This document shows positions 1 through 64,000 of a DNA stretch of 64,000 nucleotides, piece after piece (the stretch's first letter is position 1; each line of letters starts with the position of its first letter). The DNA is from Tetradesmus obliquus (taxonomy: Eukaryota > Chlorophyta > Chlorophyceae > Sphaeropleales > Scenedesmaceae). The stretch lies in NCBI GenBank assembly GCA_030272155.1, contig CP126207.1, forward strand, positions 868,001-932,000. Reading direction: 5' to 3'. The notes under the pieces are model-generated. The model had not been told where the DNA came from. It did not search any database and worked only from the letters and a program-made list of their open reading frames with translations. Made by a program: the position numbers and the translations under genes.

Positions 1-30
1 GCCATCATGCCGCTGCTGCTGCTGCCTGCT

Positions 31-205
31 CACCTCAGCGTCACGACCCTTACACACCAGATGCATGCTGTTGCTGCTACATAACTTTTGCTGCGCCTGC
101 CCACCTCCCATTGACTACCGAATTCAAATGCTTGTACAAATAAGATGTGGCCATGCAGGCCAGCTCACCTCAGCTACACGCTCCCCAAACCGTGCCTCGT
201 GCTGC
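31..205 (-). repeat. Two extra copies of the exon-end/donor junction of the left-edge gene
   Basis: On the minus strand the sequence around GGGGAGCGTGTTGCTGAG|GTGAGC at 262 recurs with changes just downstream. It reappears as GGGGAGCGTGTAGCTGAG|GTGAGC ending at 169, and more distantly as GACGCTGAG|GTGAGC ending at 34. Each copy keeps the donor site. CTG/CAG runs lie between them. Confidence 0.5.
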
Positions 206-261
206 TGCTGCTGCTGCTGCTGCTGTTGATGCTGCTGTGTTACTTTCTACTGCCGGCTCAC

Positions 262-453
262 CTCAGCAACACGCTCCCCAAGCCCCGCCTTGTTGCCGCC
301 AGGTGGGATGTAGTAGCCGCCACCAGCAGCCATCATGCCGCTGCTGCTGCCGCTGTTGATGGCACCAGGGTACATGCTGCTGCTGCTGCTGCTGACGCCG
401 GTGTGCATCATGCTGCTGCTGCTGCCGCTGCCGACGGCACTGCTGCCGTACAT
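262..453 (-). CDS. Partial exon of a Gly/Ser-rich protein of unknown function
   Basis: I do not recognise this protein. On the minus strand one frame reads a Ser/Gly/Met low-complexity stretch encoded by AGC runs, then a sequence that looks truly coding, GGGYYIPPGGNKAGLGERV, and ends at a good donor (GCTGAG|GTGAGC) at 262/261. The gene would continue off the left edge. The first ATG in this frame is at 453, but the frame stays open a little further upstream, so the start is uncertain. The exon end is repeated twice in the following intron (donors after 169 and 34), as in several other genes here. It could instead be a repeat-derived open frame; the non-repetitive end and the canonical donor argue for an exon. 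Confidence 0.4.
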
Positions 454-1430
454 GCTGCTGTTGCTGCTGCTGGTGCCGCTGCACAGCTGCTGTGTCAGTG
501 GCCTGCAGCCGGCAGCATGCTGAGCTGCAACTGCATCGCTTGCTGCTGCTGTAGCTTCGTGCTTTGCGGAATTTCGGTCAAACTGTGGTCAAACGGTGGT
601 TGCAGGAAACCCAAGCGGGATTGCATGAGCAAGGCCAGCACAGCAGCGCTGTTGAAGTGCAAGCGCACTGTATGCACTTGGATACCAAGGCTGTAATGTT
701 CAAGTATGTGTAAGGTGACACATTGTTTGCTGTCTGGATGTGGTCCGTCCATGGTGCCAATGCTGGAAACAGGTCAGCAACAGGACCACGACAGGGCAGT
801 TGTGCTGCAGGCACGTGGGGTTTGCAGGCATTGCTGTGCTCATGGAGCATCATCAGCCCTCTATTACCAGCAGGAAGATTTGGATACAGCATTCATTGCT
901 TGCAGGAGAGTGTAGCTGGCTGCAATCATACTGTATCCATGCACACCTGCTAGTGCTGCTGTTGCAGCACGGCCAGCAGGTCCTGGCGCCAGCCCAGCGC
1001 TGTTCAGCCGGACCAAAAGAATCCTTAAAGCGGTCAAAGTCAAAGGGCAGGTTTTGGGAGTACCGTGCAGCACTGCTGTGGTCAGATAACGGTGTCGAGC
1101 TGGCAACCTCAGTGCAACCCCCTTTGTGATGTATGGTTGACTGAGCCACGTAATCGAGCGGCAACAAGAGTGAACGCTTAACGCAGTCATGGAGGCCGTT
1201 CAGGACGCATGCGAACAAACGAAACAATGACAACAAGGGCTGTTCACAGGGTTTGCTGAGAAGCTTATGGCCGCTGGCGTGGCAGAAAGAAAACGATCGC
1301 GCACTCTATTTCACTTTCAACGAGACACGTTCATCAACAGCTGCATCAAGCGCACTCCTGCTCCCCTTGTGTAAGCCCTTTGTCACGCAATCCTTGCTGT
1401 GCACGCATCCCACCACACAAAACACACACA
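454..1430. other. No gene recognised; upstream region of NF-YB
   Basis: A CTG/CAG-rich stretch runs to about 555, followed by ordinary sequence without a convincing reading frame. The last 100-200 bases before 1431 should hold the NF-YB promoter and 5' UTR. A CA-rich leader (CACACAAAACACACACA) directly precedes the start codon. I see no clear TATA box. Confidence 0.4.
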
Positions 1431-2243
1431 ATGAGTGGTGAGGCAGAAGAGGCTGGTGCTGCGGGACGCGAGCAGGACCGCTACCTGCCGATTGCCAACA
1501 TCAGCAGAATCATGAAGAAGGCATTGCCTGGCAACGCAAAGATAGCCAAGGATGCAAAAGAAGCAATGCAAGAATGCATTTCGGAGTTCATCAGCTTTAT
1601 AACGAGCGAGTGAGTGCGGCAATGGGCTTACAAACAAGCAAGGAAGCAGCGGGTCAGGCAGTGGCAGTGCTGGCGAGGGTGGCACATCTTACTGTGTGGT
1701 GAAATTTCAGCTGTTGGATGTGTTTGCCGCCTAGACTGTTACATTAAGGTCAAATCAAACACATGGTGCACACCATCAAGCGCCTGCAGCAGCACCCTTG
1801 AGTCTGAAGATGCATGTGTGTTGCCATGGCAGCGGACCCCTGCACTGTGCCAAACTCACAGCTAAGCCTCATTGCATCATGCATCCCCGGTGCAATCATG
1901 CTTGCTTTGTACCACATGCACTGTGCCAAATGGTATCACACAAATCACAGCTTAGAGTCGCTCACCAATGCCGCTGCTCACTGCCTGCTACTGCTGCTGC
2001 TGCTTATTGCATCAGTGCTGTGCAGGGCCAGTGACAAGTGCCTGCGCGAGCGGCGCAAAACTCAAGTAACGACTACTTGCTGTGGGCGGTGCAAACGCTG
2101 ACACACATGCTGCTGCTGCTGCTGCTGCTGCTGCCGCTGCTTATTGATTGATATTGTGCAGGGCCAGTGACAAGTGCCTGCGTGAGCGGCGCAAAACAAT
2201 CAACGGCGATGACCTGCTGTGGGCCATGCAGATGCTGACACAC

Positions 2244-2275
<32 letters not shown>

Positions 2276-3001
2276 GCTGCTCGCAGGGCCAGTGACAAGT
2301 GTTTGCGTGAGCGCCGCAAAACCATCAACGGAGATGACCTGCTGTGGGCGATGCAGACGCTAGGGTTTGAGGAATATCAAGAACCGCTGAAGATCTACCT
2401 GCAGAAGTTCAGGGAGGCAGAGGTGCGCTGTTAGGGCTTTGGCTTCTTTCAATTATTAGGTTGCTGTGGGCCATGCAGACGCCAGGGCTGGGGAACACCA
2501 AAATTTCTCGACGATCTACCTGCAGAAGTTCAGGGAGGCAGAGGTGCGTTTGCCAAGGGTTTAGATCTGAATTTGAAGATGATGCTGTGGGCGATGCAGA
2601 AGCTAGGGTTTGCGGAGTACCGAGAACCGCTGAAGATATACCTGCAGAAGTTCAGGGAGGCAGAGGTGCGTTTGTGATATCGAGGTTAGGGTAGGGTTTT
2701 TGAGTATGCGCATGCCTTGGTAAGCTGGGGTTTGAACAGCAGCAAGAACCCTTGACAAATTCACCTGCAGATTTTCAGCGAGGCAGACGTGCGGATTTCA
2801 GAATGTAGCTTTAGGGTTTTTAAGTACAGAGCATGCGTTGCCAGGGTGGATTTTGAGGAGCCTTGAAGACCTACCTGCAGAAGTTATGGGAGGCACAGGT
2901 GCGTCCTAATTTGATTTTTCAACTACAGTGCCGTGCCTTGGCAAGCTGGGGTTTGAAGAGCACCAGGAACCCTCGAGAATCTGCAGGAGTAAGCATGTCA
3001 A

Positions 3002-3059
<58 letters not shown>

Positions 3060-3089
3060 GCAAATGCCGGCCAAGGAGGAGGGAGATGA
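1431..3089 (+). CDS. NF-YB: NF-YB: CCAAT-binding factor subunit B with histone fold
   Basis: NF-YB pairs with NF-YC through histone folds, and NF-YA then joins to bind CCAAT boxes in the nucleus. Exon 1 (1431-1609) starts MSGEAEEAG and carries the family signature [18 protein letters not shown], then the first helices ending ISFITSE. Exon 2 (2287-2422) continues [28 protein letters not shown] and YLQKFREAE. The junction is phase 2 and restores the codon for E. The conserved core of about 90 residues is complete. The C-terminus is less sure: a splice to 3060 gives nine residues (ANAGQGGGR) and a stop at 3089, while another frame there reads [14 protein letters not shown]. Total about 114 aa. 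Extra exon copies lie in both introns. Confidence 0.88.
2026..2286 (+). repeat. Two upstream tandem copies of NF-YB exon 2
   Basis: The start of exon 2 (GGCCAGTGACAAGTG, encoding [12 protein letters not shown]) occurs three times, each after a TGCAG or CGCAG acceptor and a CTG run: at 2026, 2162 and 2287. The first copy loses similarity after RRKT. The second keeps [11 protein letters not shown] and then breaks at about 2230 without a donor. Only the third runs on to a donor, so the first two look like decoy or dead exons. Confidence 0.85.
2461..2995 (+). repeat. Five decaying copies of the 3' end of NF-YB exon 2
   Basis: After the true exon, its last part ([20 protein letters not shown] then LQKFREAE plus the GTGCG donor) recurs at roughly 110-130 bp spacing. 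Copies lie near 2461-2546, 2585-2666, 2711-2790, 2829-2899 and 2930-2990. Similarity falls from first to last. The first four still end in a GCAGAG|GTGCG-like junction. They fill the intron before the last exon. Confidence 0.8.
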
Positions 3090-3121
3090 TCAGCAAGCTC
3101 AGCAGCTGCAGTTTGATATCC

Positions 3122-3172
<51 letters not shown>

Positions 3173-3262
3173 ATTCCACTGCTGCTGCAGGAGGACGGCG
3201 ATGAGTAGCGCGCTCAGCAGCTGCAGTTCTTTCTCGCCAGCAGCAGCAGCAGCAGCTGCTCC
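3003..3262. repeat. CTG/AGC microsatellites with a duplicated 3' exon segment
   Basis: A (CTG)n tract at about 3003-3057 leads to the terminal acceptor of NF-YB. An (AGC)n tract at about 3123-3172 follows. The segment with GCTCAGCAGCTGCAGTT at about 3073-3125 is repeated at about 3190-3240, so the last exon area is duplicated as well. Another short AGC run follows at about 3238-3258. Confidence 0.75.
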
Positions 3263-3300
3263 TGCTGCCGCAGGGGTGTTGCAGCGCTGTCCTGTTGGTG

Positions 3301-3480
3301 CGTGCTGGCAACTGCGTGCGCATCAGTGACCACAGCAGCAGTGCACCTGCAGTTGCTGCTGCAGCACCTAGCACATCATGATCTGCACTGTGCTTGTTGG
3401 TTTAGGCCCAGAGGAGCTGCTGCCAGCTGAGCTGACAAGCATATATGAATACACAGCCACCACCTAGAGCGGTGAAGATT

Positions 3481-3517
<37 letters not shown>

Positions 3518-3775
3518 GTGGTGCACGCTGGCAACATCTGGCCCATCTGTGACCGCCTGCTGCAGCTGCAGTTGCTGCCTGCTCATCATGCGCTGCACTG
3601 GCTGTTTGGTGTAGGCCTAGCAGCAATAGTTGCTGCCAGCTGCACTGGCCAGAAGAAGCTGGACATACAGCAGCACCTGCAGTTGCTGCTGCAGCACCTA
3701 GCTCATCATGCGCTGCACTGGGCTTGTTTGTGTAAGCCTAGCAGCAATAGTTGCTGCCAGCTGCACTAGTCAGCA
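3301..3775. repeat. Three imperfect tandem units, about 110-200 bp
   Basis: Blocks containing TGCAGTTGCTGC, TCATCATGCGCTGCACTG and TTGCTGCCAGCTG occur at about 3345-3435, 3560-3650 and 3680-3770. An (AGC)n run lies at about 3479-3515. No coding sense is visible. Confidence 0.6.
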
Positions 3776-4624
3776 TAGTATGAATACACAGCAAGCACAT
3801 ACAGCGACGGCAGTAGCAGCAGTAGCACTGCTCGTGCGGTCACAGCAGCAGCAGCAGCAGCAGTGAGGCTGCGTTGCAGTAGCTGCTGTGGCAGCAGGTG
3901 CAGCAGCATTTTGGGGTATGCACAGTGGCAGTCTGGCAGTCAAGCTTTCGGCATGAAAGGTCGACGCACTCCTTTTGATACTGCAGCATAGCTGCAGTGC
4001 TGCATTGGCCTCCAAGGCTTTGGGTGCCGCAGCTACAGCAGCAGGTGCTGGTGTAGCAACCAGCCGTAGCAGCAGCACCACAGGTGGCAGTCAAGATGGG
4101 CATGCAAATGACGCATGCGCTGCAGCTGCTGCTGCTGACATGTCGCATGCATTTGCAACTGTTGGGGGTGCGTGGCGACGTGATGGCTGCTTACAGCCGC
4201 TGCTGCTGTCCCACACACACTGCTGGTGTGCATGTGGCTGCCATGTCGCAAGCATTTCAAGGGCATGTTGTCTTTACTGTGCGACGCACCCTCTGCTGTG
4301 TGCTGCAAGTTTTGCCTTCTGGCAGGCGCTGGTTCATCGAGCCGCTTGTTAATGACAAGCTTGTGTTTGTACAGTAGTTGATGCATGTGTTTGTACAGTG
4401 GTTCAGCCCAGTGCAAAGCGGGCTCGCTGTGTGTGCAGCAGCCGTAGCATTTCAAGGCTTGTTGCTTCCACGTGCTGGGTCAGGGGCTGGTCGATGCATC
4501 TGGTTGGACAGTAGTTGAGGCCCGCAGCAAGCGGGCCCGCCTGTTTCTGTGTGTGCAGCAGCCGTGTCTGTGTGTGCAGCAGCCTTAGCACCGCATTTGT
4601 CGTTGATTACAGAAGGAGTCTGAT
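3776..4624. other. CAG/CTG-rich sequence, no gene recognised
   Basis: Short GCA/CTG runs (for example about 3840-3865) and many GCATGC-type words. The open frames here are short, overlap on several frames and carry no recognisable motif. A local duplication of TGTGTGTGCAGCAGCCGT is seen near 4430-4580. Confidence 0.4.
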
Positions 4625-4880
4625 CCTACCTCAGCGCGTGCAGCCGCGCTGCATGCACAGACATGCTATGTGCCACAGCTATGGTACTACCTTTGTGGCA
4701 CATAGTTTGTGCCACAAAACTCGCATTGGGTGACACCCCGCATGCATGCCAGTGCATTCTACCTCAGCGCGTGCAGCCGCGCTGCATGCACAGCTATGCT
4801 CTGTGCCACAGCTATGGTATGTGCCACAAAGTGCGCATTGGGTGGCACCCCGCATGCATGAGAGCGCTGCAGCGCATGGG
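4625..4880. repeat. Two tandem copies, about 126 bp
   Basis: CTACCTCAGCGCGTGCAGCC with its flanks, and the following CTATGTGCCACAGCTATGG-type sequence, occur at about 4627-4755 and 4758-4865. Each ends in GCATTGGGTG(A/G)CACCCCGCATGCATG. Confidence 0.7.
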
Positions 4881-6284
4881 CGAGCAGTTGTTTTCTGTTT
4901 AGTTAGCTTAAACAACCTGAGGTTGACCGAACGGGTGTTTGACCAAGCATGTGCAGCAGCCTGACCTCTGTCTGTCTGTTTCTATGTCTCTCTGTCTGCC
5001 TGTCTGTCTGTCTATGTTCCTAGCTGCTGCTGTGGGCGTCATGCATGTGCCGCGGGATGTTCCGGGGGCATGGAACAAACGAATGCCTTTTGGGCAGGGC
5101 CATGCAGCATGTGCACACTTGCTCAAGTTACCACTGTCTCTGCACAATCTTGTCAAATATGCGCACAAAGGTAGCTGCAGTACAAAAACAAGTTCATCCG
5201 CTGCTTTACTCAGCAGCGCAGCAGCTGTTTCAAATCAGGCAGCGGCAGTGGCCAGCAGTACACCAACACTGCGCAACGCAGTATGCTGATGCACGCGCCA
5301 TTGGCCAAGTCAGCTGCACACAGCGTCAGTCCACTGCCTAAACCTACAATGAGATGCAGCCAAGCATACTGATACAATCCTACTGCCAGTGCATAAGAGA
5401 AGCTGCAAGTGCACTGCTTGCATGCCCCACTCAACATGGAGCACCAACAGCAGCAGCTCAAACAGGCATAGTGACATAGCAGCATAACAGCACCAATCGA
5501 ACCTGTGTAGCAAACACACCTACCAGCTGCTGCTCAAACAAAGGGCCCAACAGCTGAAACCGCATTGTATCAGCACGATCACAGCGTTGTGCATGTGCTG
5601 TAGATGTGCAGCACTGTGTGTGTGAGTGACACAATCACCAAGCTCCTGCAGATAAGCGGGCTGGTTCAGATACAGATAAGAAGCGCCAGCAAAACAACGC
5701 CCAGCACCAACACAGCGAATTGTGTTGTGGTACCGCATAGCACGGTAGATCACATGATGCGAGGCGCTTGTGAAGGCGGCAGCATTGCAACTCCCGAGCT
5801 ACTAGCAAGCCCGGCCATTACAGAGGCTGCTATGCAGCTGTGCTGACTGCCCGGCACAGCAGCCATGCAGCCATGAATGATGCCGCAACAGCTGCATTCT
5901 GAACTGAACAGTGCGCTGCATACCAAAATGATAGCCGTACAAACCTCACAGGAGCCAGCTGAGGACACGCTGTGCAGCTTTGCAGCTGCCGCAGTAAACG
6001 AGCGCAGAACAGACGGCGACTCAACACCACCACAGGTCGAGCACAAAGCAGCCGGGTTGGTTTGCCTGTACACCCCCCAGCCATGCAGTACTCATGTGGC
6101 GTTGAGGTGATGAAACACGCACAAGCATGACAAACTTCGATAATGTTCCGGAAGTAACACCACAGCAGCAGCACTTCCTGCAGCCACCGTAACAATGCCA
6201 GTATACATGCACACTAAAAGCTGATGCTTGCAGAGCCTGCTTTGCGCTCACTATCAAGCAGCAGAACTGCTGCAGCAGCCGCTG
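4881..6284. other. No gene recognised
   Basis: Contains a TCTGTCTG-type simple repeat at about 4965-5015. Open frames on both strands are short (100-120 aa), overlap each other and show no domain motif or clear exon junctions. Could be intergenic or a decayed repeat. Confidence 0.35.
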
Positions 6285-6730
6285 TTGCTGGGCATGCCGT
6301 TTAGTAAGCTGATATGCTGGTACTGTTGGTATGGTTCTTACATGTCTGCAGGAGTATAATCGCCCCACATGTACCGATTGCAACCAGTGCTGGACTCACA
6401 ACAGGGCCAACAGGGCAGCAGCATGAAATGCAGCCATCCTGTAATGCCTAGGTTGCCTGCAGGGTGCGCCTCAAGCACAGCAGTGCGGGGCTCGCAACAG
6501 GGCCAACAGGGCAGCAGTGGAGCCAACCTGAGTTGCCTTGAGCAGCAGAGCTGCAGCACTCGCTCTTGCTGGCTATGCCGTGCGGTAAGCTGATACACTG
6601 GCACTGTTATTATGGCTCCTGCATGTCTGCAGGAGTACACTCGCTCCACATGTACCGATTGCAACCAGTGCCGGACTCACACAAGGGCCAACAGGGCAGC
6701 AGCATGAAATGCAGCCATCCTGTAATGTCT
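6285..6730. repeat. Direct repeat, two copies of a unit about 278 bp
   Basis: A segment running from the GCATGCCGT/GTAAGCTGATA area through TGTACCGATTGCAACCAGTG and CAACAGGGCAGCAGCATGAA to CAGCCATCCTGTAATG is present at about 6285-6448 and again at about 6563-6727. A partial third copy (CAACAGGGCCAACAGGGCAG) lies between, near 6496. Confidence 0.75.
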
Positions 6731-8398
6731 ACGTGGCTTGTAGGCTCCGCTGCACGGGTACACCAACACTGCCAAACACTGGACACCAACACTGCCAAAC
6801 AAAGATGTAACAGGATACAGAATCCACGCATGAGCAATCGACAGCGCCAAAAGCAGCCGGCACGGTCACTGCCTTGCTGCATGACCACCCATCCGCGCAG
6901 TAGCCGGCACTACTGAGCTTCACAGTTAGCCTGCATCTGTGCAAGCCTGTTGGCAAGCCCTGACTGAGTATGTAAAACACAAACACAACAACACAACATA
7001 TCCTCCTAAGAATTCTAAGCGTCGCCCTGAGCTGTCTTCCTACTAAACAATCAGTCAGCCAGCAAGGCCTGACCGAGCATGCGACACAACACCAAACACT
7101 ACAGAACTGTACCCAAAAGCCCAAACACGGTACCCCCAAACACTGTACCCCAAGAGACCAAGTACACCACAATATGTGAAGCAAGCAAGTAGCATGTGCT
7201 TTGCCAGCACACGGTACAATTTGACACACACCAGCAGCAGATGAAACCAAACGCAACATAACTCCAGCCTTCGTGAAACACTGCGGCCCAAAGTCCAAGT
7301 GCACCAAAACACGTGCAGCAAACATGCTCAGTGTGAGCTTTGCAAGCACACGGTACAATTCAACACACACCAGCAGCAGGGCCTGCAAGCTACCCTCTAC
7401 TACACTGTATAGTACACTCCAGCCTGCTATTGAACCTGTGGTTGTTACACGGCGCCACCATGCAGCAGGTCAAAGCAAGGTCGACACGCTCCAACCGCTG
7501 TTGTCACGGCAAACACAGCAAACACAGCAGCCACAGCAGGACGTGTCACAACAGACATTGAACAGATTGCCAGGCACAATGAACAGCACAGCAGTGCATG
7601 CACCCTTGCATGTGTGCATGCCTGGCCTCTGTCAGCATATGCCAGCCGACCAAAAAGGACAGCAGAGTCACAAGCTGCAGACCAGCAATCACCAAGAAAG
7701 AGCAGGACCACGTGTTCATATCACGCTGTTGCTCTGAAGCTCAAGCACGGCGCAGCCACACGCACTACAGCTGACTTGCCAACCCATCAGCGCACACGAC
7801 AGCGTCAATGCGCGCATCATCATCAGCTGATGCTGCGACAACCACCATTCTTTGTCACTCCACCGGCAAGTCAGCATGGCAATCACAGCATGAGGCTATT
7901 GACTTGCACACATATCACACATGTGAGCAGCCCAACTGCAGCAAGCCAGCATCATCAGCAGCCAAGAACCAGCATGGCATGCCACAAAGTAGCACAATGA
8001 CCTGTGCGCTGTGTGTGCTTTAAAGTTGACACGTAGCAGGGCGCCCACAGCTCTCCGAGAATATCAACATCTCACAACACCATGTGTACCATAAAACTCA
8101 CAGCGAAATAAAGAAAGAAAGCATGCAAAACAACAGCCTGCTGGCATCATCAGGGACATCATCTGGGCCAAATGATATGGGAGAAACATAAGGGCCGATC
8201 GTGAGGGCCGAGGGGCTTCTAATAGCATGCGCAGGAACACACCCTGCATGGCTGCAAGTTGCAGAACAACAACCTGACAACAGCCTGCAGAGCACACAAG
8301 CTTGCAGGAAAGCACCCTGCATGCTGTAACACACGCTGCAAGGTGCAGGACAGCACGCTACCACCGGCATGCATGCTGACAGCTTGCAGCATCGCATC
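6731..8398. other. No gene recognised; short tandem duplications
   Basis: A block with GCACACGGTACAATT and ACACACCAGCAGCAG is present at about 7195-7245 and 7340-7382. A CCAACACTGCCAAACA duplication lies near 6760-6800. The several open frames of 90-220 aa are low-complexity and unconvincing. The region is downstream (3') of FkbM-1. Confidence 0.35.
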
Positions 8399-8960
8399 CA
8401 GCATGCTGCCACTTGCAGGACAGCACGCCAGCGACAGCAACAGGATGCGAACTTGCAGGATTGCAAGCAGCATGCTTCCAGCTGCAGGACCCCACGCCAG
8501 CGGCAGCAACAGGATGCAAATTTGCAGGACTGCACCCAGCATGCTGCCACTTGCAGGACAGCACGCTAGCGACAGCAACAGGATGCGAACTTGCAGGATC
8601 GCACCCAGCATGCTGCCACTTGCAGGACAGCACGCCGGCGACAGCAACAGGATGCGAACTTGCAGGATCGCACCCAGCATGCTGCCACTTGCAGGACAGC
8701 ACGCCAGCGACAGCAACAAAATGCGAACTTGCAGGATTGCACCCAGCATGCTGCAAGTTGCAGGACAGCACGCCAGCGACAGCAACAGGATGCGAACTTG
8801 CCATCGCACCCAGCATGCTGCAAGTTGCAGGACAGGACGCCAGCGACAGCCACAGGATGCGGACTTGCAGGATTGCATCCACATGCTGCAAAATTGCAGG
8901 ACTGCACGCAAACCACAGCAACAGGCTGCAACCTTGCAGGAATACACCCAGCATGCCGCA
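8399..8960. repeat. Minisatellite, unit 69 bp, about eight copies
   Basis: The unit begins CAGCATGCTGCCACTTGCAG and repeats at 8399, 8468, 8537, 8606, 8675 and 8744, then with small length changes to about 8960. Because 69 is a multiple of three, all frames stay open and give long Cys/His/Gln-rich spurious proteins of 150-300 aa on both strands. I do not call these coding. Confidence 0.85.
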
Positions 8961-9087
8961 ACTTCCAACAGCACTCCACCACCTCCAAGCAAGGCGTGCA
9001 TGTCTGCAGGAATGGCTGGATAATACGTTCCCACTGTGCAGGGAACCGCCCAGGAAACAGCGCAACCGCTGACTGTATGCGAACAAG

Positions 9088-11534
9088 TCAAGGGTAGCCC
9101 TTTGCCTGCTGCTCTGGTGTCACATGCCACGTTGGCAGCGGCACCAGCCTGCCATTCACATATGACTCATCATCCAAATCAGTTATGTTGACCTTGCAGC
9201 CCGGCCGCGCCGACCGCAGCCTCGCAAAGAGCTTTTCCATGTCTTTGAGCTTCATCTTAATACCATCTGCGCTGCGCATCTTCGGGTCGTGCTGCTCCAT
9301 GAACAGCATGTCAAGCTCGCACAAGCCACCTGCAGCAGCGGCAGCAAGAGCAGCATGGAAGGATGGGGCTTGTTCTGGTGTCAAGCAAGTGCATGCTGCA
9401 CCGCAGTGCGGCGCTGGGGTGTGCCACAGATTCAGTAAGCAAGTGGCCAGCAGCTGGACAAGCAGCAGCAGCAGCAGCAAGGTGTTGGTGGCTGCACGAG
9501 ATGTGAAGTAGCGTTGGTTCAACAGCAAACAGCAAACCTTCTGAATACCTGCTGCTGGCAGAGGCTGCTAGGCTTCAACATGAGCAGCACAGCACGCTGC
9601 ATGGTATGCTGTTTGCTGCATGGCAGACTCTCTGAAAACGCAACAGATCACGCCAGCCCATATGGCATATGGTTCCTGCAAGCCAGGCACTATGCATATG
9701 GCAACATTACATCAGGCCAGCCAGCAACCAAGCCAGCCCACCTGACAGCATGAGTCCTGGCAGCAGCACATACTCCTCTGCCCCTTCCCGCAAGCCAGGC
9801 ACTAAACATATGGCAACATTACAACAGGCAAGCCAGCCGGTCAGCGCACCTAACAGCATGAGTCCTGGCAGCAGGGCATACTCCTATCCCCCTTCCTGCA
9901 AGCCAGGCACTATGGATATGGCAACTCTACACCAGGCCAGCCAGCCAGCAAGCCAGCGCACCTGACAGCATGAGTCCTGGCAGCAGCGCATACTCCTCTG
10001 CCCCTTCCTGCAAGCCAGGCACTATGCATATGGCAACTCTACAACAGGCGAACCAGCCAGCAAGCCAGCGCACCTGACAGCATGAGTCCTGGCAGCAGCG
10101 CATACTCCTCTCCCCTGTCCTGAAAACCAGGCACTATGCATATGGCAACATCACAACAGGCGAACCGGCCAGCAAGCCAGCGCACCTGACAGCATGAGTC
10201 CTGGCAGCAGTGCATACTCCTCGCCCTCCACATCAAGCTTCATCACCACGGGAGGCCGCCGCCCTGCAGGACAGCACAGCAACAGGCAGTACAAACATTG
10301 CCAGAGAAAACTCAAAGGCAGTACAGGCACCGCAATTGCCTGCAAGCAGTAACCACATGACAGGCAGTACATGTAAAAAGTGAGATGCAAAACAGCACCT
10401 ATGAGCATTGCAACATACAGACAGCTGCACAGCGTGTGTTGCTTTCACCTGCAAGCTTGACTGTCAAAGAAGGCCACAGCTGCTTTATGTGCTGCGCATG
10501 CAGGAAACTCAAACAGGCACAGCTGCTTAATGCGCTGTGCTTGCAGGAAACTCAAACAGGCCACCGCTCCTGTATGTGCTGCGCATGCAGGAAACTCAAA
10601 CAGGTCACAGCTGCTTCATGCGCTGCGATGCAGGAAAATCACAACAGGTCACAGCTGCTTGATGTGCCGCGCATGCAGGAAACGCGTACAGGCTACAGCT
10701 GCTTTATGTGCAACAACAGATCCAAAAGTCCTGCAGCCTCACCTGTGCTGTGCTGCTCCTGCTGCAGGATTGGCCTCACCACATCCATCACAAAAGAAGG
10801 CAGGTCCAGCAATGGCACGGTTGCCTGCCCTTGGTGCCATGTGCCCTGCTGCAGCGAAGCGGCCCATTCTGTGGGGTTTGCAACGTCGCTTTGTTGGTCG
10901 CTGCTGTGATCCAAAAAGAAGCTGGCAGTGCCGGTTTTGATGGATGCTGCTGTCTCTGTGAGCACTACTGCTTGGTAGCGCCTGCTCTTGAAGAAGCCAT
11001 TCAGCTGCTCCAGGTACTGCGTGTGGTGCGGGTTTGCTTCCACACCAATCGCACACACGCCGGACCGTTGACTGCCAAATATACGGTCAAAGATGGGCAG
11101 TACTGCTGCGCCTGGGAACTGCTGCGGGTCATACAGCTTGCGCAGCTGCACACCTATGTTTGTTCCGACATCAAGGTAGATGCCTTGAGAGCAGTTTGAC
11201 CAGACTTGAGGCAGGTCACACAGGTGCTTGCTGCCTGGCATCAGTTTGCTTGCAGGAGGCTGGTCTGCTGCTGCGGGAGATGATGCTGAGGGTGCATCTG
11301 CTGCTGACAATGCTGTTGCTGGCTCCATGCTGCAGCTGCCGCCCCATTGGGACCTGGGCCAAGCGCTGCTGCTGAGCACAGAGTAGGTATGGGGCACCGG
11401 GAAAAGCCGTACGTGTGTCAACACTGCTGCTGGCTGCCCCCTCAGCAGCTGCTCTGTTAAGCTGAGGGTGTAGCCAGCTACCAGGCCTGCTACTACCAGT
11501 GCCAGCGCCAAGCACGAGGTTGCTGGGCGTGATC
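9088..11534 (-). CDS. FkbM-1: FkbM-family methyltransferase, Golgi-type membrane anchor
   Basis: FkbM enzymes transfer a methyl group from S-adenosylmethionine, often to sugar hydroxyls. Exons on the minus strand: 11534-10743, 10263-10186, 9329-9088; phases agree (1 and 1). The N-terminal part has a hydrophobic anchor (LALALVVAGLVAGYTLSL). Motifs follow in family order: YLDVGTNIGVQLRKLYDP (SAM-binding DVGxNxG), CAIGVEANP, VMKLDVEGEEYALLPG, and a C-terminal TDLDDESY. A short 5' exon is missing from my model, since the first exon starts at an acceptor in phase 1 with no ATG. Intron 3 is filled with copies of the exon 2 end. Paralogous to FkbM-2, which lacks that intron. The substrate is unknown. 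Confidence 0.82.
9688..10185 (-). repeat. Five tandem copies of the FkbM-1 exon 2 end inside its own intron
   Basis: A unit of about 107-113 bp repeats from about 9688 to 10185, marked by GCACTATGCATATGGCAAC on the plus strand. On the minus strand each unit holds an acceptor-like TTGCAG, then GAGGAGTATGCGCTGCTGCC and ATGCTGTCAG, then the donor GTGCGCTGG. That is the end of exon 2 (EEYALLPGLMLSG) with its splice donor. Each unit could act as a micro-exon of about 46 nt, which would shift the frame. Confidence 0.88.
10470..10705. repeat. Tandem repeat, about 45-bp unit, in FkbM-1 intron 2
   Basis: Units with ACAGCTGCTT, ATG, GCGCATGCAGGAAACTCAAACAGG recur about five times with small changes in length. 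They lie within the intron between exons at 10743 and 10263. No coding sense. Confidence 0.75.
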
Positions 11535-12228
11535 CTGCATGCCAACCGTTCAACAAAGAGTTTCGTCAGGTGCTGGGCTGTGCCACTGCTGCAGCGGATC
11601 ATCGACCGGAACATCAGGACGTTCAAGCAGACAGTGGGCTGCCTTCCTGAGTTGCTCGTGCCTCGCACGCACCAGATTTTGTTGCGTTTGGTTCGTAGAA
11701 AGTCATCACTGCAGTGTGAGCACTGGCTGCCGCAGATCAACCTTATGCACGACACCGTTGACGGGAATTGACTATGTGGTGTGTGGGGAGGCCTGATCAC
11801 ACTCTAAGCACCATGAATTACTTGAATCGACTTCATGAAATCAACACCTTCTCAGCGGCACCACACAGCTTGATGCGGATACCAGTAAAAGGCAGTTGAG
11901 CACGGAAGTGTAATGGACTGTTGTTGAGTAGCTCTGTACAGTGGGGACCCCAGGCTCTGGCATGCCTCAGCTACTCAGGAGTGTCAATGATGGGCGGCTG
12001 CAGCTTGAGATCTGTCAGCATGCGGCAGGCTGCGAGCTGTTAGTAGTGCTGCTGGGTAACAGTGCCACAACAGGCCGCCTGCCAGGGCACAACAGGCCGC
12101 CTGCCAGGGTGCCCAGTGGGGAGGCTCCCCTGCAAGCAGGAGCACCGACAGCACATCATTGGGCATGGCATGAAGTCCCTGCAAGCTTGCACTGTGCATG
12201 TGGCAATTTAAATATCTAGCCAGCGCAC
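11535..12228. other. No complete gene; upstream side of FkbM-1
   Basis: Should contain the missing first exon and promoter of FkbM-1. A minus-strand frame of about 190 aa crosses 11.2-11.8 kb but overlaps the real exon in another frame and has no motif. Two copies of CAACAGGCCGCCTGCCAGGG lie near 12068-12108. Confidence 0.35.
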
Positions 12229-13960
12229 CTGACAGCATGAACCCCGGCAGAATCGTGAACCTCTCGCCCTCAACGTCAACCTTCAAGCTTCATTACTACG
12301 GGAGGCCGCCGCCCTGCAAGACAGGCGGCACAGGCAGCATGTGCAACAAAAGACGCCAAGCTACTCATGGTGATGCAGGCTGTATGAGTGGTGCAGTACA
12401 AGCACTGCAGGTAGTGCATGCAGCGCATGCAGTACAGGCAGTACAGGCAGTACGTAAACTGCAGGTGTTACAAGTAGTGCCACTACTGCCTGCGGCAGGC
12501 AGTGCATGCAGCACATGCAGTACAAGCAGTACAAGCAGTACAGGCACTAATCTGCACTGCTGGCATTCGAAGACTGCAGGCAGTGCAGGCAGCGCATGTA
12601 GCGCATGCGGAACAGACCGTACAGGCATTGCAGTGCACTGCAGGCAGTACAAGTAGTGCAGGCAGCGCAGGCAGCGCATGCAGAACAGATCGCGCAGGCA
12701 ATGAAGTGCACTGCAGGCATTACAAGCAGTGCAGGCGATACAGGCAGCGCATGCAGCGCAGGCAATACAGGCATCAAGTGCACTGCAGGCATCACAAGTA
12801 GTGCCACTACTGCCTGCGGCAGGCAGTGCATGCAGCACATGCAGTACAAGCAGTTCAGGCATTACTGTTACCAATACCAATACCAAAGTATAGGACAGAC
12901 CTGCCTCAGGCACAAGCCCAGCGAGCCGATCTACCACTCATCAGGGTTGGAATCAGGTAGCCAATTCCGCCTTCATTGCTTGGGCAACCAGAATTGCCCG
13001 CACACATCCGGCCGTTCCAGTTGCTTTAAATGCACTGCGAGCATTACAGTAGTGAAGGCAGTGCGGGCAGTGCAGGCAGTGCAGGCAGTGCAGGCAGTGC
13101 GGGCAGTGCGGGCAGTGCAGGCAGTGCGGGCAGTGTAGGCAGTGCAGGCAGTGCAGGAGCAGAAGATATAGTGTTCACGTCACCGCACACAGCACACCAC
13201 ACGCATCATCACTAGTAGCACAGCGTGACTCAGCAGACCCACGACAGTGTGAAGGCAGACTTCACAGTAGCCAGGGCAGCAGCGGTGCTGAGCAGCAGCG
13301 CATGATCTGTTGCTTGCAAAGCACACCTGCAGAGCGTATGTGAAGTATTGCGGCACGTCATGCGGAGACATCACAGTACAGTGACGCCCTGGCAGCAGCA
13401 GCATTGCTGAGCAAGCCGGCTCAGCAAGCATAGAGTAGTGAGTGCTACTAGCATAGCATGCATTGCACACCTGTGCTGTGCTGCTCCTGCTGCAGGGTTG
13501 GCCTTGCCACCTAACGCAAGTGAAGGCAGGTCCAGCCAAGGCACGGTTGCTTGGTCCTTGGTGCCACCTGCCCTGCTGCAGGGACGCCGCCCCTTCTCTG
13601 GGGTGATTGCGTTGTCACGCTGTTTGCTGCTGCTGGGGTTCAACAGGAGCTGACAGTGTCTGGGAACTGCTGCTGTAAAGGCTCGTACAGCTTGCGCAGT
13701 TGCACGCGTACATCTGTTCCCACATTAAGGTTGATGCCTTGTGAGCAGTTTGACAAAGCTGACGCTACTTGCCGTGCTGCAGGGATGCTGGGAACTGCTG
13801 CTGTCAAGTGTGGAGTAATTGTGTCGTCGCGCTGCTTGCTGCTGCTGTGGCCCAAAAGAGCTGACAGTGTCTGGGAACTGCTGCGGGTCGTACAGCTTGC
13901 GCAGCTGCACGCCTACATTTGTACCCACTGATGATCAAGATAGATGCCTTGAGAGCAGTT
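12229..13960 (-). pseudogene. Decayed tandem relative of FkbM-1
   Basis: On the minus strand three kinds of FkbM-1-like fragment appear in gene order but broken. Near 13865-13928 is MGTNVGVQLRKLYDPQQF; near 13655-13750 is a second version of that piece; near 13480-13560 is the end of the large exon (ATVPWLDLPSL, then a GCAGCAGGAGCAGCACAGCAC-type junction). At 12229-12313 is an exon-2-like piece with a 7-nt gain relative to FkbM-1, encoding VDVEGERFTILPGFMLSG before the GTGCGC donor. The intron between is swollen by a GCAGGCAGT minisatellite. No terminal exon is seen. It lies just upstream of FkbM-1, so a tandem duplication followed by decay is likely. Confidence 0.7.
12390..13160. repeat. GCAGGCAGT-type minisatellite in two blocks
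   Basis: Short units of the GCAGGCAGTGCAG / GTACAAGCAGTACAGG kind fill about 12390-12870 and, more regularly (9-bp GCAGGCAGT or GCGGGCAGT), 13040-13160. They give Ala/Val/Gly or Cys/Thr-rich open frames on all frames, which are artefacts. Confidence 0.8.
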
Positions 13961-15677
13961 TGACAAAGCTGAAGCAGCTCACACAGTTGCTTGGTGCCTG
14001 GGATACTGTGGCCATCTATTTCTCTTGCTTAGTGTGTTCCTGCTTCTTCTGCCGCTGCTTCTGCTGGCGTGTGTGATGAATGTACTGCTGCGGTGCTGCA
14101 TTTACCTGCTCCAGTTTGATTCTGATTGCGACTTGGCCCATGCGCTGCTGCCATGAGTGGCATAGAAGCGCAGCTCCTCCTGAAACAGCCATAAGTGCGG
14201 CAGCAATGCTGTATTTGCCCCTGGCTAACTGCTTTCAAAAACAATGGTGTCACCAGTCAGCTGAGCTGTTGCTGCTGCTGCCAGGGCTGGCGACAGGCAC
14301 GAAGCTACAACGTGGCGTCCTGCAGCAACGATAACGAAATTGTAAAGATATATCGTTATGTAGAGCGATGCTGTAAAGTGTTCCACGGCAAGGACAATTG
14401 CACACGGAGTTATCTGCCGAAGCAGGCACGCCCTTGGAACAGGATGGCAATGCGCCCACCTAGCATACAGTTTCCTGTCCTTGAGATGTTCTGCTTCAGA
14501 TATGTTCCTGCAAGCAGCGGCTCACAGTATAGGCACCGCGTTGGGGCCTGGTGCAACTCCAAGCATCAAGAGCAAGTGTTCGTGCGAACATGTAATGCGA
14601 TATCATTGAAAACAACTGATCGCGGTGTGGTGCGGAGGTTCAGCACGGGCAGATACGCCACTCCTGCTTTTGGCGCCCTAGAGACACGCAACACTCGTTG
14701 TGGCTGCTGGTGCTTTCTCGGGTGATAATTATGTACGGAAAGGCGACAGGGCAGCGGCATTCATCAGTTGAACATCCAATTCAGCAGCTGATCACTTTTT
14801 TGCAGGCTGTGGCAGGTGCAGACAGTGCACAGAAAGAGCTGCACAGAGTCCTTCAGCAGCGCCGCACTGCCCTGCTCGCCACTGGCCAGAGTGCCAGATC
14901 ACTTGGCAGCTGCGCAGAAATAGAGACGGATATATAAACTAATACATCTATCACTCTTTTTGAGGCTGCATAATGCTGGTGATCTTCACCACAGCCAAGA
15001 AAGCAACCGCTGTACAGCGGTTGCGTCACAGTAAGTGACAGAATGCAGCAGGAGTACTGTAGGCGGCCTTTTGAATGCTGTGCTTGAAGACATCGAAATC
15101 CAGGTACATAACCTATACATTTGTGCATTCAGTTTCTCCCCAAGGGTCTGCTGTAGTTCATAACCGTCAACAGCCTCGTCAGCTGCAACGTACCCACCAA
15201 AAGGGCACTGCTTACAAGGCAACGGTGACATTGGATCATATGTTTGAACTCATCCTACATTCCTGTCAATTTATTTTCGGCAGTTGACCACTTTACAAGC
15301 CTGACATTCACTGGTCATAAGAGCAGGGCGGGAGTCCTGTTATACGCACGTGATTCCTGTTACAAAATCAACGCTCTTTCGTTCTCGTCTTACGTTCTCT
15401 GCTTTCTGACTATGGTGGTGCATACACTTTTAACTGTTACCTTGGCCTGACACCTCATTATGTGTTGTGCGCATTGCGCCATGATAACTTTGCTTGCACC
15501 AATGGCATAATCAACTGCTTGACGAATTTGTTTTATACTTCAGTGCTCAAACAAGACAGATCATTGGCGATCACTGCCACACTGCTCACTCAGGCCCTGT
15601 CAGGCTGGTGTATCGACAAACCACCTGCACGCCGTGCCGCGATTTACTGGTGAAAACATTACTGTCGATTTATCATC
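13961..15677. other. No gene recognised
   Basis: Ordinary sequence between the FkbM pseudogene and the GT2-like gene. A 176-aa plus-strand frame (14195-14725) shows no motif and its Cys-rich start comes from CTG runs. A small minus-strand frame near 14012-14136 (Gln/Lys-rich, ending KKQEHTKQEK) could be an exon but has no support. The promoter of the GT2-like gene should lie just before 15678. Confidence 0.35.
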
Positions 15678-17488
15678 ATGTGGGTCTTAGCCAGACCCAT
15701 CCTGGCGCTGTCGCTGCTTCTGCAATTGGAAGCAGCAGTAGCAACAGCAACTGCCTCACAACGGCCAGCAGCACTTGGTAGCACAGCTGCAGGCAATCGC
15801 GTTCACACTCGCAGGACTAGCAGCATCACCTTGGCAGACAGCCGCAACTCAACACCAGCAGCAGCACCTGCAACAGGGCGCTCAAGACAAGCACCGCAAC
15901 CACCATTGATTTGTGCAGCCATGTTGTCCTACAACCGGCCACACTACCTAGTCCCTGCAGCACGTTCCTTCATTTCCTACATGACAGCAGTAGAGCCGGA
16001 CATCCCCTGGACGCTACAAATCCTGGACAACGGCTCAGGGCCTGAAGCTCTTGCCAACATCACAGCAGAGCTGGCGCCTCTGCGCTCACTGCGCAGCAGC
16101 CATGCATCAGTGCGGCTGGTTCACCTGCAGCAACCCATTGGCCTGTCCCGCGGCTTCAACGTGTTGTTCTTCGACATGTGTGCGTCCACGCGGGCCCCGT
16201 ACGTGCTCAGTTTGGAGGACGATTGGAGGGCGCGGGCGGATTCGTGGCCTGCAGGATTCCCTGTCCTGCAAGCATCCATGCAGGCGCTGCAGCGGCATGA
16301 CAGCCTGCTCGAAGTTTGGCTGCGAGACCACCACCAAAACTTCATTTTCAACAAGCCAGCAACATGGCAGCTGGAGAACTTCACAACGCCTGCTGCTGGG
16401 GGGAGGCCCTGCCAAGCAGCTGCAGGAGAGCAGCAGCAGCAGCAGCAGCTGCAGCAGCATCTGCATGTGCTGCACCTGACCTGCATCAACACGCGCAACA
16501 ACCCGTGGGGAGGCTACACCAACGGGGCCAGTTTGAAGCATGCAGGGCGGCTAAGGCAGCTCGGCCGGATGCGTGGCACAGATGGGGAAGCAGTGTACAG
16601 CAAGCGTGCTTGCAGGAAAGGGCTGCATGTGGCCTACATCTGCCAGGATACAAGCTGCTTCGAGCCAGTGAAGCAGTGGCATGATGGCTTGTTTGAGCAC
16701 CTAGGGAAGTCCAGGGTTGCAGCAAGCCTGGATGCACGGAGCAACAAAGCAGCAGTGGCACGCAAGGTGAGTCAAAAGACGGCTGCTGCCGCTGTAAGGC
16801 AAGCCAGCTGTCAGCGGCGTTTGAAGCGCCGGCAGTGGCACGCAACCCTATGCTGCAGCGTGCTGTCGCTACAACGCATTTCTGCACTGGCGGATTTTGG
16901 AAGCGCCGCAGCCTGCAGCATGTTCGGGTGCATACCATGCATGCAGGGTCCCTAGCAGCATAGCTGCTTGACTGTGCTTGCATAGCAGCGATGGAAACCT
17001 GGCACTCTTTTGTTTGTATGTTGCCTTTGCAGGATGGCAGCACTTACTACTACTGTTTTAGCGCTCGTTACAACCTGCCATGGCTGAAATTGGCTTGCCT
17101 TTTGTTGTTCTACTGCCTGCTCCGCATCTTATTTATCCTGCAGGGCCTCTTCAGTGGACCTGATACATTATTCAACCTACAGCACGAGGTGCTGCTTGAA
17201 GCAACAGGCGGCACCATTGACAGCAGCAGCAGCAGCAAAGCATGCAGTGGTGCGCGCGCTGCTGCGCTGGCTGCTTCTAGCAGCAGGACCAATGCTGGGC
17301 TGCAGCCGAAGCCGCTTCCGCACTGGATAACACAGCAGCATAGCATAATGAGTAGTGCTAAAGCTGTGGTGCTGGTGCTGGTGCTGCTTGCAGGAGCTGC
17401 TGGGATGTGGTTAGCAGTTGCGAAAGGGCGGCCGTTGCTGCGTGATGCACGCTGCATGCGCAGCAGCTGCAGTGTCATAAACAAGTGA
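15678..17488 (+). CDS. GT2-like glycosyltransferase A, type II membrane protein
   Basis: Predicted GT-A-fold sugar transferase, probably in the Golgi; donor and acceptor unknown. Exon 1 (15678-16766) starts with a hydrophobic N-terminus (MWVLARPILALSLLLQ) followed by an Ala/Ser/Thr linker. Catalytic-domain motifs follow: LICAAMLSYNRPHYL, LQILDNGSG, GLSRGFN, YVLSLEDDW (EDD as the DXD-like metal site) and NNPWGGYTNGASLK. The donor AAG|GTGAGT ends the exon in phase 0. The terminal exon probably starts at 17144 (or 17033, same frame) and ends at 17488 with a second hydrophobic stretch (AVVLVLVLLAGAAGMW). A paralog with similar motifs and a C-terminal hydrophobic segment, but no intron, lies at 58.5-59.7 kb on the other strand. 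Confidence 0.8.
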
Positions 17489-18135
17489 CTGCTATGCAAG
17501 TAGAGTCGCAGCGGGCCCTTTGAAGGCATGGGCAGATGCCTTATGTGGCATGTAAGCTGCGCTCTGTTGAGGGCAGCTGCCGCAGCAGCTTGACTGCAGA
17601 TCTGCAGCATGAATGTATTCATTGTGCAGTATGGGGTCTTACTAAGACTAGTAGTCATGGATCCTTTACTGTTGTTGTGCTGTTCACGTGCCCAACGGTC
17701 TGCATATATGCACTACATAGTGTTGAGAGAGGTTCACAGTGCCACTGATCTACAGTTACAGCCATGTCAGCGTCGCACAGCACATGTGCGAGCCATATGG
17801 CAACAAACCATTCATTTTTCACATAGAAAATTGCATCTGAGGTTGTGCATCTGAGGTTGTTTTGGGGCGCGGGGCCGATGGCGTTGATGCTATGGCTTGA
17901 TGAGTAACATGATGATGATCTGAGGTTGTGCTGAGTGGGTGTAACGGTTACAGCTGAAGGTTACATCTCTTGGAGCAATGCGATAAGACGTTGGGTGAGT
18001 AGGCTGCGCCGCTGTGCTAGAAATCAAGCACTTGCTGAGGATATTCTGGCGGGAAAGCATATTACATCGTCAAACTGCGTGACAAAATATAAAACTGTGT
18101 GATTCAGCACGCCACTACGTGATGCAACAACATGC
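17489..18135. other. No gene recognised
   Basis: 3' flank of GT2-like A. Includes GGGGCGCGGGGCC(G/A)A and AGTAACATGATGATGAT near 17870-17920, which resemble words near the SINEs at 39.4-40.3 kb. This may be a small SINE-related remnant. Confidence 0.35.
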
Positions 18136-19457
18136 AACCACAGCTGGGTACTTAAGTGGCACTCAAGCTTGCTGTTGAGCCTGGTTGTCACTCTCTGAAC
18201 TGATAGCTGTACAAGCGCTGCTGCGCGTAACGTGCTGTCACTTCTCTTCGTTCTTCATCAAACTGGGATACCGGCCACTACTAGCAATGCCACACTGTGA
18301 CAGCCACTCCATCAAACTTCTTGACAGCTCCCACCACTGCACAACCTGCACAGCACTGTGTACCTGTGTTCCTAGCTACACTGCTGCACCGAGTGCATAA
18401 CTTCTGCTCAAGTACAACGCCAACCACCTACAACCCGCCTTCCGCCTCCAAAACTACTGGCGCTGCACCATTCGCCAGGAACAGCACCATGCGCAATGCT
18501 GCACATCTGCCTGTCTGGCAACACATCCTTTCATTCAAGCTTGTGACCCTCCAGTGAGATGGGTCACCCTTAGTGATAAATACCGAATAGAATACATCCG
18601 TTTGCTCTCCGTCCTGATTTCAGCCAACATGGCCACACAGGCACACATTCAGCGCCCTACTGCAGCACCCTCCCCAGCTTCAGGGGCAGGCTGCGCACTG
18701 CCAAACCATCCACAAGGACACAGAAAACCTACAGTACTATTGTCTGTCCTGGTTTCAGCCACCACGACCACACATGCACGACATCAGCAGCCTACTGCCC
18801 CCTCCCCGCCCCTCCCACTCCCCACTCAAAGGGCAGATGCGCACTGCCAAACCACCCACAAGGACACAGGAAACCAGCCAGGTGGCACCAGCTGCCATGC
18901 AGTGGTATCACACATTTAACCTACTACACCTCCATGCGCAACCAAAGCGGAGAACCCGACCACAATGTCCAGCAATGCAGATGCCCCAATGCGGACACCG
19001 CAGCAGTGCACATAGGGCGTAAGGCTCACAGCAGTGCGTCAGTGCAGAGATGTCACGCAACAGCAGCGTACAAAGTGGTTGACAGCGCCGCAGGGCAACA
19101 CTTGCAGTGCTACACTCAAATATGATGCATGCATGCATGCCAATCGGGAATATAATGCAGCACCCTGGCGCCCACCTTCAAGCGCTATGTGATGAAAACC
19201 CTGCCTGTTTACCGATCAGCTGCTTTGCACAGAACTCAACATGACTGCAGTGACTGCAGCCGCAAGTACGCTGCAATGCAGGTGTGCAGATACGCTCCAA
19301 CGCAGCCGTCAAAGCTAGTTTCAAGTAACAAGTCTAACAGTCGCCTCGGCTTACTTACGTGCGCACCGTCAACGGTTCTCAATGCAACTGTGTGTGCTCA
19401 ATTGTACTGCATTTGCAGGCCCTGGTCTACCTGTTTCGTAGGTCAAAAGGCAGCAAT

Positions 19458-22423
19458 TCAATGCAACCGCCGCCAGCCCATCACCCACTTGTCCCAGTCA
19501 GTCAGGTTTGCATAGGCGGCTGCATAATCCATGGTTGATTTTGCACTTGAAAAGCCTGCTAGCGGCGGCGCAGCTACATACCCTGCCACCTCCAAATGCT
19601 CTATCATGTTGGCGTACAAAAGGTCGACAAATGGCGTCCGCAGGCGCAGGTTGGATGTCCTCACCTGCGCCAGCGCCTTGCGCGCAAAGCGCGGCGTTGC
19701 TATGTATCCCAATGTGCACAATGCTTGCCGTGCAACCCTCACGTGGTCACCTAGTACTGCGCCGCGCTTCTCAGTGCAGGTGTCCACGTAAAGCACATCC
19801 CAATCCTGCAGAGCAGATTTGCAGGCAGACATAAGTCACATTCTTCAGCTTGTCCAAACAAATACTCAGGTACAGCAAAGCCCAGGCCTTCAGGGAAAAT
19901 TGCAGGCAAACAAGCAATAGCACCGTTGCATGACCACTGCACTGCAATCTTTCAATTTACGCAGCAGTTGAAGGCTGTGCGATGTCTGCGCAGGTCATTT
20001 CAGCGGAGGCTTGTGCTGCTGCAGCCTATACTGACTGCTTTTGTGCTGCAAGCACTCGCACTGCATGCGCTTGTGCTGCTGCAACCTGTACTCACTGCAC
20101 TTGCGCTGCAAGCACTCGCACTGCATGCGCTTGTACTGCTGCAACTAGTCCGGGATGCACTTGCACTGCGTGCGCTTGTACTGCATATGCTTGTACTGCT
20201 GGAACTTGTGCTGCTGCAACCTGTCCTGACGCTTGTACTGCATGTGCTTGTACTGCCTGTGAGTTTCCACGAGCGTCTAGCTGTGATTCCACAGTTGCAG
20301 TGCTTGCAACTGCCCTCTCCATCAACTGCTGCCATTGCCAGTCTCACATCTTGGCAGGCTTTTTTGGCCCATCCCCGCATTACAGTGCAGAGCTGTCACT
20401 GCAGTTGTTACTGACATTTGTCACTAACAGATCATTACTGCAGCTGTGACCGACACACCCACCTGAGGCAGCTCTTGCAGAGCTGCAAGCACCCTGATGT
20501 ACCATGCATCCTTGTTTCTGCCCGCCTCAGGCAGGTTGACATCATCTTCCAAGATGACTGCTGTCCTGTTTTCCTTGAGGATGCGATCTAGATTCTGGTA
20601 GTGTGACACATCCACAGCCACCTTTTGACGGTGGAACCTGTATCTCTCAGCATCTTTCCAGTGCCTGAGCCGGTAGCCGCGCACAAATCTGCAGACAGAC
20701 CCGCAGACAGAGAGTGCGGCAAACACACGACATGCCATTCAGAGCTCAGCACATGAGGGTTTGAGCGGGTCCACCTGGTCCAGCTTTGCTTGAAGGTGCG
20801 CAGCTTTGCATCAACTGCATATACATTCGTCCTAAATTATGACATGCCATGCAGAGCTCTGCACATGACATGCCATGCAGAGCACATTCTCAGGTTCATC
20901 CTGGTTGGTACTGCTACATCATTCGCACGTGATGTAGCCATGCCGGCCTGCTCTGCGCTCTGACCTGCGATGTGATACCAATCTGCATGCCACACGGTGG
21001 GTCCAAGAGGCCAGAAGAAGTGGCTTGGGTGCACGCTAGCTACATTCAAAGGCCCGGGTTAGTGCACTGCGCTTACTCACTTCTTGACATCCGAAAGCGG
21101 GATGGATGTGTTGGCGGCATCAACTGCATCGACAAGCTCGTAGGTCACACCTGCATGACATGCAAGAAGGCAGTGCTCATTGCTACTGATCTGTGCATAC
21201 TCACTTCTCGACATCAGCTGTTGGGATAGACGTGTTACTTTTTAAAATTACTGGCATCAACTGCGTCCACAAGCTCGAAGGTCACACAAGCATGAGAGGA
21301 GGCAGCGAGCAACGCAGGCTCAGGGCGTGCAGTGTTGTCGCGTACAGTCATACTGTACGAACACGCGAGGCATGGCAAAGCACCTGTTGAGCACAGCAGG
21401 CAGCTGTTGCTGATGGTAGGTATGCAGCTGCAACCATTGCTGCGTGCGCCTTCCTGCATCATCAGCATTGCGCACTGCCGCCATGACAGCTGCAGGCTGC
21501 AGGACACCATGTCTGTGCCTGCGTACCTAAACATGGCATAAAGTTTTGCCTGCGCGTGCCGCACCTGCTGCTTCAAGGACCTTTCTGACTGTTGTGCGGC
21601 GCTCCGTTGCGCGGGCGAGAGAGATCACCCGCACTGGCAGCTCCTCCCGAAGCTGCTGCGCTGTCATGTTTTGGTACGTGGCGTCTTTGGGCATGATGCG
21701 TTTGGCCGCTTCAAGCTCCTTCCACTTGCTCTCGGGCACTTTAACCCTCAGAACTCCCCTGTAACAGGCATGGCAGGACAGGAGGCAGCAGCAGGTCCTG
21801 CTACTTGTAAGCAGCCAACGCAGCAGCTGGAATGTAATTGTCACAGTTACCCGCGCCGCAACATGTGCAGTGTCTGCAGCAGGCACGTGATTCCCAAAGT
21901 GCACGGAAAAGGGTGACTTCATTGCCTGGGACCACAACGCAAGTGAGTGAACCCAAAAGAACACGACGCACACTCTTGCGATTGCATTCTGGCGACAGCA
22001 GACTGCAAGGCGGGTGGGTGGGGCTTTGGTAGGCAGCATGCAGGGGTCAGACAGCAACTGATGCGTGGAGAAGGGCAGGTGTGCATGCGGATTGATCGGG
22101 CATGGTGATGCAGGCGCTGCACTAGTATTCAGCTGTGCAGCAGTCTCTCCTGCAAGTGTGCCATGATCATGCAGCAGTACTGGTTGCTACTGATGCAGCA
22201 CTGCAGACAGCCAGCTGACGAAGCTGTTGGCTGACAGCGCAAGTGACTCGCTGCTTTATGTTGAAACGCACCTCATCTTCCAAGATGTGATGTCAACGTC
22301 ATGTGTGCTCCTCCACTGAGCCCATAGCTGGGCACCCAGCAAAGCAGACATCAGAGTCACCAGCGCTATAGCTACTCGAGTCTTGCGTGCAGCCCCAAAC
22401 CACCGTCCCTTTTGCCTTTTCAT
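19458..22423 (-). CDS. GT25-like glycosyltransferase, left copy
   Basis: GT25 enzymes include LPS and collagen galactosyltransferases; here a Golgi sugar transferase of unknown acceptor is inferred. Exons on minus: 22423-22272, 21758-21565, 21150-21081, 21035-20901, 20688-20463, 19805-19458 (152, 194, 70, 135, 226 and 348 nt), about 374 aa with consistent phases. The N-terminus has a membrane anchor (IALVTLMSALLGAQLWAQW). Motifs: VRVISLARATERR (GT25 start), YELVDAVDAANTSIPLSDVK, WPLGPTVWHADWYH, AVILEDDVNLPEAG, and a C-terminal domain ending DKWVMGWRRLH. Oddity: after exon 4 (ACCAG) the sequence reads GATGAA, whereas the right copy has GTTGAA, so the donor seems lost here. Exon 4 begins after a TAG acceptor. 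Confidence 0.72.
20009..20165 (-). repeat. Two to three 60-bp minisatellite units in GT25 intron 5
   Basis: The same unit that is expanded at 54.0-55.0 kb is present here only in about two degenerate to good copies plus a partial one. This is the short allele-like state in the left arm. Confidence 0.85.
21240..21310 (-). repeat. Decayed duplicate of GT25 exon 3 (left arm)
   Basis: On the minus strand, GTGTGACC then GAGCTTGTGGACGCAGTTGATGCCAG-type sequence precedes the real exon 3 by about 120 bp. It encodes ELVDAVDASNF and then loses the frame. The right arm has the same extra copy (52893-52985), so this duplication is older than the inverted duplication. Confidence 0.75.
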
Positions 22424-22939
22424 TGTGATCTGCGAAGTCAAGAGGCACGCCAGGTGCCTATGCTGCACGGGGCTTCAACCACTCTTCACGCACGTATGGT
22501 CAGGCTGTTTGCAGCATCTGCTTGGCATGGCGAGTTCGGCCCGGCAGTTTTAGAAATTATAAAAGGTATGTGTTATCTAGTGGCTTCTTTGCTGACGTAG
22601 CCCAGCAGCAGCTTGCAGTCGTCTGGTCAGTTCAAAAAAATGCCGTGGATTTGCCGTAGCTCAACCATGCTTGCACATGGAATTCATGAACAAGCAATAT
22701 GTGATCGGGTGGAGTGCCCCCGGGGTACACAAGTTCCGCATACCATCGGATCAGCCCTAGGCCCGAGTCGAGCTGCTTCCTGGGCGCTGTGAGCGTGGCA
22801 AGTGCAGCGGTTGCCGGATTTAAAAACTGACTCTTATTTCAATTATTCCTTCCGTTGTCTGGATGCAGTTTTAGGTCCATCCATATGTTGAAGGTCCGCT
22901 TACATCGTCACTGCAGGTGGCCGGGCACCGTGCCCTGTG

Positions 22940-23235
22940 ATAGTAGACTACAAGGCGGGAGGATGGGGCTCTGGTAGCCAACATGCAGGGAATCGAAAAG
23001 CAAGTCTTGGTGATGAGCTCAGGGACATGCAAATGCTTCCAACACGGTGATGACATCACTGCTGTGGCACTCAGGCAGTGCAGCAAACTCTCCTGCAAGT
23101 GCCACTGGCTCAGTGAGCCATGAACAAGCAGCAGTACTAGTTGCGGCTGATGTGGCGGTCCGTTACGGCCAGCTGACAGAACCATATGCTCAACACACGT
23201 TTGTTGTCAGAATGTTGCTGCCGTGTCAATGGGGT
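22940..23235. repeat. Extra copy of GT25 intron 1 sequence
   Basis: CTACAAGGCGGGAGGATGGG through AGCAGTACTAGTTGC and GCCAGCTGACAGAACC resembles the intron 1 sequence at about 22000-22215 in the same orientation (GCAAGGCGGGTGGGTGGGGC, AGCAGTACTGGTTGC, GCCAGCTGACGAAG). It is a local direct duplication upstream of the left GT25 copy. Confidence 0.65.
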
Positions 23236-23808
23236 GTGTGCTGCTTCAGTACTGGAGCAGTACTGCTGCTTGCCGCAAGGCTTGGCGATGAGGGCCTGCC
23301 AGGTCACTGTTGAGATGGCCAATTTGGCATGCCTTTAATACAAATTTCATAGTCGCGTGTACAGCACTATGTAAGCCTTACGCGCTTGGTCAAGCTTTGG
23401 ACGAGGGCAAGCTGCCTGACTCAGTGAGCAGTCCTGCCTAGCTGTCCTCCGTCACCCCTGCTGCCGTCACATTCTGGCACTTCCGGCACCGATACTGCTC
23501 AAACCAGCCACGTTCAAGAAATCTGCTGCTGAGGCGCCCGTCAAATCTACACAACAGTGGCAAAACTTTAAACGATAGGATATCGCAGGCATCTCACCGC
23601 GAGATCAGGGGTCAACGCACAGTTACTGGATGGGCGCCAAGTGACTGCTGTTTGACACTCCCATCCAACCGGCAGATGATCGCCTCCAATCAAGGCACAA
23701 GAGCATCATTACCACATACGAAACTATGCAATAAGGCATAAACAGCCTCTTTGTCCAACCAGTGTTGCATGTGACGCCGCGATCGTAATACGCCACAACT
23801 TGGCCGTC

Positions 23809-31155
<7,347 letters not shown>

Positions 31156-31214
31156 GTGCAGAGCACAACAGCATGCTCACACTTGCCTGAGTACCAAATT
31201 GCTGTGGGCCAAGT

Positions 31215-31375
31215 TTTGTAAATGCTACAGGTGTTGCACAGGTGCTGTACTGGTGCTGTACTGGTGCTGTACTGGTGCTGTACATGTGCTGTACATGAGT
31301 TGAACATGCGCTGTGCTGCAGCCGCACTGGTGCAGCACTGGTGCTGTATTGGTGTTGTACTGGTGCTGCATGAGC
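31215..31375. repeat. 12-bp tandem repeat (GGTGCTGTACTG type)
   Basis: GGTGCTGTACTG repeats several times, with variants (CATGTGCTGTACAT, TGGTGCTGTATTGG), just 3' of the STELLO-like stop codon. The rest of 31156-31680 shows no gene. Confidence 0.8.
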
Positions 31376-31683
31376 CGCAAATGTGGTTTGGTCTGTCTCC
31401 TATGTGTGGCGATGTGGCTACAACACAGTGGACCCAAGCTCAGCCTTTCTGAAGCCTTGCAACAGCAGGCTGCATTGCAATGCCAACTGGTCATTAGCAG
31501 CACTCTCTCCTGCACTCGGAGAGCCACATGCTCTTTGCCATTGAACGCAGATGCTGCAGATGTTGTGCCAGTGCTGCAGCGGCAGCATGCGTGCATTGAT
31601 GTTGGACATGTGGATGGTGATGCAAGTGAGGAGAAAGAGAGGCATTGTACCGCACAGGAAGTGCCACTGCACTTACAACTGCT

Positions 31684-31724
31684 TTCCCTAACCATTCCCT
31701 AAGCCGTTCCCTAAGGCTTCCCTA
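31684..31724. repeat. Left TTCCCTAA array
   Basis: Four units at about 11-bp spacing: TTCCCTAACCA, TTCCCTAAGCCG, TTCCCTAAGGC, TTCCCTATATCG. The reverse complement of the array at 35147-35188 has the same structure, so the two may be the inverted ends of a 3.5-kb element. Confidence 0.7.
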
Positions 31725-31732
31725 TATCGTGG

Positions 31733-31804
31733 ATAGGGAACGGTTAGGGAATCCCTATTAGGGACAAATGTCTTCCCTAATAGGGATTCCCTACCGTTCC
31801 CTAT
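31733..31804. repeat. Near-perfect palindrome with 9-nt loop
   Basis: Arms of about 31-32 bases (ATAGGGAACGG...TATTAGGGA and its reverse complement, differing by one base) flank CAAATGTCT. It is built from the same TAGGGA words as the neighbouring array. It could be a hairpin at a transposon end or a tiny palindromic element. Confidence 0.85.
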
Positions 31805-32283
31805 TTCTCCAGTATCGCAAAAATGCCGTAATAAGTTGTATTACACGCCCAAAACATATTCTAATACATACTGTGATACACGGAACACATTCGGAGCAGC
31901 TCCGTGGTTCGGTGCTCTGCATCAGTGCCCCGCAGTGCCTTAGCTGCACCATGAAATCGAGGCAGGCACTCAGCAGCACCCAAGGTCTGCTGCCAATCGA
32001 AAATCCAAAACCACAGAACAAACATCATGACAAAAATGATGTGCCTGCCCGCCCGAGTCAGGCAAAGTTGATCTATTGCAGCCCTGCTGCCTTGCACAAC
32101 ACAGTCTGTAGGACACATGCTGGCTCTGTTGCTGCTGCTGCTGTACAAACAACTGCCAGTTGTTTGCCAGTGGTTGTGCAGACATGTTGGCTCAAACAAA
32201 AGAAGAGAACACGTGCACTCCACAGCTGTTGCAATGCAGGTAGTTTTGCTGCCGTGCTACATCACAACTGCCGGCACACACAT

Positions 32284-33930
32284 CTAAGGTACATCACAGT
32301 TGGCCTCCCACTCTCGCTCCAGTTTTTTGATAGTAGCGTGCTTGCGCTTGCCCTGCCGATGTTTGCCCTGCCACTGCTTGCTCTGCTGCATTGCCGCTTG
32401 GTCTCTGCCTCATGCACGTGCTGAGCGCCTTGCTGCAGCATCGTCTGGCAGGCGCCTCTTGACAGGCCAGCATCAGGAGGCACAGGTCAGGCATAGCACA
32501 AAACACCTACAGCAACACGGCAACAGCAAAATCAGCCAGCATTAGGACTGCCAGAATAAAGGCAAGCAAGTGTAGCTGGTGCTGAGCCGCAGAACCTGTC
32601 AGGGCCTGCAGAGGGCGTGCTTCATGTTGTTGACATCAGCGCCCACAGCAGCATACTCAGACCCTCTGGTGCATTCAGCAGCGGCGTGCTGTGGAATGCT
32701 GCAGCACTGCGCCCCAGCAGAAAAGGCGCCAGCAGGCAGCAGCGCTGTACAACATCACTGCTCAACAGCTGGCAGCGTCACGCAGTGCAGGCTGTCCAAC
32801 TGCTGCTGTGGGTATGCCGCACCTGCGTCTGGCACTCCCTGCTGCAGCACGCAGCCTGGCCGCAGCCTGCGCACTTGTTGGCGCGCTCCTTGCTGCACAC
32901 CTGCACGGCGGCAGCAGCGCACCTGGCACTGTTAGCATGCTGACATGTGTGAAATCGGCTGACCAAGCAGCAGCTGCCAGGGCTTGCAGCACCAAGAACC
33001 AGGGCTGGATACAGCAACCAGAAAAGCACACGTGGCTGACGCCAATTGCCAGGTTGTACAAGCTCTATCACAGACAGCGGCAGCAGTAGCAGCAGCAGGC
33101 AGCACCAGCAACACAAAAAGATCAGCAGCAGCAGGCGCTGCAGCCACCCCACGCACCTTGCACAGTGTGTGCAGCTTCACGTCAGCAGGCAGCGGCCGCA
33201 GCGGCAGCAGAAAGCTGGCCCGGGACTCGCTGCCACGCCAGGAGCCCTCTTGCGCTGACACGTAGTCGGCCGGCAGCAGCTCTGCATGCATGTGTGCATG
33301 GCGGCAGCGCGGGCGGCATGTGCAGTGAGTGGTGCTGGCATCCATCGCACGCAAGGGTTGCTTGCACAGCTGCCAGTGTGCAACAGATGACAGCGGCCGG
33401 TGCTTCATGCAGAACGAAGGGTAGCAGCAGCAGCAACAACAGCTATGTTAACCAACAATGCAGCTGCAGCTCAACTCATGTTTGTGCTGTGCTGACATGA
33501 TCTTACCTGTGTCACTGTCCCTGCAAGCACTTGCAGCAGTGCGGCAGCACCGCGAGAACGGTAGAGCAGCAGTCGCCTGAGGCAGGCGTGCATCCTGTGT
33601 TGTATCATTGCTGGTAGCCGAAGTGCTGCACATAACAACATCAAGCAAACAAAGCCAGGTGGCACATACATAAAGGCGCACACCCAAGCAGCTGTGCAGT
33701 CCTGTCAGGCCATTGCGCACACAGACAGCGTTGAATCCGTGGCAACCCTACAAACTGTAATAGACTGCCAATCATTGCTGCAGCGTGCATAGCTGCGTGC
33801 ATACGTAACAAGGGCAGGGCTGCATGGTCAGCTGTCTCAAAAGCAGATAACCCTTCTCACCTCTACTGTTCCACGAGCGTGACAGTAATGGCGCAACTGC
33901 AAGGCAGCATCGTCCCATATGGCAGCGCTC
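32284..33930 (-). CDS. MYND-type zinc-finger protein
   Basis: MYND fingers bind proline-rich partners; in algae they are a large family of mostly unknown role. Three minus-strand exons fit in phase: 33281-33157 (ELLPADYVSAQEGSWRGSES to TLCK), 32900-32823 (VCSKERANKCAGCGQAACCS then RECQTQ) and 32385-32284 (QSKQWQGKHRQGKRKHATIK to the stop after CDVP). The middle exon gives the C-x2-C and C-S-x2-C-Q core; the last gives W and H, but the final Cys of the canonical finger is not at its usual place. Likely upstream exons: 33610-33507 (LLLYRSRGAAALLQVLAGTV) and one ending at 33861 (WDDAALQLRHYCHARGTVE). The start is unresolved. The gene lies between the two TTCCCTAA arrays. Confidence 0.6.
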
Positions 33931-34296
33931 AACTGTTTGTGCACCGCACAGTGTTGTGTGCCCACGTATCACAGGAGGCATATGGTGTGCCCACGTATCA
34001 CAGGAGACATTTGGCTGAGCAGTCCTACATGCCTACATAGCTGTAAACAGCATGCTGCCTGGTGCTGCAGCAGGCAGTGCTGCTGCCTCCTCCACAAACA
34101 TGCTGCTCGCACAAAGCAGTATAGCTGCTATACACGAACATTTTATACGCAGATGAAGCACTTTATAACCCCTGGAGGCGGCAGTGCATCAGCCACTTTG
34201 CAAAGGCAGCAGCAGCTCCTGCCCCTGGCACTGTCTAGCAACATTGCTGCACCAACCTCAGCGGATCAGTCCAGGGATGACAGCCACCGTAGCCAC

Positions 34297-34463
34297 CTGA
34301 CATCTGCAGGATATGGGCTGCGCGATCGATGTTGATTGAGCAAGAAAACGCCCATTGCTGCAACCACCCAGTGCACTGGAGGTCGACCACCACTGATCCG
34401 ATCCATGCAGCGCCCGATGAGACCTCTTGCCGGCCCAGTAGCTGTGTGTGATGTCTGAGACAT
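34297..34463 (-). CDS. Possible first exon of a membrane protein, unknown
   Basis: A minus-strand frame starts MSQTSHTATGPARGLIG, has a short hydrophobic stretch (PVHWVVAAMGVFLL) and ends at a donor (GATGTCAG|GTGGCT). It is upstream of the MYND gene on the same strand and could be its first exon or that of another gene. Weak evidence. The rest of 33931-35146 shows nothing else I can support; a second weak minus frame lies near 34800-35000. Confidence 0.25.
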
Positions 34464-35146
34464 CTCAATCGCTGTCGAGGCCCGGCCAACCGATGCTATA
34501 GACCGAACGTGTGAGTGCTTCAGGAGCAGCAGGTTGCTGCGGGAGCGTCGAATCGCAAGATAAAGTAATAAATGCACGAGGGTGTCGTTTTGTGGTTTAA
34601 AGACGGCAAGTTGCGCTTATGCAGCTTCCATCTGTTTCGCCCCCAGTCAAATGTCTTGGCATCACACCTGTGACAGAGCTATGTTTGACGGCAGCTTGCA
34701 TTATATCACGTACAAGAGTGTGCTTTGTATTTGATTTCAACGTTTCACCGAGCACCATCACTTGGTAAGCGTGATTTCGCTCGTGGCACTAGTGAAGCTG
34801 CTGCATCTGCTGCAGCCCAGTGCCGCAGGCAGGTCCACTTGAAGTGTGCAGAAGTGCAGCACAAGTTGCGCTGATACACGCAGAAGCAAAATTGATCGTA
34901 CTTATATTGTACTTCAGCCAACGGCAAAGATGCACAACACGCAGCACCTTCAGCAGCACTAGTATCAGCAGCAGCAGCAGCTGACTGCAGTCAGCAGGAC
35001 TCACTGCAGGAGCAGGCACAGCAATGGTGAGGGTCGCCTATCCGGCTGCCAGCTTCAACATAAGTACAAGTAGACAATATATTATATATTACAGTGCGTT
35101 TAACACTCTACAGGCTCTGTATATGCGAGAAATAGCTGCTGCAATT

Positions 35147-35188
35147 TTTAGGGAATGGCTAGGGAAGGGTTAGGGAACGGTTAGGGAA
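35147..35188. repeat. Right TTAGGGAA array
   Basis: Reads TTTAGGGAATGG, CTAGGGAAGGG, TTAGGGAACGG, TTAGGGAATG. Its reverse complement matches the left array at 31684-31724 in motif and spacing. No clear target-site duplication was found outside the two arrays. Confidence 0.7.
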
Positions 35189-37917
35189 TGAGTCCTGACC
35201 AGAGTGTGCCTCTGCACTGCAGGGCTGCGTTGAAGAAACACAGCACGATGGTTGCAAGCACGATCATAACAAATGTTGCAAACCCTTCGAGTTGGTGCAT
35301 TACAGTGGGTTGTGCTGTTGCTGAACCAATCACCTTCACTGAGGCAAGACGTCCCAACAGGGCAGGGGGGCTTCTGGACCAGCATTGCTTGACGGGGGGC
35401 AGTTGTGCATTGACCATGCCTAAACCTGTCATTTTACAGCATCATGTGCGATCGGCTGGACAACGGCATACAAGCTGTAGCAGGCAAGCAATCACATGCA
35501 ACAGGCGCCATGCCTGGCAAAGCGTTGGCTGTGTCATCAGGTTGACAGCTTGCCGGCCTTGGATATGATCGTGGTTTTTGACTGAATGCATAGGCACCTA
35601 GTAAGGACGTGCCTGCTGCTCTTGACCACGCCGGGAGTACATGGTACAGTCGTCTTCAGTTGCAGGCCAGATCAGTTGTTGGCTAGATCAGCTGTTGGCC
35701 AGTAGTGTTGTAGCGGCTGTGCCCTTGTGGGGACATATTGCATTTGGGCCCTTCAGAGGTGCCATGCATGATAAGGAACAGATGTGTGGTGTTGCTGGTG
35801 GTTCAGCAGCCGCACTGCACCAGCAAGCACCAGTACTTTGCACCTGCACTCAGCATCAGCATTAACTGCCTGCTCCCCAATGGTACAACAGCGCGGCTTT
35901 GTTACAACTGCACAACTGAGGTGACGTCAGTACTGCGTATGCAGTGCTCATGCTGTGCTGATGCCAGTATGCAGTGCTGATGCAGCACTACATACGCCAT
36001 CGACAGCAGCCACGTCGGCTCCTGCAGCAGCGGCAACAACTTTTGGCCACCCGAGCGCTTCAGGTGCTCTTGGCTCCTCGCTTGACCTTCAGTTTGAAGG
36101 CTGCAGCAGAGGCAGCTGCCTAGGTGCAGGCACTTCTCATTGCCCCTACATGCCGTGCGCAGCTCATATGCTGGTATCCGACAGTTTTACGGGCAAAAGG
36201 GGGTTGTTTGTGCGTTGCGCTCCTTTGCACTGGCTGTTAGCAATGTGCAGCATGGCTGCTTGTTTACAGCAGCCTTGCTCAGCACCTGCACATTGTGCAG
36301 CACCCCAGCTGTGTACAAGCTGCCTGTGCAGCCCGGCACGTGGCCCTGCTGGGAGCATTGCTCAACTTGAAGGGTACCCTGCACCGGTGCAGCCCATGTA
36401 CAGGATTAGTTGTTGACATGGAGACGCCAGTCAATTGCATGCAAGCATGCTTGTGGTACATCATACTAGCCGTGGTGGGAGAATTGCTCCATGGTGCGCA
36501 CCCTGGCCAGGGTGCAGTCCACGGATATTGAATTTTGATTGGGTGTGTTTGGCGTCTTGGCAAGCTTGACTGTTCTTGTAGGAGCTGGCAAGCCAGCCAT
36601 GGCGCAACGTTTTTTGCCATGACACATTGGGCTGATTGCAAGGCCAGAGGGCAGTGAACACCATGTAAAATGACGAATTCTAGACAAAGCCAGGATGCCG
36701 AAGCACGCTGGTCATGCACAGCTGCGCACCTTCAAGCAATGCTGAGCCAGAAGACCCCCGCCAAAGTCTCCATGTAGCGGGAACATATGTCGCATCGCCA
36801 AACTGCTTGACTCAGCGCTACCACTATGAAAAAAATGTGCAGCGTGTTCTGAGTTGTGTCAGAGTGCCTCGTACATCAAGGCAACCGAAGGAGGGTGCAG
36901 TAGGCTTGCACACCTCTTTCGACGACACCCCCTGCTTACACAGCCTATGCCGTTGATGCTCATGCACAACAATGCATCCTCGCACAATCCCGCAACACAT
37001 CCTGAATGCTGTGCGGCAGAGGTGATGGAATGCATCGGCATACCGAATGCATGGACGCCGTTCACGGTTCATAGTGCTGTCCCAACCGGCACCGGTGCAC
37101 TACTAGCACAGTACACCCCAGCAGCTGCCAGCTGCAGTGCACACCACCTCTAAACACCACGCCGGTCCTTGATGCACGTCAGTACTGACGCCCGGGCATG
37201 TACTGTTGCTGCAGGGGCGGCCCTGTATGTATGTAACTACACCCCTTGGCTGCTGCGCTCAAACAATTTCAGCCCTCAAGAACATTCAGGCATGCCAGCA
37301 GCCATAATGTTATGGGCAACAAGCGAGCAGCGTGTGTCCTGCAGCCACACGGCTATCACGGTCACTAAGTAGTACGTCTCTCTCACGCTTACATCTCTCT
37401 CTCGACCACTGTTCAACTAACGCTGTTCACGAACCCCCACACATCTTGCCAGTCCCTCATCCAGGTGCCCGACCACTGACGGAGTGGTTTCGGACGGTCA
37501 CGTTTGGAGGGGCTTTAGACGGAGTCCAACCGCTCCTTATAAACCTGCAGATACATACACACTCGCATGAGCATGAGCATGGGCATGGGGCATCAGCAAA
37601 CACTGTAGGCATTGGCAGCTGGGAGCTGCAGCTGCATGTAACTGTGCAATCAGCGTTGTGTGAAACCAGATTGTCGCTGCATGCTGCGCGGCGCAACGCA
37701 GTGTTGTTACTTGAAGGTTCGGATGCTGGTGCCTGCAAAGGAGCACCTGCAGCAGCCCAACTTAAACGAGCACAGCACATTACATGTAGACTGCTTGCAT
37801 GCACAGATGCATGCTGTCTGTCAGCAGCTGCTGCAGTCCAACACCAAACATTGACTGTAACTTTGTATGTTATGCAGCAGCATAATCGTTGATCGTAACA
37901 TTCAATGTAACACTCAC
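35189..37917. other. No gene recognised
   Basis: Several 80-190 aa open frames overlap on both strands without motifs or convincing junctions. GCTCATGCTGTGCTGATGCC-like words repeat near 35935-35990, and a GAGCATGAGCATGGGCATGG simple repeat lies near 37568-37590. CCTTATAAACC near 37536 resembles a TATA box but has no gene after it that I can name. Confidence 0.3.
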
Positions 37918-38301
37918 CAGTTGTTGCCGACCTTCCAGCTGGCATCGTCCCTAGTGCGTGAGTGGAAGTTCTAGCCCTTGCGCTTCAGCAAATTGCGCAT
38001 TGCGCTGTCTTTCTCGGGGTTGCTGCCGTCTGCTTCCACCACGATGACGTTGAACGTCACACAGTCAAAGTCCAGTGCCTGCAGCAGAGCCAAACACAAT
38101 CTGCTCGTCCACAAAGTGCACGACTGAGCGGTTGCCGCAGATCGCTGCGGGCACGTTGATGTCATCCGGCCCGCGGGCGGTTCTTGACCAGCCTAGAGAA
38201 CGAGATGGGGCTGCCCTCAATCAACATTCCGCGCCAGGACAAAGCGTGGTGCATCCACACTGTGTTTGACAGCGTGACGCTAGGCCATCCAGGCCGCCCA
38301 C
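37918..38301 (-). pseudogene. FkbM-family methyltransferase pseudogene fragment
   Basis: On the minus strand a piece after a CCTGCAG acceptor reads WMHHALSWRGMLIEGSPISF and SRLVKNRPRA. After a one-base frame change it continues DDINVPAAICGNRSVVHFVD. Only about 20 bases of intron-like sequence separate this from ALDFDCVTFNVIVVEADGSN and PEKDSAMRNLLKRKG, where an in-frame TAG follows before FHSRTRDDASWKVGNN and a GTGAGT donor. These are typical FkbM segments (LSWRGMLIE, NRPRA, VEADGSN), but the frame change, the stop and the missing middle part make it a broken copy. It is not closely similar to FkbM-1, -2 or -3. Confidence 0.68.
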
Positions 38302-38332
38302 CTGCAGGGGCGTAGGTAGCAGCAGCGCACGC

Positions 38333-38705
38333 CGTGTTCAGCATAGTGACGTTCACGCAGCATCACGCCGTGTTCAATGTAGTGAGTTCACGCAGCAGCA
38401 CGCAGTGTTCAGCATAGTGACGTTCAGGCAGCAACACACAGTGTTCAACGTAGTGAAGTTCACGCAGCAGCACGCAGTGTTCAGCATAGTGAAGATCACG
38501 CAGCAGCAAACAGTGTTCAGCATAGTGAAGTTCACGCAGCAGCACGCAATGTTCAGCATAGTGAGGTTCACGCAGCAGCACACAGTGTTCAGCATAGTGA
38601 AGTTCACGCAGCAGCACGCGGTTCTCAACACATTGAAGTTCACACAACAGCGCACAGTGTTCGGCATAGTGAAGTTCACGCAGCACATAGTGAAGTTCAC
38701 GCAGC
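38333..38705. repeat. Minisatellite, 36-bp unit, about ten copies
   Basis: Unit GTTCACGCAGCAGCACGCAG plus TGTTCAGCATAGTGAA. The length is a multiple of three, so long His/Leu/Cys-rich frames appear on both strands; these are artefacts. It begins close to the FkbM pseudogene acceptor, whose local sequence (GTTCAGCATAGTGACGTTCACG) is the first unit. Confidence 0.9.
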
Positions 38706-38979
38706 AGCATGCAGTGCTGGGTGCTGAGCAACATGCCATGCCAGCTGGTAGCTACATTGTGGCAAAGACAGAAAACGACACATGTGAGCACGAAAAGCAA
38801 TTTTAATGTCGTGTTGATGCACGGTCCCCTTTGGTTTGGCAGATTTTGGGTTTTGGGAATTTGGCAGATGCATCAAGGCTACAGACGAGCTGGGCCTAGA
38901 TTTTACACCAGTTTCATCCTGTGATTCCACCACGACACTTCACGTTCATGCATGGACACTTGTGAATGCATGCATACAC

Positions 38980-38982
<3 letters not shown>

Positions 38983-39040
<58 letters not shown>
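38983..39040. repeat. (CTG)19 microsatellite
   Basis: A pure CTG run. The flanks 38706-39477 hold no recognised gene. Confidence 0.95.
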
Positions 39041-39490
39041 ACACATCAACCTGATCAGCCCAGGCCATAGGGTAGTTACAGGCTCTAGGGCCAAGTGGCT
39101 CTGCCCCTTGCGTACCTCCAAGTACTATGATAGACCTAGGTTTTTCGACGAGGTCACGTCATTATTAGGTCATTGCCAGTTTGTGCTGAAGATTGCACAC
39201 CCTTGTGTGCTGAATATCGCACACCCTTTTGTCCATGTCTGATGCTCTGGTCAAGTTGTTGCGCATCGGTGCCTGATGATTTTGAGGTGGTTTAAGGCAG
39301 GCGCTGTTTATTGCTGTTCTAGTATTGCTGCCTTTTTATGCTTGCTATGTGCTTGATGATTGCACATTGAGTGAGATATGCCACGTGACTTGCTCGTAGC
39401 AAGTGTGTCCAGCAAGGCCCACTCCGCCTTCCGTTCAAGCGGGGCGCGGGGCCAACGGCGTCCTTGCTGTGGCTTCAGCGGCAAAACGAT

Positions 39491-39880
39491 AATAATAAAA
39501 ATAGTCTTCTTGTAAGCCATACCTTGTCATCGGCATCGGCAACCGCGCCCCGTACGGAGCGGAAACTACGACTATTATTGCCTCTCTATTGGTGAGGGGT
39601 AGACCACCCAGACCCCCTCACCGCCTGCACCAGGCAGCAGGTGGGGGTTACCCATACGGTTGGCTGCGTGCCTGGCAGGGCTGGTATGTATGTAGCCAGC
39701 AATCGACGGAATCCTGCGGAGAGTCGCGAGGACATAGCAGTATCCTTCCTTCGGTTTTCACCGACCGTTTCCCTGAATCCAGGGAAATACTGCTTTGGCT
39801 CAGAATCGAACCTGCAACCTTTCGGCCACAAGCCGACCATCATTACCACTGCGCGACGTGTTTAACGTCCCGCCGGACCC
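39491..39880 (-). mobile_element. tRNA-derived SINE with perfect target-site duplication
   Basis: On the minus strand the head carries CGCGCAGTGGTAATGATGG (A-box-like) and GGTTGCAGGTTCGATTCTG (B box), as in a tRNA-derived pol III promoter. The body is about 300 bp and the tail is a T/A-rich ATTTTTATTATT. GCGGCAAAACGAT is present on both sides (39478-39490 and 39881-39893), a 13-bp target-site duplication, so the element is bounded exactly. The head is not a complete tRNA: there is no CCA-stem partner in place. Confidence 0.88.
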
Positions 39881-40234
39881 GCGGCAAAACGATGATTACG
39901 GTGACTGTGATAGGCGGTAGTAGCAACGGCAGCTAGTAATCTTCTTCTTCTTCTTCTTCAGCTAGTAATGTTTCGCAAGCGGCGGCTTGCGTCGGCATGG
40001 GACCGCCTACTAGTAGCCATCAGCCTGTAGCTGTTTCGCATGTTGCACGCATGTACGCGCATGGTTGCAGCCATTAGAGTAAATGTTGCCTTGCCTATTC
40101 TTCAACCCCTACAGACGCCAAGCCCTGGCCCAGTGGTGTACACCACACTGCATGGTCTGTCAGCTTATGCGATTCACACTGCTACCTTCAAATTAGTGAG
40201 CTGCTTCAGTTTGAACCGTGTACACGGCTCAACA

Positions 40235-40405
40235 CATGTGTTGACTGAGTGATTGTCATCTGGTTGCATGCATGGCAAGCTGAGTAACATGATGATGATG
40301 ATGATGCATGGCAAGCGGCAAGCAACCACGGTGTGTTACAAAACGGGAACACAGCCCGGTGTTGAACCAATGACAGGCCCATTGGGCAACCACGTGGTGC
40401 ACCAA
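40235..40405 (-). mobile_element. Second SINE family, copy 1
   Basis: On the minus strand: CACGTGGTTGCCCAATGGGC (A-box-like) and ATTGGTTCAACACCGGG (B box), then CCCGTTTTGTAACACACCGT and CTTGCCATGCATG, ending near GATGACAATCACTCAGTCAA. An ATG/CAT microsatellite with a duplicated GCATGGCAAGC lies inside. A closely similar copy is at 57818-57950 in opposite orientation. Confidence 0.75.
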
Positions 40406-41311
40406 ATGCAACCTCAATGGATATTGGCTAGTTGTCACAAGCCTCTTGCGTACTGGCACGCTGCACTATGGCAACCAGCCCCTATACCTGACTACACATA
40501 CAGCAGCCCTCCTCCCTTTAGCCACTGCACGGCATCCTTCCGAAGGATGCAGGCGGTACCAGGCTGCACCAACCACCTCTTGCAAACATGTAGTATGCCA
40601 GCCCTCTGTGGGTCGATGCCCTACGTTGGACCGTACTGCAGGACATTACGCTGGCTGCTTGCACACGCGCTGGAGACATAGAGATCACCTGCGCAGGCAC
40701 TGTCCAAAACAGCGCCATCTGTACGTAGATCTTGGCAATGCATGCCACGATGCTGCCGTGGCACATGCAGCGTCGCCGCCGACAAAAATGTCATGCCCTG
40801 ACATGCACTGCAGAACACTGCAGAAGCCATACAACCAACTGAAAGCCTTCAGCCCCGCAGACTGTACATGAGCCCTGCTGCTTGTCAAACCACCATACCA
40901 ACTCAACACCAACACTGCATGTGACATGCAGAGTCGCCAACCTTGCTCCACCCCATATGGGCGGGCGGCAAAAGGCACTCCGAGCAAACGTGCTGCCGCC
41001 ACACAACACCATGGCAACTCAAATTGTTGTTCTGGAAGCGCAACTGAAGTGCAGGGTCGATTCTTATCAGCGCCAGCCATTGGCATGCAAACGGAATCGC
41101 AAAGTGCGATTGCCCAGCACTGTACAACTGCCAACGGTGATCACGCACAAATGTGTAACAGGATGAATCCCACATGTGTATTCACGTGTATCACATGTAC
41201 TCGGCCTGGTTTGAATGCTGGTGCATCACACCAAACTCATTCCCAGATCTACCATTAGTAACTTGCTACCTGTAGGCGCACCCAGTGTTGCCAATTGCCC
41301 TGCAGGTGCAC
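40406..41311. other. No gene recognised
   Basis: 3' flank of FkbM-3. Open frames of 90-150 aa on both strands lack motifs. Confidence 0.35.
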
Positions 41312-44300
41312 TCAGTACCGCCCCTTGAAAGGCGCGATGCTATACGCGCGTAGCACTGCCTGCACCGGCCGGCTCCCTGCCACACATATCATGTTTGACC
41401 AGCTCTTGACCTCCAACTCGTCACTCCAGCAGCCAGTGATGCGTGTGAGCAGGCTGCCCTCAAAGTAACATATGTAGCCGAAGGACTCCAGCTCCGCCGT
41501 GACCCCCTGCAAGCATGCGGGAAGACAAACAGTAGCGCTCAATGCCGTGTGCTTGACGGGCGCTACCTGATGAGCAGGCTGCCTTCAAAGAAGCAGATGT
41601 AGCCGAACAACGCCAGCTCGGCCGTGACCCCCTGCTAGCATGCGACCACCGCAACTCACTGTTGGTGTGAGCGGATCCCAAGGCCCACACGTGACCGGTG
41701 TCACTCTCACAGCAGCTGGGGCATCGGATGCACATGATGCCACTCCACGCCTGCTGGCACCAGACGCAGCACGCAACACCGCTTACCTTGCGTGAGCCCG
41801 TCCGAGCCCCGCACGCCGCCAGATTCATACTCACACAGTAGCACTGCGGCCTGGCAGGCGCACCATGTGCAACATGTGAGCTGCAAGATGCCACGAGCAC
41901 GACAACCGGCGCCGTACGCAAACAGCAGCGGCAAGCGTGCGTCCGGCTAGTCTGCGCAGCACAGTAACACGAGAGACTGCGGGAGTCGCCAGCTAGCTCA
42001 CCTTCAGTTTCAGCCCGCCCGAGCCCCACACGCCGCTGCTGTTGCACTCAAAAAGCAGCACCGCGGCCCGGCAGCCTTTTCGTCTTTTATTTTTTCCATG
42101 AAGCAGAAACATGTAAACGAAGAGCAGAAACAATTGTTTACCTTGAGCGTCAGCCCATTCAAGCCCCACACGCCGCCGCTATTGTACTCAAAAAGCACAA
42201 GGTCCACCTTATGCTCTGCGAGGCTCCTCCGCGCCCCTTGTAGCACCAGCGGATCAAAGCCCTCTGTGTCAATCTTCAGCAGAAACAGCCGCTGCAGCTG
42301 CAGGCTGTCGAGCATGGCGTCCACAGTGGTCAGAGGCACAGTGGTTGTCGTTGCTGCAGCACTGTCCGACTTTGCTTGTATCTGCAACACCAGGCGACAG
42401 GATAAGGCAGCACGCGTCAGGCACAGCGTCAGCAGCAGTTGTAGGCTGACAAGCATGGCGTCCACAGTGGTCAGAGGCAAGGTGGTTGTCGGTGCAGAGC
42501 CGGCGACTGCTGCTGACACGCTGTCCGATTTTGCCTGTATCTGCGGCACCACACGACAGGATAACGCAGCACACAGCAAACCCAGCGGCACCAGCAGCTA
42601 GGAGAGCCGTGCATACACCACCGATAGCAGCTGGCTACGCTGCTGCTGCTGCTGCTGCTGCTTGGGTACCGTTGCTGCCACTGCACGTACATATTCGCAC
42701 AGCAGTGCCAAGCAGTGCACACGCAGTGCCAACTGCGCGGCGGAATTGCCACCCATGTGACACAGCTGCCTTGCCAAACTTTGCGGCCTCAACACCTGCA
42801 CCACCTCCCCCTGGGCCCAACGTACTTGCAGCACTGTGCTGCCAACCCTAAAGTTATGTTTTGCTGTTCTCAGCCCACCTGACACAGTTCTCCGCAGTTG
42901 CTAGGCATCTGCACGGTGCCCGTGTAGTTGGACATGGCTGCCTTGTGCAGCCGCAGCTCGTTGCCCCTCGCTGTCTTGTTTGAGCTGCCAAAGAACCGCT
43001 TGTGCATCTGCGCCAGCCCTTGGTAGTTTGTCTCAGACGGCTCGAAGCAATGCACCTGCAGCCGCCGGTTGGCTGCTGCCCGCTGCCGCGCCTTCATGTT
43101 GCTGTCAAAGCTCTCCTTGCAGTCATTACACACGCCGCAGGTGCCTCCGTTCATGGCTGACATCGAGTCATTCAGCTGCTTGTTGGACTCGTAAAACTTG
43201 CCGAGCGCAATGCGGCTGAACTCCTCCTGCAAGCATGCAAAGCACGCAGCATGGCACCAACGTCAGCGGCAGCTGGACGGCAGCAGCTTCAACCTTCCTG
43301 CAAGCACGCAGCAGCACCAAACCTGACGTCGGTGGCCGCCACACAGCAACACACACATCTTGAAATAATATTCAGCGCCCAAATTGTTGCTCGTGCTGTC
43401 ACGTGTATGACCAGCCGTTCTGCACACAACAAGCTGGTGCATCTGCGCACCCAGAAGATTCACTATCAACATACGCGCGCCAGCGCACGAGATCTGAGCC
43501 GAGCATGCAGCGCATCACCACACTGACGGGCTATAGCAGGACCTCCAAGATCCAGTTGCAGGATGCTGTTGTGCCAGCAGCGGCTGCAGAGGCTTTTTGA
43601 CAAATGCTGCTGCTGCTGACAAGCATCCGCACAAGCATCCCAAAGCATGCTGCAAATCATATGATAGCGCCTTACCTTCTACCATGCATGACATCACAAC
43701 ATGCTGTGGCGCTGCTGCAAGGACAACACTGCAGCTGCTGTCTCCTCTTGCCAGTGACCGCCTTGAACATCATTGCCATGCACTGCATTGCAACAGCATT
43801 GCAAGGCACGGCGTAGCTGCACTGCAGCAGTGCCACTGCAAGGTAGCGCAGCAGATGCTGCCATGAGGCGGCCTCACCTTCCTGCAAGCAGCGTCACGCT
43901 GATCACTACCCCGGTGGGATAGCTAGCTCGCCTGCTTACATTCCACCAAAACGCAATCAATCTGTGAGCACTTTCGCCTCACCTGCGCAGCGAAGGCCTC
44001 AAACATCATTGCAGTGTCGTAGCCTTTGTTGCAGCCCACATCAAACACCACCGGCTCCAGCCCAGCAAACAGCTCAAGGTCCAGCAGGTAGCTGAAGTCT
44101 GGGCAGCTGCAGCTCAGCAGCAGAAGAGAGAAGAGAAAACGCACGTTCTATCACGTTGCCGCCCATGCAAGCAGACGGGATGATGCATGCACTTGCTGGT
44201 TGCAGGAGGTCTTGCTGGGACGAGCTGCTGCCTTGGTCATTGCTGCCCATGCCGCGCATCTGCACCTAGTTAGGCTGCCGATGAGCTGTGAATGCATAAA

Positions 44301-44706
44301 CCGCGAATTATGTGTACGTTGAATGAGCTGTGATGCTGTAACCAAAGCAGGCAGTTCAACGGCTAGCTGGCTGAGGGTGCAGCAGCAGCTGTCACAGCAC
44401 AGTGTGCCTCTGCAGTTAACCAGCCGATTGCCCGGCGCACCTGCTTTTCATGTTACCGGCAGCGACCTTGAAAAGCTCCACCTGACGCTCAATATCATGT
44501 TGCGAGCACCGTTCTGCTAGGCCTGCTCGCATCAAGTAGCTGCTGGCGCCAAGGGTGTGCTCTGCAGTGATGTAGCTGTTGAGTTTGGATGGGTGGTAAG
44601 GGTTCGATCTGAGATTCAACGTGTAACCAAATATGAAGGTTGTCAAGCAAAGAAAACCCGCTACTTCAGGCCGCACGGCACGCACATGTTGATGGTGCTT
44701 CATCAT
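41312..44706 (-). CDS. FkbM-3: FkbM-family methyltransferase
   Basis: Predicted SAM-dependent methyltransferase, probably on a sugar. Five minus-strand exons with consistent phases: 44706-44441, 44106-43983, 43226-42879, 42381-42142 and 41506-41312 (266, 124, 348, 240 and 195 nt), about 390 aa. It starts at a tandem ATG (MMKHHQH) and has a hydrophobic anchor (VAGFLCLTTFIFGYTL). Motif I is VVFDVGCNKGYDTAMMF. A Cys-rich insert (GGTCGVCNDCKESF) may bind a metal. Then LQVHCFEPSETNY, ELRLHKAAMSNYTGTV, FLLKIDTEGFDPLVLQGA and LVLFEYNSGGVW. The C-terminus (GYICYFEGSLLTRITGCW) follows. Introns 3 and 4 hold extra copies of exon pieces. Distant from FkbM-1 and -2. Confidence 0.85.
41570..41635 (-). repeat. 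Duplicate of the start of FkbM-3 exon 5
   Basis: On the minus strand GGGGTCACGGC(C)GAGCTGG-type sequence (GVTAELALFGYICFFEGSLL) follows a CTAGCAG acceptor at 41631. It lies about 125 bp before the real exon 5 and ends in a stop. Confidence 0.8.
41785..42075 (-). repeat. Two duplicates of the end of FkbM-3 exon 4 with donors
   Basis: The exon 4 end (FEYNSGGVWGLNGLTLK then GTAAAC) recurs as FECNSSGVWGSGGLKLK then GTGAGC at about 42066-42003, and as CEYESGGVRGSDGLTQ then GTAAGC at about 41860-41788. Each keeps a usable donor. Confidence 0.82.
42435..42545 (-). repeat. Duplicate of the start of FkbM-3 exon 4
   Basis: IQAKSDSVSAAVAGSA and TLPLTTVDAMLVSLQ follow a CTGTGCC/GCAG-like acceptor on the minus strand, about 160 bp before the real IQAKSDSAAATTTTVPLTTV. 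The rest of the exon is missing. Confidence 0.8.
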
Positions 44707-45186
44707 CCGGCTAGCACTAGCAGCAGCTAAACGCACTATGCGTACAAACACTAGAAACAAGCGATCTATGCTGTTAAACCCGTCGGCCATCCAAGTGATA
44801 TCCTCAGTCGACAAGGGGGTCAAAGACGGTGGAGGTTTCAGGGGTTTGAATCAGAGCTACTTTGCACAGCCTGTTCGGGCGAACCTGCTCAGTCCCTGGC
44901 AAAATTGAGCCGCCAAACCGCAGAAACTGGAGAAATTCAAAGCCAGCACATAGCTGTCGTGTGCTGCATAAAAGCTATGTCCACATTGGCAGCACTGCAG
45001 CATGACAGAAATGCTGCGGCTGTTGGAAGCTCACAGCGGAGTCTATTAGTCAGCGCCGTGTGTAGCCTAGCACTTCACCCCTCCCAAAGAGAAAACTGAG
45101 GCACAAGCAAGCACTTGCAAGCCATCACAAGCCAACACCGTCACCCCAACAGCTGGCAGGCGATGCAAGCAAAGCACAGCACGTGC
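44707..45186. other. No gene recognised
   Basis: Upstream of FkbM-3 and downstream of FkbM-2. The minus frame continues open upstream of the chosen ATG (to 44823), so an earlier start is possible. Otherwise nothing is seen. Confidence 0.35.
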
Positions 45187-45505
45187 TTAACCACGGTCAC
45201 CGCTGCTGGTCCGCAGTTGCTGCACCTCTGGCAGCAGGATAGCTTTGCCATCCAGGTACGACTCATCATCAAGGTCAGTGACCTTAACTGTGCAATGCGG
45301 GTTTGCCTTTCGCATCTTTGCAAACACCTCTTCCATCTCAGAGATCTGCATATTCACGCCGCCTTCACCCCGAAACTCCTCACGATGGGGTTCTAAGAAC
45401 AACACGTTGAGGTCACAGAGCCCGCCAGAAAGCAGGAGGCCAGGAAACAGCGCGTACTCTTCACCCTCAACATCCAGTTTCATCACAGCTGGGGGAAGGC
45501 GGTCT

Positions 45506-45544
<39 letters not shown>

Positions 45545-45639
45545 CATTGTGAATATAAGAGCAGGGCCAACATGCGACAGTCAAGCCTTGCTCCATAGTG
45601 TGACAGTCATGCGCAGGCCAGCAATTAATCCATCAGGTT

Positions 45640-45685
<46 letters not shown>

Positions 45686-46594
45686 TGGCAGCTGCAGCAA
45701 CGGCAGCTGCAGCAGTAGCAGCAGCAGCGACAGCAGCTGGTTGTGCAGCACCATCTTCATAATTCAACAGCAGCCATAAGAGAGATCATTGCCACTGCTT
45801 GCTGCTCCCAGCATCGCAAAACATGACCGGCATTGGTGCAAGTGCAACATCAAAGTCACGCCCACCTGTTGCAGCAAACTCCTGCTGCAGGATAGGCCGC
45901 ACAACCTCGGTCATGAACGCAAGCAGGTCCAGCAGCTGCACGCGTACTTTGGCCTTGACTTTGCTGTTCTTTTGCCACTCGCCATGCGTGAGTGATGCAC
46001 CCCACTCCACAGGGCTATCTGCATCGAGGAAGAAGCTAGCGGTGCCGCTGTGCACTGACGCTGCTACTTCTGTAAGGATCAATGCCTGGTACCCGCGCTG
46101 CTTGAAGTAGCTGTTCAGCGTCTGCAGGTACTGCGTGTGGTGCGGGTTTGCTTCCACGCCAATGGCACACACGCCGGACCGGTGACTGCCAAACATGCGG
46201 TCAAAGATGGGCAGTACTGCTGCGCCTGGGAACTGCTGCGGGTCATACAGCTTGCGCAGCTGCACGCCCACGTTTGTTCCTACATCAAGGTAGATGCCTT
46301 GCGAGCAATCCTTCCAAATGCTGGGCAGTGCACACAGCTGGCTGCTGGCTGTCTGCTTTGTGCCAGCTGCTGCCAGCCGCGGCAGCAGTTGCCTGCAAGG
46401 GCTCCCCCACTGCGATCTTGACCAGGCTGATCCTCTAAACGCTGTATAGTTGGTTGCTGGGGGCCTGAACAGCGTGTATCCTGCCAGGACTGCTACAGTG
46501 TCTCCCTGCACAGCTTGCTGCACCATGCTGATGGTGTAGCCAGCAAGAACGCCTGCTGCTGCTACCAGACCGAGCACAACCCACACGCGCCTCC
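45187..46594 (-). CDS. FkbM-2: FkbM-family methyltransferase, close paralog of FkbM-1
   Basis: Two minus-strand exons: 46594-45866 and 45503-45187 (phase 1 junction), about 348 aa plus a missing short 5' exon; the first exon starts after an acceptor in the same phase as FkbM-1. Hydrophobic anchor WVVLGLVAAAGVLAGYTI. Motifs nearly match FkbM-1: YLDVGTNVGVQLRKLYDP, CAIGVEANPHHTQYL, VMKLDVEGEEYALFPG, TDLDDESYLDG. The last exon runs LLLSGGLCDLNVLFLEPH without interruption, whereas FkbM-1 has an 856-bp intron at exactly that place. Ends LRTSSGDRG. Probably a Golgi glycan methyltransferase; substrate unknown. Confidence 0.87.
45504..45690. repeat. Two AGC microsatellites in FkbM-2 intron
   Basis: AGC runs at about 45506-45545 (just before the acceptor on the minus strand) and about 45640-45685, followed by imperfect GCAGCTGCAGCAACGGCAGC-type repeats to about 45740. 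Confidence 0.88.
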
Positions 46595-46728
46595 CTGCGT
46601 GGAGAGTTCGACGTCTTAGTTTGAATCAGCTGCAGCAATGTGCTCCACGTGATGGCTCAAGTGATCACAAGCATGTACAGCTTGCCACAGGTTGAGCAGC
46701 ACTACAGCAGCACTGCAGCACCAGCACT

Positions 46729-47600
46729 AGTGTTGCTGCTGCCCAGCTCGCACCTGCCGCGAGTCCAGGCACGAATGACTTCACACGTTCCACTGTCGTA
46801 GTCATAGCTTGGAATTTAAGGCAGCAGATCACCGGAAGGGTCGCTCAGGGCGCTTTGAGCAAATGCAGGGGTAAACGCATAGCAGGACTCTTACAGAAAT
46901 CAGCTGAGAGTTTTAATTATTTCTGACGGTCCTCAGCCCATCGAACAGGAACCGTGACCAGTGCTTGTCGACCGTCCAAGGTAACAGGTGCAGTCGCTTA
47001 GTTGATATTCACTGAAGGCCGTGATCGCACCTTCGTCGCTTTGTTGAAGATACGTATAGCATGAAATGGATTTGACATTGCAACTGGTGGCAGTTTATGT
47101 ATGGTAGAACGTGTTCGTTCATGTCTGCCAGGCAGGTGTTCGGTGCGCCCTTATCCATCATTCCGGTGATTGCTTTGTTTAAGATATGACGATCTTACTA
47201 TTTCGAGCGAAACATACATGCCTCGACCTCGCGGCAGGTGCGAGTTGGGCAGCAGCTACACTAATATTAGTGTGTGCATATGCATTTAAAACTTGCAATT
47301 GCAGTTGACTCAGAGCTCAATGTAAAGAAAGTTGCCGATTGCATTCATTACAAGCATAAGCATAATGCAACATCATGCATACTCACATAGCTAGACGGCT
47401 CCCCAGGCCATCATGGCTGCTTCAACTTCAGACTCTAGTGCTGCTGCTGCCCAGCTCGCACCTGCCGCGAGTCCAGGCATGAATGACTTCATACGTTCTA
47501 CTGTCGTAGTCATAGCTGTGAGTCAAAGGCAGCAGATCACCGGAAGGGTCGCTGAGGGCGCTTTGAGGAAGTACAGGAGTAAACGCACACGTAGGCCTTG
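46729..47600 (+). repeat. Direct repeat with possible small first exon
   Basis: CTAGTG(T/C)TGCTGCTGCCC to GTAAACGC is present at about 46729-46880 and 47435-47590. In the second copy an ATG at 47413 opens MAASTSDSSAAAAQLAPAAS and then MNDFIRSTVVVIA before a GTGAGT donor. The preceding leader (about 47322-47415, AAAGAAAGTTGCCGATTGCA) is repeated near 60107-60205, also just before ATGGCTGCT. I cannot name the protein; it may be the 5' end of a multicopy gene or element. Confidence 0.5.
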
Positions 47601-47863
47601 AACCATAATTTGGTGTGATTATGATGCTCTTGTGCCTTAATTGGAGGCGATCATCTGCCGGTTGGATGGGAGTGTCAAACAGCAGTCACTTGGCGCCCAC
47701 CCTAACTGTGAGTTGACCCCTGGTATCGCGTTGGGATGCCTGCGATATCCTATCGTTGAGCAATTTGCCGATATTTATGATATGACGGGCGCCTCAGCAG
47801 CAGACCATTAAAAAGTGGATAGATTGAGCAGTGTCGGTGCCGGAAGTGCCAGAATGCGGCAGA

Positions 47864-50582
47864 CACTATGGTCACCGAGATGTCCAGCTGCATGTCCAGG
47901 CATGTCCAGTGGCATCAAATCGTGTCCAGTTGGTGGGTTTGCATGTCCAGTTGCAGGTCCACTGGACTGGCAGTCTGCCTGCAACTGGACATGTGCTGCT
48001 GCTGATGCGTTGTACGGCACGATACCCGGCTGAAACGCCGCAAGTAGGTGTTGTTGCATGTGTGCCGCTTATACTGTGTCGCTGAACAGCCAGCACGTCA
48101 GCTGGCCAGCCCATGGGCTTGCTGTAGGGTTTGTCGATATCACGTCAACACCGGCTTGATATTCACGCCAAAGCGTGCGATAGAGCAAAGAATCATCATA
48201 TAAAGCAGCATTTATGGTGTCTTACGGCACGACAGCGCCTCAAGGCGATGATCAGCATGTCACTACAGCATTGCACGACTTTCCCCCGCTGCCGAAGCAG
48301 CAGCCTTTCCAAACACATCGTTTGGTTCTATTACAGTAAGTTTGGTGGCCCGTACAGCCCCATTGCGCGCTGCTGCAAGGTGTGTCACATGTTAAAATAC
48401 AAAATGGTCAGATGGCATACGCTCGTGAACTGTTCGTTGACTGGTTAACAAACAGCTGCAAACGATGATCAATATGATTATGCTGAAGCATTACAGCGAT
48501 CGCACCTGTGTCGCGCACTGCTGCTGCGTTGCATATGGTGCACGGGGCTGAAACAGACTGCAAGCTCGTGTCCACTGGCAGAGACCATCGCTGAAAGCGT
48601 TAATGAATGACAACGGATCAATGCGGTTATTGGGCGTTTGTGAGGCTGCAGACGCCTGCTCATTGAGCAGCAGCAGTCCTTGAAGCACTATGCAGCTGCA
48701 AGGTTGATCCTGCAGGATTTCAATGCTGTAGCAAGCGCATGGAGCTGCTACTGCTTATCTTGATACTTTGATGACATGGTGAGCGACTCTTACCCAAATC
48801 AGCAGCGGCTGAAACGACAGCTCCCAGCCCTGCAGCTGCTAGGGTGCCCAGCTCACAGCAGCAGCAGCAGCAGCAGCTACAGTTGCAGCAGTGCAGCAGT
48901 ACTGTCGCACGAATGATCACACCATCACCAGATCAAGATCAGTTTCAGGTACAGCAGCATCAGCCGTGCTATGTCAGCTGTAGAGACTGGGTGCATGCAG
49001 GTTGTCCACAGGTGCAGTTGTGTGTCACCTGCGTTGCTGCTGCTGCTGTGTGCAGGCTCCTGTCAGCTGCCCGTCTCCCAGCATCACAGGTAGATCAGAA
49101 TAACGAAAACGTTAGAGCCTAACAGGTAGCAGGTTACAGCTGCTGCTACTGCTGCTGCTGATGTGAAGTGACAGCTCTCCCAATCAAGAGCATGCCGCTT
49201 GCTGCAGGGCTTGTCGTGATCATTCTTGGCAACGCGTGCATGAACATACGCACGCAGCAGACAGCATGCCCAGCAGGCCAGCAGTTGCATAATGTGGAAC
49301 GTGCTTGCGACGCACTTCACACACACCATACTTGCTCGCAATGCCCTCCATGTGGTGTGCGCGCCAGCTTTTACTTCCTGCGTGCATGGGTCCTACTTGA
49401 TTGCAGTCAGCATGGCGCCACTGTATCTGATGCAGCAGCAGACAGCCTGCTTGGAGACCACCATTGTGATGTATTGACATGAGACCTCTGTTGGTGCGCA
49501 GACCTTCCCTATAGAGACACAGGGGCCGACTTTCCGGCAGCGTGGCATGGCTGATGCACTTCCTGGTGAGCTTGAGCGGTGTGGCATTGCAAGCAGTCTG
49601 CCTCATATGTGCAATTCAGTGGCAGCGATTATGTTGGCGCAGATGCTGCTGCTCTGTAGTGTTGCATGTAGTGGTGCGTGGCGGGCGCCAATCAACGCGC
49701 AAACGCCGGTTGGCCCAGACCTTGATTGAGATAACGCCAACCTCAACGAGTGCCACATCCTACGCTGCAGCATGCAAATGTAAGTGCAGCTGCTCTGTTT
49801 CTGCTGCACTGCTGCAGGGATGTTCTTTGAAACAACCGCTACACTTGTGATCAATGCAGGCAGTGGCAGCCTGCCAACTCGCAGTTGATGCCGGCTACGC
49901 AGACACCAGTGCGCGATCAGCAGCTGCTGGAACTTGTATGTTTTCGTTGGCAGATGATGGCATGCAGCGGTAGTGGCAGCTGGTGCATTGCTGTGCTGGC
50001 GCTGCCTGCAACAGGATGCACAGTGAATGCAGTTGGCATAGGCATCATCTGTACAAGTGGTAGAGACGCAATCTTGTCAATGCAGTTCTTGGCAGCTGTT
50101 CCGCGTGGTGTCCTCACTGCTTATGTTGTGATTGCAGCAGCTGGGTGCCTTTGCTGTCATGCAGCAGCTGCGTGCTGTTGATGTTGTTGTGATTGCAGCA
50201 GCTGCCAGATTCTGTTTGTATTGCAGCAGCTACATGCTGATTGTGTTACAGCCCATGGGTCACTTGCCCACTTGGCAGTTGCAGCTGCAGTGACTTGGTA
50301 CCAGGGGGTCGAGGGCGCCAACCCAAGCACCTCGACATTGCTGTCCTGCCGCGAACACTTGTTTACTGCATCAAATACGTTTGAAATAACGGTAATAGGC
50401 AGTTTATGAAAGTCCAATTGCCGTGTCCAGTATCGTGTCCAGTCACCTACTCGATGTCCAGCAGCATGCTGGACATGGCCATGTCCAGTCTCACACTGGA
50501 CATGCCACATGGCATGTCCAGTTGCACACCATGCAACTGGACATGCCTGGACATGCAGCTGGACATCTCGGTGACCATAGTG
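47864..50582. mobile_element. Non-autonomous CACTA (EnSpm-type) transposon
   Basis: The ends are perfect inverted repeats: CACTATGGTCACCGAGATGT and onward for about 46 bases at 47864, and its reverse complement ending at 50582. The target duplication is AGA, a 3-bp size typical of CACTA elements. Subterminal regions carry many TGTCCAG / CTGGACA words in both orientations (about 47879-47995 and 50425-50575), as CACTA elements do for transposase binding. The left-arm copy at about 23440-23500 gives the empty site. No transposase frame was recognised inside; the interior has CAG runs and short unconvincing frames. Confidence 0.9.
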
Positions 50583-51597
50583 AGAGGACAGCTAGGCAGG
50601 ACTGCTCAGGCAGCTTGCCACAGTCTAGGCTTGACCAAGAATGGAAGGGCGTACATCTTGCTGTACATTTATCCACAGGATTCGTGGTAATGGAACGCCA
50701 AGTTGGCTATGCTCAACGGTGACCTGCCAGCCGGCCTGTAACCATAGTGCAGGTCCGGACCTGGATCCAGGCTGGCAGGCAAGTGTCGCCAAAGGAGCAG
50801 CAGTCACTGCCATTGAGTGGCCATATGACGTGTCTTAATAACATGTATGCATTGTTATGCACAGCCCACAATGAGCAGCCGCTACACACCTGCATGGCAC
50901 TCCTGCACACGGTATGCAGGAGTGAGGCACTCCTCAGATGTGCATCATTGCTGCACACCTGCATGGCTTCACAACTTGCCAAACAGACTCTGTGAGACAA
51001 CAGCTGTAAGCACATCAGCTGCAGGATGCAGCGTTGCCCTGGGCGGGATTCCCATCTGGACGTCTATGAAACTCTCCTCTCTCATTACTGCTGCTGCCTC
51101 CATCATCCTGCCAGGCAGACATATGACTGGACCCAGGAGATCCAGAAATGGAAATAAATACTTGAAATAAATATCATTCTTCTGTCTGGGCAGAGCTCTT
51201 GCATTCCTATGCTCAAAGCGCCCAGGAAGTGGAGCTACCAGTACAGACCTGTACGTAGCTCCACTCGGGCCTAGGGCTGATCTGACGGTATGCTGGACTT
51301 CTGTAACTCATCTGCCCTCCAGCGATCTCTCCATGCTTATTCAGCAGTTTTTTCCTGATGGAGCCGCGGCAATTTCACGTCAACAACGTATGAGCTGACC
51401 AGAACGACTCACCGCAAGCTGCTGCTGGGCTACGTCAGCCACTGGATAACAGGCACTTTCAAACCTTTGAAATTCACCAGGCCGAAATCGTGTTGCTAAG
51501 CAGATGGTGCAAACAGCCTGACCTTACGTGCGTGAACAGTCGCTGCAGTCCCGTGTAGCATATGCAGCTGGCATGCCTCTTGATTTCACAGATGACA

Positions 51598-54500
51598 ATG
51601 AAAAAGCAAAGAAAGACGTGGAGTGGGGCTGCAGGCAAGACGAGAGTAGCTGTAGTGCTAGCGGCTTTGGTGTCTGCTTTGCTGGGTGCCCAGCTATGGG
51701 CTCAATGGAGCAGCACACATGATCTTGACACGATATCTTGGAAGATGAGGTGCGTCTCAACCTAAAGGAAGCAAATCAGTTACGCTGTCAGCCGACAGCT
51801 CAGTCAGCTGGCTGTATGCAGTGCCGCATCAGCAGCAACCAGCACTGCTGCTTGATCATGGCTCACTTGCAGGAGAGTTTGCTGCACTGCTGGATGTGAG
51901 AGCAGCGCCTGCATCGCCACGCCTGAACAATCTGCATGCACACCCTCCCTTCTCCACGCATCAGTCGCTGTCTGATCCCTGCATGCTGCCTACCAAAGCC
52001 CCACCCACCCGCCTTGCGGTCTGCTGTCGTCAGAATGCAATTGCGAGAGTGTGCATTCTTTTCTGTGGGGTTCACCCACTTGCTTTGTGGTCTCAGACCA
52101 TGAGGTCATCCATTGTTGTGGCTCAAACAGTGTAAGGTGGTGCCAAGACTCACATGAGACCACCCTCTTTTTCATTGCGTGTGACAATGCTGCATCATCC
52201 GGCACCTTGCTCCATATGTAACACCCTACACTGCTGTTGCATCCGCCGCCGTTCTTCTGCAAGCAGCTTTTGTAAAGCTCAGTCCGCTTTGGAACTTATG
52301 TGCTTGCTGCAGACTCTGCACATGATGTGCGCGGGTAACTGTGAAGATCACACTCTAGCTGCTGCGGTGGCTGCTTACAAAGAGCAGCACCTGCTGCTGC
52401 CTCCTGTCCTGCCATGCCTGGTACAGGGGAGTGCTCAGGGTGAAAGTGCCTGAGAGCAAGTGGAAGGAGCTTGAAAAGGCCAAACGCAGCATGCCAAAAG
52501 ACACCACGTACCAAAACATGACAGCGCAGCAGCTTCGAGAGGAGCTACCAGTGCGGGTGATTTCTCTCGCCCGTGCAACGGAGCGCCGCACAACAGTCAG
52601 CAAGGTCCTTGAAGCAGCAGGTGCGGCACGCGCAGGCACAAGTGTGTGCCATGTTTAGACACGCAGGCACAGACATGCTGTCCTGCAGCCTGCAGCTGTC
52701 ATGGCGGCAGCGCGCAATGCTGATGATGCAAGAAGGCGCACGCAGCAATGGTTGCAGCTGCATACCTACCATCAGCAACAGCTGCCTGCTGTGCTCAACA
52801 GGTGCTTTGCCATGCCTCGCGTGTTCAGCCAGTATGACTGTACGCGACAACACTGCACGCCCTGAGCCTGCGTTGCTCGCTGCCTCCTCTCATGCATGTG
52901 TGACCTCCGAGCTTGTGGACGCAGTTGATGCCAGTAATTTTAAAGAGTAACACGTCTATCCCAACAGCTGATGTCGAGAAGTGAGTATGCACAGATCAGT
53001 AGCAATGAGCACTGCCTTCTTGCATGTCATGCAGGTGTGACCTACGAGCTTGTGGATGCAGTTGATGCCGCCAACACATCCATCCCGCTTTCGGATGTCA
53101 AGAAGTGAGTAAGCGCAGTGCACTAACCCGGGCCTTTGAATGTCGCTAGCGTGCACCCAAGCCACGCTTCTGGCCTCTTGGACCCACCGTGTGGCATGCA
53201 GATCGGTATCACAGCGCAGGTCAGAGCGCAGAGCAGGCCGGCATGGCTGCTTCGCGAGCAAATGATGTAGCAGTACCAACCAGGTTGAACCTGAGAATGT
53301 GCTCTGCATGGCATGTCATGTGCAGAGCTCTGCATGGCATGGCATGTTTAAGGACGAATGTATACGCAGTTGATGCAAAGCTGCGCACCTTCAAGCAAAG
53401 CTGGACCAGGTGGACCCGCTCAAACCCTCATGTGCTGAGCTCTGAATGGCATGTCGTGTGTTTGCCGCACTCTCTGTCTGCGGGTCTGTCTGCAGGTTTG
53501 TGCGCGGCTACCGGCTCAGGCACTGGAAGGATGCTGAGAGATACAGGTTCCACCGTCAAAAGGTGGCTGTGGATGTGTCACACTACCAGAATCTAGATCG
53601 CATCCTCAAGGAAAACAGGACAGCAGTCATCTTGGAAGATGATGTCAACCTGCCTGAGGCGGGCAGAAACAAGGATGCATGGTACATCAGGGTGCTTGCA
53701 GCTCTGCAAGAGCTGCCTCAGGTGGGTGTGTCGGTCACAGCTGCAGTAATGATCTGTTAGTGACAAATGTCAGTAACAACTGCAGTGACAGCTCTGCACT
53801 GTAATGCGGGGATGGGCCAAAAAAGCCTGCCAAGATGTGAGACTGGCGATGGCAGCAGTAGATGGAGAGGGCAGTTGCAAGCACTGCAACTGTGGAATCA
53901 CAGCTAGACGCTCGTGGAAACTCACAGGCAGTACAAGCACATGCAGTACAAGCGTCAGGACAGGTTGCAGCAGCACAAGTTCCAGCAGTACAAGCATATG
54001 CAGTACAAGCGCACGCAGTGCAAGTGCATCCCGGACTAGTTGCAGCAGCACAAGCGCATGCAGTGCGAGTGCTTGCAGCGCAAGTGCAGTGAGTACAGGT
54101 TGCAGCAGCACAAGCGCATGCAGTGCGAGTGCTTGCAGCGCAAGTGCAGTGAGTACAGGTTGCAGCAGCACAAGCGCATGCAGTGCGAGTGCTTGCAGCG
54201 CAAGTGCAGTGAGTACGGGTTGCAGCAGCACAAGCGCATGCAGTGCGAGTGCTTGCAGCGCAAGTGCAGTGAGTACAGGTTGCAGCAGCACAAGCGCATG
54301 CAGTGCGAGTGCTTGCAGCGCAAGTGCAGTGAGTACAGGTTGCAGCAGCACAAGCGCATGCAGTGCGAGTGCTTGCAGGGCAAGTGCAGTGAGTACAGGT
54401 TGCAGCAGCACAAGCGCATGCAGTGCGAGTGCTTGCAGCGCAAGTGCAGTGAGTACAGGTTGCAGCAGCACAAGCGCATGCAGTGCGAGTGCTTGCAGCG

Positions 54501-55567
54501 CAAGTGCAGTGAGTACGGGTTGCAGCAGCACAAGCGCATGCAGTGCGAGTGCTTGCAGCGCAAGTGCAGTGAGTACAGGTTGCAGCAGCACAAGCGCATG
54601 CAGTGCGAGTGCTTGCAGCGCAAGTGCAGTGAGTACAGGTTGCAGCAGCACAAGCGCATGCAGTGCGAGTGCTTGCAGGGCAAGTGCAGTGAGTACAGGT
54701 TGCAGCAGCACAAGCGCATGCAGTGCGAGTGCTTGCAGCGCAAGTGCAGTGAGTACAGGTTGCAGCAGCACAAGCGCATGCAGTGCGAGTGCTTGCAGCG
54801 CAAGTGCAGTGAGTACAGGTTGCAGCAGCACAAGCGCATGCAGTGCGAGTGCTTGCAGCGCAAGTGCAGTGAGTACAGGTTGCAGCAGCACAAGCGCATG
54901 CAGTGCGAGTGCTTGCAGCGCAAGTGCAGTGAGTACAGGTTGCAGCAGCACACGCGCATGCAGTGCGAGTGCTTGCAGCACAAATGCAGTCAGTACAGGT
55001 TGCAGCAGCACAAGCCTCCGCTGAAATGACCTGCGCAGACATCGCACAGCCTTCAACTGCTGCGTAAACTGAAAGATTGCAGTGCAGTGGTTATGCAACG
55101 GTGCTTATTGTTTGTTTGCCTGCAACTTTCACTGCAGGACTGGGCTGTGCTGTACCGGAGTATTTGTTTGGACAAGCTGAAGAATGTTACTTATGTCTGC
55201 CTGCAAATCTGCCCTGCAGGATTGGGATGTGCTGTACGTGGACACCTGCACTGAGAAGCGCGGCGCAGTACTAGGTGACCACGTGAGGGTTGCACGGCAA
55301 GCATTGTGCACATTGGGATATATAGCAACGCCGCGCTTTGCGCGCAAGGCGCTGGCGCAGGTGAGGACATCCAACCTGCGCCTGCGGACGCCATTTGTCG
55401 ACCTTTTGTACGCCAACATGATAGAGCATTTGGAGGTGGCAGGGTATGTAGCTGCGCCGCCGCTAGCAGGCTTTTCAAGTGCAAAATCAACCATGGACTA
55501 TGCAGCCGCCTTTGCAAACCTGACTGAGTGGGACAAGTGGGTGATGGGCTGGCGGCGGTTGCATTGA
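51598..55567 (+). CDS. GT25-like glycosyltransferase, right copy, with a one-base loss in exon 4
   Basis: Same exon plan as the left copy: 51598-51749, 52427-52620, 53035-53104, 53150-53283, 53496-53721 and 55220-55567 (152, 194, 70, 134, 226 and 348 nt). Motifs: anchor VAVVLAALVSALLGAQLWAQ, VRVISLARATERR, ELVDAVDAANTSIPLSDVK, AVILEDDVNLPEAG, EWDKWVMGWRRLH. Exon 4 is one base shorter than on the left (CCACGCTTCTGG against CCACTTCTTCTGG), which shifts the frame before WPLGPTVWHAD. Its donor (ACCAG|GTTGAA) is intact and its phase fits exon 5. Thus each copy has one different apparent lesion. Intron 5 carries the expanded minisatellite. A partial look-alike of exon 6 start (GACTGGGCTGTGCTGTACCG) precedes the real one by 80 bp. 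Confidence 0.72.
52890..52990 (+). repeat. Decayed duplicate of GT25 exon 3 (right arm)
   Basis: TGTGACCTCCGAGCTTGTGG and the following GCAGTTGATGCCAG mirror exon 3 (53035-53104), then an in-frame stop. It still ends GTCGAGAAGTGAGTATGC, like the real donor. Confidence 0.8.
54001..55020 (+). repeat. 60-bp minisatellite, about 16 units, with 300-bp higher-order repeat
   Basis: The unit starts CAGTGCGAGTGCTTGCAGCG and ends CAGCAGCACAAGCGCATG. Fifteen near-identical units run from 54061 to 54960, with degenerate ones at each side. The variants GAGTACGGG (units at 54181 and 54481) and CTTGCAGGG (54361 and 54661) recur with a 300-bp period, so a five-unit block was copied as one. It lies in GT25 intron 5. 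The frames stay open on both strands (300-440 aa), an artefact of a unit divisible by three. Confidence 0.95.
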
Positions 55568-55802
55568 ATCGCTGCCTTTTGACCTACGAAACAGGTAGTA
55601 CCAGGGCCTTCGAACGAAGTACAACTGAGGACACACAACTGCATTGAAAACCGTTGACGGCGCGCATGTAAGTAAGCCGAGGACGCTGTTGGCACTTGTC
55701 ACTTGAAACTAGCTTTGACGGCTGTGTTGGAGCATATCTGCACACCTGCATTGCAGCGTACTTGCGGCTGCGATCACTGCAGTCACCGTGAGCTCTGTGC
55801 AA

Positions 55803-56710
55803 GAAGGCCCTGTGGTTTTGGCAGTTTCGGCAGAAGGCCCTGTGGTTTTGGCAGTTTCGTGCTTTTGTGCGGTCTTTGCATACACACACGGGTACTTTGG
55901 GTGGTGTTTTGCAGACGCTGGATGGCCTTGGCAGATTGGAGGATGCGGATAAGGGCAAGCCCCAGGCTGCCTTTCAAGCCTGGCTTTATCAGCAGTGGCA
56001 GAATCTGCCCTGCAACCCCAGGCAGGCTGGCTCGGACACAGTTGTTTGCTCTACATATGACAGCTGGTTTGCCTGCACGCCTTTTTCTGACCTCAATATG
56101 TCTCGCCCCGAGAGCTGGTGCTCTGATTATGTGCAGTACACAGCTGGCTTGAACAAGATGCACCTGTCATCTTTGATGCGCTTTCGTCTGGGATCTCATG
56201 ATTTGCGTGTGGCTACTGGTAGATGGGAGCGTGTGGACAACTCGCCGCTGCCCAGGCAGCTGCGACTGTGCCATCGGTGTGCTGCTGGCCAAGTTGAAGA
56301 CGAGTTTCACTTTGTGTTCGAATGTGAGGCATACGAGGCAGTTCGTGAGCGTTATTGGAAGCTTTTTGTCGATTTTGGTGGTTCTGATGGCCCTGGCAAT
56401 GCCGTGAGCCCTGGTGGTCGTAGCATGGCTGACTTTATGCAGCAGAGACAGAGCAGGGTTGCTGGCTTCATACATCACTGCTTTCTGGTTCGGGATAATT
56501 TTGAGACGATTGCTTTGCTTCCTGGCGACTCTAGTGCCTCAGAGACTGAGTACTCTGAGCTTGTGGAGGTCTCTGACACTTGATATCTGTCACCCCCCCC
56601 CCTTCTTTTGCAGAATTAGTTGGATTCTTGCTGGACCCCATGAGCCTTGTCTGGCTCCTTTGTGAGTGGGCCTGTGGCCCTACTTTGGTAACTGGTAACT
56701 GGTAACTGGC
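55803..56710 (+). mobile_element. 5'-truncated LINE, 3' part of ORF2
   Basis: A 238-codon frame (55867-56583) resembles the region after the reverse transcriptase in plant and algal non-LTR elements: SLMRFRLGSHDLRVATGRWE, RQLRLCHRCAAGQVEDEFHF and VFECEAYEAVRERYW, a zinc-knuckle-like C-x2-C...H...C pattern. No RT or endonuclease part is present. The tail ends in repeated GGTAACT units. The left arm lacks it (TGTGCAAAGCAGCTGATCGG is continuous there), so it entered after the duplication. The short direct repeat GCAAG at both sides may be the target duplication. Confidence 0.8.
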
Positions 56711-57817
56711 AAGCCAGTTGATCGGTAAAACAGGCAGGGTTCCCATCATGTAGCGCTTGAAGGTGGGCACCAGGGTGCTGCATTATATTCCGGATTGGCA
56801 TGCATGCATCATATTTGAGTGTAGCACTGCAAGTGCCGCCTTGCGGCGCTGTCAACCACTTCGTACGTTGCTGTTGCGTGACATCGCTGCAGCGGTGTCA
56901 CTGACGCACTGTTGTGACCCTTCGCCCTATGTGCACTGTTGCGGTGTCCGCATTGGGGCATCCGCACTGCTGGACATTGTGGCTGGGTTCTCCGCTTTAG
57001 TCATGCATGGAGGTGTAGTAGGTTGAGTGTGTGTCATCACTGCGTGGCAGTTGGTGCCATCTAGATGGTTTCCTGTGTCCTAGTGGAGTGGCTTGGAAGT
57101 GCACGGCCTGCCCCTGGGAGGGAGGGGGGGGGGGGGGGCGGGGAAGGGGGACGGGGAGGGGGCAGTAGGCCGCTGATGTCGTGCATGTGTGGTCGTGGTG
57201 GGTGAAACCAGGACAGACAATAGTAATGTAGGTTTCCTGTGTCCTTGTGGATGGTTCGGCAGTGCGCAGCCTGCCCCTGGAGGGGGGAGGAGGGGGGAGG
57301 AGGCCGCTGATAGCGTGCCTTTGTGGCCGTGTTGGCTGAGACGCGGACAGTTAGTAAAATGATGTGTTTTATTTATTACCAAGGGTGACCCATCACTGGA
57401 TGGTCACAAGCTTAACTGAAAGGATGTGTTGCCATACAGACAGCTGTGCAGCATTGCACATGGTGCTGTTCCTGGCGAATGGTGCAGCGCCAGTAGTTTT
57501 GGAGGCAGAAGGCGGGTTGTAGATGGTTGGCGTCGTACTTGAGCAGAAGTTATGCAGTCGGTACAGCAGTAAATGTAGGAATACAGATACTCAGTGCTGT
57601 GCAGGTTGTGCAGTGATGGAGCTGTCAGGAAGTTTGGTGAAGTGGGTTTCACAGTGCGGCATTTCTAGTAGGAGTCGGTATCCCAGGTTGATGAAGAAGG
57701 AAGAGAAGTGACAGCAAGTTGTTACGCGCAGCAGGGCTTGTACAGCTACTAGTTCAGAGAGTGACGACCGGGCTCAACAGCAAGCTTGAGTACCACTTAA
57801 GTACCAAGCTGTGGTTA

Positions 57818-57950
57818 ACCACGTGGTTGCCCAATGGGCCTGTCATTTGTTCAACACCGGGCTGTGTTCCCGTTGTGTAACACACCGTGGTTGCTTGCCG
57901 CTTGCCATGCATGCAACCAGATGACAATCACTCAGTCAACACATAGACAA
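57818..57950 (+). mobile_element. Second SINE family, copy 2
   Basis: CACGTGGTTGCCCAATGGGC, TGTTCAACACCGGGC, CACACCGTGGTTGCTTGCCG and GATGACAATCACTCAGTCAA match the minus-strand copy at 40235-40405. The B box has one change (TGTTC for GGTTC). It abuts the outer end of the inverted duplication. Confidence 0.75.
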
Positions 57951-58462
57951 AAAACTGCACACGCATCATCGCTAGCATTTAAATAATGACCTGCAGCATG
58001 CAGTAGGCTGGCAGATGCTGCAGGTAAACTCTAACCAGGCTCATTCACTTCACCGCCCACATATTGCCCAATGCAGCATGAAATGAAATGAGCGGATGTT
58101 GTGCATGGCTACTACCTCGTGTGTGACGGTGTGCATCGCCGCCCCCCCCCCCCCCCTTACGCGACACAAATTTGCTCGCCCGCAACACACAAAAGTAGCG
58201 CATGCACCGCAATATGGGCAGCATGTTGAAAAAAGTACGAGATACCACAATGCAGTTGTGCCACCGCAGCACATCAGCACAATGTCACGGCCCAATCGTT
58301 GTGAAGCCTGGTCGCTCACAACAGCAATCAGCGCGCTTCAAAGGCGCAATTCCTGCAGGCTCTACTTCACAAACACAGCAGGCCACGCCCCGCCAGACCA
58401 GCCGACTCGGATGAAAGCATGTCGCGATTGCCAGGAATGCGCCAAAAGCGTGCCTGACCCGC
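57951..58462. other. No gene recognised
   Basis: 3' flank of GT2-like B. A poly-C run (58141-58158) is the only notable feature. Confidence 0.4.
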
Positions 58463-59056
58463 TCACTTGCACAGCCCCAGGACCTTCATTGCCCTGTTGC
58501 GGCTGTAGTACACACCAGCAAAGATGGCCCCGCTCACCGCGCACGCCAGCAACAGCACACCCCCCACCCTGCTAACACCGCTAAAGCTGCCTCTATCAGC
58601 ACCCGCCCAAGACCGTCCTGTCAGCCCCGCCTGCTGCTGCCATTTGATGCCGATCGTTATGCGCTGGCCGCGGCGCTGCACAGGCACAACCGGCATCACC
58701 TGCCAATGCGGCACGTCCTGCAAGGTCTCAACTGCATCGCCTGCAGTGATCGCAGGAGTCGCTTCTTTGTGCCGCGCGTCCTGCGCTGCTGACACTCGGG
58801 CCTTTCCGATGTGCTCGAAGAGCCCTGTGTACCACTGCTTTTCTGGCTCGTAGCAGCTGCTTGGGTCCCTGCAGATGTATGCCACATGCCAGCCGTCTGC
58901 GCACGCCTTAGCACTCCAATCGGCCTCTCCATCCACGTGTGGCATGCGCCCAAGCTGCTGCAGCCGGTCAAATGCCTTCAAGCTGGCGCCGTTTGTGTAA
59001 CCGCCCCATGGGTTGGAGGCGGGGTCGCACGTGGCCAGAAGCGTCTGCAGCGTGAC

Positions 59057-59087
<31 letters not shown>

Positions 59088-59743
59088 AGTGGGCCGCTGC
59101 GGCGGCCTGCTGCGGTGCTGCTGCTGCTGCTGCGGGGGTCTGGGTCTCCTGCAAGCTGGAACTGCTGCTGCTGCCAGCTGGCGTTGAGGTGCATGCGGAA
59201 GCCGATGTGGGTGTCCCGCAGCCACACTTCAAGCAGGCGCTCTTCGCGCTGCAGCAGCTGCATTGCTGCCCGCATGATGGGCACTGCCGCAGGCCAGCTG
59301 CTGCTGCGAGCCTGCCAGTCGTCCTCCAAACTGAGCACATACGGCGCGCCAGTGACCGCGCACATGTCGAAAAAGAGAAGGTTGAAGCCACGTGACAAGC
59401 CAACGCCTTGCTCCAAGTGCACTAGGCGTATGCGCCCAAGGAAGCGTAGAGGCGCCAGCTCTGATGTGATGTTAGCAAGTGGTCCAGGCCCTGAGCCGTT
59501 GTCCAGGATTTGTAGCGTCCAGGGGATGTCCGGCTCTACTGCTGTCATGTAGGAAATGAAGGAACGCACGCTCGGAACGAGGTAGTGTGGCCTGTTGAAG
59601 GACAGCATGGCTGCACAGATGAGGGGGCTGCCTGTTGCTGCTGTCACAGCAGTGGCTACTGCTCCAGCTGTGCCTGCTATGCAACTGCTAGTCAACAGCA
59701 GGGCTAGCAGCGTGCTCAAAACTCGCCCATGATTAAAATCCAT
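58463..59743 (-). CDS. GT2-like glycosyltransferase B, type II membrane protein
   Basis: Single exon, 426 aa, from the ATG at 59743 (MDFNHGRVLSTLLALLL; an upstream in-frame start would add 34 residues without a signal). Motifs: LICAAMLSFNRPHYL, LQILDNGSG, GVGLSRGFNLLFFDMC, YVLSLEDDW (DXD-like), NPWGGYTNGASLK, VAYICRDPSSCYEP. Near the C-terminus a hydrophobic stretch (GGVLLLACAVSGAIFAGVYY) is followed by basic residues. Paralog of GT2-like A, which has an intron near its 3' end. The pair faces each other across the inverted duplication at equal distances (about 650 bp outside each arm). A polymorphic-looking CTG run codes Gln near 59060-59085. Substrate unknown; a wall or secreted-glycan role is inferred. 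Confidence 0.84.
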
Positions 59744-61056
59744 GTTTGAGTGGCGACAGTGGACAGGGCGACACGCGTTCGTAGTCAAATGCTGCCATAC
59801 GCCGTTGCTGCTAGATTGAACATTGGACGTGTGTACTGCAGTCACAAAGTGCGTTGATCGAGATCATCGAACAGTATCAGTCGTAACATTGTTGGCGTGA
59901 TGATAGCGTAACCAACAACGTTGTTGCCTGGCACATGGATTCGCTCAGCAGTGCTTGTATGACCTCACGGTGGGCCACCCGACACCCATCAGCTGGAAAG
60001 GCCTCGGATCTAATTCAACTGAAACATTTTAAGAGATCTTAGTAACTCGCTGCAAGCCACACCGCGTGCGTTGAGGTTTGAAGGTTGCGCGCCCTTCAGC
60101 TTTATAAAGAAAGTTGCCGAATTGCATTCATTACAAGCATAAGCATGATGCAACATAATGCGTACTCACATGGCAAGAAGTGGTCCCCCGAAAGGCCACC
60201 ATGGCTGCTGAACCTCAGATTAGCATGTGCAGCTCCTGCTTCTGCTCCTATGTTGCCTAGTATTACCTGCAATTATAACAACACCTGGTCAGCGCCGTCC
60301 CGAAGAGCCACGATGCCCTTCGGCGGCAACGGCACTGACGGTCTTCGATCCTCTTGTAGTCCGTGGTAGCCTGGGTAGTGACACCTTGTCAGTGACTCCA
60401 CTTGGTTGACACCGCAGCTCAGATTGAAGTTGAAGTTTTCCTCGCAAGAAGCAGGAGTGGCAGTAGTGTAAATTGCATGTAATGGGGGAGTGTGTATGCC
60501 TGCTTTACCGGTTCGTACTACTGTCATTCAAAGTTGACTGTCCTAGTGACCATGTATGGCCTTGTGTAAATTTTGTCGTCCTTTATCAGACGACGGGCGC
60601 TCAGCGCTCCCCATCGTCACGTGCGAGTGATTGATGGATGTGTTATATGCATTGAGGATACCTCCTAGGTGCATGAGCACTTACTCCTCCCCTGACAGTA
60701 TAGGCATATGTTTAGTTCCCTGTTTATGAGCGCGGTCACATGATATAAAGAAAGTTGCCGATGACATCACATAAAGAAAGTTGCTGATTGCATTTAACTA
60801 CAGTATGTTTTGATAATTTGCTGTGACATGGTTGGTTTGGCTTTTGTAATAAAATGATTCTACGCATGGTAATAACACATTTTTCGCGCACCTTCCAGCC
60901 ATGTTTGTCCAGACGTCCTCAGCCTAAGGCTCCTTGCTGTGACATGTTTGGGAACCATATACAACTGCAACTTTGGCAAACATACAGAGTTGAACGTATT
61001 AACCTCAATATAACGTCAGTCACTGTTAAACACTCAATACAACCCCAACTGCCGAA
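59744..61056. other. No gene; dispersed repeats
   Basis: 60107-60205 repeats the leader found at 47322-47415 (GTTGCCGA, TTGCATTCATTACAAGCATA) up to ATGGCTGCT at 60201. AAAGAAAGTTGC words also occur at about 60744-60790. On the minus strand 60270-60440 reads open (NFNLSCGVNQVESLTRCHY) and looks like the tail of a retroelement, but I cannot prove it. Confidence 0.4.
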
Positions 61057-61400
61057 TCACAGTGATGCGGGCTCGGCTCTAAATTCCTCAGGAAACAGCA
61101 CCCAAAATTTCTGCATGATATCCTCATACAGGGATTTTGGATGCACCGCCCCAAACATGTCTGGGTGTAACCGCAGGAAACGCAGAAGCTTCCTTTGCAG
61201 CCCAGGTAGCGGGTAGCCATTGAGATGCATGCGTGCCATCAATAAACCACACTCCTGAACAAAATTACCTCTATCCTGTATCAATTCTCTGTACCTATGC
61301 AGCTGGCCCATCAAAATGCTGTTCAGCTGGGTATGGTACAAACGTAGCATCTGCATTTTGCAACAAATCAACACAGCTTGCAAGCAGACAGCCATGCTGG
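61057..61400 (-). mobile_element. Reverse-transcriptase C-terminal fragment, possibly Penelope-like
   Basis: On the minus strand a frame reads LNSILMGQLHRYRELIQDRG, then NFVQECGLLMARMHLNGYPL and a basic helix. The pattern G-Q-x2-R-Y-R ... F ... L ... G-Y-P is typical of the thumb region downstream of the RT core in Penelope-like elements. No catalytic RT core (YADD-type) was found upstream, so this is a fragment. Other LINE types are possible. Confidence 0.4.
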
Positions 61401-61473
61401 CATAGCAACCTGCTGTATGTGGCAGGCACAGTAAGGCACAGCTGCCAGTGCTGCTGCTTTGGTTTGCTTGCAT

Positions 61474-62175
61474 CCCAACTGCACAGCAGGGCCCCCACCT
61501 GCCAGCAGCAGCAGCTTCAAACTGCTAGTAATTTTGAGCTCCAGAATTCGCCTTGATCACACAAGAAGGATGTTTGCAGGAAACTGTGTAGAATACTAGT
61601 CCTCAACAAACTCTGTGCAGCCACACTAGCTGCACGCGCGCAGCAGCTGCCGGTGGGCCTGAAGCGGTGTTGCGCACTATGTAACAGATATGACAGTTGA
61701 AACTGTATGTGCAGCGCACAGCGCCAAGCAGCAGAGCGCAACAGCAGCGGCAGGGCACTTGGCACACCAGAACTGCAGTGCCTGATCAGCCAGCAAGGGA
61801 AGCCCAGAAGTATTACATTACACATCAAAACATGTTGCAGGCAGCAGCACCCACAGCAACACTCTACAGCGCAAGTTAACATATGTAACAGTCGAGTCGG
61901 GGCACTTCAGGGCAACGTGTTTTTAGCTCTTTTCTTGCAGTACACTGTGCCACTGCTAACAGCTCAAATTGATTTAGATTCGTCGTTGAAAGCTTGACAT
62001 TTATATGTAGGCCACTTGTTCGCTACGTTTGTACCATGCCCAGCTGAGACGGGTCAAACTCCATGATGCCGCAGGCTGTTGTTTGACCTGACCAGTTACT
62101 TCTGTTCACACTGCTGCTAGAAGCACAGCTAACATATCCATACGTTTTGGATTCATGCCTGCAGGGGGGCTGTCC
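61474..62175. other. No gene recognised; upstream of the transposase
   Basis: May contain the 5' end and inverted terminal repeat of the transposon below. I could not identify the terminal repeat because the other end lies outside the window. Confidence 0.35.
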
Positions 62176-64000
62176 ATGGTGCGCAAGCACCCTTCAGGAT
62201 GGAAGAGCAACCGCAGCACCACGGCCATGAGGGTGGCGGCGGTGGTGTGTGTGATAATGGCTTTGACCACAGCTGACGAAAAGTTTACGCCCGCATATTA
62301 TTACAGAGAGCAGTACCCTGACTACGCCAAGGAGGTACACGGGGACCTGAACCGGTTCTGCAAACTTCATCACAAGAACTTCACAGCAAACGGCACAGTG
62401 GCTACACCCAAGCATGGCGGCAGGCCCTCAAATGTCCCACATGCTGTCGCCTTCCATGCCAGCACAATATTCAAGGCTGGCAAGGTGGTAAAGGCCTACC
62501 CATCGGCAGATTCAAAGAGAAAGGTTGATGTGCACGTGTGGTGGACTTCAATCGAAGTCGCATGTCAGGAAAATGACACACTGCGCCAGCTGTGCACTGA
62601 CTACAACATCACACCCAAGAGACTGCTGAAGTACATGAAATGGGCTGACCCCGACCTGGTGCGCAGGAGAATAGATGTGAAGCTGGACTTGACAAAGATA
62701 CAGAAACAAAGGCGAAAGGCAGCAGCTGCGGCGCTGTGGCAGAAGTACCAAAGTGACCCCGACATGCTGCAGCGCATATATTTCATTGATGAGTGCAAAT
62801 TCTGGATGTCAGACCTGGCAGGCGGCTCCGTCAAGGTCTATTGTGATGCACACGATGAAAACGTGCATGCTGTGCTGCCATGCAAATGGATGCGCAAGGG
62901 CAAGGACGCAGAGCCGGTCAAGTTGCACTTTGTCTGCGCCGTCAACGCTGTGCACGGGCCCGTCTACTGCAAGTTTGTCACCGGCACAACAGACAACAAG
63001 GACCATGCTGGCAACCTCAATGTACCGTACATGGTGAGTGTGCGCTGCTACTGCGCAGGCGCCTGCCATCAAAAGACATGCCAGCCCTGCTGTACTGTGT
63101 AGTAACAGTCCCGCAGTGCTTTTTTTAGTGCTGTAGTGAAGCTGCAGCGCTGCCCGTCCTCTGCTGTGAACATAACAGCAGAGTAACTTGGTGACAGTAC
63201 AATGACACCACCTGCAGCAGCAAGCTGGAAACCAATGTGCAAGGATTGGTGCATGTCACATCCGCGCGTGCTCACGCGCAGCACACTGCCCCCTGGCTGC
63301 AGCCAGTTGTCATATGCTGCAGCGCAGAACTCAAAGTCGCGCTCCAGCACCTGCTGCCTGCTGCTGCTGTAATAACCCTTGTCATGACATGAGCCATCAG
63401 CTTGAATCAGCATGTTGTGCTGTGCATGGAGGAAATCAATCCGCCCATCCCACCAGTCCACTGCTACCTGAGCACACATACTGCTGCTGATGCCTAACCA
63501 ATACAGCATGCACACCAGCTGCTCCTCGCTTGTGTGCATGTAGCCCATGCATGTGCCAACCATATCAGCCAGCACACATGCACACATCTTGCACTGAAGC
63601 GCTGCTGCTGTGGCGACTGCACGCGGCGCGCAGAACTTGAAGTGCTGCACACCTGGCAAGCAGCCAGTCAAGCCCCAGAACAATCTCTGCCCCCTCATAG
63701 ACTTGGTGATGTATCTGACCTTGTCTGCACTGAGCCTGATGTAGAAGCGTCCCATCGCATCCATCCACACCGCTGCGTTGCGCTCCTGCGCTGCTAACAA
63801 GGCTGCGCGCTGCCAATCCGGCAATTCTTGCACCTGCAGTTGAAGGACAAACCAACCCAGCAGGCCAAGAGCATGACTCAGCTGGAGTTTGTTCACTGCA
63901 TGATGGAGATCAAAGACATAGCCAACCAACAGCAGGCGCAGCGCGGCACTACGCCGCTGTACATCTTTGACAACCCAAGTGTTCACCTGGGGAAGGATGG
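62176..64000 (+). CDS. Tc1/mariner-like DDE transposase (partial, runs off the window)
   Basis: Cut-and-paste transposase. Exon 1 (62176-63033) begins MVRKHPSGWKSNRSTTAMRV; a CCTGCAG just before suggests an earlier exon. An N-terminal DNA-binding part (GGRPSNVPHAVAFHASTIFK, ITPKRLLKYMKWADPDLVRR) precedes the first catalytic Asp in IYFIDECKFWMSD. After an 806-nt intron, exon 2 (63840 on) has the second catalytic motif LYIFDNPSVHLGKDG. The third acidic residue would lie beyond 64000. The junction GTACATG|GTGAGT to CACCTGCAG|TTGAAG is phase 0. The exon parts present are open with no visible damage. The intron is almost filled by an antisense reading frame. Confidence 0.8.
63069..63833 (-). CDS. 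Antisense PD-(D/E)XK nuclease-like exon inside the transposase intron
   Basis: A 254-codon minus-strand frame from a TGCAG acceptor at 63834 to a stop at 63069. N-terminal half: LPDWQRAALLAAQERNAAVW, MDAMGRFYIRLSADKV. C-terminal half: SEEQLVCMLYWLGISSSMCA, GRIDFLHAQHNMLIQADG then SCHDKG, LERDFEFCAAAYDNW, SVLRVSTRG. The order E ... DF ... (I)QxDGxxH ... RD ... LRV is that of Vsr/DUF559-type restriction-endonuclease-fold proteins, with Gln where Glu is usual, so activity is uncertain. The exon occupies all but 35 nt at one side and 6 nt at the other of the transposase intron. An upstream exon must lie beyond the window or overlap exon 2 of the transposase. Confidence 0.55.
   Translation of the reverse strand: MQELPDWQRAALLAAQERNAAVWMDAMGRFYIRLSADKVRYITKSMRGQRLFWGLTGCLPGVQHFKFCAPRAVATAAALQCKMCACVLADMVGTCMGYMHTSEEQLVCMLYWLGISSSMCAQVAVDWWDGRIDFLHAQHNMLIQADGSCHDKGYYSSSRQQVLERDFEFCAAAYDNWLQPGGSVLRVSTRGCDMHQSLHIGFQLAAAGGVIVLSPSYSAVMFTAEDGQRCSFTTALKKALRDCYYTVQQGWHVF

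Follow-up and report, generated by a model that had tools for sequence, protein, structure and literature searches.

A probable composite DNA transposon with an IS630/Tc1-mariner-like transposase and an intron-nested antisense reading frame in the green alga Tetradesmus obliquus

Introduction

The KolobokP transposons are the closest described counterpart of the element reported here. According to the passages of their description cited here, they are built as LTDR-INT-LTDR from repeats that carry inverted repeats of their own, are also found as solo repeats, and are flanked by target duplications of 3–5 bp (Kojima and Bao, 2022; PMC9587614). Multimers of the forms (LTDR-INT)n-LTDR and LTDR-(INT)n-LTDR are bounded by one target duplication, and the repeat can be excised from them (PMC9587614). 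KolobokP encodes a Kolobok DDE transposase and, on the complementary strand, a His-Me finger nuclease, and these passages present it as a unique eukaryotic lineage (PMC9587614). Classical Tc1/mariner transposons, in the cited parts of their literature, duplicate TA at the target (PMC7386202, PMC8533490), and Sleeping Beauty is described there as cutting 3 nt inside its ends, which produces 3-nt 3′ overhangs and leaves a CAG footprint (PMC8151067, PMC7827188).

The window analyzed in this study is a stretch of 64,000 nucleotides of the T. obliquus genome (C17:868001–932000). Of 32 RAP-domain matches, 25 exceed the cut-off, in keeping with a chlorophyte host, since chlorophytes have RAP-rich protein sets. 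A previous sequence-only reading had described, close to its right end, a Tc1/mariner-like transposase whose intron is almost filled by an antisense open frame. The object housing this intron is, on good support, a composite DNA transposon with arrays and excision footprints, in which an internal region (I) lies between two direct copies of a terminal module (M). The reading that we consider probable is that M-I-M is moved by its own IS630/Tc1-mariner-type transposase and that its arrays arise by unequal exchange, the accessory nuclease on the antisense strand being the less certain part.

Structure of the element and its transposase

The anatomy of the element was obtained by comparing 18 ten-kilobase stretches picked among the scored copies in the genome (104.66 Mb searched, 17 contigs), and positions past the window end are given on stretch L031. 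The left target-site duplication, GTT (61321–61323; right copy at L031:8329–8331), is followed by the first M of 723 bp (CAGCTGGG...CCCAGCTG; 61324–62046, plus strand), whose left and right inverted repeats of 25 bp (61324–61348, plus strand; 62022–62046, minus strand) match at 24 of 25 positions. The internal region (AGAC...GTCT, 3,559 bp overall, plus strand) starts at 62047, crosses the window end at 64000 and runs on to L031:7605, where an identical second M follows (L031:7606–8328), giving a total of 5,005 bp. The window stops mid-element, since the second M lies outside it together with the 3′ part. As M has inverted repeats of its own and two direct copies enclose I, each M would provide two transposase ends. 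Two frames tested inside M had no Pfam match.

The putative transposase gene consists of exon 1 (62176–63033, plus strand, with a presumed start codon), an intron of 806 nt with the ends GTGAGT...CTGCAG (63034–63839, plus strand), and exon 2 (63840–64000, plus strand), which continues past the window to a stop codon at L031:6356–6358. Exon 1 carries the first catalytic Asp codon at 62788 (FIDECKF) and ends with ...GNLNVPYM, while exon 2 starts with LKDKPTQQ... and carries the second Asp codon at 63969 (FDNPSVH) and the Glu codon at L031:6086. Splicing, as predicted from these boundaries, would yield a protein of 458 aa. The coordinates of the intron agree exactly with those of the sequence-only reading, and its assignment of the transposase also holds. 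The exon 2 frame matched Pfam DDE_3 (E 4.2e-5) and NCBIfam transpos_IS630 (E 1.9e-4), both below the curated cut-offs, the spliced protein matched DDE_3 (E 5e-5), and a DD38E triad, whose last two members are separated by 38 residues, was recognized by eye. The predicted enzyme is IS630/Tc1-mariner-like on these features. Exon 1 alone had no match in Pfam or NCBIfam, the transposase had no meaningful match among solved structures, and no relative of the exon 2 frame was found among viral contigs.

Among the five parts compared, the 3′ part of the core (1.2 kb, L031:6359–7605, past the window) varies most, with 61 variable sites per kb; the two minus-strand frames tried in it had no Pfam match. 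Around 0.5–1.2 kb to the left of the element, ATAAAGAAAGTTGC(C/T)GA occurs three times within 700 bp (60104–60135, 60745–60776, and 60771–60802). Scanning the window for Rfam families and tRNAs yielded nothing, and the five of its 11 long frames that were scanned had no Pfam match.

Copy number, arrays and excision footprints

A word from exon 2 and a word from the antisense frame each occur 163 times genome-wide. When the antisense protein was searched against the genome (best 128 of 281 candidates scored), the copies obtained were 99–100% identical and, among the matches listed, often regularly spaced at 4282/4280 or 3562 bp. The sites found with transposase exon 1 (best 126 of 473 candidates scored) are largely those of the antisense-frame copies. 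When neighbors less than 12 kb apart are joined into clusters, 112 of these 126 scored copies, among the matches listed, fall into 11 clusters and 14 are isolated. The clusters comprise 2–27 units among the matches listed, the largest being those on C5 (at least 27) and C12 (at least 24).

M is absent wherever the spacing of units is 3562. An exact pattern detected 29 such I-I junctions in the genome, in which the residue between GTCT and AGAC is CTG (17 junctions), CAG (11), or CAGTG (1). M has CAG and CTG as its tips, and the footprint of 2–4 tip nucleotides that is characteristic of the IS630-Tc1-mariner group is found as CAG or CTG at 28 of the 29 junctions. The junctions are spread over nine arrays and 14 combinations of array and footprint (15 if a neighboring variant is counted), and many of them are probably copies of one event. 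An exact pattern for I-I junctions joined left end to left end gave no match. On C12 (3.95–4.04 Mb), spacings of 4280 and 3562 bp alternate. This higher-order repeat pairs a unit that has M with a unit that lacks it, and it shows that blocks were duplicated after an excision.

At several places, a core or an M is inverted in place relative to its neighbors, at the same junctions (L037, L038, L044, C5:1704669, and C5:1712513). Each I is bordered by inverted ends, made up of the 25-bp repeats and AGAC. In bacterial insertion sequences, inversions have been attributed to recombination between terminal inverted repeats, according to the cited portion of the source (PMC3004938).

The arrays might also have grown without any nuclease, through ordinary unequal crossing over of direct repeats, an explanation that is compatible with a composite transposon, competes with the nuclease step only, and has in our judgment close to an even chance of being right. 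The units are indeed flanked by direct Ms, the blocks on C12 were duplicated post-excision, and in both arrays that were read at their two outer ends, one 3-bp duplication is common to the ends (TGT on C17, ATC on C5). Moreover, five scored units form a cluster at C16:0.89–0.92 Mb although they carry the Asn variant of the antisense frame described below. Against passive exchange stands our opinion that clusters of up to 27 units, among the matches listed, at many sites seem many for such a process.

The antisense frame and its putative nuclease motif

From stop to stop, the antisense frame covers 310 aa on the minus strand (63069–63998 in the window, extending over part of exon 2 to L031:6001). 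Its ATG-to-stop part of 231 codons (63069–63764, minus strand) lies entirely within the intron, and, as the first in-frame ATG is at 63764, this frame requires no antisense splice. The sequence-only reading had suggested that sense and antisense genes share CTGCAG as a splice acceptor. This idea was rejected, since the hexamer is palindromic, so that every such acceptor reads CTGCAG on the opposite strand, and since it occurs 194 times in the window; the coincidence carries no weight.

The statement that the open frame nearly fills the intron was borne out: the minus strand of the intron is free of stops over 256 codons, a length reached by none of 5,000 dinucleotide shuffles. The shuffles averaged 114 stop-free codons, with a maximum of 253, which also indicates that the composition of the intron is stop-poor. 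No internal stop was found in any of the 128 scored copies (best 128 of 281). At least one copy outside this set (C6:5868860) has a shortened frame of only 208 aa, so the frame is not intact throughout the family.

The frame contains a nuclease-like motif (63273–63440, minus strand) composed of IDF (63432–63440), IQADGSCH (63384–63407), ERD (63336–63344), and VLRV (63273–63284). A regular expression for this series, composed post hoc, had a single match in the window and none in 100 window shuffles. Conservation was assessed in 29 distinct rows, which were drawn from 53 extracted copies and are non-independent, some being one genomic copy at two lengths. QADG..H and ERD are invariant in all 29 rows, and all 29 have Gln at the position where ELDG would predict Glu. 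The putative catalytic Asp of IDF is replaced by Asn in seven of the 29 (13 of 55 readings, some of which represent one genomic copy twice). This Asn sublineage occurs at four places, C7:0.34 Mb, C7:1.74 Mb, C8:2.49 Mb, and C16:0.89–0.92 Mb, which suggests that the nuclease acts in trans, or is dispensable, or that the Asp is non-catalytic. The order D - (Q)xDGxxH - RD - VLR is shared with the PD-(D/E)XK nucleases of the DUF559, Vsr, and RAP kinds and, in our reading, fits a PD-(D/E)XK core. A nuclease is therefore plausible on the strength of the motif.

The earlier proposal of a Vsr/DUF559-like nuclease stood as far as the IDF / IQADGSCH / LRV pattern is concerned, whereas the profile searches returned a sub-threshold match. 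In the Pfam scan, the antisense protein matched DUF559 (PF04480) alone, at residues 187–220 only, with an E-value of 0.091 and 13.1 bits (cut-off 20.6), and neither RAP nor Vsr was among the models reported. No match was found in NCBIfam, in PADLOC, or, by phmmer, in the PDB. The one match in PHROGs was at chance level (E 0.32), and no relative was found among plasmids, phages, and viral contigs. In an hhalign comparison with an alignment of 69 DUF559 proteins, RIDFLHAQHNMLIQADGSCHDK paired with ILDFACCSARVVVELDGGQHDL of Escherichia coli YcjD (LDF...VELDGGQHD) at a score of 20.84, which, at a probability of 3, is far from significant; the control Vsr reached a score of 28.58 and a probability of 43.6. 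The score of the antisense protein nevertheless ranked first among the 39 window frames of at least 180 aa (next 19.23) and exceeded those of all 60 shuffles, though by a narrow margin (best 20.53), and that of the reversed protein (15.12).

Over the 29 rows, the antisense frame within the intron shows nine synonymous and 20 non-synonymous changes (two in the variable final stop codon), and the transposase exons show eight and 22 (one a premature stop in one row), both of which fit neutrality. A dN/dS ratio near 1 had been named in advance as evidence against a functional antisense frame, and it is indeed near neutral, but the transposase is equally so among these young copies and the ratio does not discriminate. 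The exons vary at 30 of 1,377 sites, the intron at 28 of 806, and the 3′ non-coding part at 76 of 1,246; the intron is less variable than the 3′ non-coding part (p 0.0097), and the comparison of exons with intron gave p 0.074. Among the six frames, the antisense frame ranked first by a codon model trained on the transposase and second by a model built from the long window frames. In a synonymous-only codon test it ranked third of six with a score of 0.074, a value that none of 5,000 random recodings reached.

Within the composite transposon as described, it is quite possible, though we lean the other way, that the antisense frame codes for nothing, being a shadow frame left open by the stop-poor, CAG-rich sequence of the intron. 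The neutral ratio of changes, the disagreement of the codon tests, the Asp-to-Asn replacement in a sublineage that has spread, the shortened copy, the weak profile match, and the long stop-free runs of the shuffles all speak for it. Such a frame accounts less readily for a stop-free length beyond that of every shuffle, for openness in all scored copies, for motifs in the PD-(D/E)XK-like order, and for a variability lower than that of the 3′ non-coding part, and the cited passages on KolobokP provide a precedent for an opposite-strand nuclease (PMC9587614).

Origin of the intron

The sequence-only reading had offered either an accessory gene nested head-on in a transposon or a nuclease-bearing segment that was inserted late and became a spliceable intron. 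The nested arrangement is backed by the anatomy and by the equal word counts of exon 2 and the antisense frame. A word for the spliced, intron-less junction had no match in the genome with up to three mismatches, in contrast to the 163 occurrences of each of the other two words, so no transposase copy without the intron is found in this genome. A late insert in one transposon lineage is unlikely in view of this, even though the antisense frame fills nearly the whole intron as an insert of that kind would.

Insertions and target duplications

Among at least 14 isolated copies, nine insertions were read: eight are M-I-M, and the ninth, L045, has two units and an internal deletion; five more isolated copies were left out. 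All nine have exact 3-bp target duplications of varied sequence, in place of the TA or TA-containing duplication typical of the IS630-Tc1-mariner group, and a 3-bp target site is unusual for an enzyme of this type. In the eight M-I-M insertions, a single 3-bp duplication surrounds the whole of M-I-M, which indicates that I moves with M. On C12, a solo M has GGG on either side. Within an M-I-M insertion, both Ms have the same sequence in seven of the eight cases and differ at one position in the eighth, whereas first Ms compared between loci differ at 0–17 positions. This is expected of units derived from homogenized arrays or from one-M circles, rather than of two independently aging end modules.

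CACTA-type elements have 3-bp target duplications. That M is an unrelated MITE family under another transposase, for example of the CACTA/EnSpm type, which flanks and punctuates a tandem gene family I by chance, would agree with these any-sequence duplications, which resemble CACTA-type rather than TA-type insertion, and with the two frames in M that lack Pfam matches, but it is quite improbable given the duplications around M-I-M as a unit, the paired identity of the Ms, and a CAG/CTG footprint of the Tc1/mariner kind.

Proposed mechanism and comparison with known systems

In the composite transposon that we favor, the transposase encoded by I would recognize CAGCTGGG ends, a pairing that we infer, would, like Tc1/mariner enzymes, cut 3 nt inside them, and would thereby mobilize M or M-I-M. 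Tandem arrays, (M-I)n-M, would grow within one insertion through unequal exchange between Ms, and these arrays would homogenize the Ms and yield new M-I-M units with two identical Ms. With less certainty, the antisense frame may be an accessory PD-(D/E)XK (DUF559/Vsr-like) nuclease that cuts element or target DNA, possibly in trans, and so promotes exchange or insertion, as has been proposed for KolobokP in the cited passages.

As far as the cited description of KolobokP extends (PMC9587614), M-I-M shares with it the direct terminal repeats with inverted repeats of their own around a core, the multimers of both forms with one shared target duplication, the excision of repeats inside multimers, the solo repeats, and a DDE transposase on one strand with a nuclease, here putative, on the other. 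The two are told apart by profile matches. Unlike the Kolobok superfamily, the transposase of M-I-M matches DDE_3 and IS630 only, and in place of a His-Me finger the antisense protein has, among Pfam models, the sub-threshold match to DUF559 only. The KolobokP nuclease lies downstream of the transposase, whereas the PD-(D/E)XK-like frame lies inside the transposase intron. The repeats of KolobokP measure approximately 450 or 660 bp against 723 bp for M; its excision loses a few flanking bases, whereas that of M leaves the CAG/CTG footprint; and its hosts belong to seven animal phyla, whereas M-I-M occurs in a green alga. IS26-type pseudo-compound transposons and translocatable units, as treated in the same passages, also have direct end modules and a repeating unit of module plus core, but the transposase lies in the IS26 module, while here it lies in the core (PMC9587614).

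With Tc1/mariner elements such as Sleeping Beauty, M-I-M has in common the DDE_3-type catalytic domain, SPDFNKPIE, DD38E, the CAG tips, and the 3-nt footprint; it differs in its any-sequence 3-bp duplications, its composite ends, and the intron with the antisense frame. Zator, a sister group, has 3-bp duplications. From the DUF559 proteins, the antisense protein departs in scoring below the Pfam cut-off, in the Gln in place of Glu, and in the loss of the Asp in one sublineage. No Tc1/mariner-type element of the M-I-M build was recognized among the matches listed in openly licensed literature on composite and tandem-array transposons, in the portions of those texts covered here.

In our reading of the sequence, M-I-M is convergent with KolobokP as a composite transposon. 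The fuller claim, that the KolobokP lifestyle arose independently for a second time, with an IS630/Tc1-mariner-type composite in a green alga, an intron-nested antisense PD-(D/E)XK nuclease, and nuclease-induced arrays as a unit factory, is tentative and rather doubtful in its entirety. If it is true, eukaryotic DNA transposons would have converged on a strategy of paired end modules with an opposite-strand nuclease. The existence of a second composite lineage with another transposase and another nuclease type, on another eukaryotic branch, would mean that the plan evolves repeatedly and so is probably functional. Should the antisense frame be real, the transposase would be coupled head-on to its accessory nuclease, with transcription of either one running through the other, and the transposase pre-mRNA would contain the antisense of the nuclease message. 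The footprints, inversions, and arrays of M-I-M offer material for reading the mechanism.

Five other DDE_3 matches are present in the genome. DDE_3-type transposases other than that of M-I-M that exceed the Pfam cut-off are located at C17:1097277–1097549, C17:1106553–1106825, C6:5907559, and C6:1613270, and two of them, which are 9,276 bp apart and have equal scores, possibly belong to another tandem family.
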